A DNA stretch of 64,000 nt from assembly GCA_022823665.1 (NCBI GenBank), contig JAJEHN010000024.1:1-64000 (forward strand). The letters run 5' to 3'. The notes under the pieces were generated by a model. The model had not been told where the DNA came from. It worked only from the letters and a program-made list of their open reading frames with translations, and searched no databases. The translations under genes were made by a program, and so were the position numbers. Source of the DNA: Thermoanaerobaculia bacterium. GTDB taxonomy: Bacteria; Acidobacteriota; Thermoanaerobaculia; Multivoradales; Multivoraceae. Numbering within the stretch: the first letter of the stretch is position 1; each line of letters opens with the position of its first letter. Shown here in pieces: positions 1 to 64,000 of this stretch.

Positions 1-1
1 G

Positions 2-142
<141 letters not shown>

Positions 143-193
143 TCGGTACCGGGTGCGTCAGGCGATCGAGGAAGGTTGGGATTCGAGGGAACG

Positions 194-508
194 ATGAACG
201 AGAAGATTCGCATCCGGCTCAAGGCCTTCGACTACCGCATTCTGGATACGTCGACGCATGAGATCGTCGATACGGCCCGGCGCAGCGGCGCCCGTGTGGT
301 CGGACCCATTCCGTTGCCGACTCACATCGCCCGCTACACGGTGAACCGTTCCCCGCATGTGGACAAGAAGTCGCGGGAGCAGTTCGAGATCCGCACCCAC
401 AAGCGGTTGCTCGACATCTTCGAGCCCACCAGTCAGACCGTCGACGCGCTGATGAAGCTGGAGCTTCCCGCCGGCGTCGATGTCGAGATCAAGGCGTTCG
501 GTGCCTGA
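194..508 (+). CDS. rpsJ: 30S ribosomal protein S10
   Basis: [18 protein letters not shown]...; cluster position; start moved to internal ATG 194. Confidence 0.97.
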
Positions 509-539
509 GGCGCCCGAGGAGACGGAGGAGAAACGGGCG

Positions 540-1184
540 GTGAGCGCTAACAACAGCCAGACGAAGGGACTGCTGGGCCGCAAGATCGGCATGACGCAGA
601 TCTACACCGAAGACGGGGCCGCGGTGCCGGTGACGGTACTCGAGGTCGGTCCCTGCCGCGTCGTGCAACGCAAGACGGAAGCGTCCGACGGGTACGAAGC
701 GGTGCAGATCGGCCTGGTGGAGAGTCGGCCCCCCAAACGGATCACGGAACCTCGGCGGGGTCACTTCAAGAAGGCCGGAGTCGATCCCCTGCGCCATCTG
801 GCCGAGGTGCGGGTCGACGCGACCGACGAGTCGCAGCCGGGCGACGAGATCGAGGTCTCGATCTTCGAGGTCGGTTCCCGGGTCGACGTGATCGGCACCG
901 GCAAGGGCAAGGGATTCCAGGGAGTCATGCGCCGGCACGGCTTCGGCGGCGGCCGCGCCACCCACGGCTCGATGTTCCATCGCGCCCCCGGCTCGGTCGG
1001 GCAGTCCGCGAGTCCCTCGCGGGTCTTCCCCGGCATGCGGTTTCCCGGCCGGATGGGCGGCAAGCGGGTGACGACGAAGAAACTCGTGGTGGTCAAGGTG
1101 GATGCCGAAAACCGCCTCCTCTATCTGCGCGGCGCGGTTCCGGGCGCCCGCAGCGGTCTGGTCATGGTTCGGAGTTCGGTCTGA
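540..1184 (+). CDS. rplC: 50S ribosomal protein L3
   Basis: KGLLGRKIGMTQIYTEDG and GFQGVMRRHGFGGGRATHGSMFHRAPGSVG; GTG 540 follows a ggaggag RBS. Confidence 0.95.
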   Translation: MSANNSQTKGLLGRKIGMTQIYTEDGAAVPVTVLEVGPCRVVQRKTEASDGYEAVQIGLVESRPPKRITEPRRGHFKKAGVDPLRHLAEVRVDATDESQPGDEIEVSIFEVGSRVDVIGTGKGKGFQGVMRRHGFGGGRATHGSMFHRAPGSVGQSASPSRVFPGMRFPGRMGGKRVTTKKLVVVKVDAENRLLYLRGAVPGARSGLVMVRSSV

Positions 1185-1837
1185 TGCCAGAGATTGCGAT
1201 CAGGAGTCTCGACAACAAGGCCGTCGGCAAGGTCGATTTGCCGGAGGAGGTCTTCTCCTACCCGTACAAGGAGCACCTCATCCACCTGGCGGTGGTCGCC
1301 CTGCGGGCCGCGCAGCGCGCGGGAACCCACAAGGTCAAGGGCAGGCACGAAGTCCGCGGCTCAGGGGTCAAGCCGTATCGCCAGAAGGGGACGGGTCGTT
1401 CCCGGGCCGGCAGCCGCCGCTCGCCGCTCCGTCGTGGCGGTGGAGTCGTGCATGGACCTCATCCCCGCAGCCACCGCAACAAGCTGTCCCGGAACGAGAA
1501 GCGGAACGCCCTCAAGTCGGCGCTGTCGAGGAAGCTCCTCGAGGAGCGGATCATGGTGATCGACTCGCTCGAGCTCGAAAGCCACAAGACGGGCGCCTTC
1601 GCGGCCTGCCTGAAGGATCTCGGCGTCGATGGCAAGGCGCTGATCGTCGACGATCACGGCAACCGCAACCTGATGCTGGCTTCGCGCAACCATCCGCAGG
1701 TCAAGGCGGTGGATGCGCTGGGCGTCAACGTGTACGACGTCGTCGACCGGGGCTACGTCCTCTTCAGCGAGAACGCGATCGGCCGCCTTTCCGCCGTGCT
1801 GCAACGGCGCAGGCAGCGGAACGGGAGCGAATCATGA
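1184..1837 (+). CDS. rplD: 50S ribosomal protein L4
   Basis: L4-like sequence (HKVKGRHEVRGSGVKPYRQKGTGRSRAGSRRSPLRRGGGVVHGP); cluster position. Confidence 0.96.
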   Translation: MPEIAIRSLDNKAVGKVDLPEEVFSYPYKEHLIHLAVVALRAAQRAGTHKVKGRHEVRGSGVKPYRQKGTGRSRAGSRRSPLRRGGGVVHGPHPRSHRNKLSRNEKRNALKSALSRKLLEERIMVIDSLELESHKTGAFAACLKDLGVDGKALIVDDHGNRNLMLASRNHPQVKAVDALGVNVYDVVDRGYVLFSENAIGRLSAVLQRRRQRNGSES

Positions 1838-2121
1838 GGGTGCAGGACGTGCTGCGGCGGCCGCTGATCACCGAGAAGTCGACCGAGCTGCGGGATGGGA
1901 GCAACATCATCGCCTTCGTGGTCGACTCCCGGGCGAACAAGATCGAGGTGCGGAAGGCGGTCGAGACCCAGTTCGCGGGCGTCAAGGTGGCCGAGGTCCG
2001 GATCGCGAACGTGCACGGCAAGGTCCGCCGTCGCGGCCGGTTCGTCGGTCGAACACCTGACTGGAAGAAGGCATACGTACGGCTGGCCGAGGGCCAGATC
2101 GATCTCTTCGACAACGTGTAG
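1834..2121 (+). CDS. rplW: 50S ribosomal protein L23
   Basis: [44 protein letters not shown]; start trimmed to ATG 1834. Confidence 0.95.
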
Positions 2122-2143
2122 CGAGAGCCAGAGAGTCCAGGAC

Positions 2144-2974
<831 letters not shown>

Positions 2975-3003
2975 GTCGGCGGCAGCACGGAGAAGAGGAC
3001 AGC

Positions 3004-3291
3004 ATGGCACGTTCACTCAGGAAGGGTTTCTTCATCGACAATCACCTCTACGACAAGGTGGCGGCGATGAACGCGACCGGCGATCGCCGGGTCATCAAGA
3101 CCTGGTCCCGCCGGTCGACGATCATCCCCGACATGGTGGGGCACACGGTTGCCGTCCACAACGGCATGAAGTTCATCCCGGTCTTCGTCAGCGAGAACAT
3201 GGTCGGCCACAAGCTCGGAGAGTTCGCTCAGACCCGCACCTTCCGGGGTCATGCGGGCGGCCGGCGGGAACGCAGGGCGCGTCCCCGCTAG
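3004..3291 (+). CDS. rpsS: 30S ribosomal protein S19
   Basis: [15 protein letters not shown]...[24 protein letters not shown]. Confidence 0.97.
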
Positions 3292-3338
3292 CCAGGGACG
3301 AGATCCCGGCAGACGGCAGTATCCCCGAAAGAGAAACG

Positions 3339-3686
3339 ATGGAAGCAACAGCCCGACTCAAGTACCTGCAGGCGTCACCGCAGAAGGTGCGCCTGGTCGC
3401 GGACCTGATCCGCGGTCGCGACGTGGAAGAGGCGTCGAACCTGCTGCAGTTGAGCACCAAGTCGGCGGCGCGGCCGGTCTACAAGTTGCTGCGGTCGGCG
3501 GTTGCCAACGCCGAGAACCGGGAACCGGGAGTCGATCTCGGCGGTCTCTACGTCAAGGAGATCTTCGTCGACGGCGGACCGACCCTGAAGCGGCTGCGCC
3601 CGCAGCCGATGGGCCGGGCCTTCCGCATCCTCAAGCGGCAGAGTCACGTAACGATCAAGATCGATTCCCGCGACGGGAACGCCTAG
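3339..3686 (+). CDS. rplV: 50S ribosomal protein L22
   Basis: [31 protein letters not shown]... Confidence 0.96.
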
Positions 3687-3712
3687 AGGGCAGAGCCAAG
3701 TCAGGAGCGTTC

Positions 3713-4363
3713 ATGGGTCAGAAGACACATCCCTACGGTTTTCGCCTGGTCTACAACCAGGGTTGGCATTCGCGCTGGTACGCCGAGCGCGACTACGCCG
3801 GCACCCTGAAGTCGGATATCGAGCTGCGGACCGGATTGAAGAAGCGGCTCATGCACGCCGGCGTCAGCCAGATCGACATCGAACGTGCCGCGGACAAGCT
3901 GCGTGTGACGATCTACACTTCGCGTCCGGGCATCATCATCGGCCGCAAGGGTGCCGAGGTGGACAAGCTGCGCGACGATCTGAGCCGGCAGATGGGGCAG
4001 GAAGTCCACATCAACATCCAGGAGATTCAGCGCCCGGAACTCGACGCCCAACTCGTGGCCGAGGCGATCGCCGGCCAGCTCCTGCGCCGGATCGCCTTCC
4101 GGCGGGCGATGAAGAAGGCGATGGAGTCGGCGTTTCGTTTCGGCGCCAAGGGCGTCAAGATCATGGTGTCGGGCCGGCTCGGCGGCAACGAGATTGCCCG
4201 AACCGAGTGGTACCAGGAAGGGCGTCTGCCGCTGCACACGCTGAAGGCGGATATCGACTACGGAATCGCGGAGTCGTTCACGACCTACGGTGTGATCGGA
4301 GTCAAGGTCTGGGTCTACCGGGGCGACCTGTCGCGGGAGCGCGGCCGCCGGACGGCGGCCTGA
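3713..4363 (+). CDS. rpsC: 30S ribosomal protein S3
   Basis: [32 protein letters not shown]...; KH domain [14 protein letters not shown]. Confidence 0.97.
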
Positions 4364-4399
4364 ATGGTCGGGCACCGGGATTCGAAGGAGTAACGAGCG

Positions 4400-4819
4400 A
4401 TGTTGATGCCGAAGAAGGTCAAGTTCCGCAAGCACCACCGCGGCCGCCGCCGCGGTCTGGCCAAGGGCGGCAACGTGGTGTCCTTCGGCGAGTACGGGTT
4501 GCAGGCGCAGGAGGCCGGCTGGGTCACCGCGCGACAGATCGAAGCCGCCCGAATCGCCATCACCCGTCACATCAAGCGGTCGGGAAAGGTCTGGATCCGG
4601 GTGTTCCCGGACAAGCCGATCACCAAGAAGCCGCTGGAGACGAGAATGGGCAAGGGCAAGGGCAACCCCGAGGAGTGGGTCGCGGTCGTACGGCCCGCCC
4701 GGATCCTCTACGAGCTCGAGGGCGTTTCGCCGGAGCTCGCCAGGTCGGCGATGCGGCTCGCCTCCCACAAGCTCGGAATCAAGACCAGGTTCGTCGCGCG
4801 CCACGGCGTGCAGATCTGA
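4400..4819 (+). CDS. rplP: 50S ribosomal protein L16
   Basis: [36 protein letters not shown]. Confidence 0.97.
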
Positions 4820-4832
4820 GGGTGGCGAGGCG

Positions 4833-5021
4833 ATGAAGGCAAGCGAACTCAGGGACCTGACGGCGGAGGAACTGCGCCAGAAGGAGGAGGAACTGGCCGA
4901 TCAGCTGTTTGCCCTGCGGCTGCAGAAATCGATCGGACAGCTCGAGAAGCCAAGCAGGATCAGGAATGCCCGGGTCGAACTGGCGCGGGTTCTGACCGTT
5001 CTGCGTGAGAAGGCGAAGTGA
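4833..5021 (+). CDS. rpmC: 50S ribosomal protein L29
   Basis: MKASELRDLTAEELRQKEEELADQLFALRLQKSIGQLEKPSRIRNARVELARVLTVLREK. Confidence 0.95.
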   Translation: MKASELRDLTAEELRQKEEELADQLFALRLQKSIGQLEKPSRIRNARVELARVLTVLREKAK

Positions 5022-5302
5022 ATGACATGAACGCTGAGCACGAAGCAACGCGAGGCCGCCGACAGGTCCGGGTCGGCAAGGTCGTGAGCGCGAAGATGGA
5101 CAAGACGGTCGTGGTGGCGGTCGAGAAGACGGTCATGCACCGGCTCTACCACCGGCTGATGAAGAAGTCGTCCCGGTTCGTGGCCCACGATGAAACGAAC
5201 GACTGCCGCGAGGGAGACGTCGTGTCTCTCGTCTCGACCCGACCGCTCTCGCGCCGCAAGCGCTGGCGCGTTCAGCGAGTCGTCAAGCGGGCGGAAGGGT
5301 AG
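5018..5302 (+). CDS. rpsQ: 30S ribosomal protein S17
   Basis: [41 protein letters not shown]; start may be an internal ATG. Confidence 0.94.
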
Positions 5303-5310
5303 GCGGGACC

Positions 5311-5679
5311 ATGATCCAGATGGGAACAATGCTCGATGTCGCCGACAACTCGGGAGCGAAGCGCATCTCGTGCATTCAGCTTCGGGGTGGTTCCTCGGGG
5401 CAGTACGGCGCGCTGGGCGACGTGATCACGGCCTCGGTCAAGGAGGCGACGCCGGAAGGCACGGTCAAGAAGGGCCAGGTCGTCCGCGCGGTCATCGTGC
5501 GCACCCGCAAGGAGCGGCGCCGGCGGGACGGCAGCTACATCCGCTTCGACAACAATGCCGCGGTTCTGATCAACGAGGCGCGCGAGCCGATCGGCACCCG
5601 CGTCTTCGGGCCGGTGGCCCGTGAGCTGCGGGAGCGGCGCTTCATGCGGATCGTCTCGCTGGCGCCGGAGGTGATCTGA
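5311..5679 (+). CDS. rplN: 50S ribosomal protein L14
   Basis: [34 protein letters not shown]. Confidence 0.97.
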
Positions 5680-5680
5680 C

Positions 5681-6004
5681 GTGCGCAGGCTGAAAATCAA
5701 GAAGGGCGACGAGGTCCTCGTCATCGCCGGCCGCAACCGCGGAACGCGCAGCCGGGTGCTGCGCGTTCTCCCCGGTTCCGACCGGGTCATCGTCGAACGC
5801 GTGAACATGGTCAAGAAGCACGAGCGGCCGAACCCGCAGCGTCAGGTCCAGGGCGGCATCCTGGAGCGGGAGGCGCCGATCCACATCTCGAATCTCATGG
5901 TGATCTGTCCTGACACGGACAAGCCGACGCGGGTAGGGCGGCGTCGCCTCGAGGATGGCAAGCTGACCCGGTACGCCAAGGTCAGCGGCTCGGTGTTGAG
6001 CTGA
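5681..6004 (+). CDS. rplX: 50S ribosomal protein L24
   Basis: [48 protein letters not shown]. Confidence 0.95.
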
Positions 6005-6546
6005 TGGTTCCGCGACTCAGGACCCTGTACCGGGAGGAGGTCACGAAGAGCCTCCAGGAGGAGTTCGGCATCGCCAACCCGATGGCGGTGCCCCGGCTGG
6101 AGAAGATCGTGCTCAACATGGGCATTGGCGAAGCGATCCAGAACATCAAGGTGCTGGAGAACGCCGTGCCCGAGCTGGCGCTGATCGCCGGGCAGCAGCC
6201 CGTGATCACCCGCGCCCGGAAGTCGATCGCCGCCTTCAAGCTGCGCGAGGGGATGCCGATCGGCTGCCGGGTCACCCTGCGCCGCGACCGGATGTGGTAC
6301 TTCCTCGACCGGTTGATCACCGTGGCGCTGCCACGGGTGCGTGACTTCCGGGGCATCTCGGACCGGAGCTTCGACGGTCGGGGCAGCTACACGCTGGGCA
6401 TTCGCGATCACCTCATCTTCCCCGAGGTCGACTACTCCAGGAGCGACGGCTCCAAGGGAATCAACGTGACGCTCGTGACGTCGGCGGAGTCGGACGCTCA
6501 GGCGCTGCATCTCCTGCGGGGTCTGGGAATGCCGTTCGCGGATTGA
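6004..6546 (+). CDS. rplE: 50S ribosomal protein L5
   Basis: [40 protein letters not shown]. Confidence 0.97.
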
Positions 6547-6586
6547 ACTTCCGCTAAGAGGAACCGAGGAATTCAAGGAAAGATCG

Positions 6587-6985
6587 ATGACCGTAACCGA
6601 CCCCATCGCGGACCTTCTGACGACGATCCGCAACGCGCTGATCGTCAAGCACGATCGCACCGAGGCGCCCGCCTCGAAGCTGAAGATCGCGTTCTGCCGG
6701 GTACTGCGCGACCAGGGCTACATCAGCGACTACGAGGTGTTCGACTCGCCTCCCGGCCGGACGCTGCGGATCTTCCTCGCCTACGACAAGGAGGGCGTGC
6801 CGGCGATCACGAAGGTGCGCAAGATCAGCAAGCCGGGACGCCGCATCTACCGCGCGGCCGACGATCTGAAACCGGTGCTGAACGGTTTGGGGGTCGCGAT
6901 CCTCTCGACCTCGCAGGGCCTTCTGACCGACGCCCAGGCGCGACGGCAGCGGGTCGGCGGCGAAGTCCTGTGTGAGGTGTACTAG
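6587..6985 (+). CDS. rpsH: 30S ribosomal protein S8
   Basis: MTVTDPIADLLTTIRNALIVKHDRTEAPASKLK; VAILSTSQGLLTDAQARRQRVGGEVLCEVY. Confidence 0.97.
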   Translation: MTVTDPIADLLTTIRNALIVKHDRTEAPASKLKIAFCRVLRDQGYISDYEVFDSPPGRTLRIFLAYDKEGVPAITKVRKISKPGRRIYRAADDLKPVLNGLGVAILSTSQGLLTDAQARRQRVGGEVLCEVY

Positions 6986-6988
6986 AAG

Positions 6989-7534
6989 ATGTCGCGTGTA
7001 GGCAAAGCGCCGATTTCGCTGCCGGAGAAGACGACGGTCGCGGTCAACGGCGGTACGGTGACGATCGAAGGGCCGCGGGGCAGGCTGCAACAGCCTCTTC
7101 AGCCCGGCATCGAGGTACGGGTGGAGGACGGCGTAGTGACGCTGCACCGCTCCGGCTCGACCGGCGAGGAGCGGGCCCGGCACGGTCTGGCGCGGGCACT
7201 CCTGGCCAACGCCGTGGTAGGCGTCACGGAAGGCTTCCGGCGCGAACTCGAGATCGTCGGCGTCGGCTATCGGGGAGAGGTCAAGGGCCGCGAGGTTCAT
7301 CTTGCGCTCGGATACTCCCACCCGGTGGTCTACCCGGTGCCGGAGGGCGTGGACGTCTCGATCGACGAGAGAGCGAATCGCATCACAGTTTCCGGCAACG
7401 ACAAGCAGCAGGTGGGGCAGGTCGCCGCCGATCTGCGCAGCCTGCGCAAGCCCGACGCGTACAAGGGCAAGGGCATCCGCTACCGCGACGAGGAAATCCG
7501 GCTCAAGGTCGGCAAGGCGGCGGCGACCGCATAG
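6989..7534 (+). CDS. rplF: 50S ribosomal protein L6
   Basis: [46 protein letters not shown]. Confidence 0.97.
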
Positions 7535-7562
7535 GACAGGTTCGGAACAGGAAAGACAAGGC

Positions 7563-7949
7563 ATGAGTGATCTGCGCAGAAAGAGAACGCTCGACCGCAG
7601 CCGCCGGCGGCAGCGGGCGCGATACCGCGTCCGCAAGAAGCTGCGCGGTTCGCAGGAACGGCCTCGCCTTGCCGTGCACAAGAGCCGGCGTCACATCTAC
7701 GCCCAGTTGATCGACGATCGGTCGGGCAATACCCTGGCCTTCGCGAGTTCGCTCGAGTCGGACCTCCAGGGAGCGCTCGAGGGTTCGACGGGAAGCTGCA
7801 AGGCGGCGCAGGCCGTGGGTCAGGTGCTGGCCGAGCGCGCGAAGGAAAAGGGATTTCGCACGGTCATCTTCGACCGTGGCGGATTCCTGTATCACGGCAG
7901 GATCCAGGCGCTTGCGGACAGCGCGCGCGAGGGAGGCCTCGAGTTCTGA
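7563..7949 (+). CDS. rplR: 50S ribosomal protein L18
   Basis: [52 protein letters not shown]; start trimmed to ATG 7563. Confidence 0.95.
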
Positions 7950-8004
7950 TGAACCGGAGCCGGCAGGGAAGCAAAGGAGCGAACATTGGCCAGGGACACG
8001 AACA

Positions 8005-8625
8005 GTGGCTAGAGACATAGACCTCGACAGCGAGTTCTTCGAGCAGGTTGTCGACATCAACCGCGTGACGAAGGTCGTCAAGGGCGGCAAGAACTTCTCG
8101 TTCACCGCCCTGGTCGTTATCGGCGACGGCAGCGGCCGGGTCGGCTACGGCTCGGGCAAGGCGAAGGAGGTTCCGGCCGCCATCCGGAAGGGAATCCAGA
8201 TCGCCAAGCGCAACCTGGTGCAGGTGCCGCTTGCCGGAACGACGATCCCGCACGAGACGGTGGGCGTGTTCGGCGCCGGCCGCGTGATGCTGAAGCCGGC
8301 TTCGGAGGGAACCGGCGTGATCGCCGGCGGAGCGGTGCGCGCCGTGGTCGAAGGCGCCGGCATCCAGGACATCCTGACCAAGTCGCTGGGCACGACGAAT
8401 CCGCAGAACGTGGTCAAGGCGACCTTCGCCGGGCTCATGTCCCTTCGCAACGAGAAGCAGGTTCGGACCTTGCGGGGACTGGATTCGCTCGACGGCCTGG
8501 CGGGCGGTTCGATGAATGGAGACAGTTCGACCAACGGAGACCGGGGAGGAGCCGAAAGTGGCAGGCAAGACGATACGGATTCAGCAGGTGCGGAGCGCGA
8601 TCGGGAGGCCGAGGCCGCAACGTGA
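8005..8625 (+). CDS. rpsE: 30S ribosomal protein S5, with hydrophilic C-terminal tail
   Basis: [40 protein letters not shown]-type S5 core; GTG start at 8005 ([16 protein letters not shown]). Confidence 0.95.
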
Positions 8626-8743
8626 CGTGCTGCGCAGCCTGGGCCTGAGGCGTATCCGTCACGTCGTGGAACGCGAGGACACCCAGGCGGTGCGTGGCAT
8701 GGTGCGGAAGATTCCCCATCTCGTCCAGGTCCTGGAGGACTGA
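8558..8743 (+). CDS. rpmD: 50S ribosomal protein L30
   Basis: [61 protein letters not shown]; ggggaggag RBS before GTG 8558; overlaps the rpsE tail. Confidence 0.9.
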
Positions 8744-8744
8744 A

Positions 8745-9179
8745 ATGAAGCTGCACGATCTCAAACCGGCGAAGGCCAGCCGCCGCCCGCGGAAGCGGGT
8801 CGGCCGCGGTCCGGGTTCGGGCACGGGAAAGACCGCCGGGCGCGGCCACAAGGGTCAGCGCTCCCGGGCGGGCTTCTCGAGGCGGGCGGGCTTCGAAGGC
8901 GGTCAGATGCCTCTGATCCGCCGGGTGCCGAAGCGCGGGTTCACGAACATCTTCCGCACCGAGTACACGGTGATCAACGTCGGCGATCTCGATGGTCTCG
9001 GCGAGACGATCGATGTCGAACTCCTCGTCTCCCGCGGCCGCGTACGCCGCGGCATGAAGCTCAAGGTCCTCGGCGACGGCGACGCGCCGTCCGGCGTGAC
9101 GGTGCGGGCCCACCGCTTCAGTACCTCCGCGCGCGCCAAGATCGAGGCCGCGGGCGGCGTCTGTGAAGTGATCGGCTGA
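8745..9179 (+). CDS. rplO: 50S ribosomal protein L15
   Basis: MKLHDLKPAKASRRPRKRVGRGPGSGTGKTAGRGHKGQRSRAG; start taken at the ATG just after the rpmD stop. Confidence 0.95.
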   Translation: MKLHDLKPAKASRRPRKRVGRGPGSGTGKTAGRGHKGQRSRAGFSRRAGFEGGQMPLIRRVPKRGFTNIFRTEYTVINVGDLDGLGETIDVELLVSRGRVRRGMKLKVLGDGDAPSGVTVRAHRFSTSARAKIEAAGGVCEVIG

Positions 9180-9190
9180 CGGGGTAGATC

Positions 9191-10576
9191 GTGGGCGTCG
9201 AGAGTTTCCGCAACATCTTCGCGATTCCGGATCTCCGGAATCGGGTGTTGTTCATGCTGGGCCTGCTGGCGGTCTACCGCATCGGCTGCATCATTCCGAC
9301 TCCGGGCATCGACCCCCTGGCCCTGAGCGAGTTCATGGAGCAGATGCAGGGGACGGTGCTGGGTTTCGTCAACACCTTCACCGGCGGCAGCCTGGGCCGG
9401 GTGGCGCTCTTCGCCCTCGGCATCATGCCCTACATCTCGGCGTCGATCATCCTGCAACTGTTGACGGTGGTCGTGCCCTATCTCGAGAAGCTCTCCAAGG
9501 AGGGCGAGATGGGCCGGCGCAAGATCACGCAGTACACCCGCTACGGGACCGTGGTCATCTCGATCATCCAGGGGACGACCATCGCGTTCTTCCTCGAGAA
9601 CCTGACCTCGCCGGGAGGCGCGAACCTCGTCCTCAACCCCGGCCTCGGGTTCAAGTTCGTCACCGTGCTCTCGCTGACGACAGGCTGCGCCTTCGTGATG
9701 TGGCTGGGCGAGCAGATCAGCGAACGGGGGATCGGGAACGGCATCTCGCTCATCATCTTCGCCGGCATCGTCGTCGGTCTGCCGGGCGCCGTGCTGGGCC
9801 TCTTCGGCCAGCTCCAGAGCGGCGCGATGTCCCTGCTCAAGATCCTGTTGCTGTCGGTCTTCATGCTCGTCGTCGTGGCCTTCATCGTCTACATGGAGAG
9901 GGCGCAGCGGCGGATCCCCGTGCAGTACGCGAAGCGGATCGTCGGCCGCAGGCAGTACGGCGGACAGAGCACCTACCTGCCGCTGCGCGTGAACACGGGC
10001 GGCGTGATTCCGGTCATCTTCGCGAGTTCCGTGGTCACCGTGCCGGCGACGGTCGCCGGAATGATCCAGTACGAGCCGATCCAGCGGATCTCGACCGCCA
10101 TGCAGTGGGGACAGCCGGTCTACTACCTGTTCTACGTGGCGGCGATCATCTTCTTCTCGTACTTCTACGTTTCGATCATCTTCAACCCGAACGACCTCGC
10201 CGAGAACATGCGAAAGTACGGCGGGTTCATTCCGGGCATCCGCTCCGGCAGGCGGACCTCGGAGTACATCGACCGCGTGCTCACGCGCCTGACGCTGGTC
10301 GGCTCCCTCTACCTGGCGGGCGTGTCCGTGCTGCCCGAGTTCATGATCGCGGGCTTCAAGGTGGGGGGCATTCCATTCGTCGGCTCGACCCTGGACAACT
10401 ACGCGCCGCTCTGGCTCACCGAAGGCATGGGGATCAACTTCTACTTCGGCGGCACGTCGCTCCTGATCGTGGTCAGCGTCGCGATGGACACGCTGCAGCA
10501 GATCGAGAGCCAGCTCGTGATGAGGAACTACGAGGGCTTCATGAAGCGGGGCCGGATCAAGGGACGCCGTGGCTGA
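9191..10576 (+). CDS. secY: Protein translocase subunit SecY
   Basis: ESFRNIFAIPDLRNRVLFMLGLLAVYRIGCIIPTPGID; multiple TM segments; spc operon position. Confidence 0.97.
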   Translation: MGVESFRNIFAIPDLRNRVLFMLGLLAVYRIGCIIPTPGIDPLALSEFMEQMQGTVLGFVNTFTGGSLGRVALFALGIMPYISASIILQLLTVVVPYLEKLSKEGEMGRRKITQYTRYGTVVISIIQGTTIAFFLENLTSPGGANLVLNPGLGFKFVTVLSLTTGCAFVMWLGEQISERGIGNGISLIIFAGIVVGLPGAVLGLFGQLQSGAMSLLKILLLSVFMLVVVAFIVYMERAQRRIPVQYAKRIVGRRQYGGQSTYLPLRVNTGGVIPVIFASSVVTVPATVAGMIQYEPIQRISTAMQWGQPVYYLFYVAAIIFFSYFYVSIIFNPNDLAENMRKYGGFIPGIRSGRRTSEYIDRVLTRLTLVGSLYLAGVSVLPEFMIAGFKVGGIPFVGSTLDNYAPLWLTEGMGINFYFGGTSLLIVVSVAMDTLQQIESQLVMRNYEGFMKRGRIKGRRG

Positions 10577-11141
10577 TTCCATGCGCATCGTGCTGCTCGG
10601 GGCGCCGGGCTGCGGCAAGGGCACCCAGGCGGAGCGCCTTGCGGCGACGCTCGGCATTCCCGCCATCTCGACCGGCGACATGTTGCGCGCGGCGGTCGCC
10701 GCCGGCAGCGAACTCGGTCGACGGGTCGAAGGCGTGATGGCCTCGGGCGCGCTGGTCGACGACGATCTCATGGCCGAAGTGGTGCGGGACCGGCTGAGTC
10801 AGGCGGATGCGGCCGCGGGGTTCCTGCTCGACGGCTATCCGCGCACCGCGCCGCAGGCCGGAACGCTCGAGGAGATCCTCAACGGCAGCCGGATCGATCA
10901 CGTCGTGACGATCGATGTGCCGGACGAGGAACTGGTCCAGCGCATCGTTCTGCGCGGCCGCGGCGCGGACGACCGCGAGGACGTCGTGCGCGAGCGGCTG
11001 CAGGTCTACGCGGCGCAGACCGAGCCCCTGATCGCTCACTACCAGGGCCTGGGCCTGCTGCGCCGCGTAGACGGCAACGTCCCGATCGAACAGGTGACGG
11101 CGGCGATCGAGGCGACGCTGGCCGGGACGGCGCGGGCCTGA
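10569..11141 (+). CDS. adk: Adenylate kinase
   Basis: [55 protein letters not shown]; start GTG 10569 or ATG 10581. Confidence 0.96.
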
Positions 11142-11182
11142 CGGAAGTAGAATCGAGAGTTGGCGGGAGAAGGGAACGCGGA

Positions 11183-11404
11183 GTGAAGAAGGAAGAGGCG
11201 ATTGAAGTCGAGGCCACGGTCATGGAGACGCTGCCGAACGCGGTCTTCAAGGTCGAGCTGGACAACAAGCATCAGGCCCTGGCCCATATCTCGGGCAAGA
11301 TGCGCAAGCACTTCATCCGCATTCTTCCGGGAGACCGTGTGCTGGTCGAGCTCTCTCCCTACGATCCAGGTCGCGGCCGGATCGTCTACAGGCTGAGAAC
11401 CTGA
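11183..11404 (+). CDS. infA: Translation initiation factor IF-1
   Basis: [70 protein letters not shown]. Confidence 0.97.
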
Positions 11405-11435
11405 CGGCCGGGTCGGCAGCCAGAGGAGGTTCATC

Positions 11436-11549
11436 ATGAAGGTGCGAGCGTCAGTCAAGAGGATGTGCGTCAAGTGCAAGGTGGTCAGGCGTCGCGGTGT
11501 GGTCCGCGTCATCTGTGAGAACCCGAAGCACAAGCAGCGGCAGGGCTGA
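11436..11549 (+). CDS. rpmJ: 50S ribosomal protein L36 (absent from the ORF track, too short)
   Basis: [37 protein letters not shown], 37 aa with zinc-type Cys/His residues. Confidence 0.96.
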
Positions 11550-11570
11550 AGAGGATCAGGAGAGTTCGTT

Positions 11571-11951
11571 ATGGCGAGAATCGCGGGGATCGATCTACCG
11601 CAGAACAAGCAGGTCGGCATCGGCCTGACCTACATCTACGGCATCGGGCGCTCCCGGGCGCAGGTGCTCCTGAACGAGGCCGGCGTCGAAGCGACGGTCA
11701 AGGTCAAGGACCTGACCGAAGACGAGACCGGGCGCATTCGTCAGGTCGTTCAGGACGCCGGAGCGGTCGAGGGCGACCTGCGCAAGGAAGTCACCCAGAG
11801 CATCAAGCGGTTGATGGAGATCGGCAGCTACCGGGGGGTCAGGCACCGCAAGAGCCTGCCCGTTCGAGGCCAGCGTACGCACACCAACGCGCGCACGCGC
11901 AAGGGACCGCGCCGGGCTACCGTCGCGGGCAAGAAGAAGGCCACGAAGTAA
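11571..11951 (+). CDS. rpsM: 30S ribosomal protein S13
   Basis: [60 protein letters not shown]. Confidence 0.97.
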
Positions 11952-11972
11952 AGGGGAAGGGGACAAGGACAG

Positions 11973-12347
11973 ATGGCAAAGGCGAGGAAGGAGAAGCGCG
12001 TCGTGCCCCACGCGGTGGCGCATGTCAACGCGACCTTCAACAACACCCTGGTTTGCATCACGGATCCGGACGGCAACGTCCTGACCTGGTCGTCGTCGGG
12101 CCGCAACGGCTTCAAGGGATCGCGCAAGGGAACGCCCTTCGCGGCTCAGGTGGCCGCCCAGGCGGTCGGCTACCAGGCCAAGGACATGGGCGTGCGGACG
12201 GTCGACGTGCTGGTCAAGGGACCGGGCGGCGGCCGGGAGTCGGCGGTCCGGGCGCTGCAGGCGACCGGCATCAGCATCCGGTCGATCCGGGACGTCACCC
12301 CGATTCCGCACAACGGATGCCGTCCCCGCAAGCGGCGCCGGGTCTGA
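11973..12347 (+). CDS. rpsK: 30S ribosomal protein S11
   Basis: [46 protein letters not shown]-type sequence; [14 protein letters not shown]. Confidence 0.97.
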
Positions 12348-12420
12348 ACCCGGTTCCGCCCCCGCATCGCTAGCGAGAAACCAACGTTTCCAACCTGGAA
12401 CGCAATCGAGATAGGTAGGA

Positions 12421-13413
12421 GTGAACATGCTCTGGAAGAGATTCCAACGCCCCAAGCGCGTCGAAATCGACACTGAGACCCTGACCGACAGCTACGGGAA
12501 GTTCTCGGCTCAGCCGTTCGAACGCGGTTTCGGCGCGACGGTCGGCAATGCGCTGCGCCGCAGTCTGCTGTCAGCGATCGAAGGCGCAGCGATCACCGCG
12601 GTGCGCATCGATGGCGCGCTGCACGAGTTCTCGTCGCTCGAGGGGGTCGTCGAGGACGTCACCGACATCATCCTCAACCTGAAGCAGGTGCCGCTGCGCT
12701 CTCTCGACGGTGCGACCAGCGTGATCTCCCTCGATGTCACGGGTCCGCGGGAGGTCGCCGCCGGCGACTTCGACACCGCTGCCAGTGTCGAGATCCGGGA
12801 CGCGGCCAGCAAGGTGGCCACGCTCAACGAACGCGGCCGCCTCCGTCTCGAGGCGCAGGTCAGGAACGGCCGCGGCTACGTCAGCGCGGACCGCAACCTC
12901 GAACCGTCGATGGGCATCGGCTGGATTCCGCTCGACTCGGTGCACAGCCCGGTCAAGCGCGTGAACTACCGTGTGGAAGCGGCCCGACTCGGTCGTACCA
13001 CCGACTACGAGCGGCTGATCGTGGAAGTCTGGACCGATGGCACAGTGACGCCGGAAGAGGCGATGTCGCGCGCCGGCACGCTGCTGCGCGAGCACCTGAC
13101 GATCTTCATCAATGCGGAGGAGAGCCTGATCGCGGGCACCGTGGCCGAAGAGGAGATCGACGGCGGTGACCTGGATGTTCTGCTCCTCAAGGCGATCGAC
13201 GACCTGAACCTGAGCGTCCGATCGGCGAACTGCCTGCGCAACGCGAACATCAACACGGTCGGCGACCTGGTCGTGCGAAGCGAGAAGGAGATGCTCGAGA
13301 CCAAGAACTTCGGGCGCAAGTCGCTCGAGGAGATCCAGGAGGTTCTCGACAAGATGGGGTTGTCCTTCGGCATGGAGGTTCCCGAGAACGCGGAGAGCGG
13401 AGTGCAGGCCTAG
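12421..13413 (+). CDS. rpoA: DNA-directed RNA polymerase subunit alpha
   Basis: [39 protein letters not shown]-terminal domain [21 protein letters not shown]. Confidence 0.97.
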
Positions 13414-13457
13414 CGGCCCGCTGGACCGTTCTCGAGCTCTCCCGGGAAGGAGCGAAG

Positions 13458-13820
13458 ATGCGTCACGGAGTTGGCTACAAGAAACTCGGCCGGACGACGG
13501 CCCACCGCCGGGCGATGTTCCGCAACCAGCTCGCGTCGCTGGTCGCGCACGGCCGCATCCAGACGACCCTGGCCAAGGCCAAGGCGCTGCGGCCGGTCGC
13601 CGAGAAGATGATCACCCGCGGCCGCGAGGACACCGTCCACGCCCGCCGCCTCGTCCGCCGCTGGCTACCCAACCGCGACCACGTCAAGAAGCTCTTCGAC
13701 GAGATCGCCCCCCGCTACGCCGACCGCCCCGGCGGCTACCTCCGCATCACGAAGCTCGGCCCCCGCAAGGGCGACGCCGCCGAGCTCGCCGTCATCGAGT
13801 TCGTCGACACCGACGAGTAG
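13458..13820 (+). CDS. rplQ: 50S ribosomal protein L17
   Basis: [53 protein letters not shown]. Confidence 0.97.
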
Positions 13821-13868
13821 CTGCCGCGCCGCGCCGGAGTGTCGGCGTGGCGCGATGGCGCGTCGGTG

Positions 13869-14055
13869 GCACCCGCCTGCAGCGGGCCGAAGGAGGGGGT
13901 CCCTGCGGACGCTCACGCCCACTTGGTGAATGGGGGTCTGGCGCTCGCTTCGGTCGGCTGCGCTCCGGTTGGTTTCGGACGATGCGTGGACGTCGCCCGT
14001 CGCTTGCCTCCAGCCCGCAGGGACCCCTCCTTCGGCCCGTTGCAGGCTGGAGGTC
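13869..14055 (+). repeat. Dispersed palindromic-arm repeat, copy 1
   Basis: Arms 13875-13908 (gcctgcagcgggccgaaggagggggtccctgcgg) and 14015-14047 are near-perfect inverted repeats; the core acgctcacgcccacttggtgaatgggggt...gctcgcttcggtcggctgcgctccgg matches copies 2 and 3. Confidence 0.85.
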
Positions 14056-14259
14056 GTCTCGTTGTCGCGTCTCGCCGGGCAGGGGCTAGAATCGCCCAGC
14101 ACTACAGGGCCTGTGTCGGCCCTAAACGCGAACGCGGGTTTATCCCGTGTCTCTAAGAACACCTACACCATGCTTTCCCTCCTTGAGCAGTCCGAAGGCC
14201 GGGGCAGCCGCCCTGGGGTCATCCTGCACCCGAGGCGCTCCCACCTCTAGGCCGAAAGT

Positions 14260-15600
14260 GTGCGCGACTTAGTGAGTCTAGAGAGCGAGAAGGTGGTTCC
14301 ACGGGCGGCGACAACCCGACGGTACGTTAGTACCCTGGAAGCTCTTGCCCAAGGGGACGTGGCACCTAGCGCGCCTGAATGGCGTCGGCGATTGACAGCG
14401 TGCCTCGACGGTGAACCGGCAGAGGTCCTTCGCCGTCAGGAAGATCGCTCACTCCTGAGAGAACAAGGTGCTTACTTTACGAGCGCGAAGATGGCGAGAA
14501 GGCTCGCCACCAGAGTACCCGTCCGGTCAGACTTCCAAGGGCTCTACTTCGACCCGGCTTGTGGTGCAGGAGATCTGTTGATCGGAGTTGCGAAGCGGCT
14601 TCCGGTTGCTCCTACCCTCAAAGAGACCATTCTTGACTGGGGCAAGCGACTTGCAGGCTGGGACATCTCGCCCGAATTCGTGCGAATGGCGAAAGCGCGA
14701 CTGGTTCTCTTGGCCGCTAGCCGTTGCCGGGCCCGGCCGAACTCTCACGAGATCGTCCTAGACACGGTCTTCCCGAGAATTAGTGTTAGGGACTTTCTCG
14801 CACAGTCAAAGCCGTTGCAGCCGGACGATGTGGTAGTGATGAACCCTCCCTTCTCCTACATTGCCACGCCATACGACTGTAGCTGGTCTTCTGGCCAGGT
14901 CAACGCAGCGGCCGTTTTTACGGAGAAGGTGATGCGCCAGGCCCCTGTTGGCCTTCGGGTTATGGCGATTCTCCCCGAGGTCCTTCGCTCCGGCACACGG
15001 TACGATCGCTGGAGAAGCCTTTTGGCCTCTCTTGCCCAGATCCGAGGCCAACGGCCTCTCGGGAGATTTGACAAGTGGACGGATGTAGACGTCTATCTCC
15101 TAGACCTCGTCAGGGTATCTAACGAGGGAGAACAAGAGAGCAAGGAAGTGCTGCCGGCCGGAAGGTCCCCTGGTGGAGTTGGCCGGCGCTTCTCTGTTCA
15201 CGTGGGGCCAGTAGTGCCCCATCGCCACAAAGAGACCGGACCTGATGTTCGCTTCATTCACGCGCGGTCCGTGCCTGCCTGGGGGGAATGCGAAGGGGTT
15301 GTTGAGACCCGTAGGTTTAGCGGAAGGCTCTTTCTTCCTCCCTTTGTCGTGGTCAGGAGAACTTCGCGCCCAGGCGATGCGAAGCGTGCAGTGCCGACCC
15401 TTGTTCTAGGCCAGTCGCCGGTTGCAGTCGAGAATCACCTAATGGTGCTCGTTCCGAGGGATGCCAGCGTTGCGACGTGCAAAGAGCTCATCCGCCGACT
15501 GGCCTCGCACAGGACTGACTCTTGGCTTGACAACAGGATGCGGTGCAGACACCTCACAACTCGGATTCTCGCTGCCCTACCTTGGTGGAGCAATCCATGA
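14260..15600 (+). CDS. N6-adenine DNA methyltransferase (HsdM/Eco57I-like fold), no endonuclease domain recognised
   Basis: REQGAYFTSAKMARRLA; motif I YFDPACGAGDLL; motif IV VVMNPPFSY; GTG start; C-terminal region plausible for target recognition. Confidence 0.85.
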   Translation: MRDLVSLESEKVVPRAATTRRYVSTLEALAQGDVAPSAPEWRRRLTACLDGEPAEVLRRQEDRSLLREQGAYFTSAKMARRLATRVPVRSDFQGLYFDPACGAGDLLIGVAKRLPVAPTLKETILDWGKRLAGWDISPEFVRMAKARLVLLAASRCRARPNSHEIVLDTVFPRISVRDFLAQSKPLQPDDVVVMNPPFSYIATPYDCSWSSGQVNAAAVFTEKVMRQAPVGLRVMAILPEVLRSGTRYDRWRSLLASLAQIRGQRPLGRFDKWTDVDVYLLDLVRVSNEGEQESKEVLPAGRSPGGVGRRFSVHVGPVVPHRHKETGPDVRFIHARSVPAWGECEGVVETRRFSGRLFLPPFVVVRRTSRPGDAKRAVPTLVLGQSPVAVENHLMVLVPRDASVATCKELIRRLASHRTDSWLDNRMRCRHLTTRILAALPWWSNP

Positions 15601-17669
15601 ACGAAGCCCGGCTAAGATTCTCCACGGAGATCATTAGAAGGCTCGGCGAGGAACTGAATCCCAGTCTCGACAAGGGTGTCGTGGAGCTGGTCAAGAACGC
15701 CTACGACGCTGATGCCACTCAGTGCCGTGTGGAGCTTCTGAATACGGACAGGGCGGGCGGTACGGTCCTCGTCTCAGACAACGGCGACGGAATGACGGTC
15801 GGCGATATCGTGGGTGGGTGGCTGGTCTTGGGTCGTTCGAGGAAGAGTCAAAGGCGCAAGACCAAGTTAGGAAGAGTGCCGGCTGGCAGTAAAGGTCTCG
15901 GGCGGCTCGCCGCGCTGAGGATGGGGAAGAGAGCGCTGCTCACGACCCAACCTCGACAAGAGAAGGGGCCCGGGTACAGGTTAGAGATCGATTGGGAGCG
16001 CTTTGACGCGGCTGAAGTCGTGGAGGACGTGGAGTTGACAATCGAGTCGATGAGCCCGGGAGAGGCCGCGTATGGCACTGCGATCAGGATAGAAGATCTG
16101 AGACACGGGTTTGGGAGAATGGCAGTCAAACGCCTCGCCCGGGAGCTAATCCTCCTGGCCGACCCTTTTCAGGACGACCCTCAGGCATTCCGGCCGGAAC
16201 TTCGCGCTGCCGAGTTCCGGGACCTAGAGGAACTCGTGCGCGGCCGGTACTTCCGAGATGCTGAGTTCCTGCTAAGGGCTGAACTCGACCGGGCTGGTCG
16301 TGCCACCGCGCGTGTGACCGACTGGAGAGGGGAGGTGCTCTTCAGCGCGGAGCACGAGGAGCTGGCGAGAAAGAGGAAGGCGCAGGGCAGCTACGAGTGC
16401 CCGCGAGCAACTTTCGAGCTCTGGGCGTTTCTCTTGAACCGCAAGACGTTCTCCACCCGAGTGTCGAGTCTTGGGGAGGTCCGAAGCTGGCTCGGCGAGT
16501 TTGGGGGCGTTCATCTCTACTACAACGGTCTCCGGGTAAACCCGTACGGAAACGCTGGCAATGACTGGCTGGAGATGAATCTCCGTCGCGTTCGCAGTCC
16601 TGAGGAAAGGCCGAGCACGAATACCGCGATCGGGCGAGTCTGTGTGGAAGACGAGGGCGAGGCGCTCGAGCAGAAGACCGATCGTTCTGGCTTCATTGAG
16701 GACACTGAGTTTCGTGACCTACGCGCGTTTGCGCAGGATGCGCTGGACTGGATGGCTAGGCGCCGTCTGGAGGAAGCGGAGAGGCGTCGTCAGCAGGAGC
16801 GTGCGGAAGCTCCCGTGCGGAGTGGTGAGTCCGAGCTTGAGATGAAGCGTGTGATTCGAGGTTCTCCGCCCCGGATTCGAGGACGTCTCGGCAGCGCATT
16901 CGAGCGATACGAAGCGTCGCGCAACAAGGAAGTGGAATCTCTTCAGAAGGAGGTGCAGCTCTACCGGACGCTCAGTACGGCAGGCATCACTGCGGTCACG
17001 TTTGCGCACGAGTCGAGCGGTAACTCAGTAAAGGTGATCACTCAATCCATTGGGACGGTCGCACGGCGCGCTCGAAGTCGGATGGGTCCCGCATACAGTG
17101 AGACGCTGGGAGAGCCAGTTAGGAGAATACGCCGAGCAGTGAAAAACTTGGCCGTTCTTGGCGCGGCTACACTGCGTCTCGTGGCTCATGAGAAGCGACG
17201 CCTTTCTCGAATCGATCTCCATGAGTTGCTCGCCAAAGTCGTCAAGAACTACGAACCGTTCCTCGCGGCACGGGATGTCAAGCTCACGGTTGAGCTGGGG
17301 AGCGGTTCGCCGTATCTCCGTGGGAGTGAGGCTGCAATAGAATCGATCGTGACGAATCTCCTGACCAACAGCGTAGCGGCCTTTGAAGAGGATGCGACAC
17401 GAGGCAGGCGAATCAGGATGCGCACGGAGCTTTCCGAGGGGACATGGACGTTGACCGTTGAGGACAATGGGCCTGGCATCCGGGGGATTTCGACGCGCGA
17501 GATCTGGCTTCCGGGTCGGACTACTCGGCGTGACGGTACCGGACTAGGCCTGACGATCGTTCGCGACGCAGTACGCGATCTTGGGGGACGAGTGGACGCT
17601 TTGGAGAGCGGGGAGTCCGGCGGGGCGGTGCTGCTTGTAGAGCTCCCGGTGCTAGGAGTACACAAATGA
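15597..17669 (+). CDS. Dual GHKL ATPase: N-terminal MORC/Hsp90-like ATPase plus C-terminal histidine-kinase-like HATPase
   Basis: N-terminal ELVKNAYDADA, DNGDGM, AGSKGLGRLAALRMG, then GVHLYYNGLRVNPYGNAGNDWLEM; C-terminal TFAHESSGN (H-box-like), IVTNLLTNSVAAF (N box), VEDNGPGI (G1), DGTGLGLTIV (G2). ATGA overlap with the methylase. Confidence 0.87.
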   Translation: MNEARLRFSTEIIRRLGEELNPSLDKGVVELVKNAYDADATQCRVELLNTDRAGGTVLVSDNGDGMTVGDIVGGWLVLGRSRKSQRRKTKLGRVPAGSKGLGRLAALRMGKRALLTTQPRQEKGPGYRLEIDWERFDAAEVVEDVELTIESMSPGEAAYGTAIRIEDLRHGFGRMAVKRLARELILLADPFQDDPQAFRPELRAAEFRDLEELVRGRYFRDAEFLLRAELDRAGRATARVTDWRGEVLFSAEHEELARKRKAQGSYECPRATFELWAFLLNRKTFSTRVSSLGEVRSWLGEFGGVHLYYNGLRVNPYGNAGNDWLEMNLRRVRSPEERPSTNTAIGRVCVEDEGEALEQKTDRSGFIEDTEFRDLRAFAQDALDWMARRRLEEAERRRQQERAEAPVRSGESELEMKRVIRGSPPRIRGRLGSAFERYEASRNKEVESLQKEVQLYRTLSTAGITAVTFAHESSGNSVKVITQSIGTVARRARSRMGPAYSETLGEPVRRIRRAVKNLAVLGAATLRLVAHEKRRLSRIDLHELLAKVVKNYEPFLAARDVKLTVELGSGSPYLRGSEAAIESIVTNLLTNSVAAFEEDATRGRRIRMRTELSEGTWTLTVEDNGPGIRGISTREIWLPGRTTRRDGTGLGLTIVRDAVRDLGGRVDALESGESGGAVLLVELPVLGVHK

Positions 17670-18355
17670 CGAGGCTGATTGAGGGCCAGGAAGTTAAGCG
17701 AGTGCTGATAGTGGACGATCAGCCCGATGCCCGGGGAGCGTACGGGGAGCTGGTGGAGGATCTGGACCTCGTGCCGGTGAAGATCAGCGGTCCCGTTGAT
17801 GAGAACCGGATTCTCGCTCTCGGGACGGAAGCGGACGTCATCCTGTGCGACTACCACCTGAAGCGACAGGATTACGCGGAATCCGACGGTGATGTGCTCC
17901 TCGCGCGTTGTGTGGAGCGGGGAATGGCTGGAGTGTTGTGCACTGGCTACTCGGACTTCGGTTTGTCGATACGGCGCGACTGTCTAAGGTGGATTCCGTC
18001 GCGCGTGCGAAGCCGGGAGGTAGAACCGGAGGCGTTTCTTGACGGGTGGGCGCAGTGCCTGAGGGAGATCAGGGGTTCACTCCACCCTGCTCGTAGGCCG
18101 TGGCGGACACTGGTGCGCGTGGTGGAGACCGATCTCGAGAGGGGCTACGTCTCGGCCGTCGTGCCGGGGTGGAGTGTGAGAGAGCCGGTGAACGTCCAGA
18201 TCGAGGGGATTCCGAGCGAGTTCCAAGGTCGGCTGCTGCCTGATGCGAGGTTCTTCTGTCAGGTGAACATTGGCGCTGAGAGTGAGGATGAGCTCTTTTT
18301 CGACGGTTGGGAGGTTGGCGATGCCGACTTTGCGGAACAAGCTCTGCATAGTTGA
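17666..18355 (+). CDS. Receiver-domain protein with a C-terminal region of unknown function
   Basis: VLIVDDQPDARG, DVILCDYHLK (phosphoacceptor Asp), GVLCTGYSD; no HTH recognised; ATGA overlap with the ATPase gene. Confidence 0.83.
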   Translation: MTRLIEGQEVKRVLIVDDQPDARGAYGELVEDLDLVPVKISGPVDENRILALGTEADVILCDYHLKRQDYAESDGDVLLARCVERGMAGVLCTGYSDFGLSIRRDCLRWIPSRVRSREVEPEAFLDGWAQCLREIRGSLHPARRPWRTLVRVVETDLERGYVSAVVPGWSVREPVNVQIEGIPSEFQGRLLPDARFFCQVNIGAESEDELFFDGWEVGDADFAEQALHS

Positions 18356-19319
18356 TGTAGGACACGGAAACTGCGCAGTCGTGACCGATCGTAATGGTGA
18401 CGTCGTCGTGATCGATACTGGTCTCCGAAACGGTCTTCTCGAGTTTCTCAGCCGCCACGGCGTCGTTATGATCCGAGCGGTGTATCTGTCCCATGCAGAC
18501 GAAGACCACATCGGAGGCCTGATCAATGTACTGGCTTCTGGCATCGTGAAGATTGGGCGAGTCGTCCTCAATGGCGACGCATCCAAGGACACGAAGGTGT
18601 GGGATGATCTGTTGCTTGCGTTGCGGTGTGCGGAGAGAGACGGTGGCGTTGAGGAGTGGGCCGTGGGCCTGACGAGGGGCAAGCGGGAGGACTTGGCAGA
18701 TGTATCTGTGGCGGTCCTGGGCCCTAGCCAGTATCTGGCAGGGAAGGCTGTGGCTGGTCAAGACAGCAAGGGCCGAACGATTTCTAGCAATGCGATGAGT
18801 GCAGTTGTACGTGTCGACGCGGCCGGGCGGCCAGTGGCAGTGCTTGCGGGAGATATCGATGGCGTCGGGTTGGATGACCTGCTCGCGGATGGTGTTAAGG
18901 AGTGCCTGCGCGCCCCTATTCTGGTGTATCCCCATCATGGTGGACTGCCAGGTACGAGAGAAGTAGGGACCTTTGCGGAGAGGCTCTTGGGGGCTACTTC
19001 GCCGGCGCTTGTAGTTTTCTCGGTGGGGAGGGGACGCAAGGGCTACCCGCGACCCGAGACCGTGCGAGCGTTGCGCGAGCTCCTGCCAGAGGCACGGATC
19101 GTGTGTACTCAACTCTCGCAGGACTGTTCCGGTCGCTTGCCAACCGAGCCGCTTGTGCATTTGAGTCAGGCGTTCGCGCTTGGCAGTGTGGATCGCACCT
19201 GTTGTGGTGGTTCCCTCTTGGTCACACTAGATGGGGGAGGTACAGTGGAACCGGAGGCGGTGTCTCATACCGACTTTATTCGCTCCTTTGTGAGCACGCC
19301 GCTGTGCTTGCGGAGCTGA
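18321..19319 (+). CDS. ComEC/Rec2-like metallo-beta-lactamase-fold hydrolase (soluble)
   Basis: LCIVDVGHGNCAVVTDRNGDVVVIDTG; LSHADEDHIGG metal motif; VLAGDID; VYPHHGG; no TM segments; start at ATG 18321 inside the end of the receiver gene. Confidence 0.85.
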   Translation: MPTLRNKLCIVDVGHGNCAVVTDRNGDVVVIDTGLRNGLLEFLSRHGVVMIRAVYLSHADEDHIGGLINVLASGIVKIGRVVLNGDASKDTKVWDDLLLALRCAERDGGVEEWAVGLTRGKREDLADVSVAVLGPSQYLAGKAVAGQDSKGRTISSNAMSAVVRVDAAGRPVAVLAGDIDGVGLDDLLADGVKECLRAPILVYPHHGGLPGTREVGTFAERLLGATSPALVVFSVGRGRKGYPRPETVRALRELLPEARIVCTQLSQDCSGRLPTEPLVHLSQAFALGSVDRTCCGGSLLVTLDGGGTVEPEAVSHTDFIRSFVSTPLCLRS

Positions 19320-19435
19320 TTGTCAAGCAGCGTAGACGAGCGGCGTCCGAGCCCATTCGTGTCTAGGGGCACTGAACGGAGGCGAGACGGGATGAGGTAC
19401 ACGGCAGCCGGCAAGTGACTCCGTGAAGGCATACG

Positions 19436-19864
19436 GTGCTCGAACTGGCGCGGCTGTTCCCCGATGAGAAAGCAGCGCGGAAGTGGTTCGAGGTACTGTT
19501 TCTGGCCGATAGGCGAGGGGTTTCGTCCGCGCTGTGGCACCGACAACAGCCAGGAGCGGAGGCACGCGGAGATGCCGTATCGGTCGAGCTTCTGCCGGCG
19601 CTACTTCTCGGTTCAGGCGTGCCCCTGATGAGGGGTTCGCCGCTTTCCGCTGTTAACCTAGCTGTGGGGCCGAAGGGTCATCGACTTCGCCGGACTGTCA
19701 GCAACGAGCCGGAGTGGATCGTAACCGAGCGGAGGAGGGACCGTCGTCGGTTGAACCGCATCCTGCTGCACGGCGAACCGTCGCCTCACGACCCCAAGAG
19801 GCTTTGGTGCAACGCAGAGAAGCTAGGCAAACTCTGGTCGCGTAGGAGACGGCCCCTGAGCTGA
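19436..19864 (+). pseudogene. Decayed IS1595-like transposase (N-terminal zinc-ribbon region)
   Basis: LELARLFPDEKAARKWFE in frame, then a +1 shift to WPIGEGFRPRCGTDNSQERRHAEMPYRSSFCRRYFSVQACP* (19503-19628), then back to VPLMRGSPLSAVNLAVG; resembles IS1595 ...WFE.RWP.G..CPRCGS..VQE....MPYRC..CRKYFSVRTGTVM. Confidence 0.7.
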
Positions 19865-19903
19865 TCAGCGGACCTATTCATCGTCGTCGTGTGGCGACGC
19901 GGC

Positions 19904-20093
19904 AACCTCCAGCCTGCCGGGGTCCGGGGAGGGGGTCCCAGGGGGCTGGAGCCAAGCGACTTCCGTAGAGCTTTCCCCTGCCGACGCCCTTCCGGAGCGC
20001 CGGCGACCGAAGCGAGCGCAGGAACCTTCCTCCACAAAGAGAGCGCGAGCGTCCCCTGGGACCCCCTCCCCGGACCCCGGCAGGCGGGTGCGT
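19904..20093 (-). repeat. Dispersed palindromic-arm repeat, copy 2 (inverted relative to copy 1)
   Basis: Perfect 33-nt inverted repeat 19912-19944 / 20053-20085; reverse complement of the core (acgctcgcgct...gcgctcgcttcggtcgccggcgctccgg...gtcgcttggctccagc) matches copies 1 and 3. Confidence 0.88.
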
Positions 20094-20159
20094 CCGACAA
20101 ACGCCACCGGCGAGCTTCGCGCGGCGTAGCCGCGCTTCCGGCGCCTCCGGTGCCTCCGG

Positions 20160-22256
20160 CTAGTCCTCTTCTTCCGCCCGCTTCGCTTCCGCGATGATCT
20201 TCTCCTGGATCTGGCGGGGGACTTCTTCGTAGTGGGAGAAGGCCATCGTGAAGCTGGAGCGGCCCTGGGTCATCGAGCGGAGGGCGGGTGCGTAGGTGAG
20301 CATTTCTGCCATGGGGACGGTGGCCTTGACGACCTGGGCGTTGCCCTTGGCTTCCATGCCCTGGGGACGGCCGCGGCGGGAGGAGAGGTCGCTCATGATG
20401 TCGCCCATGAAGTCTTCGGTCGTGTTGATGTCGACCTTCATGACCGGTTCGAGGAGGGTCGGCGCCGCCTTCGCCATCGCGTCCTTGAAGGCGAGCGAGC
20501 CGGCGACCTTGAAGGCCATCTCCGAGGAGTCGACGTCGTGGAACTTGCCGTCCTGGAGGCGGACCCGGAAGTTGCCGACCGGGTAGCCGGCCAGGTAGCC
20601 GCGGCCGGCCGCTTCGAGCAGGCCCTTCTCGACCGCCGGGCGGTAGTTCTGGGGGATGGAGCCGCCGAAGATCTCGTCGACGAACTCGTACTCCTCCGCG
20701 GTGGCGACGGGTTCCATCGTGATCGTGCAGTCCGCGAACTGGCCGCGGCCGCCGCTCTGCTTCTTGTGCCGGCCGTGGCCGACGGCGGTTCTCCTGATCG
20801 TCTCCCGGTAGGGCACCTTCGGCGGGTGCAGGATGACCTCGACCTTCGACCGGCTCTTCAGCTTGGACACCGCGATCTCGACGTGGAGCTGGCCGGCGCC
20901 GGAGAGCAGGAACTCCCCGGTCTGCGGGTCGCGGCCGGCGCGGAGGCTGGGGTCTTCCTCGACCAGGCGGGACACCGCCTCGCCGATCTTCTCCTCGTCG
21001 CCCTTCGTCTTCGGCTCGATCGCGAACGAGATGGCGGCGACCGGGGGCGAGGGGAAGTCGAGCTTGACCGGCCGCTCGCGGCTCGTGATCGAGTCGCCGG
21101 TCGCGCTCGACTTCAGCTTGGCGACGCCGCCGATGTCGCCCTCGACGAGTCGGGGGACGTCCTCGCCGTTCTTGCCCTGCATGTGCATCAGGTGGCCGAC
21201 GCGTTCGGCCTCCTCACGCCCCGCGTTCCAGTAGACCGTGTCGGAGCCCATGTCGCCGGCGGCAACGCGAAGCAGGGAGATGCGGCCGGTGAAGGGGTCG
21301 TTCATCGTCTTGAAGAGGATCGCGCTCACCGGCGCGCCGTCGCCTCGATCCAGCTCCACCGGCTCGCCGCCGAGATCGGCCGCCGGGATCGGCGGCGCGT
21401 CCACCGGCGAGGGCAGGATCCGGACCACCGCGTCGAGCAGGGCGGAGTTGCCGATGCCGTGGCCGCCGGACGACATGGTCACCGGAAACAGGGCACGGGA
21501 CCTGATCGCGGTCTTGAGCCCCTGGATCAACTGCTCCTGGGTCAGGTCGCCGTTCTCGAAGTAGGCCTCCATCAACTCGTCGTCGCTCTCCGCGACCGCT
21601 TCGGTCAGCTTGTTGCGCCAGTCGTCGATCTGGTCCGCGAGGTCCGCCGGCGGTTCGGACGCCTGGCTCCGGCCGGCGCCGTCCCGGTCGTACGTGTAGG
21701 CCTTGCGACTCAGCAGGTCGACGACGCCTGCGAAGTCCCCGCCGGCGCCGATCGGGATCTGGACGGGCAGGACCATGCGGTCGAAGTTCTCCTGGAGTTC
21801 CGCGATGCAGCCGGCGAAGTCGATGTTGTCGCGGTCCATCTTCGTCAGGTGGAACATCACCGGCTGCTCCATCTCGCCGGCGATCTCCCAGGCCTTTTCG
21901 GCCATGACCTGGGTCGGCGAGGCGGCGTTCACGCACAGGAGGGCTGCGTCCGCGGCGCGCATGCCGGAACTGCTCTCGTGGACGAAGATCCCGGAACCGG
22001 GGCAGTCGATCAGATTGACCTTGTAGCGCGCGGCGCCGTCGGACCAGGGCGTGTAGCAAACGGCGAGACCGATCGAGATGCCGCGCCGGACTTCTTCATC
22101 GTCGAAGTCGGTCACCGTGTTCCCGTCTTCCACCCTGTTCTGCCGGTTGAAGACGCCGCCGGTGTAGAGGAGGCCGGCGAGCAGTGTCGTCTTGCCGCTG
22201 TCGTTGTGCCCGACGACGGCGAGGTTGCGTATTTGTTCCGAGTTCTCGAGTTGCAT
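20160..22256 (-). CDS. EF-G-like translational GTPase paralogue (FusA2-like)
   Basis: MQLENSEQIRNLAVVGHNDSGKTTLLAGLLY; RRGISIGLAV; LIDCPGSGIF; EF-G domain IV/V (PQNYRPAVEKGLLEA, TYAPALRSMTQGRSSFTMAFSHYEEVP). Confidence 0.92.
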   Translation of the reverse strand: MQLENSEQIRNLAVVGHNDSGKTTLLAGLLYTGGVFNRQNRVEDGNTVTDFDDEEVRRGISIGLAVCYTPWSDGAARYKVNLIDCPGSGIFVHESSSGMRAADAALLCVNAASPTQVMAEKAWEIAGEMEQPVMFHLTKMDRDNIDFAGCIAELQENFDRMVLPVQIPIGAGGDFAGVVDLLSRKAYTYDRDGAGRSQASEPPADLADQIDDWRNKLTEAVAESDDELMEAYFENGDLTQEQLIQGLKTAIRSRALFPVTMSSGGHGIGNSALLDAVVRILPSPVDAPPIPAADLGGEPVELDRGDGAPVSAILFKTMNDPFTGRISLLRVAAGDMGSDTVYWNAGREEAERVGHLMHMQGKNGEDVPRLVEGDIGGVAKLKSSATGDSITSRERPVKLDFPSPPVAAISFAIEPKTKGDEEKIGEAVSRLVEEDPSLRAGRDPQTGEFLLSGAGQLHVEIAVSKLKSRSKVEVILHPPKVPYRETIRRTAVGHGRHKKQSGGRGQFADCTITMEPVATAEEYEFVDEIFGGSIPQNYRPAVEKGLLEAAGRGYLAGYPVGNFRVRLQDGKFHDVDSSEMAFKVAGSLAFKDAMAKAAPTLLEPVMKVDINTTEDFMGDIMSDLSSRRGRPQGMEAKGNAQVVKATVPMAEMLTYAPALRSMTQGRSSFTMAFSHYEEVPRQIQEKIIAEAKRAEEED

Positions 22257-22323
22257 CGACACTCCCGTCACAGGCGTAGAAACAGCCGCAGAAGATACCA
22301 CGCGCGCGGCGTTCTCCCGGCGC

Positions 22324-23709
22324 TCAGGCGGCCGCCTGCACCTCGGTCGTTCCGAGCCCTTCGAGCTGCGGCAGGAGCTCGTCGGCGGGACCTACCGCGG
22401 TGATCGTCAGGCCTTCAGGGGACAGGTGGCGGCGGCAGACCTGAAGGACATCTTCCGCCGAGGTCGCGCGCACCCGTTCGGGCCAGCGGTCGTACTCGTC
22501 GCGGTCGAGGTCGAAGACGGCGAGCGTCTGAAGGCGGGAGGAGAGACCCTGAATCGTCTGCAGCGTGTAGGGGAAGACGCCGACCATGTAGTTCCGGGCG
22601 TCGTCGAGTTCCGCCGCGCCTGGCGGTTCGGCGCAGATCCGCTCCACTTCCTCGACGGTTTTCCGGCAGGCGGCGCCCGCGACTTCGTTGGCCACCGCGG
22701 TCGAGATGACGAAGGGACCGGGGCCGCGACGGAAGTGGAACGCGCTCGAGACGCCGTACGTGTAGCCGTGCTTCTCCCGGAGCGTGAGGTTCAGGCGGCT
22801 CATGAACTTGCCCCCGAGGATGGAGTTCGCCACCTGGAGCCGGACGCGGTCGGGGTGGCGTCGGGGTACGCCGGAATGACCGATCCGCAGTTCGGTCTGC
22901 GCGGCGCCGGGCCGGTCAACGACCACGACCCGGCGCCCCGATGGCGGGGCCGGTTCGGGTTCGAGGCTCTCCGCCGCGGCGTCGAAATGGCGGCCGTGGG
23001 CCAGGAGCCGCGGTTCGACCGTGTCCTCGATCGCCCGGCGCACGCTGCCGGGCCCGAGATCGCCGACCGCGATCAGATGGCATGAGCCCGCCGCGAGGGC
23101 CCGCCCGTGGAACGAGGCGATGTCCTCGCGGGTGATCGCCTCGGTCGTGTTCCGGTCGCCGATCGTCGGGTGGGCGTAGGGCGTGTCGCCGTAGACGGCG
23201 CGGGCGAAGGCGAGCCTGGCCTGCGCGGCGGGATCGCTGCGACGCCGCTCGATCTCGGCGAGGCGCCGCCGCCGCCGGCGCTCGACCTCTTCGCCCAGGA
23301 AGGCCGGTTCCGCGGCGGCTTCGGCGACGAGTTCCAGGCCGGCCGCGACATCCTCGAGGCCGATCGTGGTGCCGATGGCCGCGTTCTCCCAGCCGCAGGA
23401 GGTCGCGATGGTGGTGCCGAGGTCCTCCGCGGCGGCGGCGAACTCGAGCGCGTCCCGGTGCTTCGTCCCGGCGCCGCGAAGCCCCGCCGTGAACGAAGCG
23501 AGGCCGGCGCGGTCGGGAGTGTCGAGTTCGCTGCCGCCGGGCATGAGCAGCACGACGGTGACCAGCCCGCAGCCAGAAACGTCGAGGGTCCACAGGCGGG
23601 CGCCGGATTCGAGCTTCTCGACCTCGAAGTTCGGGAAGGAGCAGCTCCGGCTGGGGCCGGGAACCGGGGGCCGGCCACGGTCGAGCGCGGGTTGTCCGTT
23701 CGCGGTCAC
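22324..23709 (-). CDS. M16-family peptidase-like protein (no HxxEH; probable non-catalytic partner)
   Basis: M16 fold sequence (GVPRRHPDRVRLQVANSILGGKFMSRLNLTLREKHGYTYGVSS); HxxEH position reads GLASFTAGL; GTGA overlap with the upstream M16 gene. Confidence 0.87.
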   Translation of the reverse strand: MTANGQPALDRGRPPVPGPSRSCSFPNFEVEKLESGARLWTLDVSGCGLVTVVLLMPGGSELDTPDRAGLASFTAGLRGAGTKHRDALEFAAAAEDLGTTIATSCGWENAAIGTTIGLEDVAAGLELVAEAAAEPAFLGEEVERRRRRRLAEIERRRSDPAAQARLAFARAVYGDTPYAHPTIGDRNTTEAITREDIASFHGRALAAGSCHLIAVGDLGPGSVRRAIEDTVEPRLLAHGRHFDAAAESLEPEPAPPSGRRVVVVDRPGAAQTELRIGHSGVPRRHPDRVRLQVANSILGGKFMSRLNLTLREKHGYTYGVSSAFHFRRGPGPFVISTAVANEVAGAACRKTVEEVERICAEPPGAAELDDARNYMVGVFPYTLQTIQGLSSRLQTLAVFDLDRDEYDRWPERVRATSAEDVLQVCRRHLSPEGLTITAVGPADELLPQLEGLGTTEVQAAA

Positions 23710-24998
23710 GCTTCCGGCACCACGATGATCGCGGCGCGGCGTTCGGGACCGAGTGAGCGCCGCGCCAGGTCCCGGACCTGTTCGGCGTCGACTTTGAGCA
23801 GGCGCTCGGGTTCGGTGAAGATCCTGGACGGATCGCCGAAGTAGGTCGAGGCACAGGACAGGCGGTCGGCGGAGAGGGCCAGATCCTGCCTGCTGTCGTG
23901 GTGTGCGAGCAGGAGACTCCGCCGGGCCCGCTCGAGTTCCTCGGCGGTCGGGCCGGCCGAACGGATCGCCTCTACGTGCTCGAGCGTCGCCTGTTCCAGG
24001 GTTTCGGCGTTCGTCAGAGGGTCCGGCTCGCGGTTCTGGCAGGTGGCGACGATGGCGAAGGTCGCGCAGATCTCGGTGGGCAGGATGACCGCCGAGACGG
24101 ACTGCGCGATCTGGCGTTCGTAGACGAGGTCGCGATGGAGCCGGCTCATCCTCCCGGAGGAGAGGATCATCGCCAGCAGCTCGCCGGCGTACCAGTCGTC
24201 GCTTCCGTAGCCGTCGAGGCACCAGGCGGAGTAACAGCGCGGCAGTTCGATCGAGTCTTCCAGGATCTCCCGCGAAGCGCCGTGGGGACCGATCTCGGTC
24301 GCCGGCTCGACGGCGGGCGGCGGTGGCAGGGGCCCGGGCGGTATCTCCCCGAAGTAGCGCCGGACCTGCTCGAGAGCGGCTTCGCAGTCGATGTCGCCGG
24401 CCAGTGTGAGGACCGCGTTGTTCGGCCGGTACCAGGTGCGGAAGAAGTCCTCCACGCTGTCGAGGTTGGCGGCCTCCAGATCGTCCATGTAGCCGATCAC
24501 CGGCCAGGCGTACGGGTGACGGGCGCCGTTCGGACGCCGGTAGAGGAGTTCGCTCAGGCGTTCCCCGGCCAGGCCGTACGGCTGGTTGTTGACCCGCTGC
24601 AGGCGCTCGTTCATGACCACCGACCGCTGATTCTCGAACTTCTCCTCGGTGAGGGCCTCGAGCAGGAAGCCCATGCGGTCGGATTCCAGCCAGAGGCCGA
24701 GCTCCAGGTGGTTCGCGGGCAGGGTCTCGTAGTAGTTCGTGCGGTCGTACCAGGTCGAGCCGTTGGCGACGCCGCCGACCTTCTGGATGTGCTCGAAGTG
24801 GCCGTTCTCCGACACGTTCGCCGATCCCTGGAACAGCATGTGCTCGAACAGGTGCGCCAGGCCGGTACGGCCCGTCTCCTCGTTCTTCGAGCCGACGTGG
24901 TACCAGACGTTCACAGCGGCCAGGGGCAGCCGCGGGTCTTCGTGGAGAACGACCCGCATGCCGTTCGGGAGTTCGTGTTGCTCCAGGTGCTCCGGCAT
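23706..24998 (-). CDS. M16-family zinc peptidase
   Basis: HELPNGMRVVLHEDPRLPLAAVNVWYHVGSKNE...GLAHLFEHMLFQGS (HxxEH). Confidence 0.93.
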   Translation of the reverse strand: MPEHLEQHELPNGMRVVLHEDPRLPLAAVNVWYHVGSKNEETGRTGLAHLFEHMLFQGSANVSENGHFEHIQKVGGVANGSTWYDRTNYYETLPANHLELGLWLESDRMGFLLEALTEEKFENQRSVVMNERLQRVNNQPYGLAGERLSELLYRRPNGARHPYAWPVIGYMDDLEAANLDSVEDFFRTWYRPNNAVLTLAGDIDCEAALEQVRRYFGEIPPGPLPPPPAVEPATEIGPHGASREILEDSIELPRCYSAWCLDGYGSDDWYAGELLAMILSSGRMSRLHRDLVYERQIAQSVSAVILPTEICATFAIVATCQNREPDPLTNAETLEQATLEHVEAIRSAGPTAEELERARRSLLLAHHDSRQDLALSADRLSCASTYFGDPSRIFTEPERLLKVDAEQVRDLARRSLGPERRAAIIVVPEA

Positions 24999-25091
24999 CG
25001 GCCGCGTAGTGTATGCGGCCGGGCCGGTCGACGGCCGGTGATCGGCGGCGCGGTTTGTCTTACGCTGGGTTTGCGTCTAGCATGAGCATCC

Positions 25092-25715
25092 ATGGACGAC
25101 TTTCTGACCGAGCGCCAGAAGCAGGTTCTCGACTTCGTTTGCGAGTTCCACCAGAGGCGGGGCATCGCGCCCACCCACCTGGAGATCCGCCGCCGTTTCG
25201 GTTACCGGTCCTACGGCACCGTCCACAAGCACCTGAAGCTCCTCAGGCAGAAGGGGTATCTGCGCGGCGGCTGGAATCAGAAGCGCGGCCTGGAGCTGAC
25301 GGAGAAGACGCTGCGCGGCCGGCGTCCGGCCGCGAACGCCGTGCCCTTCCACGGCCGGATCGCCGCCGGCAGACCGATCGAGGCGGTGCCGGGCGTCGAC
25401 GACCTGCCGGTTCCCGAACACCTGCTCGAGCACGGCCCGGCCGGACGGCGCTACGTCCTCGAGGTGGAGGGGGACTCGATGATCGACGACGGTATCTGCG
25501 ACGGCGACCTGGTGGTGATCGCCGAGCGGGACCGGGCCCGATCCGGGCAGGTCGTCGTCGCCCTGGTTGACGACGAGGCGACGCTCAAACGCTACTTCCC
25601 CGAAGGCGATTCGATCCGGCTGCAGCCGGCGAACCGGGAGATGGAACCGCTCTACGTCGCCGCGGACCGACTCCGCATCCAGGGGATCGTGGTCGGGCTG
25701 ATGCGCCGTTACTGA
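25092..25715 (+). CDS. lexA: LexA repressor
   Basis: LTERQKQVLDFVCEFHQRRGIAPTHLEI; AAG cleavage region RIAAGRPIEA; GDSMIDDGICDGD; EATLKRYF. Confidence 0.94.
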   Translation: MDDFLTERQKQVLDFVCEFHQRRGIAPTHLEIRRRFGYRSYGTVHKHLKLLRQKGYLRGGWNQKRGLELTEKTLRGRRPAANAVPFHGRIAAGRPIEAVPGVDDLPVPEHLLEHGPAGRRYVLEVEGDSMIDDGICDGDLVVIAERDRARSGQVVVALVDDEATLKRYFPEGDSIRLQPANREMEPLYVAADRLRIQGIVVGLMRRY

Positions 25716-25722
25716 CCGTCTC

Positions 25723-27513
25723 CTAGCTTCCGGCGGTGACGCTGCGCTCGACTCCCGCGCCGGTCACGCCGTAGTAGGACAGGATGCCGTTCACGATCGC
25801 CTCGGCGACCCGTTGCCGGTAGGCGCGGGTCTTCATCAGGCGGCGGTCCCGCTCGTTGCTCAGGTTGCCGACCTCGAGGAGGATCTTGGCCGGTATCCGG
25901 TTGAAGCGGAGTTGCGCCGGTACGTAGACGCGGCGTCCGCGCCAGATCCGGTCGCGGATCGGGTTGTTGTGATGAACGCCCAGGCCGGCGTGGCGGAAGC
26001 TGTCGAGCACATGCTCGGCGAGGTCGCGCGACAGGCCCTTGCTGGTCGTCCGCTCGGTTCGCGTGAAGGAGACGCGGGGTTCGGCCCGGACTTCGCGGCG
26101 GGCGTCGTACACGCTGCCCGACTTGCCGTAGTTGTTCGTGATGCCGACCAGACCGGGAATGTAGACCATGGCGCCGTGCAGCGACGGGTGCAGCGAATCC
26201 GCGTGAATCGAGATGAAGATGACCTGACGCGGTTCGGCGCCGGCCCTGCGTTGCTGCCGGTAGATCGAGTTCGACAGGTACCACCGGAAGTTCGTCGCCA
26301 CTGCCGCGTTGTCGATGCGGTAGGGGGGGTCCGTGAGCACGACGTGTCCGCGGGAACGCGGCAGCGCGTCGGAGTCCTGGATCCGGAACGTTGCGCCTTC
26401 CCGCGTGGTCGGCGCGACGGTGGCGGCCGTGCGGCTCTCCAGCAGCCGCTTCGTGCGCAGCATGATGTCGTAGACGTACACGCTTTCCCACAGCCCGCCA
26501 ACCGGCGCTCCGGTGTCGCGGCCGCCGTGGCCGGCGTCGAGCACCACCGTGACCCCGTCGAGATCGAGGGCAAGCAGTTCGTTCTCGATCTGCTCGGCGG
26601 CGGAGCGCTGCGCTTCCCACTCCTGGCGCTGAGGATGATCGAGCGGCAGATAGCGGGCCGAGAGCAGGTCGAGCGGGATCCGGACCTCGTAGCCGACCGG
26701 CAGGTCGCGCACGTCGTGGATCGCGTTGCGCTCCCTGATCCGGTCGACCAGTTCGTTCACGTCGTTGGCGAGGAGCCGGCCGGTGAAGCGCATGACGACG
26801 CTGGAGTAGAGGGCTTCGCCGGCCTTCAGGCGGTAGCTGGCGTAGTCGCCCTGGCCGTCCGAGTCGTAGCGGACGAAGGGCCCATCGCCAGTGGAGGAAC
26901 CGGTTCCGGAGTCCGTTGCCGCGACCACCTGGCGTGTCGCGGCGGCGGGCAGCATGCCGGCATAGGGCTCCGAGAGCATGTTGCGCGGGATGAGAATGAC
27001 CTGACCGGGCCGGATGACGCTGCTGGTCAGGTTGTTCGCCCGCCTTAGTGTCCCGTGGTTCTCGCCCGAGCCGGTGAACCACTCCGCGATGCTCCACAGG
27101 CTCTCCGACCTGGCGCCGCGCGAGGACGAGGCGACACGGTGCCGCCAACCCTCGGCGGTGGCCTCATCCCTCGGCAGCAGGGCGCGAATGACGGCCTGCT
27201 GGTGTCGCGCGGGCAGCAGATCGAAGGGCACCTTGTAGCGCACGCCGCGGCGTAGCCGCTGGACGCCGCCGTTCGCCCGGCTCACGGCGGAGGCGTGCCG
27301 GGAGCTGTCGCAGAGCCGCTCGGCGAATGCCAGCAGGCCTTCGTTCCGCCGTGGCTTCGCCTCGATGTGGATTCTGCCGGAGGATGCCAGCACCGCGACC
27401 GGACTCGGCGATCCGATCTCCGGCACGGCCATGCGCCGGGTGGCCGCGTCGCTTGCCGCGGGCAGGAGCACGGCGAGGGCGGCGGCTGCGAGGAGGGAGG
27501 CGCGGACGTTCAT
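25723..27513 (-). CDS. N-acetylmuramoyl-L-alanine amidase (Amidase_3) with LysM-like segment
   Basis: VTVVLDAGHGGRDTGAPVGGLWES; ISIHADSLHPSLHGAMVYIPG; ILLEVGNLSNERD; N-terminal signal peptide. Confidence 0.9.
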   Translation of the reverse strand: MNVRASLLAAAALAVLLPAASDAATRRMAVPEIGSPSPVAVLASSGRIHIEAKPRRNEGLLAFAERLCDSSRHASAVSRANGGVQRLRRGVRYKVPFDLLPARHQQAVIRALLPRDEATAEGWRHRVASSSRGARSESLWSIAEWFTGSGENHGTLRRANNLTSSVIRPGQVILIPRNMLSEPYAGMLPAAATRQVVAATDSGTGSSTGDGPFVRYDSDGQGDYASYRLKAGEALYSSVVMRFTGRLLANDVNELVDRIRERNAIHDVRDLPVGYEVRIPLDLLSARYLPLDHPQRQEWEAQRSAAEQIENELLALDLDGVTVVLDAGHGGRDTGAPVGGLWESVYVYDIMLRTKRLLESRTAATVAPTTREGATFRIQDSDALPRSRGHVVLTDPPYRIDNAAVATNFRWYLSNSIYRQQRRAGAEPRQVIFISIHADSLHPSLHGAMVYIPGLVGITNNYGKSGSVYDARREVRAEPRVSFTRTERTTSKGLSRDLAEHVLDSFRHAGLGVHHNNPIRDRIWRGRRVYVPAQLRFNRIPAKILLEVGNLSNERDRRLMKTRAYRQRVAEAIVNGILSYYGVTGAGVERSVTAGS

Positions 27514-28970
27514 GAGACTGCCTCCGGCCGGCACTCGAACCCCGTTTCCCGTTCGAACGCCCGGGCTGCCCGCAGGGCGGTGCCGTCGGCGAACGGCCGC
27601 GCCAGGATCTGGAGCCCGAGGGGGAGTCCCCGGCTGTCGAGGCCGCAGGGGACCGAGACTCCCGGTATGCCGGCCAGGCTGGTCGGCGTGGTGAACACGT
27701 CCGAGAGGTACATCGCCAGCGGATCGTCGACACGTTCGCCGAGCTTGAAGGCGCCGCTCGGACTGGTCGGTGTCACCAGCAGCTCGGCCTTGTCGAAAGC
27801 GTCGCTGAACTGCTGCCGCAGGGCCCCGGCGATTCGCGCGGCGCGGCCGTAGTACGCGTCGTAGTAGCCCGAGGACAGGGCGAAGGTCCCGAGGATGATC
27901 CGGCGCTTGACCTCGGGGCCGAAGCCCTCGCTTCGACTGCCGGTGTACATCTCGGCGAGCGACCGGGCGCCGGCGGCGCGGTGGCCGTAGCGGCTGCCGT
28001 CGAACCGGGCGAGATTCGCGCTGGCCTCGCTGTTGGCGAGCACGTAGTAGGTGGCGACCGCGGCTTCGACCAGTGGGACGCTGACCTCGACCAGCTCGGC
28101 GCCGCAGCGTGCGAGCGTCTCGAGCGCCTGTTCGAAGCCGCGTGCCGCGTCACTCTCCAGCGCCGAGGTGCCGACTTCGCGGATGGTGCCGACCTTCAAT
28201 CCCTCGATGCCGTCCTCGATTCGTTCCAGGAAGCCACAGGCGGGCTCTTCGCTGCAGGTGGAGTCCCGCGGGTCGGGGCCGGCGATGGCGCCGAGCGCAA
28301 GGGCCGCGTCCCGCACGTTACGGGCGAGCGGTCCGATCTGGTCGAGCGAGGAGGCGAAGGCGACGAGACCGTAGCGGGATACCCGGCCGTAGGTCGGCTT
28401 GACGCCGACCACGCCACAAAAGGCGGCCGGTTGCCGGATCGAGCCGCCGGTGTCCGAGCCCAGGGCGAGGGGGACCTCGGCTGCCGCCACCGCCGCCGCC
28501 GAACCGCCGCTCGAACCGCCGGGCGCCATCGCCGGGTTCCAGGGGTTGCGTGTCGTGGCCAGGGCCGAGTTCTCGCACGACGAACCCATGGCGAACTCGT
28601 CCATGTTCACCCGACCGACGGGCACGGCGTCGGCTGCCACCAGACGCTCGACGGCGCCGGCCGTGTAGGGCGCGCGGTAACCGGCCAGGATGCGCGAGCC
28701 GCAGTTCAGTTCGTGCCCTGCCAGGGACATGTTGTCCTTCAGTGCCGTCGGCACGCCGGCGAGCGGACCGAGCGGCGACCCTTCGTCCCGCCGCCGGTCG
28801 ATGTCGGCGGCCCGCTCGGCCGCTTCATCCCGCCAGAGTTCGAGAAAGGCGCCGACGGAGGCGTCGACCTCGTCGATGCGGGCGAACGCCGCTTCGACGG
28901 CGTCGACGGCATTCCGTTCACCCGAACGGATCGCGGCTGCCAGCCCCTCCGCGGTCATCGCCTGCATCAC
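27510..28970 (-). CDS. gatA: Asp-tRNA(Asn)/Glu-tRNA(Gln) amidotransferase subunit A
   Basis: GPLAGVPTALKDNMSLAGHELNCGSRILAGY; GGSSGGSAAAVAA; GSDTGGSIRQPAAFCGVVGVKPTYGRVSRYGLVAFASSLDQIGP. Confidence 0.96.
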   Translation of the reverse strand: MMQAMTAEGLAAAIRSGERNAVDAVEAAFARIDEVDASVGAFLELWRDEAAERAADIDRRRDEGSPLGPLAGVPTALKDNMSLAGHELNCGSRILAGYRAPYTAGAVERLVAADAVPVGRVNMDEFAMGSSCENSALATTRNPWNPAMAPGGSSGGSAAAVAAAEVPLALGSDTGGSIRQPAAFCGVVGVKPTYGRVSRYGLVAFASSLDQIGPLARNVRDAALALGAIAGPDPRDSTCSEEPACGFLERIEDGIEGLKVGTIREVGTSALESDAARGFEQALETLARCGAELVEVSVPLVEAAVATYYVLANSEASANLARFDGSRYGHRAAGARSLAEMYTGSRSEGFGPEVKRRIILGTFALSSGYYDAYYGRAARIAGALRQQFSDAFDKAELLVTPTSPSGAFKLGERVDDPLAMYLSDVFTTPTSLAGIPGVSVPCGLDSRGLPLGLQILARPFADGTALRAARAFERETGFECRPEAVS

Positions 28971-29284
28971 TCTTCGCCGCCCGGCGTCGCCTTGACTTGC
29001 GGTACGAGCAGAAAGCGGTCGAGGGACGCGGGCGCGTTGTCCAGGAACTGGTCGAGAAGCGGACCGTCTGTCGCACTTGCGGGCCGGGGCAGGTCGCTGT
29101 CCGCCGTCTCACTGGCCGCATGGATGTCATCCTGGGAGGCCGTGCCGCCATCGAACTCCCGGAGCTGATCGATGTAGTCGACGATCTCGGAGAGCTGACT
29201 CGCGAACGTCGTTTCTTCGCGGGCCGAGATCCGCAGTCTCGCCAGTTCGGCAATCCGCCGAACCTCTTCGACGCCCAGAGACAC
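28967..29284 (-). CDS. gatC: Asp-tRNA(Asn)/Glu-tRNA(Gln) amidotransferase subunit C
   Basis: VEEVRRIAELARLRISAREETTFASQLSEIVDYIDQLREFD. Confidence 0.93.
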   Translation of the reverse strand: MSLGVEEVRRIAELARLRISAREETTFASQLSEIVDYIDQLREFDGGTASQDDIHAASETADSDLPRPASATDGPLLDQFLDNAPASLDRFLLVPQVKATPGGEE

Positions 29285-29337
29285 TTCGCTATAAGTGTAG
29301 CAGCCCCAGTTACTTGGCCGGCCCCGCTTCGGCGGCC

Positions 29338-31413
29338 CTAGGCCGGCTCGACGCTGGTGGCGGGAACCGCTTCGATCGTGCGCAGGGTGAAGGTCTCGCC
29401 GTCCAGTTCCACCCTCGCTCCCGGCTCCGATCCGAGCAGACGGCCGGCGAGGTCCGACTCGTACGAGATGATGCCCCGTTCCGGCGCGCTCTCCCAGGGA
29501 CCGAGGATGGCCAGGGTGCGCTGTTCGCCGCTGTCCGATTCAAGCGTTGCCCGGTTGCCGATGCGCAGGCGGTCACAGGCCGCGCCCGCGATGTCGATCG
29601 GCGTCGAGCGTTGCAGGTCCTGCTGCAGTTGGGTCGCCAGGGCGGTGAGGTACTCGTGGCGCTGCCGCGCGGACTTGTACTCGAAGTTCTCGCGCAGGTC
29701 GCCCATGGCGCGCGCCTCCTCGATCGCCTTGCGATTGGCCGGAATCTCCTCCTCGACCAGTTCCCGCAGCTTCTCGCGCTGCGCTTCGATCGACGCCGGC
29801 AGCGCGTAGAGATCGTCGCTCTCGGTTTCCTGGTCGGCCTGAAGGTCGGGGAACTTCAGGTGGAGGGCCGCCAGCAGCGGTTCCCGACGGTAGTCCTCGA
29901 GCGCTGCGTGACGGATCGCGACCTCCGCCTGGCGGGCCTCGTCGAGAGTCAGTTCCGGAAGGAGCCTGGGCGCAGTGCCGCCGGAGTCGAACAGGGCCTT
30001 GATGCGGGCTCGGAAAGGTGCGAAGGCCTCGTGCCGCAGTGCCTGGATCAGCAGGTTCAGCAGGCGGCTCTGGCGACCTTGCCGCAGCGCCGGCTCCGAA
30101 GCGGCCCGTTCGACCAGCCAGGTAAAGGCCGCGGGGGTGCGGTGAGGCTGGACCTGCGCACGGGCGGCGCAGCGGCTCAGCGTCTCCGCCTCCAACACCG
30201 CGGCGATCGCGTCGATTGCTTTCGTGTCGGATTCCAGCAGGAAGCGTCGTTCGAGCACGTCGAGCCAGTCGTCCCTGCAGGCCGGGAGCAACGCGTAGCC
30301 CTGTTCACGGGCGGCGCGCTGCTCGACGGAAGCGAAGAACTCGAGCGGGTCCGGCAGGTTCCTCAGCAGGTCTTCGGCCGGCCAGGAGGGCTCGGCGCCG
30401 AAGCGCTCCAGGGCGTAGCGGAGTTCGAAGGCAAGCGCTGGCTGAGCGTCCTTGAGTGCGCGGCTGAGGCGATCGAGCGCTTCCGCCATCCGTCCGCGGA
30501 GCTCCTGCGACTGGTTGGCCGCCCGCCGGAGGAGCCCGACCTTCTGGCGGTTTGGCGCGGCCTGGAACTCGCGCCACAGCGACTCCTCCGCGTCCGTTGC
30601 CTCGAGCCACTGGTAGGTCTGGCGGGGGCCGCCGGACGACAGCACCTGCGGCTGTTTCCGCGCGCTGGTCCACCAGCTCGACCACCGGCGCTCGGGGATG
30701 ATGCCGACGACGATCACCTTGACTTCGGCGCCGGTCAGCGGCCGGTCGTAGCTCTTGAGGGTTCGTTCGAGCAGCTCGGTGGGCTTGAGTCCCTCGAGCT
30801 GCTCCGGTTCCTCCAGTTTCTGGCGGAGCACGTGTCCTTCGGGCAGCAGTCTGAGCATCTTGCCGGCTGCCCGGAATCCGACCGACACTCCCTTCACCTT
30901 CTCCAGGTTCACCTTGAAGACGTGGAGCGGCATGTTGACGTCGGCAATTCGGCCGACGCCGCGGCCCTCCATTTCCACGATGTCGCCAGGCCGGAACGCC
31001 AGCAGGTTGCGGAGCCGGTCCACCTTGTCCCAGAGCTTGTCCGCGTGCTGCCGTCCCTGGTCGAGATGGAGATCCTGGAGCAGGTCGGTCAGGTCGGATT
31101 CGCGGTCGCGGTAGAGCTCGTGCAGGGTGTCGAGAACGGTGTCGTAGACCTGTCCGCTGCGCACGAAGTAGTGTGCGGCGCCGCGGACGAGATCCAGGCG
31201 CGCGGCCCACATGCCGCGTTCCCGCAGTTGGTCGTCGAGGAGCTCGAGGAGCGTGCCCACACGATCCTCTTCACCCAGCCGGACGAGGCCCTTGGTGATG
31301 GCGAGGAACTGCTCGACGTCGAGATCGCCTTCGATCGCGGCCAGCCAGTCCGCTTCTACTGCGTCGATGTCACCGCGCGCCAGGCTGTCTTGAGTGCTTT
31401 GCGGGATCCTCAT
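29338..31413 (-). CDS. GreA/GreB-type transcript cleavage factor domain with ~530-aa N-terminal extension
   Basis: C-terminal EEIPANRKAIEEARAMGDLRENFEYKSARQRHEYL (Gre coiled coil) and GIISYESDLAGRLLGSEPGARVELDG; long N-terminal alpha-helical region. Confidence 0.87.
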   Translation of the reverse strand: MRIPQSTQDSLARGDIDAVEADWLAAIEGDLDVEQFLAITKGLVRLGEEDRVGTLLELLDDQLRERGMWAARLDLVRGAAHYFVRSGQVYDTVLDTLHELYRDRESDLTDLLQDLHLDQGRQHADKLWDKVDRLRNLLAFRPGDIVEMEGRGVGRIADVNMPLHVFKVNLEKVKGVSVGFRAAGKMLRLLPEGHVLRQKLEEPEQLEGLKPTELLERTLKSYDRPLTGAEVKVIVVGIIPERRWSSWWTSARKQPQVLSSGGPRQTYQWLEATDAEESLWREFQAAPNRQKVGLLRRAANQSQELRGRMAEALDRLSRALKDAQPALAFELRYALERFGAEPSWPAEDLLRNLPDPLEFFASVEQRAAREQGYALLPACRDDWLDVLERRFLLESDTKAIDAIAAVLEAETLSRCAARAQVQPHRTPAAFTWLVERAASEPALRQGRQSRLLNLLIQALRHEAFAPFRARIKALFDSGGTAPRLLPELTLDEARQAEVAIRHAALEDYRREPLLAALHLKFPDLQADQETESDDLYALPASIEAQREKLRELVEEEIPANRKAIEEARAMGDLRENFEYKSARQRHEYLTALATQLQQDLQRSTPIDIAGAACDRLRIGNRATLESDSGEQRTLAILGPWESAPERGIISYESDLAGRLLGSEPGARVELDGETFTLRTIEAVPATSVEPA

Positions 31414-31583
31414 GCGGTAGCCGGCGCGGCCTGGGCGTCCGTGGAGCGCGCCCGCGGCAACGGTGCGTCAACAGGGCCGATGATGGTATCAGCCGTCGCA
31501 GGTGTGGAGAGGTCCGCGGCCAGTGAGTTCTTCACGGAGTACAATGGCGCGGAGGGTATGCCACGCTGGGCAGAGGCGGCGAA

Positions 31584-32360
31584 ATGAGCGAGCAGAAGCC
31601 GGCGCCTGAGGAACATCAGGCGTCCGAGCAGGACCAGGCGCCCGAGGCCAGGGTGGAACGGGAGTCATTCGGATCCTGGCTCCGCAGCCAGCGCGAGGTT
31701 CGGCGCGTCGATCTGGAGGCGATCGCGCAGTCCAGCAAGATCAACATCCGCTACCTGGAGTTGCTGGAGGAGGACCGTTTCGACCTCCTTCCCGCCTCCA
31801 TCTTCGTCCGGGGTTTCCTGCGCGAGTACGCCCGCATCGTCGGCCTCGATGCGGACGAAGTCCTCAACTTCTATCTTGTCGCTTCCGCGGGCGGCGAGTA
31901 TGAGCGGTCCACGGAAACGGCCGGAAGCCCTGCGTCGACCTGGCTGGTCGGGCGAACGGTGGCGATCCTCGTCGGTCTTGCGGTGGTCGCGGCCGCCATC
32001 GTCTGGCTTACCGCCCTGGACCGGGATCCCGGTGAGGATGTGGAGACGATGGCGCCACCGCTGACCCAGACGGCGCCGGAACTGCCGCCGGCCGAGCCGC
32101 TGCCGGAGCGTGCCTTGCGGGTCACGATGGAGTTCCAGGGGACGAGTTGGGTCGACGTCTACGTTGACGGCGATCGAACGGTCAGCGAGCTGCGGGTGCA
32201 GGGGGAGTCGCTCACCGTCGCGGCCGACGAGGAGGTGCGGCTCACCCTGAGCAGCGTGGATGTGACGACGATCGAAGTGAACGACGAGCCCTTCGAGCAC
32301 GGAGCGGGCGACGACGAGGAGATCGTGATCTCCGTCCCGGAGCAGGACCCCACCGGCTAG
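31584..32360 (+). CDS. RodZ-like HTH/TM protein with DUF4115-like C-terminus
   Basis: SFGSWLRSQREVRRVDLEAIAQSSKINIRYLELLEEDRFDLLPASIFVRGFLREYARIVGLD; one TM segment. Confidence 0.85.
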   Translation: MSEQKPAPEEHQASEQDQAPEARVERESFGSWLRSQREVRRVDLEAIAQSSKINIRYLELLEEDRFDLLPASIFVRGFLREYARIVGLDADEVLNFYLVASAGGEYERSTETAGSPASTWLVGRTVAILVGLAVVAAAIVWLTALDRDPGEDVETMAPPLTQTAPELPPAEPLPERALRVTMEFQGTSWVDVYVDGDRTVSELRVQGESLTVAADEEVRLTLSSVDVTTIEVNDEPFEHGAGDDEEIVISVPEQDPTG

Positions 32361-32494
32361 TTTCCGGTCGGTGGCGGACGCTGGACTTCCGGGCTGGGGA
32401 ACCGTATTCTGCGGCGTGCCATTCGCGCGCCCGACGACGGACGCTCGAACTGGTTCGCGTACGGCGCGGAGCGCGCCATGCGGACCTGGTGCGA

Positions 32495-32571
32495 CGGGGC
32501 GTAGCTCAGCCTGGTAGAGCGCACGGTTCGGGACCGTGAGGCCGGAGGTTCAAATCCTCTCGCCCCGACCA
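32495..32571 (+). tRNA. tRNA-Pro (anticodon CGG), CCA encoded
   Basis: CGGGGCG acceptor pairs CGCCCCG; CACGG-TTCGGGA-CCGTG anticodon arm; GGAGGTTCAAATCCTC T arm; ends ACCA. Confidence 0.95.
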
Positions 32572-32604
32572 CTTTGCCGCAGGCCGTCAAGTAGACTGTT
32601 GGCG

Positions 32605-34038
32605 ATGAACGCTCCGAAGCTGGCAGGTTCGGCGCGGCTGATCCTTGCCCTCATCCTGATCCTCCTCCCGCTGGCGCTGCTCGCCGCCGGACCGGCGCTG
32701 GAAGCAGAGGGCGATGGCGATGCCGCGGAAGCGGAAGCCGGGTCGGAATCCGATGTGGCTGCGCCGGCCGACGGGGAGGCGGCCAGCGCGTCCGACCTCG
32801 ACGCGGAGGCCGGACCGGAGGTCATCGTCGCGAGGATCGACTCGGCGATCCAGGTCGTCGTCGCCGAGTTCATGGAACAGGTGACCGCCGAGGCGGACCT
32901 GGCCGGCGCCGAAGCGCTGGTCGTGGAGCTGTCGACCCCGGGTGGGGAAATGCAGGCGATGCGCGCCGTGTTCACCGCGTTTCTGGAAGCCGACACCCCG
33001 GTCATCGTGTACGTTTCCCCGAGCGGCGCCCAGGCGGCCTCGGCCGGCTTCTTCATCCTGCTCGGCGCGGACGTTGCGGCGATGGCGCCCGGCACGAACA
33101 CGGGCGCCGCACACCCCGTGGCGGGAGGCGGCCAGGACATTCCCGGCGCGATGGGCGACAAGGTCACCCAGGACGCGGCGGCGACCGCCCGTTCGCTGGC
33201 GGCTCGGCGCGGCCGCGACCAGAAGCTGGCCGAAGAGGCGGTGACGGAGAGCAGGTCGTTCTCGGCCGAAGAAGCGCTCGAAGCGGGCCTCGTCGACCTC
33301 GTCGCCCCCAGCCTGCAGTCGCTGCTGGTCGAACTCGACGGCCGCGTGGTCGAGAAGCGCGGCGTGGAGAGGACGCTCGAGACCCGCGACGCCTCGGTCC
33401 GCCGTGTCGAGATGTCCGCCTTCCAGCGGATCCGATCGACGATCGCGCACCCGAAAATCGCGATCCTGCTGATGTCCCTGGGCTCGATCGGTCTGATCTT
33501 CGAAATCACCCACCCGGGTGCGATCTTCCCCGGTGTCGTCGGCGCCATCTGCCTGATCCTGGGACTCTGGGCGATGTCCGTGCTGCCGATCAACTACGCC
33601 GGACTGGCTCTGCTCCTGCTGGCCGGCGTTCTATGGGTGCTGGAGATCAAGATTCCGAGCTTCGGCATGCTGACGCTTGCCGGCGCGATCTCGTTCTGTC
33701 TCGGAGCCATGATGCTGTTCCGGGACGCCGATCCCGCGCTGCAGGCGAGTCTGCGGCTGGTCGTGGCGATCGGCATCACGATCGGGCTCCTCGCGCTGGC
33801 TCTGGGCCGCCTGGCGCTCAAGGCTCAGTTCAGGCGGGTGGCGACCGGCAGCGAGGGACTGCTCGACGAACTCGGGTTGGTCAGCAGCGGCATCGCCGTC
33901 GGCGAACCCGGCAAGGTCCGGTTGCACGGCGAGATCTGGAACGCGGAAGCGGATGTCGCCGTGGCCGAGGGCGACCGCGTCCGGGTCGTCCAGGTGGACG
34001 GGATGACCCTGCACGTGGAACCGGTTCGGGACTCGTGA
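32605..34038 (+). CDS. NfeD-family membrane-bound ClpP-class serine protease
   Basis: VVELSTPGGEMQAMRAVFTAFLEADTPVIVYVSPSGAQAASAGFFILLGADVAAMAPGTNTGAAHPV; C-terminal TM plus OB region. Confidence 0.92.
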   Translation: MNAPKLAGSARLILALILILLPLALLAAGPALEAEGDGDAAEAEAGSESDVAAPADGEAASASDLDAEAGPEVIVARIDSAIQVVVAEFMEQVTAEADLAGAEALVVELSTPGGEMQAMRAVFTAFLEADTPVIVYVSPSGAQAASAGFFILLGADVAAMAPGTNTGAAHPVAGGGQDIPGAMGDKVTQDAAATARSLAARRGRDQKLAEEAVTESRSFSAEEALEAGLVDLVAPSLQSLLVELDGRVVEKRGVERTLETRDASVRRVEMSAFQRIRSTIAHPKIAILLMSLGSIGLIFEITHPGAIFPGVVGAICLILGLWAMSVLPINYAGLALLLLAGVLWVLEIKIPSFGMLTLAGAISFCLGAMMLFRDADPALQASLRLVVAIGITIGLLALALGRLALKAQFRRVATGSEGLLDELGLVSSGIAVGEPGKVRLHGEIWNAEADVAVAEGDRVRVVQVDGMTLHVEPVRDS

Positions 34039-34067
34039 ATCACTCTCCAGAAAGGACCTGAATCCGT

Positions 34068-34847
34068 ATGACCACCCTTCCGTTCATTGGCTTCCTCGTC
34101 GTCGCGGGCCTCTTCCTGCTCACCAGGTGGATCAACGTCCTGGCCGAGTACGAGCGTGCCGTCGTGTTCCGGCTGGGCCGGATTCTGGAAAAGCCGAAGG
34201 GCCCCGGCCTGGTGCTGGTGCTGTGGCCGATCGACCGCATGGTCAAGGTCTCGCTGCGCACCGTGGTGCTGGACGTGCCGCCTCAGGACATCATCACCAA
34301 GGACAACGTCTCCGTGAAGGTGAACGCGGTCGTCTACTTCCGCGTGCTGGAACCGACCAAGGCGATCGTGGAAGTCGAGAACTTCCTGTTCGCGACCAGT
34401 CAGTTGGCGCAGACCACGCTGCGGTCGATCCTCGGCCAGACGGAACTGGACCAGTTGCTTAGCGAGCGGGAGACACTGAACGACCAGCTCCAGACGGTGA
34501 TCGACCAGCAGACCGACCCCTGGGGCATCAAGGTCTCCATGGTCGAAGTCAAGCACGTCGACCTGCCTCAGGAGATGCAGCGCGCGATGGCCAAGCAGGC
34601 CGAGGCGGAGCGCGAGAAGCGCGCCAAGGTGATTCACGCCAGCGGCGAGCTCCAGGCCTCCGAGTCTCTCGCCCAGGCGGCCAACGCGATCAGCAAGAAT
34701 CCGGTCACGCTCCAGTTGCGTTACCTGCAGACGCTCGCGGACATCGCCACGGAACGGAACTCGACCATTCTCTTCCCGTTGCCGCTTGAGCTGTTGAGGG
34801 CCTTCGGGAGCTTCCTGAGCCCACCGCCGCAAGAACCCGAAGAGTGA
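34068..34847 (+). CDS. Slipin/stomatin-like SPFH protein
   Basis: [67 protein letters not shown]. Confidence 0.95.
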
Positions 34848-35407
34848 GCCGCGAAGCCTACGAAGCGTATGAGGTCACCCTCAGCAACACCCAGATTGCC
34901 GCGTTCGTAGCACTTCTGGTCCTGGCGGTAGTGGGCGCCTTCGCGGCGGGAGTCTGGTGGGGTCAGTCGAAAGCCACGGACCTCGCCGGAGTTCAGGAAG
35001 AGGAGGCGCCCGTCTCCGAGCCGGCCCTGTCCGCGGTTGAACCGCCTGCCGCCGCGACGGAACCGGAGCCCGCCGAGGTCGTCCGTTTCTTCGGCGAATC
35101 CGGCGATGAAGACGCCGTCGCCGGCGCAGGCGGTGTCGCTGCCGCGGCCGACGCGCCGAGCCAGGCCATGGGCGCCGCCCTGGTGGTCCAGGTGTTCTCG
35201 AGTGCCGATGCCGAGCAGGCGGCTTCGGTCGAGCAGAAGCTGCGGGCCGACGGCCACCGCGCCTTCCTCTCGCCGCAGGCGCTGGACGGTCAGGTGATGC
35301 AGCGGGTACGGGTGGGGCCGTTCGAGGACCAGGCCGCCGCCGGGGCCGCCGCGGAGCAGCTCGCGAAACAGTACGGACTCGAGACCTGGATCACGCCGAA
35401 CAACTGA
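34844..35407 (+). CDS. TM protein with C-terminal SPOR-like domain
   Basis: [75 protein letters not shown]. Confidence 0.82.
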
Positions 35408-35544
35408 TCGCCCGCCCGGTCGGCCCGCGGGGAGCTCCGCGGAACGGGCGGCGGCGGTCGCCGTTCCGGTCGCTCTGGTTTCAACTCGCCCTGAGCGCGG
35501 GCGGCGGGGTCTGGTGGGCGTACTGCTTCGATCAGCGGCCCGGG

Positions 35545-36977
35545 GTGCTGTTGCCGCTCGCCGCGGCGGTACCCGTGTTCGCCATCGCCGCCGTACCGGG
35601 CGGGTCATTGCGCCGCCTGTTGCTGGGGTGGTTGCATGGCCTGGTGGCGTGGCTGGTCGCGGTGCCGTGGATCGCCAGCACGCTGGAGATCTACGGTGGT
35701 CTGCCCGGCTTCGCGTCGGTGCTGCTCCTGGGTCTGCTGGCGCTCTACCTGGGGCTCTACCACGGCCTGTTCTGCTGGCTCGCGGGCAGGCTGCTCGCTC
35801 GCGGCGATGCACTGTCCCTCCTGCTCGCGCCGGCGATCTGGGTCGCTCTGGAGTGGGTTCGCGGGCTCGGCCCCTCGGGGTTCCCGTGGAACCTGCTCGC
35901 GTACGCCTGGGTGGACGTCCCCGGGGCTCTCGACGCGACCCGCTGGATCGGAAGTTGGGGTCTCTCGTTCCTGGTCGCCGCCACCGCTCTCGCGCTGTTT
36001 CTCCTCGTTGATCGGGAGAGGCGCCGCGGGGCGGGAGCGGCTCTGGTCGCGGTCGCGGCCATCCTCTCGATCGCGCGCTGGACCAACCTGGATCGGCCGC
36101 CCGGGGACGAACGCCGCCTCGACGTGGCGGTGGTGCAGCCCAACATCCACATGGCGACCGCGGCAATGGTCGACGGAGGACCGGACGACCAGTTCGCCGA
36201 CCTCGCCTCCAACCAGGAGCGGCTCTTCGCGCTGAGCCGGGAGGCCTGCGAACCCGGGCGGCTCGTCGTCTGGCCGGAGAGCGCCGGCTGGCCGTACCAG
36301 GTGGAACGGGACGGTGCCTTCGCCGGCGATCTCGAGGAAGTCGTCGCGGGTGGCTGCTCCCTGCTGCTCAACAGCGCGCGCTGGGACCGGTCGGCTCCGG
36401 ACGAGCGGGCGTTCAACGCGGCCTATCTGTTGACGCCCGGTTCGGGCCGCGCCCGGCGCCAGACCTACGACAAGATGCACCTCGTTCCCTTCGGCGAGTA
36501 CGTGCCGTTCGGCCGCCATCTGCCGGCGGTACGCCAGTTGGCCCGCCAGGCCGGGGGTTTCTCTCCCGGCGACGAGGTTCGCCTCCTCGAAGTGGACGGC
36601 GCCGTGCTGGGAGTGTCGATCTGCTTCGAGATCGTCTTCCCGGAGCAGGTTGCGGCCCGCGTGCGGCGCGGAGCGAACCTCCTCGTCACGATCACGAACG
36701 ACTCCTGGTACGGCCGAACCTGGGCGCCTCACCAGCACCTGCGACCCGCCCGTTTCCGCGCGGCCGAGAACGGCCGGCCGCTCGTCCGGGCCGCGATCAC
36801 CGGCATCTCGGCCGTGATCGACCGGCGGGGCCGGGTGCTGGCCGACTCACCGATCGACGAGGCGATGGTCATGAGGGCGCAGGTCGTTCCGCTTGGCGGC
36901 ATGACTCCCTTCGCCCGCGCGCCGCTGCTCGTGCCTCTGCTTTGCGTGGCGCTCGCAGGCTTTGCCATACTGCGCCG

Positions 36978-36981
<4 letters not shown>
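35545..36981 (+). CDS. lnt: Apolipoprotein N-acyltransferase (start uncertain)
   Basis: RLVVWPESAGWPYQ; YDKMHLVPFGEYVPFG; GVSICFEIVFPEQVAARVRRGANLLVTITNDSWYG; N-terminal TM segments. Confidence 0.92.
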
Positions 36982-38086
<1,105 letters not shown>

Positions 38087-38103
<17 letters not shown>

Positions 38104-39727
38104 CAGCGCTCCCGCGGTCGACTTCGTGTCGCCGCTGCCTCCGGTCAGGTCGGGGATCGCGGACTACAGCGTCGACCTGCTCGACGAGCTCGCACCGCTC
38201 TGCGACCTGCGCCTGGTCCGCCTGCCGGGGCAGGAGATCGCGTCCCACGTCCTGGATCGATACCCGGTGGTCGACGCGGCGGCGCTCGACCCGGCCGGAC
38301 GCCTGCCCTTCTACCAGATGGGCAACAACGTCTACCACGAGGGCGTCCGCCGGCTCGCCCTGGATTCCCCGGGGGTCGTGACCGTGCACGACCTGCGCCT
38401 GCACCACCTGCTGGTCGAGTCGACCCTGGCCTCCGGGAATCTCGATGCCTACGTCAGCGGCCTCGGCGAGGAGCACGGCTGGGAGGGCGCGGCCGCGGCG
38501 CTGTCGATCCGTTGGGGCGGCCACGGCCGGGCGCGGCTGTTCGAGATGCCGGCGCACCGCTCCCTGTTGCTCCGGCAGCGCGGCCTCCTGACCCATAGCG
38601 ATTGGGGTCTCCGGTTCCTCGAGGAGGAGCTGGGCCAGGAGTCGGGGCGGGCCGGGGGCCGGCTGCCGCCGATGCGCCGGGTGCCGATGCCGATGCCGGC
38701 GCCCGCTCTACCCGGGCCCGAGCAGGCGGCGGCCTGGCGGCGGCGAGCCGGCGTTCCTCGCTCGGCCGTCCTGATCGGTTCTTTCGGCTTCCAGACGCCG
38801 ATCAAACGCACGGACGTGCTGCTGCGCGTTCTCGCCGAACCGGGGATGGAACAGGCGCACGCGCTGGTGGTGGGAGAGGTCGCGCCGGAACTCGATCTCG
38901 ACGCCCTGGCCCGGGATCTGGGGGTCCAGGATCGGGTCACGATGGCCGGCTTCCTCGACACGGCGGCGTTCCCGACGGCCATCGCCGCCTGCGATCTGTG
39001 CCTCAACCTGCGCTACCCGAGCGCCGGCGAAACCTCGGCCTCGCTGCTTCGCATCCTCGCGCTGGGCCGGGCCGCGGTGGTCTCCGACTACGCCCAGTTC
39101 GTTGAACTGCCGGACGACATCGTCATCAAGGCTCCGCTCAAGGACGATCCGGGCGCTGAGGCAGGCGCGCTCGCGTTCCTGCTGCGGGGTCTTCTCGCCG
39201 CGCCGGACCGGCTCGCCGGGATGGGCGCCGCGGCGCGGGCCTTCATCGAGCGCGAGCACCGGCCGGCGTCGGTGGCCCGGGCGGTCTTCGAGGCTCTGGA
39301 CGAGTGGTCGCGCGCTCCGGACGGAGAGCGGCCTGCGCCGCCGCGGCCGCCAGCCCCCACCTCGTTGACCTGGGGCTGGTTGCCGGGGCGGATCGAGGTG
39401 GAGGGCTGCGACCCGCCCTGGCCGGATGGCGAGCGCCGCTCGATCGAACTCGTCGTCGCGAACACGGGCTTCGCCACCTGGCTTTCGGGCCACAACCAGG
39501 ACGGCGGCGTCGTGCTCGAGCCTCAGCTCTGGAGCGGTGGGCGGGACCTGTTCCGGGGAAGGCCGTGGATTCCGCTGCCGCGGGACCTGCCGCCGGGCGA
39601 CTCGTGCCGGATCCCCCTCAGGCTCCGGCGACCGATCGGCCGGGCCCGCCTCCGGTTCGAGCCGCACCTCTTCGGCGGCGGTTCGATGACGCTTTGCGGC
39701 GCAACCGCTTTCGACCGCGCACTGTGA
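38087..39727 (+). CDS. Glycosyltransferase (GT4-like)
   Basis: VDFVSPLPPVRSGIADYSVDLLDELAP; SAGETSASLLRILALGRAAVVSDYAQFVELPDD. Confidence 0.82.
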
Positions 39728-41553
39728 CCCAAGGCACGGTGGGGCGGCGGTGGTCCTGGCTTCTGCTCGCCGGACTGCTGCTCGCCCTGTTCACGTCCAC
39801 GATGCGGTCGGATGCCGTCGGCGCCGGGGAGCGGGAAATCACCTTCCGTATGGCGGCGCTGAGTCTGGCCTGGGATGGCGACCTGAACTACGGCCGCGCG
39901 GACTACGACCGCTACGTCCGCCTCCTCGGGAGGGAGCCTGAGGCAGTCGCCCTGGAAAGCAGTACCGGCGGCGCCCGGATCGGTTTCGCGCGGCCACCGG
40001 CCTACGCCGTGCTGGCGGCGCCGTTCGTCCGCATCTCTCCCCGGTGGGGACCGGCGCTGCTGAACTGGCTGCTGCTGGCGGTTGCGGCGACCGGGTCGGC
40101 CCTGGTGCTCGAGCGACGCGTCGGTCCCTGGGCGCCGGCCTGGATCGCCGTGTTCGTCGCCGGCACGACGGTCTTCACCCTGTTGCCGCTGCCATCGCCG
40201 GGGACGTTCCGCCTCGCCGCATCGGCTCTGGCATGGGCGCTCGTCGTTCACGTGATGCCGATGGGCGGGCCTTCCGAGCGGCGAAACGCAGCAGGGAGTC
40301 CCGGTGGCGAAGGAAGCGGCAGCGAAGGTGAGGGCCGTGCTCCGGGTGCGCGGGCCTTCTGGCCCGCATCCGCGGCGCTCCGCTGGTCGCTCGTCGGCTT
40401 CCTGCTCACGCTCGCCACGGTCGCCTCCGTCGACGGTCTGAGCCTGTTGCCGGCGCTGATCGCGGCCGCCTGGCTGGCCCTTGCGCAACCGCGGCGGGGA
40501 GCCGCCTTCCTCGCCCTCGCGGTGACGGCGGTGCTGACCGCCGGCGCATCGTTCGGGACATCGGCGCTCGCCCGCGGCGGCTTCGGACCGGTGGAGCGGG
40601 CGGTGTTCAGTCCTTCGACCGGCTTTCCGGCCGTCGACTTCGAGGTGGAGGAGTGGCGTCTCGACCCGCTACCAGCCGGCGGCGTCGAGCGAACCCGGTC
40701 CGGTCCCGAGTTCCGGGCCGGCGGCGCGGGTCCGGAGACTCTGCTCCACGGGGTCGCCGGCCGGACCGTCGGGATCGTCCCCTACGGCGTACCCCTCGTA
40801 GCGGCGGCGCTCTGGGGCCTGTTCGCCGCCGGCTGGCGGCGGGCGCTCCTCCTTGGCGGGCTCGCCTCCGTTGCCGCGCGCGTCGTTCTCTTCCCGTTCG
40901 ACCTCGGCGACGAGTCCGTGCTGACGGGCCCCGGCGGGATCGGCGCCGTTCTTCCGATGTTCTGGCTCCCCGCCGGCCGGCTGCGGCTGGCGAAGATCGC
41001 CGCGGTCGCCGCTTCTTCGGCTCTCTTCCTGTACCCGCTCTGGCTGCGGCCCGCCGCGGCGTTCGGGCCGCACCCGGCGGCCGAGGGTGCACTGCACCGT
41101 TTCCTGGCGGTGGAGGCCGGCCAACGTCCGCGGGCCGGAGAACCGGCGGACCTGTTCGCCGGTGGCGTCTGGCTGCGGCCTGTTGCGGGCCGGATCACTC
41201 CGTTCGGTGAGTCGGGGCTCCTGGTCGAAGGCGGTTCGGCTGAGTTTCTCGTCGCGTGGGAACCGGCCGCGCCCGCCAGCAGGGAAACGGACGGCGAGGT
41301 GAGCCGGACGCGGCTCCGGCTTCTCCTGGAGCGGGAGGACACGGCCCTGGAGGTCGTGGGCGCGGAAGTGGAGGAGAGCAGGTCCCTTCCATCGGGTCGA
41401 AAGTCGGTGCGCCTGCTTCTGGACGCACCGGAAGCGCGCCACCGGATGTGGTGGTCGAACGGCTCCGTCGACCTGTTTCGACTGGGTCTGACTCTGGACG
41501 GAGGCGACGATCCGGCGTCGCAGCACGTGCTGGGGATAGGGTCGGTTCCGTGA
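39724..41553 (+). CDS. Polytopic membrane protein, function unknown
   Basis: Multiple hydrophobic segments; GTGA overlap with the glycosyltransferase gene. Confidence 0.7.
   Translation: MTQGTVGRRWSWLLLAGLLLALFTSTMRSDAVGAGEREITFRMAALSLAWDGDLNYGRADYDRYVRLLGREPEAVALESSTGGARIGFARPPAYAVLAAPFVRISPRWGPALLNWLLLAVAATGSALVLERRVGPWAPAWIAVFVAGTTVFTLLPLPSPGTFRLAASALAWALVVHVMPMGGPSERRNAAGSPGGEGSGSEGEGRAPGARAFWPASAALRWSLVGFLLTLATVASVDGLSLLPALIAAAWLALAQPRRGAAFLALAVTAVLTAGASFGTSALARGGFGPVERAVFSPSTGFPAVDFEVEEWRLDPLPAGGVERTRSGPEFRAGGAGPETLLHGVAGRTVGIVPYGVPLVAAALWGLFAAGWRRALLLGGLASVAARVVLFPFDLGDESVLTGPGGIGAVLPMFWLPAGRLRLAKIAAVAASSALFLYPLWLRPAAAFGPHPAAEGALHRFLAVEAGQRPRAGEPADLFAGGVWLRPVAGRITPFGESGLLVEGGSAEFLVAWEPAAPASRETDGEVSRTRLRLLLEREDTALEVVGAEVEESRSLPSGRKSVRLLLDAPEARHRMWWSNGSVDLFRLGLTLDGGDDPASQHVLGIGSVP
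40350..40367. repeat. REP-like hairpin, copy A (inside the membrane protein CDS)
   Basis: gggtgcGCGGGCC-TTCT-GGCCCGC; matches 50791-50808 including the flanking gggtgc. Confidence 0.6.
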
Positions 41554-42128
41554 GTTGGATCCTCCAGATTCAACGCCGGCTCGAGGGGTCGAGGCGGCTG
41601 CCCGCGGCGCCGGGCGGCGAAGGCAGCAGCGTCGTCGTCGTCGTGCCGCTGTACGTCGAGTCGGCCGAACTCTGGACGGTGCTGCGGGAAGAGCCGAACG
41701 AGTCGCCTCCGCTCAGTTTCCCGGCGGCCGCCTTCGAGGGCGACGACCCGTGGCCGACCGTGGCGCGCCTCGGCAGCGTCGGTCTCGGCGTCGACCCGTC
41801 GCGAATTCTCCGGCTCGGCGAGCTGGACGAGGTCGGGGGCAGTGGCGGCTTCAGGATGCGGGCATGCGTGGTCGCGGTTCCGTCTCCCGAGGACGACGGC
41901 AGCAACACGGAGGCGCCGGGCGTGCGGCTGCCGCTTTCCGCGCTGCGGCACCCCCGGCTGGTCGAGGAGCGGACGTTCGAGATCGAGGGGCGGCAGGTGC
42001 CGCTCGCCGTCTACCATCTCGGGCGGCACCGCTTGTGGGGGCCGGCCCTCGACGTGTTGCTCCAGCTCCTGGAGGTGCTGGAGCGCCCCGAAGCGGTGCG
42101 GGAGGCGCCGGCCGCCAGCTTGAACTGA
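41550..42128 (+). CDS. Hypothetical protein (possibly NUDIX-related, no Nudix box seen)
   Basis: Open frame from a GTGA overlap with 39724-41553; SSVVVVVPLYVESAELWTVLREEP. Confidence 0.6.
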   Translation: MSWILQIQRRLEGSRRLPAAPGGEGSSVVVVVPLYVESAELWTVLREEPNESPPLSFPAAAFEGDDPWPTVARLGSVGLGVDPSRILRLGELDEVGGSGGFRMRACVVAVPSPEDDGSNTEAPGVRLPLSALRHPRLVEERTFEIEGRQVPLAVYHLGRHRLWGPALDVLLQLLEVLERPEAVREAPAASLN

Positions 42129-42207
42129 CTCACACGTAGCGTTCCGCGGCGCAAGCTCCTAGAATGCGCCCGATCCGACCCGCCGGGTCTCTGAACCAGG
42201 GGAGAAC

Positions 42208-43255
<1,048 letters not shown>

Positions 43256-43269
<14 letters not shown>

Positions 43270-44461
43270 GCGATCCGCCCAGCAGGGCCGCGATCTCCTC
43301 GTGGCGAGCCTCTGCGTCCCTTTCGCCGACCTCGATCAGAGCTCGAATGTAGTCGGGCTGGAACATCAGGAGGCTGAGCAGGTCCGGGCTCTTCGTGTCG
43401 CGGGTGCCGAGACCGCGGGTCATGAAGCGGAACGCCTTGGGCAGCCGGGGCTCGAAGCGGCCGGCGAGCTGCCCCAGGTCCTCGGAGGGGCGCAGCAGCA
43501 CGAGGTCGACGAGGCGAAGCGAACCCCGTTCGGACTCCGGCATCCGGGCCAGCAGGCCGTTCACGAGTTCCATCCGGTTCGCGTCCTGGTCGAGCTGATC
43601 CAGGAAGACGGCGTTGAGGAGCACGCCCGCGAACTGGGCCGGCGGCGGGTACGCGACGGCAGCGGCCCTGGGCGCCAGGGGCTCGTGCCGCGTGGACACC
43701 GCGATCAGCCGGTCGCAGCCGAGGTGCAGGGCCGGAGACAGCGGTGAGGTCAGACGCACGCCGCCGTCGCCGTGCCAGGCGTCGCCGATCCGCACCGCCG
43801 GGAAGATCAGCGGCAGCGAGGCGGAGGCGAGGACGTGGTCGAGCGTCAGCCGCGCCCGCTCCGAGCGGCGCTTCGGCCGTTCCCAGGTCTCGATGTCGCG
43901 GCCCTGAACCCAGGTGACCGTCTGCCCGGTCGACCACTCGACGGTGGTCACGGCGACTGCGTCCAGGCGGCCGCGGTCCAGGTTCTTCGCGATTCCCGGC
44001 AGCACGCGGCCATTGCCTGAGTCGGCGCCGAGCACCTCGCCAAGGTGCCCGCCCAGCGGCGACGTGTCCACCAGACCGCGAACCTGCGGCCGGTAACGCA
44101 GACCGCCCGAAGCCAGGTTCAGCAGCCAGCGGACGACCATGCCGCCCAGCGACCAGCCGTCGTCCCGGAACACGTGATCGGGCGTCAGCTCGAGCCAGAT
44201 CCGGCTCAGTTCTTCCGTTGCCTCGGCTGCGCTGCCCTGATGAGAGGCGAGGAAGGAAGCGTTGATCGCGCCCGCCGAAACGCCGGTCAGCACGTCGAAG
44301 TGGAACTCGGGAAGCCGTTTCGCCAGGTGCCGGACCAGCCCCACCTGGTAGGCCGCCCGCGCGCCGCCGCCGGTGAGGACGAGACCGATTCGGCAACCGC
44401 GGTCCCGGTGGCCGCCGCCGCTGGGCTTGCGCTCGGGTGTCCCTTTTGTTGGCAGCGGCAC
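43256..44461 (-). CDS. Patatin-like phospholipase
   Basis: [33 protein letters not shown] (GxSxG); [17 protein letters not shown]. Confidence 0.92.
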
Positions 44462-44498
44462 GCGATCAGCCCTTGATCCTGCTCTTCGGCAGCCTCGT

Positions 44499-44888
44499 TC
44501 AGATCAGTTCGACGCGGCCTTCGAGCCCCGGAGCACTGGCGAGCTTCCGGTCCGCCGTCAGCAAGATCGTGGAGAGGGCCTCGGCCAAGGCGACATAGAT
44601 CGCGTCATACGCCGAGACGTTGTGCCGGAGTTCCCAGATGCGGTCCAGGAACCGGTGATGACCGTATCGCTCTGCCGGAAGATCACGCCAGTCGCGCAGG
44701 GCCTGCAGACCCCGGTCGGCCCCGAAGGCGCCCCGAATGACGTAGCTCCTCAGGGTCTGGGCGATCTCCAGATCCGCCAGATGCGGGACGTGAATCTCGA
44801 CGGACTCCCGTCGCAGTCTTTCGCTCAGGCGACGACCCCGGGCGGTGTCCAGGAGCAGTTCGACGGCCGCGGAGGCGTCGATCACCAC
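44499..44888 (-). CDS. PIN-domain toxin (VapC-like)
   Basis: MVIDASAAVELLL; VSAYDAIYVALAEAL; LLTADRKLA. Confidence 0.87.
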   Translation of the reverse strand: MVIDASAAVELLLDTARGRRLSERLRRESVEIHVPHLADLEIAQTLRSYVIRGAFGADRGLQALRDWRDLPAERYGHHRFLDRIWELRHNVSAYDAIYVALAEALSTILLTADRKLASAPGLEGRVELI

Positions 44889-45118
44889 TCCCGAGATTCC
44901 CTGGCCTCTCGCAGTACCTCGGCAGGCGACTTGTCCAGTGTCACCGGCGGCGAACTGCGAATCCTGTCCAGCACTTCCCGGCGGCTCGGCCGGCGCACGA
45001 TCCGTTCGATCTCGCGCAACACGAAGTGGGACATGGACACCCCTTCGAGCGCGGCCCGACTCTTCAGAAGCCGGTGGGTATCTTCGGGGACGTTTCGGAT
45101 CTGGAGCATCTTGGACAT
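44882..45118 (-). CDS. FitA/VapB-like RHH antitoxin
   Basis: MSKMLQIRNVPEDTHRLLKSRAALEGVSMSHFVLREIERI; overlaps the PIN gene by 7 nt. Confidence 0.83.
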   Translation of the reverse strand: MSKMLQIRNVPEDTHRLLKSRAALEGVSMSHFVLREIERIVRRPSRREVLDRIRSSPPVTLDKSPAEVLREARESREW

Positions 45119-45179
45119 GTCTTGGATCCTAGTTTCATGTGAGGAACATGGCAACTCGCGAAAGCGTAGGCTTGTGGAC

Positions 45180-45968
45180 ATGGCTGAGACGCGAGAGGTC
45201 GCCGCGCCGCGTGCGGAGGCGCCGATTCGCGCGGCCTGGCTGGGCCGGGTCGGCTACGGGCGCGGGGTCGAGTTGCAGGAGAGGATCAGACGGGGGATTC
45301 TGGAGAACGACCCGGACGCGATGGACTCGTTGCTCCTGCTCGAGCACCCGCCCACCTACACGGTGGGCCGGAACTGCGCCGGCGGCGATGTCCTGGCGGC
45401 GCCGGAGTGGCTCGAGCAGCGTGGAATCACCGTCGCCGAATGCGACCGCGGGGGCCGCGCGACGTATCACGGTCCGGGTCAGCTCGTGGGGTACCCGGTC
45501 ATCGATCTCCGGCCCGACCGCCGCAATGTGCGCGCCTACGTCCGCGATCTGCAGGAGGCGCTGGTCAGGACGCTTGCGGCGTTCGACGTCGCTGCCGTGG
45601 GCGGCGAGGAACGGGAGCGGATCGGCGTCTGGGTCGGTCGCCGGAAGATCGCCTCGATCGGCATCCACCTCCGGCGCTGGGTGACGACCCACGGATTCGC
45701 TCTGAATGTCACGACCGACCTGGCCGACTTCGCCGGCATCCTCTCCTGCGGCTTCGACGCCGGCGTGATGACTTCCATCGAGGAACTCACGGGCCGCCGG
45801 CCCGGTCTGGAGGACGTCGCCGGGTGTTGCGCGGAGAACTTCGCGCGGGTTTTCGAGCGTCGTCTCGTCTCTGCGGAACCCGCCGAGATGGGCTTCGGGC
45901 CGACGCTGCGCGACGCTAGGATCCACGGTGACCCGCGGCCGCTCGAGAGTCGGTCGCCCGAGTCGTAA
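45180..45968 (+). CDS. lipB: Octanoyltransferase
   Basis: LLLLEHPPTYTVGRN; DRGGRATYHGPGQLVGYPVIDL; RKIASIGIHLRRWVTTHGFALNV. Confidence 0.94.
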   Translation: MAETREVAAPRAEAPIRAAWLGRVGYGRGVELQERIRRGILENDPDAMDSLLLLEHPPTYTVGRNCAGGDVLAAPEWLEQRGITVAECDRGGRATYHGPGQLVGYPVIDLRPDRRNVRAYVRDLQEALVRTLAAFDVAAVGGEERERIGVWVGRRKIASIGIHLRRWVTTHGFALNVTTDLADFAGILSCGFDAGVMTSIEELTGRRPGLEDVAGCCAENFARVFERRLVSAEPAEMGFGPTLRDARIHGDPRPLESRSPES

Positions 45969-45973
45969 CCCAC

Positions 45974-46894
45974 ATGGACGAACTCGTCTCCATCGGCGCC
46001 CCGCCGCCCGTCGGCGGCGCCGCGCGCCCGCCGCGGCCCGACTGGCTGCGCATCCGGCTGAGCACGCCGGAGCCGTACCAGCGTGTCCGACGGCTGATGG
46101 AAGGGCTGAACCTGAACACGGTGTGCGAGGAGGCCCGCTGTCCGAACATCTACGAGTGCTGGGGCGAGCACGGCACCGCGACGTTCATGATCCTCGGCGA
46201 CACCTGCACGCGCCGCTGCGGGTTCTGCGCCGTCCACACCGGCCGGCCCGCGGCCGGCGTCGACGCGGACGAACCGGCGCGGGTGGCGGAAGCCGCGGCC
46301 GCCATGGGCCTGCGCCACGTGGTCGTCACGTCGGTCGACCGGGACGATCTTGCGGACGGCGGCGCCGGGCACTTCGCCGACACGATCCGCGCAATCCGCG
46401 AGCGGCTCGCGGGGGCCGCGGTCGAGGTCCTGACTCCGGACTTCCGGGGCGTCGGTGACGCTCTGGACATCGTGCTCGCGGAGCGACCCGAGGTGTTCTC
46501 GCACAACGTGGAGACGGTTCCACGGCTGTACCGGCAGGCGCGCCCCGGCAGCAGCTACGAACGGAGTCTGGCGCTGCTCGAGGAGTCGGCGGCCCGCCGC
46601 GACAGCGGCGGCTACGCGGGCAGGGTGAAGACGGGTCTGATGGTGGGCCTGGGCGAGACGACGGCGGAGCTCGAGGCGACGATCCGCGACATCCGGTCGG
46701 CCGGAACCGGGATCCTGACGATCGGCCAGTATCTCCAGCCGACCCGCGACCACCTGCCGGTCGACCGCTACGTGCACCCGGACGAGTTCGCCCGCCTGCG
46801 CGGGTTCGCACTCGGACTGGGCTTCCGCCACTGCGAGGCCGGCCCGCTCGTGCGCAGCAGCTATCACGCTCACGAGCACGTCGCCCGCTCCTGA
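45974..46894 (+). CDS. lipA: Lipoyl synthase
   Basis: LNTVCEEARCPNIYECWGEHGTATFMILGDTCTRRCGFCAVHTG; FSHNVETVPRLY; KTGLMVGLGET. Confidence 0.97.
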   Translation: MDELVSIGAPPPVGGAARPPRPDWLRIRLSTPEPYQRVRRLMEGLNLNTVCEEARCPNIYECWGEHGTATFMILGDTCTRRCGFCAVHTGRPAAGVDADEPARVAEAAAAMGLRHVVVTSVDRDDLADGGAGHFADTIRAIRERLAGAAVEVLTPDFRGVGDALDIVLAERPEVFSHNVETVPRLYRQARPGSSYERSLALLEESAARRDSGGYAGRVKTGLMVGLGETTAELEATIRDIRSAGTGILTIGQYLQPTRDHLPVDRYVHPDEFARLRGFALGLGFRHCEAGPLVRSSYHAHEHVARS

Positions 46895-46904
46895 TGGAGA
46901 GCCC

Positions 46905-47876
46905 GTGACCGTCTTCTCGCGGGTGGTCGGCTGGTCCCTGCCGCTGATGCCGCCGCCGCTCGTGCGCTGGGCGGCCGCGCCCTACGTGGCCGGTGACGAG
47001 CCGGCGGACGCCCTCGACTGCGCCGCCGCGCTCAACCGCCGCGGACTCGCCGGGACCCTGGCGCTGCTGGGCGAAGAGATCGACAGCCCGGAACTCGCCG
47101 CCGAAGGAACGGGGCTCTATCTCGACCTGGTCGACGCCCTCGCCGACCGCGATCTCGACTGCAACGTGTCGGTCAAGCTCACGCTGCTGGGCCTTAAGGT
47201 CTCCCGGGCCCTGTGCCGCGACCACCTCTTCGATCTGGTCCGGCGGGCCGAGGCCCGCGGCAACTTCGTCCGGATCGACATGGAGGACCACACCTGCACG
47301 ACGGCCACCCTGGATCTCTACCGGGAGGCCGTGGCCGCTTCGCGAACCCGCGCCGCGGTCGGGGGACCGACCGGCTCGGCTGCCTCTGGCGACGCGGTCG
47401 GCGTCGTGCTCCAGGCCTACCTGCACCGTACGCTGGCCGACATCGCGGCGCTGCCCGAGCGCGCCAACGTGCGCCTGTGCAAGGGGATCTACGTCGAGCC
47501 GCCGAGCGTGGCGATCCAGGACTACGGCCAGGTGCGCCGGAACTTCCTGGCGACCCTCGAGGCCTTGTTCGACCGCGGCGCCTATGTCGGCATCGCCACC
47601 CACGACGACTACCTGCTGCGGGAATCGGCGGCGATGATCGAGCGTCGCGGTCTGGGGAAGGACGGCTACGAGTTCCAGATGCTGCTGGGGGTAACCGAGG
47701 AGCGTCGCGACCGGCTGGCGAGGGCCGGGCACCGGGTCCGCATCTACGTGCCCTACGGCCGGCAGTGGTACGCCTACTCGACGCGACGGCTGCGCGAGAA
47801 CCCGAGCATCGCCGGGCATGTGGCGCGGGCCTTCTTCCTGCGCCTGCTGCGCGGGCAGACGGGCGCTGCCCGCTGA
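46905..47876 (+). CDS. Proline dehydrogenase
   Basis: NVSVKLTLLGLKVSRALCRDHLFDLVRRAEARGNFVRIDMEDHTCT; RLCKGIYVEP; FQMLLGV. Confidence 0.92.
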   Translation: MTVFSRVVGWSLPLMPPPLVRWAAAPYVAGDEPADALDCAAALNRRGLAGTLALLGEEIDSPELAAEGTGLYLDLVDALADRDLDCNVSVKLTLLGLKVSRALCRDHLFDLVRRAEARGNFVRIDMEDHTCTTATLDLYREAVAASRTRAAVGGPTGSAASGDAVGVVLQAYLHRTLADIAALPERANVRLCKGIYVEPPSVAIQDYGQVRRNFLATLEALFDRGAYVGIATHDDYLLRESAAMIERRGLGKDGYEFQMLLGVTEERRDRLARAGHRVRIYVPYGRQWYAYSTRRLRENPSIAGHVARAFFLRLLRGQTGAAR

Positions 47877-47950
47877 GGCCAAGTAGGGCAGAATCGTCGC
47901 CTTCCGCGGGCACGCCAGCTTCGCGGTTCATCTCAGAGGGAGACGAGAAG

Positions 47951-48799
47951 GTGACGACGAGTACCGACAGGGCCGCTGCCGGGAGCGGAGAACCCCGCGT
48001 CGCGGTGATCGGCGCGGGCGAGATGGGACGGACTCTGATCAGCGGCTGGCTCGACGCCGGCGCCGTCGCCGCGGCGTCCATCTTCGCCACCGCCGGACAC
48101 AGCGAGCGGATCGCGGCCGTGGGCGAGAGGTTCGGGATCGAGGGCGCGGTCGACAACCGCCGCGCCGCCGGGTTCGGCGACATCGTTCTGCTGGCGGTGA
48201 AGCCGCAGACGGCGGACCAGGTGCTCGAGGAGATCGGCGACCTGCTCCATCCGGGGCAGGTCCTCGTTTCGATCCTCGCATCGGTCAGGACGTCCTACAT
48301 CGAGGATCGCATCCCGGCCGAGGTTCCGGTGGTGCGCGCGATGCCGAACACGCCGAGCCGGGTCGCCGCCGGCATGACCGCGCTGTCGCCGGGCCGGTTC
48401 GCGTCCGCCGACCACGTGGCGCAGGCGGAGCGTCTGTTCCTGCCGCTCGGGCGCACCGTGGTGGCCGACGAGAAACACATGGACGCCATCACGGGGCTGT
48501 CGGCTTCGGGGCCCGCGTTCCTCTACATCGTGATCGAGGCGCTGGCCGAAGGCGGCGTCAAGGCCGGGCTGCCGCGGAAGATGGCGATCGAGCTCGCGGC
48601 CCAGACCTGCCTCGGCGCCGGCAAGATGGTGATCGACACGGACCGCCACCCGGCCCTGCTCAAGGACGAGGTGACGACGCCGGCGGGCTGCACCGTGGAC
48701 GGCATTCTGCGCCTGGAGGAGGGCGGCCTCCGCGTGACGCTGATCAAGGCGATCATCGAGGCGGCCGCGCGAGCCCGCGAACTGGTGCCCGACGAGTAG
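47951..48799 (+). CDS. proC: Pyrroline-5-carboxylate reductase
   Basis: VAVIGAGEMGRTLISGWL; VRAMPNTPSRVAAGMTAL; ALSASGPAFLY-type motif. Confidence 0.94.
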   Translation: MTTSTDRAAAGSGEPRVAVIGAGEMGRTLISGWLDAGAVAAASIFATAGHSERIAAVGERFGIEGAVDNRRAAGFGDIVLLAVKPQTADQVLEEIGDLLHPGQVLVSILASVRTSYIEDRIPAEVPVVRAMPNTPSRVAAGMTALSPGRFASADHVAQAERLFLPLGRTVVADEKHMDAITGLSASGPAFLYIVIEALAEGGVKAGLPRKMAIELAAQTCLGAGKMVIDTDRHPALLKDEVTTPAGCTVDGILRLEEGGLRVTLIKAIIEAAARARELVPDE

Positions 48800-48806
48800 G
48801 GCGGCC

Positions 48807-50528
48807 ATGCTTCGCTCCCTGCACGTCCGGAACCTGGCCGTGATCGAACGGGCGGAGCTCGAGTTCGGCCCCGGGCTGAACGTGGTCACCGGCGAGACGG
48901 GAGCGGGCAAGTCCCTGGTCGTCGATTCGCTCTCGCTGCTCGCGGGGGGGCGCGCGAGTTCCGAGATGATCCGCACGGGCGCCGGCACGCTGGCGGTGAG
49001 CGGCGTCTTCGAGCCCTCGGGGTCCGCATGGCGCGGCCGGCTCGAAGAGGCCGGCGTGCCGGCGGACGGCGACGAACTCCTGGTGCGCCGGGAGGTCACC
49101 CGCGAGGGACGCAACCGCGTGTTCGTCAACGACCATCCGGTCACGGCGAGGCTGCTCTCGACCGTCGCCCACGGTCTGATCCGCATCTTCGGCCAGCGGG
49201 ACGAACTCGGCATGCTGTCGGCCGACCTCCAGCGGGCCTGGCTCGACCGCTCCGGCGGGGATGCGTTGACTGCAGTGGTCGCTTCATGCCGCGAGGCCTA
49301 CGGCGCCTGGCGCGAGGCGGCGGACCGGCTCGAGCGCCTCTCCCTCGACGACCAGCTTCGCCAGGAACGGATCGACCTGCTGAAGTTCCAGACCTCGGAG
49401 ATCGATGCCGCGCAACTGCTGCCCGGCGAGGACGAAGAGCTGCGGGCCGAACGGGAGGTGCTCCGCCACGCCGAGGCGATCGCGGGCGCGCTTCACCGGG
49501 CGATCGCCCTGCTCAGCGACGACGAAATGGCGGTCGACGGTCGCGTGGCACAGGCCGGACACGCGCTCTCGGACATCTCGCGCTGGCAGCCGGAGGCCGA
49601 GTCCTGGGCCGAGACTCTGGCCGGGATCGGCGCGACCGTGAACGACCTCGCGCAGGAGCTGCGGACCCGGGCGGCCGGCTGCGAGTCGGACCCGGCGCGG
49701 CTGAACCAGATCGAGGAGCGGCTGAGCGTGATCGAGCGTCTGACCCGCAAGCACGGCGGCAGCAGCTCGGATGTCCTGGAGCACGGCCGCCGCCTGGCGG
49801 AGGAGCTCTTCGAGCTGGAGACGGCGGATGTGCGCCGGGAGGAAGTGGAGCAGGAAGCCGCCGCGCGCCTCGCCGAGTACGCCGGGCGGGCCGAGACTCT
49901 CTCGGCTGCACGGCGGGAACGGGCCGGCGCTCTCGAGCGCGAGGTCCTCGGTCATCTCCTGGACCTGGCATTCGAACGGGCGGTGTTCGAGGTCGAGGTC
50001 GCCCGGGAGCTTCGGGCCGGCAGCCCGCTCGAACTCGATGGTGAGCGGATCGCCTTCGACGCCCAGGGCGTCGACCGGGTCAACTACCGGTTCAGCGCGA
50101 ATCCGGGGGAGGATCCGCGGCCCCTGTCCCGGGTCGCTTCCGGCGGCGAGCTGGCGCGCCTGTTCCTGGCGCTTCAGACCGCGGTGCGGGGCGGCGGTCC
50201 GGCCGAGGGGTCGACCCTCGTTTTCGACGAGGTGGACTCCGGCGTCGGCGGCGCCGAGGCGGCGATCGTCGGCCGCAAGCTCCAGCGACTCGCCGCCGGC
50301 GGCCAGATCCTGGCCGTGACCCACCTGCCCCAGGTGGCGTCCCGCGGCAACCTCCACCTCGAGGTCAGGAAGGAGGTCCACGCCGGCCGAACCCGAGTCG
50401 ACGTCCACCGCCTCGACCACGAACGCCGCATCGAAGAAGTCGCCCGCATGCTCGCCGGCGAACACGTTACGGACGCCTCCCGCTCCGCGGCGGCCGAGTT
50501 GCTCGCCGGCGGTTCGGCGGGCGAGTAG
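48807..50528 (+). CDS. recN: DNA repair protein RecN
   Basis: MLRSLHVRNLAVIERAELEFGPGLNVVTGETGAGKSLVVDSLSLLAGGRA; VFDEVDSGVGGAEA; LAVTHLPQVAS. Confidence 0.95.
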   Translation: MLRSLHVRNLAVIERAELEFGPGLNVVTGETGAGKSLVVDSLSLLAGGRASSEMIRTGAGTLAVSGVFEPSGSAWRGRLEEAGVPADGDELLVRREVTREGRNRVFVNDHPVTARLLSTVAHGLIRIFGQRDELGMLSADLQRAWLDRSGGDALTAVVASCREAYGAWREAADRLERLSLDDQLRQERIDLLKFQTSEIDAAQLLPGEDEELRAEREVLRHAEAIAGALHRAIALLSDDEMAVDGRVAQAGHALSDISRWQPEAESWAETLAGIGATVNDLAQELRTRAAGCESDPARLNQIEERLSVIERLTRKHGGSSSDVLEHGRRLAEELFELETADVRREEVEQEAAARLAEYAGRAETLSAARRERAGALEREVLGHLLDLAFERAVFEVEVARELRAGSPLELDGERIAFDAQGVDRVNYRFSANPGEDPRPLSRVASGGELARLFLALQTAVRGGGPAEGSTLVFDEVDSGVGGAEAAIVGRKLQRLAAGGQILAVTHLPQVASRGNLHLEVRKEVHAGRTRVDVHRLDHERRIEEVARMLAGEHVTDASRSAAAELLAGGSAGE

Positions 50529-50549
50529 GCCGAGTCGGCTGCGTAGGCC

Positions 50550-50740
50550 GCCCGGATCGGATCCGGAGGGGACAGGTCCCAGGGGACGCTCACCCTCACG
50601 GAGTGGATGGGGGTTGTGGGCTCGCTGTTGTCGGCTGCGCTCCGGTAGGTCCTCGGTTGCTGCAAGGGTCTCGACAGTCGCTGGCCTCCGACCCCCTGGG
50701 ACCTGTCCCCTCCGGACCCGATCCGGGCTGGGGGTCGTTG
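50550..50740 (+). repeat. Dispersed palindromic-arm repeat, copy 3
   Basis: Arms 50550-50585 (gcccggatcggatccggaggggacaggtcccagggg) and 50693-50728 pair at 35/36; core acgctcaccctcacggagtggatgggggt...tcggctgcgctccggtaggt...gtcgctggcctcc. Confidence 0.88.
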
Positions 50741-50790
50741 GCGCACGATGTGTGTACCGCAGAACTCCGCCGCTGCCGTCCGCTGGGTGC

Positions 50791-50808
50791 GCGGGTCTTC
50801 TGACCCGC
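50791..50808. repeat. REP-like hairpin, copy B (intergenic)
   Basis: gggtgcGCGGGTC-TTCT-GACCCGC; compensatory C:G to T:A change relative to copy A. Confidence 0.6.
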
Positions 50809-50809
50809 T

Positions 50810-50851
50810 GCCGGCGAAGCCGGCCTGGAGGACGTCGCCGGCGAAGCCGGC
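50810..50851. repeat. Two copies of the short palindrome GCCGGC-GAA-GCCGGC
   Basis: 50810-50824 and 50837-50851 are identical 15-mers separated by 12 nt. Confidence 0.7.
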
Positions 50852-50891
50852 GTCCGTTTTGTAGCCCTGTGAATCGCTAGGCTCGCCCACC

Positions 50892-51479
50892 ATGCTGGAC
50901 GTGTGGCACTGGGACGGTGATCTGAACGAAGTGAGGACGGCCCTTGTCGATGGGCGGATCCTGGCGATCCCGACCGAATCCTCCTACGGTCTGGCGGTGG
51001 ATCCCCGTTCGGCAGAAGGCGTCGAGGCGATCTATCGGTTGAAGGAGCGCGAACGCGGCAAGGCGCTACCGGTCGTCGTCGCGAATCTCGAACAGGCGCT
51101 CGACCTCGGCGTCGAACCGAACGAGGCGATCCGGATGGCGGAAGCACACTGGCCGGCGGCGCTTACCGTGGTGGCGCCGCTTCGGGCGGGCCTGTCCGTG
51201 CCGGCGGCTGCCGGGGGAGACACTTTGGCGGTGCGGGTGCCGGACCATGACCGCCTCCGTGCGGTCCTCCAGGCCCTCGGCCATCCCTTGACCGCGACCA
51301 GTGCGAACCGGAGCGGTGAGCCGCCAGCGTGCGGCCTGGCGGACCTCGAACCGATCCTCGGCGACTCCGGCGCACTGGTGATAGGCAGCGAGCGGACCCC
51401 CGGGGGCTTGGCATCCACCGTGGTATCTTGGAGTTCCGCCGGTTTGCGGGTGTTGCGCCGCGGGCGCTTCGAGTTCTGA
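50892..51479 (+). CDS. L-threonylcarbamoyladenylate synthase (Sua5/YciO/YrdC family)
   Basis: GRILAIPTESSYGLAVDPRSAEGVEAIYRLKERERGKALPVVVAN; HPLTATSANRSGEP; PGGLASTVV. Confidence 0.92.
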   Translation: MLDVWHWDGDLNEVRTALVDGRILAIPTESSYGLAVDPRSAEGVEAIYRLKERERGKALPVVVANLEQALDLGVEPNEAIRMAEAHWPAALTVVAPLRAGLSVPAAAGGDTLAVRVPDHDRLRAVLQALGHPLTATSANRSGEPPACGLADLEPILGDSGALVIGSERTPGGLASTVVSWSSAGLRVLRRGRFEF

Positions 51480-51522
51480 TCCCCGCGGCCCGCGCAGTCG
51501 TCAGGTCAGAGACTCAAAGACC

Positions 51523-53373
51523 GTGAGCCGATCCGCCGTTTCCTTCGTCGCGCTCCTCTGCGCCGGGCCCTTGCCGCAGGCGGTGCCGGCGGCGGCTCAG
51601 GAAACCGTCGCCGCTGCGCGTACCGACGGGGCGCCGGCGGTCGACCTGGCCGGGGACGAGATCGGGGTCGACGAAGTCGCGCGCGGCCAGACCGGCTACG
51701 GCCTGTCCGTGTTCGCGGGCAGCGAGCCGGAACGCTTCGGGGTCGAGGTCGTCGGCGTTCTGCGCGAGATGGACCCGGGCACGAGCTTCATCGTCGCCCG
51801 GTTGAGCGGCAAGGGGCTCGAGGAGTCGGGCGTCGTGGCCGGAATGAGCGGCAGCCCGGTTTACATCGACGACCGTCTGGCCGGCGCCGTGGCCTACTCC
51901 TGGGCGTTCACGAGCGAGGCTCTGGCGCTGATCACGCCGATCGCCGCGATGCGGCAGTTGAGTGCGCTCGACCCGGGCGAAGCGGCCGGCGGGTCGCTGG
52001 GGCTGTCCGCTCCGGGAGCATCCGCGCCGTTCGAGCGCTCGGTGCGGCAGATTCTCGAACCGCCGGAGGACGTGGCCGAGGCGGTCGGCGAAGTCGTGGC
52101 CGAGCAGCTCGGGGCTCTGCTGGCGCCGGCCGACTGGGGCGGCCGCGGCGCCTCGATCGCCACGCTGGGCTTCGGCGAGCCGGTCCGCCGGATGCTCGCC
52201 GCCGCTCCCGCCGGCCGCGCCGAGGCCTCCGACGCACCCGAACTCGGCGCGGGCAGCGCGGTCGCGGGCGTCCTGATCGACGGCGACCTGAAGCTCGCCG
52301 TCGGCGGCACGGTGACCCGCGTGGAGGACGGCGAAGTGCTGGCCATGGGCCACCCCTATCTCGGCGTGGGACCCCTGGGCGTGCCGATGGCGACCGTCGA
52401 GGTGGTCGGCGTCGTGCCCCGGCTCAACAGCTCGACCCGGCTCAGCAACATCGGACCCGTGGTCGGCGCCTTCGACCAGGACCGCTTCGCCGGGCTCAGG
52501 GGCACGCTCGGCGCCGAGGCGCGGACGATCCCGATGACGATCGAGGTCGAGACGCCGAACGGCGAGTCCCGCCGTTTCGACCTCCGGCTCGCCGACCTGC
52601 CCATCATGCTGCCGTCGCTGGTCGGCATTCCGACCATGCAGGCACTCGATTCGGCCTCGTACGGCGGCGGCGAGAGCAGCCTCGACATGACCGGCACCCT
52701 GCGGCTGCGAGGCCACGCCGAGGTGCCGCTGCGCCAGGTCTTCGACGGCTCGAACCCCGGCACGCGCGCCGCCTTCTACCTGATCGCACTGGTGGGCGCG
52801 CTGGTGAACTCGGACCACGAGGCCGTGGAGATCGAGGGCGTCGATCTGACCCTGAGACAGGGCCACTCTCCGCGCACGATCACGATCGAGCGGGCCCAGG
52901 CATCGTCCAGCCGTGTCCGCCCGGGCGATACGGTCCAGGTCGTTTTCGATCTGCGCCGGCATCGCGGCGACCGCTTCCAGGAGACGCTGGACGTGGTGGT
53001 GCCCGAGGACCGCCGCCCCGGCCGTTACTACCTCTTCGTGGGCGACGGCGTCAGCATCGACGCTGCCCGGCTTCAGCTTCAGCCAGCCAGGGCCTCCTCG
53101 CTCGAGGACGAGCTGAGTCTGCTGCGGTCCTTCAGGTCCCAGAGCCGGCTCGCGGCGCTCGGCGTCGTGCCGGCGCGCGGGCTGATTGTCGAAGGCCGGC
53201 CGATGCCCGACCTGCCGGCCACCGTGCGCTCGATCTGGCAGGCGTCGCCGCTGCAGGGCGAGCCGCGGGCCCTGAACCTGGCGATCGTCAGCGAGCACGG
53301 CCGCGATCTCGGCACGCCGCTCGACGGTCTGTTCCGGATCGACCTCCAGATCCTGCCGGGTACCGCGCCGTGA
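51523..53373 (+). CDS. Secreted SpoIVB-like (S55) peptidase-domain protein
   Basis: EVARGQTGYGLSVFAGSEPERFGVEVVGVL; GVVAGMSGSPVYIDDRLAGAVAYSWAF; LAMGHPYLGVG. Confidence 0.78.
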   Translation: MSRSAVSFVALLCAGPLPQAVPAAAQETVAAARTDGAPAVDLAGDEIGVDEVARGQTGYGLSVFAGSEPERFGVEVVGVLREMDPGTSFIVARLSGKGLEESGVVAGMSGSPVYIDDRLAGAVAYSWAFTSEALALITPIAAMRQLSALDPGEAAGGSLGLSAPGASAPFERSVRQILEPPEDVAEAVGEVVAEQLGALLAPADWGGRGASIATLGFGEPVRRMLAAAPAGRAEASDAPELGAGSAVAGVLIDGDLKLAVGGTVTRVEDGEVLAMGHPYLGVGPLGVPMATVEVVGVVPRLNSSTRLSNIGPVVGAFDQDRFAGLRGTLGAEARTIPMTIEVETPNGESRRFDLRLADLPIMLPSLVGIPTMQALDSASYGGGESSLDMTGTLRLRGHAEVPLRQVFDGSNPGTRAAFYLIALVGALVNSDHEAVEIEGVDLTLRQGHSPRTITIERAQASSSRVRPGDTVQVVFDLRRHRGDRFQETLDVVVPEDRRPGRYYLFVGDGVSIDAARLQLQPARASSLEDELSLLRSFRSQSRLAALGVVPARGLIVEGRPMPDLPATVRSIWQASPLQGEPRALNLAIVSEHGRDLGTPLDGLFRIDLQILPGTAP

Positions 53374-55661
53374 GGCCCCGGCACCGCACCGCCGCGGCTC
53401 TCGCCGCGGCGGCAAGCCTGCTGCTCAGCAGCGCCGGGATCACCGCCGCCTCGGAAGTCCAGATCTGGCGCGCCGACAGTCAGGCGGCCTTCCTTGCCGG
53501 CGAACTCGTCGATGTCAGCGTCGATCGCCTGGGAGTTCTGAGGCTGGCGCAGCGCGCGGAGCAGTTCGCCACCCTCACCGAGCCCTTCCTGTTCTCCTTC
53601 GCCGGTGCGAACGGCCGGTTCGCGGCCGGCACCGGGAACTCGGGCAAGGTGCTGGAGATAACCGCCAGTGCCGACGCCGGTTCGGTCGCGGAGCTCTTCG
53701 CCGCCGAGGAACCGGAGATCTTCGCGGTGTGGGTCGACGGCGACGGTGTCGTCTACGCCGGGTCGTCGCCGGACGGCAAGGTCTACCGCAAGCGCCCGGA
53801 CGGGGAAGTCGAGGTCGTGTTCGATCCGGAGGCGAAGTACATCTGGGCCCTTCTGGGCGACGGCGACGGCGGTCTGCTGGTGGGCACCGGTCCGGAAGGC
53901 AAGCTCCATCGAGTCGACCTCGGCAGCGGTGAGTCGACGCTCCTCTACGACAGCACGGACCTGCACATCCGCTCGCTCGCCAGGCGCGCGGACGGGACGC
54001 TGTTCGCGGGCACCGCGGGCGAGGGCCTCCTGCTCGAGATCGACGCCGCGGGTTCGGCCCGGACCCTCTACGACGCGGCCGGGCCGGAGGTGCTGGCGAT
54101 CGTTCAGGGTGACGAGGGCGCCTTCTACGCCACGGCGCTGGCCTCCGAGGCGAGCTTCGTCGACCTGAGCAGCGCGCGCAGGTCCACCTCCGGCAGCTCG
54201 TCGAGCAGCGGGAGCAGCGGCTCCGGCGGCACCGGTGGCAGTGCGGCGGAATCGAACAGCCAGACCACCCAGGTCACGTCCCAGGCGGGCGCGATCTCGG
54301 TCGGTAGCCGCGCCGCCTCGTTCAAGGGACCGCGCTCCGAGGTGCTGCGGATCGACGGCAGCGGCTCGGTCGAGTCGATCTGGAAGTTCGAGGCCGAAAC
54401 GGTGTACGCCCTGAGCTACCAACAGGGCAGGCTTTGGGTCGCCACCGGCCAGGAGGGCAAGCTGTTCAGCTACCAGAACGAGCAGATGGTGCTGGAGAAG
54501 GACCTCGACCAGGGCCAGATCGTCGGCCTCGCGGAGGGTCTCGCGGGTCCCGTCTTCGCGAGCACGAACGCGGCGGCCGTCTACGGCTTCGTCGGCGGCG
54601 GAGCCGCCGGGCTGGCGGAGCGCGGCACGGTCACCGCCAAGCCGCTCGACGCGTCGTCCGTGGCGAGCTTCGGCTCGATCCGCTGGCGCGGCCGCGCCGG
54701 CGACGGAGTCGAGGTCGCGCTCTCCGCGCGCAGCGGCATGAGCTCGACGCCGGACGAGACCTGGTCCGGGTGGACCACGGCCTCCGCGGCGCGGGAGGCG
54801 CCGCTCTCCGACCTGCCGCCGGGCCGGTACCTGCAGTGGCGGGCCGAACTCCGCGGCAGCGGCGACCGGACCCCCGAAGTCGTTGCGGTCGAGGTCACCT
54901 ACCGGCAGCACAACCGCAAGCCGGAGATCAAGAAACTGGACGTGCTGCCCGCGGGCACCATCCTTGTGCCGACGAACTTCAACCCGTCGAACCAGGCCTA
55001 CGAGCCGGCGCACCCGAACCGCGACCGCATCTTCACTGTCGTCGGCGACCCGGCGCAGACGCAACAGGGCTCGACGAAGACCCTGTGGAAGCTCGGCTAC
55101 CGGACCCTCCGCTGGGAAGCCGAGGACCCGAACAAGGACCGTCTCCGCTACCGGCTCTCCTTCGCCCGCGAGGCCGCTCTGGCGGCAGCCGGAGAAGGAG
55201 ACGACGGTTCCGACGCCTTGTGGCTCGAGGTGGCGGACGACCTGAAGGCGACGTTCCTCAGTTTCGATGCCACCGTCCTGCCGGACGGCGTCTACCGCTT
55301 CCGGGTGGAAGCGAGCGACCGTCTCGACAACGTCGCCGGCGAGGCGCTGGAGGCGGAGGAGATTTCGGCCGCGACGGTGGTCGACCACAGCCCGGCCCGC
55401 CTGGTCTCCGCGGCCCGTGACGGCGACCGGGTGACCGCGGTGGTCGAGGACGCCTGGAGCCCGTTGCGCGAGGCGGTGATCAGCGTCGACGCCGGCGAGT
55501 GGCGTTCCGCCCGGGTCGAGGACGGCCTCCTCGACAGCCAGCGCGAGACGCTCTCCATCCCGGTTCCGGCCGGGGCGAGCCTGCTGCTCCTGAGGCTGAC
55601 CGACGCCGCCCACAACGTGACCACGATCGACCTGTCGGGTCAGCTAGGCTCCGGCCGATGA
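53370..55661 (+). CDS. Secreted beta-propeller-like protein
   Basis: Repeated blocks such as VYAGSSPDGKVYRKRPDGEVEVVF, LLVGTGPEGKLHRVDLGSGE, LFAGTAGEGLLLEIDAAG, LWVATGQEGKLFSY; GTGA overlap with the S55 gene. Confidence 0.75.
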   Translation: MRPRHRTAAALAAAASLLLSSAGITAASEVQIWRADSQAAFLAGELVDVSVDRLGVLRLAQRAEQFATLTEPFLFSFAGANGRFAAGTGNSGKVLEITASADAGSVAELFAAEEPEIFAVWVDGDGVVYAGSSPDGKVYRKRPDGEVEVVFDPEAKYIWALLGDGDGGLLVGTGPEGKLHRVDLGSGESTLLYDSTDLHIRSLARRADGTLFAGTAGEGLLLEIDAAGSARTLYDAAGPEVLAIVQGDEGAFYATALASEASFVDLSSARRSTSGSSSSSGSSGSGGTGGSAAESNSQTTQVTSQAGAISVGSRAASFKGPRSEVLRIDGSGSVESIWKFEAETVYALSYQQGRLWVATGQEGKLFSYQNEQMVLEKDLDQGQIVGLAEGLAGPVFASTNAAAVYGFVGGGAAGLAERGTVTAKPLDASSVASFGSIRWRGRAGDGVEVALSARSGMSSTPDETWSGWTTASAAREAPLSDLPPGRYLQWRAELRGSGDRTPEVVAVEVTYRQHNRKPEIKKLDVLPAGTILVPTNFNPSNQAYEPAHPNRDRIFTVVGDPAQTQQGSTKTLWKLGYRTLRWEAEDPNKDRLRYRLSFAREAALAAAGEGDDGSDALWLEVADDLKATFLSFDATVLPDGVYRFRVEASDRLDNVAGEALEAEEISAATVVDHSPARLVSAARDGDRVTAVVEDAWSPLREAVISVDAGEWRSARVEDGLLDSQRETLSIPVPAGASLLLLRLTDAAHNVTTIDLSGQLGSGR

Positions 55662-56140
55662 GCCAGCGGATAGGCGTTTTCCCGGGTTCCTTCGACCCGG
55701 TCCACAACGGTCACGTCGACCTGATCGAACGCGCCCGTCGCCTCTTCGACGTGCTCTACATCGCCGTCCTCTACAACGAGCAGAAGCAGGCCCTGTTCTC
55801 CGTGGAGGAGCGGATCGAGCTTCTGCGGGACCTGGTCGGCGATTCCGGCGACTGCCGGGTCGAGAGCTTCAGCGGCCTCCTCGTCGACTACGCCCGCGAA
55901 CGGAACGCCACCGCCGTCGTCCGCGGCCTCCGCTCCGGCGCCGACTTCGACTACGAGCTGCCGATGACCCTGATGAACCGCCGCCTCGCCCCGGGCATCG
56001 ACACGATCTTCCTGCTGCCGGCGCCGGAGTGGATCTACCTCTCGAGCCGGCTGACCAAGGAAGTCGGCAGCCTCGACGGTGATCTGACGGGGGTCGTGCC
56101 GCCCGTCGTGCTGGAGGCGCTCCGGCGGAAGCTGGGCTGA
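55658..56140 (+). CDS. coaD: Phosphopantetheine adenylyltransferase
   Basis: RIGVFPGSFDPVHNGHVDLIERARRLFDVLYIAV; VVRGLRSGADFDYELPMTLMNRRLAP; YLSSRLTKEV. Confidence 0.96.
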   Translation: MSQRIGVFPGSFDPVHNGHVDLIERARRLFDVLYIAVLYNEQKQALFSVEERIELLRDLVGDSGDCRVESFSGLLVDYARERNATAVVRGLRSGADFDYELPMTLMNRRLAPGIDTIFLLPAPEWIYLSSRLTKEVGSLDGDLTGVVPPVVLEALRRKLG

Positions 56141-56165
56141 GGGGCCCGCGTCCCCTCCGACGCCC

Positions 56166-57890
56166 CTAGATCGACTTAGGGCCGACCTTTCCGGTCGAGG
56201 TGAGGTTCGTTCCCGTCAAGGGGTCGTGCACCGTGATCACGTACGAGTGTTCGCGCCTGCGGAGCTGCAGATCGGTCTCGTAGTAGAAGAGTTGGCCCGG
56301 CTGCGGTTCCTGGGCACCGGTGATCGGGACTTTCTCGAAGGACACTTCGGAGCGGTTGCCGCCTTCGTCCATCGCCGTCACCCGAACCTCGACCACGCTT
56401 AGCCACTCGCCGTCGACGGGCAGCAGCTGGATCTGGTCGAGGGGGATCGCCACCTCGACGTTCACCGACATCTTGCGGCGGCCGGCGCGAACCGGCTTGG
56501 AGAAGTGCACTTCTAGCGGTAGCGCGTCGGGCGGATCGCCGAACAGCAGCGCGGCCTTCGCCGTCATGTCGAGCTCGTGGTCGCGCGACATGTCCACGTA
56601 GCCTTCGCGCGTGCGAGCGTTCAGGTTGGCTCGGCCTACGAGTCGTACCGCGATCTGGTGGAACCTGTCGTCCTCGCGCCGTCGAGGTTCGAAGCCGAGC
56701 CAGTAGTACGAGCGGGTATCCGCCACCACGCTGGCCAGCGCCACGTCCCGCCGGAAGTTGACGAGCGGGACCCCGCCGGTCGAGCGTGCCAGCAGGTGCA
56801 GCGTGCTGTGCACGGTGTCTTCCCTTTCGAGCGCAGCGGCGGACGCGTCGGCAGGGTCGATTGCTGCGTTCGCGCGAAATCCCCTGGAGGCATCGCCCCC
56901 GAAGCCCCTCATGGGGCCCGGCACGTCCACCGGGTAGAGCGAGAAACCGATCAGGTTCGCCGTCGACACGAGCGGACCGTAGAGGTCATCCTCGCTCATG
57001 ATCCGGCGATCCCGCGGCAGGCCGCCGTCAGGCAGGTTTGCTCGCGTGTAGATCGCCACGGACCTGGGCCAGCCGCCGGCAAGCAGCAGCATCACCTTGC
57101 GGCCGGGCTGGCCGGAGAACTGGCGCATCGTTGCCATCGCCGCCAGCACCGAACTCTCCAGCTGGTTGGTCAAGCGCTGCCGGTAGGAGTGTTGGGCTCT
57201 GGAGAAGAGAGAGCGCAGGCTCCTGGAGGCCACGGGCTGGACGGCTTCGACATCCGCCCGCACTTGCCGGTCCGTATCGGCCAGACTCCGTGCGGTGAGC
57301 TGCTTCATGCCGCGGGTCGGCCGCTCGCGTGCACGCACCAACGCCTCATCCAACCCCGTCGAGGCCTTCGTCCAGCCGGTCAGCGTCTCTGCAGTCTTGC
57401 CGTCGAACGCGACGATGGCCACCCGGTCGACCGGACGCAGCGTCCTGAGGTCGTCCCTCAGGCGGTCGAGCACCCTGTTCCGGTCGCGCTTGATCGAGAA
57501 GAGGTCGTCGATGAAGATGAGGAAGTTCGTGCCCACCGGCGCGTTTGGGTCTACGCTCGGCACGGCGGCCATGTCGCCATCCCGGGCGCCGCGGGCGAGC
57601 CCGTCCTCGACCTCCGTGAAGTAGGCGATCGGCGTTGGCTCGCCGTCGACCAGGAGCTCGAAGTCCGACGGTTTCAGGCCCTGGATCCGGTTTCCCTGCC
57701 GGTCGGTGACGACGACCTCGACGTTCACCACGCGAACGTCGATCGTCTCCGAGAACACCTCCGGGATCTCCACCTCCTGGCCCGGTGCCGGGACGGCCGT
57801 CCACACGAAAGCGGCGAAGAGCCAAGCGGAGCCGGCCTGACGGCTGACAGACCCGCGCACCCACGACTGGAGGGTTCGCCGGGACTTCAC
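56166..57890 (-). CDS. VWFA-related acidobacterial-type protein, secreted
   Basis: VFSETIDVRVVNVEVVVTDRQGNRIQGLKPSDFELLVDGEPTPIAYFTEVE; FLIFIDDLFSIKRDRNRVLDRL; start taken at GTG 57890. Confidence 0.83.
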   Translation of the reverse strand: MKSRRTLQSWVRGSVSRQAGSAWLFAAFVWTAVPAPGQEVEIPEVFSETIDVRVVNVEVVVTDRQGNRIQGLKPSDFELLVDGEPTPIAYFTEVEDGLARGARDGDMAAVPSVDPNAPVGTNFLIFIDDLFSIKRDRNRVLDRLRDDLRTLRPVDRVAIVAFDGKTAETLTGWTKASTGLDEALVRARERPTRGMKQLTARSLADTDRQVRADVEAVQPVASRSLRSLFSRAQHSYRQRLTNQLESSVLAAMATMRQFSGQPGRKVMLLLAGGWPRSVAIYTRANLPDGGLPRDRRIMSEDDLYGPLVSTANLIGFSLYPVDVPGPMRGFGGDASRGFRANAAIDPADASAAALEREDTVHSTLHLLARSTGGVPLVNFRRDVALASVVADTRSYYWLGFEPRRREDDRFHQIAVRLVGRANLNARTREGYVDMSRDHELDMTAKAALLFGDPPDALPLEVHFSKPVRAGRRKMSVNVEVAIPLDQIQLLPVDGEWLSVVEVRVTAMDEGGNRSEVSFEKVPITGAQEPQPGQLFYYETDLQLRRREHSYVITVHDPLTGTNLTSTGKVGPKSI

Positions 57891-57904
57891 CGTGGTCGCC
57901 GCTG

Positions 57905-58959
<1,055 letters not shown>

Positions 58960-58963
<4 letters not shown>

Positions 58964-60837
58964 CTCTGGTTCGACTCTCCGGTCATCCGTTCGATCCGGT
59001 GGAGGATTTCGTCCCGCGTGAAGGGCTTGCCTTCGACCTTCGAGTAGGTCTCGATGTCCTTCAGGTAGCGGGCCCGCAGCAGCAGGGCAAGTTGACCCAG
59101 GTTCATCTCCGGCACCAGGACCCGCTCGAAGCGGTCGAGCACGTCACCCAGGTTGCGGGGGAAGGGGTTGATGTGCCACAGGTGGGCGCGGCTGACCGTG
59201 AGGCCGTCGGCCCGGGCCTGGTTCACGGCGCCGGTGATCGCGCCCAGGGTGCTGCCCCAGCCGAGCACGAGGAGCTTGCCGCTCTGCGGCCCTTCCACCT
59301 CCAGGTCGGGGATGTCGTTGACGATCCGGGCCACCTTCTCGGCGCGGAGGCGCACCATGTGGTCGTGGTTCTCCGGCTCGTAGTTCACGTTGCCGGTGAC
59401 GTCCTCCTTCTCGAGCCCGCCGATCCGGTGCTCGAGGCCGGGCGTGCCGGGGATGGCCCACGGCCGGGCGAGCGTCTGCTCGTCGCGCATGTAGGGCATG
59501 AAGCCCTCGGCGTTCTGGTGGAAGTCGACCCGGAGATCGGGAAGCTCCTCGACCTGGGGGATGCGCCACGGCTCGGCGCCGTTCGCGATGTAGCCGTCGG
59601 AGAGCAGGATGACGGGCGTCATGTAGGCCGTCGCCATGCGAACCGCCTCGAGCGCGGTGTCGAAGCAGTTGGCGGGCGAGGACGCGGCGATCACCGGCAC
59701 CGGCGACTCGTTGTTCCGCCCGAACATGACCTGCAGCAGGTCCGCCTGCTCGGTCTTCGTGGGCAGGCCGGTCGAGGGTCCGCCGCGCTGGATGTCGCAG
59801 ATGACGAGCGGCAGCTCGACCATGACCGCCAGGTTGATCCCCTCCGCCTTGAGCGCGATCCCGGGACCACTCGAACAACTGACGCCGAGGTTGCCGCCGA
59901 AGGACGCGCCGATGGCGGCGCAGACGGCGGCGATCTCGTCCTCCGCCTGGTAGGTGGTGACGCCGAAGTGCTTGTAGGTCGCCAGTTCGTGGAGCACGTC
60001 GCTGGCGGGCGTGATCGGGTAGGCGCCGAGGAACAGGGGCAGGCCGCTGCGGCGGCTGGCGGCGACCAGGCCGATGGCGAGCGCCGAGTTGCCGTGGATG
60101 CTGCGGTAGGTGCCGGGCTCGAGCTTGGCCGGCTCCACGTCGTACCGCACCTGGAAGGCGTCGGTGATGTCGCAGAAGTTCCAGCCCGCCTTCATCACCT
60201 TGACGTTGGCCTCGGCGATCTCGGGCCGGCGCCGGAACTTGACCCGGAGCCAGTCGATCGTCGGTTCGAGGGGCCGGCTGAACAGCCAGTAGATCATCCC
60301 CAGGGCGAGGAAGTTCTTGCACCGGTCCTTGGAACGGACGTCGAGTTCGCTCTCTTCCAGTGCCCGCCGGGTCATCGTCGTCAGGGCGACCCGGTACAGC
60401 CGGAAGGCGTTCAGGCTGTCGTCCTCGAGCGGGTTCGACTCGTAGCCGGCGCGCTTCAGATTCCGCGGCGTGAACTCGTCCGTGTTGACGATGATCACGC
60501 CGTTGTCGCGCAGGTCGCGGAGGTTCGCCTTGAGCGCCGCCGGGTTCATCGCGACGAGCACGTCCGGCGCGTCGCCGGGCGTGTGGATGTCGTGGTCGGC
60601 GATGCGGACCTGGAACGCGGAGACGCCCGGCAGCGTCCCCGCCGGCGCCCGGATCTCGGCCGGGAAGTCGGGCAGCGTCGAGAGGTCGTTGCCGATCAGC
60701 GCCGACGTGTTCGTGAACTGCGTGCCCGTGAGCTGCATGCCGTCGCCGGAGTCGCCGGCGAAGCGAATGACGACATCGGAGACGGTTGCTTCAGCGGCTT
60801 TGCCGGCATCCGTCTGCCCTGCGATCGGGAGGGTCAT
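58960..60837 (-). CDS. korA: 2-oxoacid:ferredoxin oxidoreductase, fused gamma-alpha subunit
   Basis: N-terminal gamma domain VIRFAGDSGDGMQLTGTQFTNTSAL; alpha FLGAYPITPASDVLHELATYKHFGVTTYQAEDEIAAVCAAIGASFGGNLGVSCSSGPGIALKAEGINLAVMVELPLVICDIQRGGPSTGLPTKTEQADLLQVMFGRN. Confidence 0.94.
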
Positions 60838-60976
60838 GGTGGTTCCTGGGATGTGGCAGCCGGACGCTATCGGGGGCGAAACTCTGCCCGCCGCCGCGTC
60901 AGCGGGCTCCGTCCGCGGGACAGTCTGGTGGCAGATAGTACCATGACGCTGCCCCGCGCATCGGCGAGAACCTCAG

Positions 60977-63079
60977 GTGCCCAGTCGCGAGAAAGAAGCG
61001 AGCCGAAGCAGGCCATGGCGGCGAGCCGTCTGGCTGTCTGCGGCCGCTCTCACGCTAACGCTCTCGATCGTCACGGTGTCGCTGGATGCGCCTCTGGCGC
61101 TCGACTTGCTCGCGTGGACCCTGATCACGGTCATCGGGGGTGCGGTGGGTTGGGCTCTCTTCGTCTGGCTGCAACGCCGGTTGCTGTGGCGGGTGGGCCG
61201 GCGACTCGCCTTCAGCTACATGCTGCTGGGTCTGCTGCCGTTCCTGCTCAGCCTGGTGCTGGTCATCGTCGCCGCCTACCTGCTGTCCGGCTCCTTTCTG
61301 GGCCATCTCTACCGCGACGCGGCGATCGGTCTCCACGAGGAGCTCGAAGCGGTGTCCGGCTTCCTTCTCCAGCCTCTCGAAATGGGGCTGCTGGATCCCT
61401 CCGCCCTGCCTGCCGCGCAGGGCGGCGCCGCGCTGGCGTACTACCAGGGAGGCGCCCTCGCGGGCGGGGATCCAAGGGCCCCGGCGTCCTTCCCGGCGTG
61501 GCTGGAGACGGACGGGGCGACGGACGGGCAGCGGCGCCGGAGCCGGGTTCCGCCGCTGGTCGTCCTGCCCGACGGTTCGGCCACCCTGGCAGCAGTGTTT
61601 CGCCGGGGGACCGCGGCGGTCATCGCGTTCTACGACCCGGCGGCCGGTGGGCCACTGGCGCGGGAGCTGAGCCGCCGAAGCGACGTCTGGACGCAGCTCC
61701 GCGGCCCGGGGGAGACGGGCGGCACGGGTTGGACGGTCCAGATCCCCGGCGGCGCGCAGTTCGTCCTGCAGCCTCTGGCGCGGACTCAGGGAAGCGCAGA
61801 GCGCGAGGAGTTCTTCGAGTCCCTGAACGCCAGTTTTCCCTTGAGCATCGTCGGCGTCGAGATGGCCGGACCGCTCCATGCGTTCGCCGACGGCGCGCCG
61901 GTCTCGCCACCGGTTCCGGTGTCACTGGCGGCGACCCAGCGAATCGTCTTCCGCCATCTCTTCTCGCCTTCGAGCCAGGTGGACACGCTGGGCTGGATCT
62001 TCTTCATCATTCCGGCCTTCCTTCTCTTCGACGTCTTCATCTCGGCCACCATCATGGCCATGTTCATGATCCTTGGGCTCAGCCGCGCCGTGAACCGGTT
62101 GAGCGCGGCCACCGGGGCCGTGCAGGCGGGGGACTTCTCGGCCCGCATTCCGGTGCGGCGCAAGGATCAGCTCGGCGCTCTTCAGCGGTCGTTCAACGAG
62201 ATGGCGGCGGGTCTCGAGCGCCTGATCGCCGAGCGCACGGCCCGGCGGGCCCTGGAGCGGGAGCTCGAGTTCGCCCGCGAGGTCCAGAAGAACCTGATTC
62301 CGGGCCAGGGACTGCAGGTGGAGGGGGTCGAGTTCGCCACCTTCTTCGAGCCGTCGGCGGCGATCGGCGGCGACTACTTCGACATCCTCGAGCTCCCCGG
62401 CGAATGGGAAGGCGACAGGGGCCGGCTCGGCGTCGTCATCGCGGACGTGGCCGGGCACGGTCTCTCGGCCGGCCTCCGCATGGCGATGCTCAAGGCCGGC
62501 CTGTTGACCCTGGTGGGGGAGGGCAAGCCGGCGCGGCAACTGCTTCCCGCTCTGGACGGGCTGGTGCGCAAGGCGAGCAGCCGCAGCGCGGAACGTGCTT
62601 CCGCGGCGCCCGGTGACCGCGACCGTGTGTTCGTCACGGCGAGTCTCTCCCTGATCGACGTCTCGACCGGCGTGGTCGAACTGACGAACGCCGGCCATCC
62701 TCCCGCCTACCTGCTGCGGAACGGCGAGATCGAGGAGATTCTGCTTGCCGGGTCTCCGCTCGGCGCGCTCGGCGCGGACTACGGTTTCCGGCGGTTCGAG
62801 CTCGAGCCCGGCGACGTCATGGTCTGGCTCTCGGACGGCTTCATCGAGGCTGCGGACAAAGGCGGCGAGGTCTTCGGCTACGAGCGCACGATCGACTCGC
62901 TCAAGGGCTCTGCCGACAGCGCCATGGAAGTGCGGGACCGCATTCTCGGGGACATCCGCAGCTACACCGAAGGCGTGGGCGCCGAGGACGATCTCACCCT
63001 GGTCGTCATGCGCTACCAGCCGGAGGCCGCGACCTCCGAGACTCCCGCCGACGAGTTGCTGCGGGCGGCCGGCGGCTGA
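60977..63079 (+). CDS. Membrane RsbU/SpoIIE-type PP2C phosphatase with HAMP domain
   Basis: N-terminal TMs, HAMP-like RAVNRLSAATGAVQAGDFSARIPVRRKDQLGALQRSFNEMA; FEPSAAIGGDYFDILEL; GVVIADVAGHGLSAGLRMAMLKA; TNAGHPPAYLL; LVWLSDG-type motif. Confidence 0.92.
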   Translation: MPSREKEASRSRPWRRAVWLSAAALTLTLSIVTVSLDAPLALDLLAWTLITVIGGAVGWALFVWLQRRLLWRVGRRLAFSYMLLGLLPFLLSLVLVIVAAYLLSGSFLGHLYRDAAIGLHEELEAVSGFLLQPLEMGLLDPSALPAAQGGAALAYYQGGALAGGDPRAPASFPAWLETDGATDGQRRRSRVPPLVVLPDGSATLAAVFRRGTAAVIAFYDPAAGGPLARELSRRSDVWTQLRGPGETGGTGWTVQIPGGAQFVLQPLARTQGSAEREEFFESLNASFPLSIVGVEMAGPLHAFADGAPVSPPVPVSLAATQRIVFRHLFSPSSQVDTLGWIFFIIPAFLLFDVFISATIMAMFMILGLSRAVNRLSAATGAVQAGDFSARIPVRRKDQLGALQRSFNEMAAGLERLIAERTARRALERELEFAREVQKNLIPGQGLQVEGVEFATFFEPSAAIGGDYFDILELPGEWEGDRGRLGVVIADVAGHGLSAGLRMAMLKAGLLTLVGEGKPARQLLPALDGLVRKASSRSAERASAAPGDRDRVFVTASLSLIDVSTGVVELTNAGHPPAYLLRNGEIEEILLAGSPLGALGADYGFRRFELEPGDVMVWLSDGFIEAADKGGEVFGYERTIDSLKGSADSAMEVRDRILGDIRSYTEGVGAEDDLTLVVMRYQPEAATSETPADELLRAAGG

Positions 63080-63087
63080 GGAGAAGG

Positions 63088-63780
63088 GTGCGCGCCGTCC
63101 TCCGGGTCGCCCTGGCGGCCATGGCTCTGCTGGCCGGCGCGGCGGCGGCCGGCGCCGAACTCGCGATTCTGACGAACGGCCACCGCTACAAGGTGACGGA
63201 GTGGGAAGTTCTGCACCCCGGCCAGGCCGTGGGGGCCGAGCGGATCCGTCTGAGCCTGGAAGGCGGCGGGACGGTGACCCTGCCGCTGATGCAGGTCGAG
63301 CGCATCGTCGATGACGAGATCGTCGAGGAGCCGCCGCCGGACTCTCCGGCTGAACCGGGCTTCACGTTCGACTACCTGCCCGGGCAGACGGCGCCGCCGA
63401 CGCCCTATGGGGAGCTCTTTCTCGAGGTGGGCCGCGAGCACGAACTGAATCCCGATCTGCTGGCGGCCCTGGCGAGGGCCGAGTCGAACTACGACGCGGG
63501 CGCCGTGTCCAGCAAGGGCGCCCGGGGCCTGCTCCAGTTGATGCCGGCGACCGCCGAACGGTTCGGCGTGTCGCCGCGTGAACTCCACGACCCGGCCCGG
63601 AACGTCCTCGCGGCGGCCCGCTACCTGACCTGGCTTCGCGGTCGCTTCGAGGACGATCTGCCGCGCGTGCTCGCCGGCTACAACGCCGGTGAAGGCGCCG
63701 TCGACGCCCATGACGGCGTTCCGCCGTACCGCGAAACGGTGACCTTCATCGGCCGCGTCTACGGCTTCCTCGGCCTGTAG
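63088..63780 (+). CDS. SLT-type lytic transglycosylase
   Basis: ALARAESNYDAGAVSSKGARGLLQLMPATAERFGV; LAGYNAGEGAVDAHDGVPPYRET. Confidence 0.9.
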   Translation: MRAVLRVALAAMALLAGAAAAGAELAILTNGHRYKVTEWEVLHPGQAVGAERIRLSLEGGGTVTLPLMQVERIVDDEIVEEPPPDSPAEPGFTFDYLPGQTAPPTPYGELFLEVGREHELNPDLLAALARAESNYDAGAVSSKGARGLLQLMPATAERFGVSPRELHDPARNVLAAARYLTWLRGRFEDDLPRVLAGYNAGEGAVDAHDGVPPYRETVTFIGRVYGFLGL

Positions 63781-63786
63781 CCGGCC

Positions 63787-64000
63787 TCACCGCGCCCGCG
63801 GGTGGTACTGGTCGTACAGCGTCCGCAGGCGGTGTTCGTGGATGTGGGTGTAGATCTGCGTCGTCGTGATGTTCGCGTGTCCGAGCATGACCTGGACGGC
63901 TCGCAGGTCTGCGCCGTGCTCCAGCAAGTGGGTGGCGAAGCTGTGGCGCAGCACGTGGGGCGACAGGTCGGGGATACCCGCGCCCCGGCCGTAGTTCCTG
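63787..64000 (-). CDS. Tyrosine recombinase XerC/XerD, C-terminal part
   Basis: Reverse complement reads [63 protein letters not shown]; truncated by window end. Confidence 0.93.

Follow-up and report, generated by a model that had tools for sequence, protein, structure and literature searches.

GHKL ATPases of the paraMORC type occur in restriction-modification (R-M) loci (Iyer 2008, PMC2292703), and pairs made of a kinase and a receiver were found beside R-M genes, with the suggestion that they control the R-M systems (Bellieny-Rabelo 2021, PMC8011034). In these HEF_HK/Response_reg_2 systems the kinase combines HATPase_c_3, DHp and HATPase_c, has no recognised transmembrane sensor, stands beside a receiver whose Lys is reported as conserved, and is linked to nucleases and to methylases, mainly C5; an MBL effector is not mentioned for them (PMC8011034). 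Among the paraMORC ATPases and BbrUII/HgiDII, the GHKL ATPase goes with a fused nuclease or a helicase partner. As for MBL proteins, the MBL domain of ComEC is a Mn2+-dependent DNase, recognisable by specific substitutions, HxDxDH (an Asp replacing a His) and an Asn in motif III (PMC8579336); ComEC-type MBL nucleases have also been recruited as effectors by other defence systems, Hachiman, AVAST and Lamassu, where they are gated, indiscriminate DNases (PMC12799240).

We analysed a stretch of 64,000 nucleotides from a Thermoanaerobaculia bacterium (hereafter the window), in which an earlier note had pointed out a candidate undescribed four-gene defence module at 14260-19319. With Detocs this module would share the use of a two-component-like logic in defence. 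The effector of Detocs degrades ATP, and Detocs is not known to have a methylase or an MBL nuclease, which would set the module apart from it; besides, no match named after Detocs was seen among NCBIfam or PADLOC models (for the kinase, among its best 25 matches).

Results

The ORF list of the window confirms the four genes, all on the + strand. They encode an N6-type DNA methylase (14260-15600, 446 aa) with DPACGAG and NPPF motifs and a C-terminal half that may be a specificity region; a dual-GHKL protein (15597-17669, 690 aa) made of an N-terminal paraMORC-like ATPase, a central region, a DHp helix with FAHES and a C-terminal histidine-kinase ATPase; a stand-alone receiver protein (17666-18355, 229 aa); and a ComEC-type MBL-fold hydrolase (18321-19319, 332 aa), predicted to be the DNA nuclease effector, in which a C-terminal extension containing Cys is conserved. 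The ATGA overlaps (15597, 17666) and the embedded ATG (18321) described in the earlier note are all found in the sequence, like the motifs it had listed (DPACGAGDLL/NPPF, the two ATPase domains, here HATPase_c_3 plus HATPase_c, CDYHL, HADEDH/PHHGG). The block is indeed poorer in G+C (0.59-0.61, whereas the kilobases next to it have 0.64-0.69 and other parts reach 0.74) and lies between housekeeping genes, rpsK-rpoA-rplQ on one side and an EF-G-like gene on the other. At the opposite, the decayed transposase proposed downstream (19436-19864) is unproven: this ORF looks by eye like an IS1595-type remnant, and matches neither any Pfam family nor the IS1595 zinc-ribbon model.

The module is contained in an insertion of about 6.06 kb downstream of rplQ (13835-19894). 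When the rplQ to EF-G-like interval of a genome of the same genus (G054, locus L097) is aligned, the match ends at 13834 and resumes at 19895; another genome of the genus (G012) is also empty there. The receiver was found in none of 13 other genomes sampled in the genus, and 396 genomes of the phylum gave no second full-length match. The closest module is that of Candidatus Multivorans thiocomprendens (kinase 91% identical, flanking rplQ DNA 92% identical), in the same rplQ interval, where its neighbours are an R-M pair of XcyI type and a gene, or gene fragment, for a BsuBI/PstI endonuclease (L015:3056-6349); the site downstream of rplQ thus looks like an R-M hotspot. Between both copies dN/dS is 0.169 for the methylase, 0.049 for the kinase, 0.145 for the receiver and 0.116 for the MBL, i.e. 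the genes are under purifying selection. Their dS (0.7-1.06) exceeds that of the adjoining rpoA (0.19), which suggests separate acquisitions. We also observe an element of about 190 bp whose arms are inverted and of which the genome has some 35 copies. Two diverged copies in opposite orientation (13862-14054 and 19900-20098) flank the insertion; copies of it are also found between rplQ and the EF-G-like gene in relatives.

Mobility is also apparent elsewhere. Three phage or prophage contigs of IMG/VR hold the complete four-gene module: two copies directly follow genes for a phage endolysin, an Rz-like spanin and a phage methylase, with a tail gene in addition in one case, and the third copy lies between an integrase and an excisionase, adjoining by eye a dusA-like gene. 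Burkholderia, Hymenobacter and Pseudanabaena carry it on plasmids; in the Pseudanabaena plasmid copy (L011:14827-16780) an IS982 transposase splits the MBL gene, and there is no adjacent methylase. PADLOC, run over 80 flanking proteins with no background set, gave a scatter of single defence matches, so that defence-gene neighbours of the module are to be read as case-by-case instances. Many other dual-GHKL kinases of this family are found on IMG/VR contigs (L144-L208), where their neighbours are Dcm, Vsr, HNH or an N6 methylase.

The pair formed by this dual-GHKL kinase and receiver recurs at about 30 loci, with kinase identities of 40-91%. These loci come from at least seven phyla (Acidobacteriota, Pseudomonadota, Planctomycetota, Chloroflexota, Actinomycetota, Bacteroidota and Cyanobacteriota); almost all of them have the ComEC-type MBL next in line, and most have the N6-methylase as well. 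All 32 loci having the module receiver have the kinase, and 31 the MBL (the exception is L032). An MBL-led search, independent of the kinase, gives the same picture: in 293 Nostocales genomes, kinase and receiver lie upstream of 9/9 strong MBL matches. The linkage of kinase, receiver and MBL, a check proposed in the earlier note, is therefore conserved in distant bacteria. Since the arrangement recurs in about 30 distant loci and its genes are under purifying selection, it is not due to chance.

The kinase belongs to a large family (at least 518 confirmed relatives) and shows the architecture of HEF_HK: an N-terminal HATPase_c_3 (aa 25-147, 6e-20), a conserved His-acidic DHp, a C-terminal HATPase_c (aa 578-685, 2e-21) and an adjacent receiver. 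Its residues 8-185 match the BbrUII/HgiDII restriction-enzyme profile at 1e-19, which is far below the cut-off of that model. No membrane sensor domain was recognised by the Pfam scan. The predicted phospho-acceptor His471 of FAHES (codon 17007-17009, + strand) is invariant in 84/84 members of the family, as are nearly all residues of the ATPase motifs. However, neither the kinase nor anything else in its genome matches PF19191 (HEF_HK) at E 0.1; kinases of sister clades (L053, L060, L075) match it weakly (6e-4 to 2e-3).

For the receiver, the claimed phospho-acceptor motif CDYHL is present but the Pfam Response_reg match is weak (E 0.025, below the cut-off), and no match to PF19192 (Response_reg_2) was seen at E 0.1. 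The fold is nevertheless backed by a confident AlphaFold model (pLDDT 91), whose fold matches in the PDB are receiver domains only; the C-terminal beta domain of about 90 residues found no match in this search. D17, D18 and D62, the latter being the predicted phospho-acceptor (codon 17849-17851, + strand), are invariant in 32/32 receivers. By contrast, none of the 32 has the switch Lys that classical receivers carry, expected before the conserved Pro111, so that the relay may have another way of working or be vestigial; this Lys is the one exception to the invariance of catalytic residues, which otherwise covers both ATPase domains, the phospho-acceptor His, the receiver Asp and the ComEC-type metal ligands. 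Neither an HTH nor any other DNA-binding output domain was seen in the model or the fold search, and we do not favour a receiver acting as transcriptional regulator.

The MBL protein is of the ComEC, i.e. DNA-nuclease, type both by profile, ComEC structures coming first at 2e-20, and by fold (model pLDDT 90, best PDB match the ComEC MBL domain 9ic4, E 8e-17). It has all the ComEC-specific metal ligands: HxDxDH, the motif III Asn, the motif IV Asp and the motif V His. H58, D60, D62, H63, N157, D178 and H206 are invariant in the alignment of 23 homologues; motif II HADEDH (H58, D60, D62, H63) lies at 18492-18509 and motif V PHHGG (H205/H206) at 18930-18944, both on the + strand. These data agree with the nuclease-type effector proposed before, the nuclease activity itself being predicted.

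The methylase matches Pfam N6_Mtase (5e-4), the PADLOC MTase_II model (1e-13) and the BseCI methylase profile (1.5e-5); these profiles place it among the N6-type enzymes, as a distant relative of BseCI. Most loci outside the cyanobacteria keep it, upstream of the kinase. Thirteen cyanobacterial loci, forming one clade of the kinase tree, have no linked methylase, and in eight of the methylase-less genomes the search for this family returned no close homologue, only weak matches to other methylases.

The clustering of neighbours, which covered 79 genome loci and 6 plasmid loci, shows that the effector is exchanged within the family. On the kinase tree, built by a quick method with SH-aLRT as sole support measure, every MBL locus falls in one clade (support 100), the MBL branch having an MBL in 30 of its 31 rows, and the effector type changes 9 times against a mean of 48.7 after shuffling. 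In the HNH branch kinase and receiver are kept, an HNH nuclease takes the MBL slot and the methylase is of the same family or Eco57I-like. Since the MBL thus occupies the position of a nuclease in sister systems, this provides independent support for its being a nuclease. Other branches combine long receivers with Dcm, some also with Vsr. One more branch (L075:10108-12046, L076, L078, L081, L083, L091) has two conserved downstream proteins with no significant Pfam match, the first displaying a receiver-like DD/D pattern, and an N6 methylase in some cases. Finally, four Nostocales genomes have a more distant MBL (motif II HxHxDH) placed immediately after an N6 methylase, with neither kinase nor receiver; in three of these pairs (L138:2994-6861, L139:3246-7030, L140:2972-6783) the methylase has about 920-940 aa and a MerR-like gene adjoins. 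They are possibly another kind of MBL-based R-M.

Discussion

No named system is matched among PADLOC and NCBIfam models, as the earlier note had expected. The PADLOC matches are weak and mixed (MTase_II, REase_II at the GHKL part, PDC-M48B at the MBL) and no one system fits; moreover we found no published description of the exact four-gene set in the open-access literature, subscription papers and preprints being mostly outside this scope. The module is nevertheless precedented, its kinase/receiver half belonging with the R-M-linked paraMORC-kinase family (PMC2292703, PMC8011034), so that “undescribed” could hold for the combination only: the kinase/receiver/R-M theme is already published and the module is not categorically new. 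With HEF_HK/Response_reg_2 it has in common the architecture of the kinase, the adjacent receiver, the lack of a recognised transmembrane sensor and the linkage to methylase and nuclease; it differs by an N6-type instead of a mainly C5 methylase, by the ComEC-type MBL effector, by the lost receiver Lys, and by kinase and receiver escaping PF19191 and PF19192. Judging from these protein signatures, the module is best read as an MBL-effector branch or variant of those R-M-linked paraMORC-kinase/receiver systems, missed by their models. It resembles paraMORC ATPases and BbrUII/HgiDII by its N-terminal GHKL ATPase with intact motifs and its R-M context, but has a C-terminal histidine kinase and a separate nuclease. 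Compared with a type II R-M system, the methylase is present, except in the cyanobacterial clade, the classical REase is absent and the MBL sits in the nuclease slot. As for Hachiman, AVAST and Lamassu, the ComEC-like effector is shared, but the conserved unit contains no protease partner, and we propose a control by the receiver instead of proteolysis.

We think it probable that these genes form a mobile R-M-like defence module, with one protein for sensing, another for cutting, and a His-Asp relay joining the two. The methylase would mark host DNA, while the dual-GHKL protein, through its paraMORC ATPase and central region, would engage unmarked or otherwise foreign DNA. This engagement would switch on the C-terminal kinase, which would autophosphorylate on His471 and transfer the phosphate to the receiver at Asp62; once phosphorylated, the receiver might, through its C-terminal beta domain, activate the MBL DNase, degrading the invader DNA or, as abortive infection, all DNA. 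The model is weakest on three points: in which direction the relay runs, what the lost Lys means, and how the methylase-less clade distinguishes self from non-self. On this last point, the methylase proposed to mark self is neither universal nor obligatory; because of the cyanobacterial clade, self-marking cannot be the general logic of the module. There, either a common host methylation would serve as mark, or the trigger would be other than methylation.

That clade needs no self mark at all if the relay works by inhibition or autoregulation: at rest, the kinase would maintain the receiver in its phosphorylated form and the nuclease switched off, and a loss of signalling (e.g. phage shut-off or loss of the module) would free a suicidal nuclease, leading to addiction or abortive infection and not to sequence-specific restriction. 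Carriage on temperate phages and plasmids fits such a behavior, and so does the gated, indiscriminate activity of ComEC-type MBL nucleases elsewhere in defence (PMC12799240). However, the methylase, conserved in most loci and occurring in HNH branches too, suggests DNA recognition, and we hold this explanation to be unlikely. The pair could also stand outside the sensing and cutting machine and simply serve an ordinary R-M system as its two-component regulator, acting on the methylase and nuclease genes, in line with the control suggested for two-component-like proteins beside R-M genes (PMC8011034). The missing DNA-binding output domain of the receiver, a kinase N-terminus of the DNA-machine paraMORC type with no membrane sensor recognised, and a conserved unit devoid of any other restriction nuclease make this very improbable.

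A role other than defence, in DNA repair or competence-related processing, with the genes travelling by chance on mobile elements, is suggested by the likeness of the MBL to the competence protein ComEC and of MORC-like ATPases to MutL (PMC2292703). Nevertheless the distribution is sporadic, down to 0/13 in the genus and no second full match in the phylum, and the module is prophage cargo, exchanges its nuclease effector and neighbours R-M genes, all of which leaves hardly any credit to such a role.

These genes might represent a class of restriction systems using recognition of foreign DNA by a MORC-type ATPase, a soluble His-Asp phosphorelay and interchangeable nucleases (MBL, HNH and others), with a methylase dispensable in cyanobacteria, where two-component signalling would act as trigger of a DNase throughout the class; we give this generalisation about an even chance. 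Should the relay gate the nuclease, it would mean that two-component signalling can run restriction, which was earlier only speculated (PMC8011034). The family is large, and the logic of kinase and receiver stays constant across branches that each have their own nuclease, so that the roles of His471 and Asp62 are testable by single mutants; likewise the methylase-less clade makes the sensing of methylation by such systems testable. A ComEC-type MBL working with no protease partner would, besides, add a second way to switch on such nucleases.
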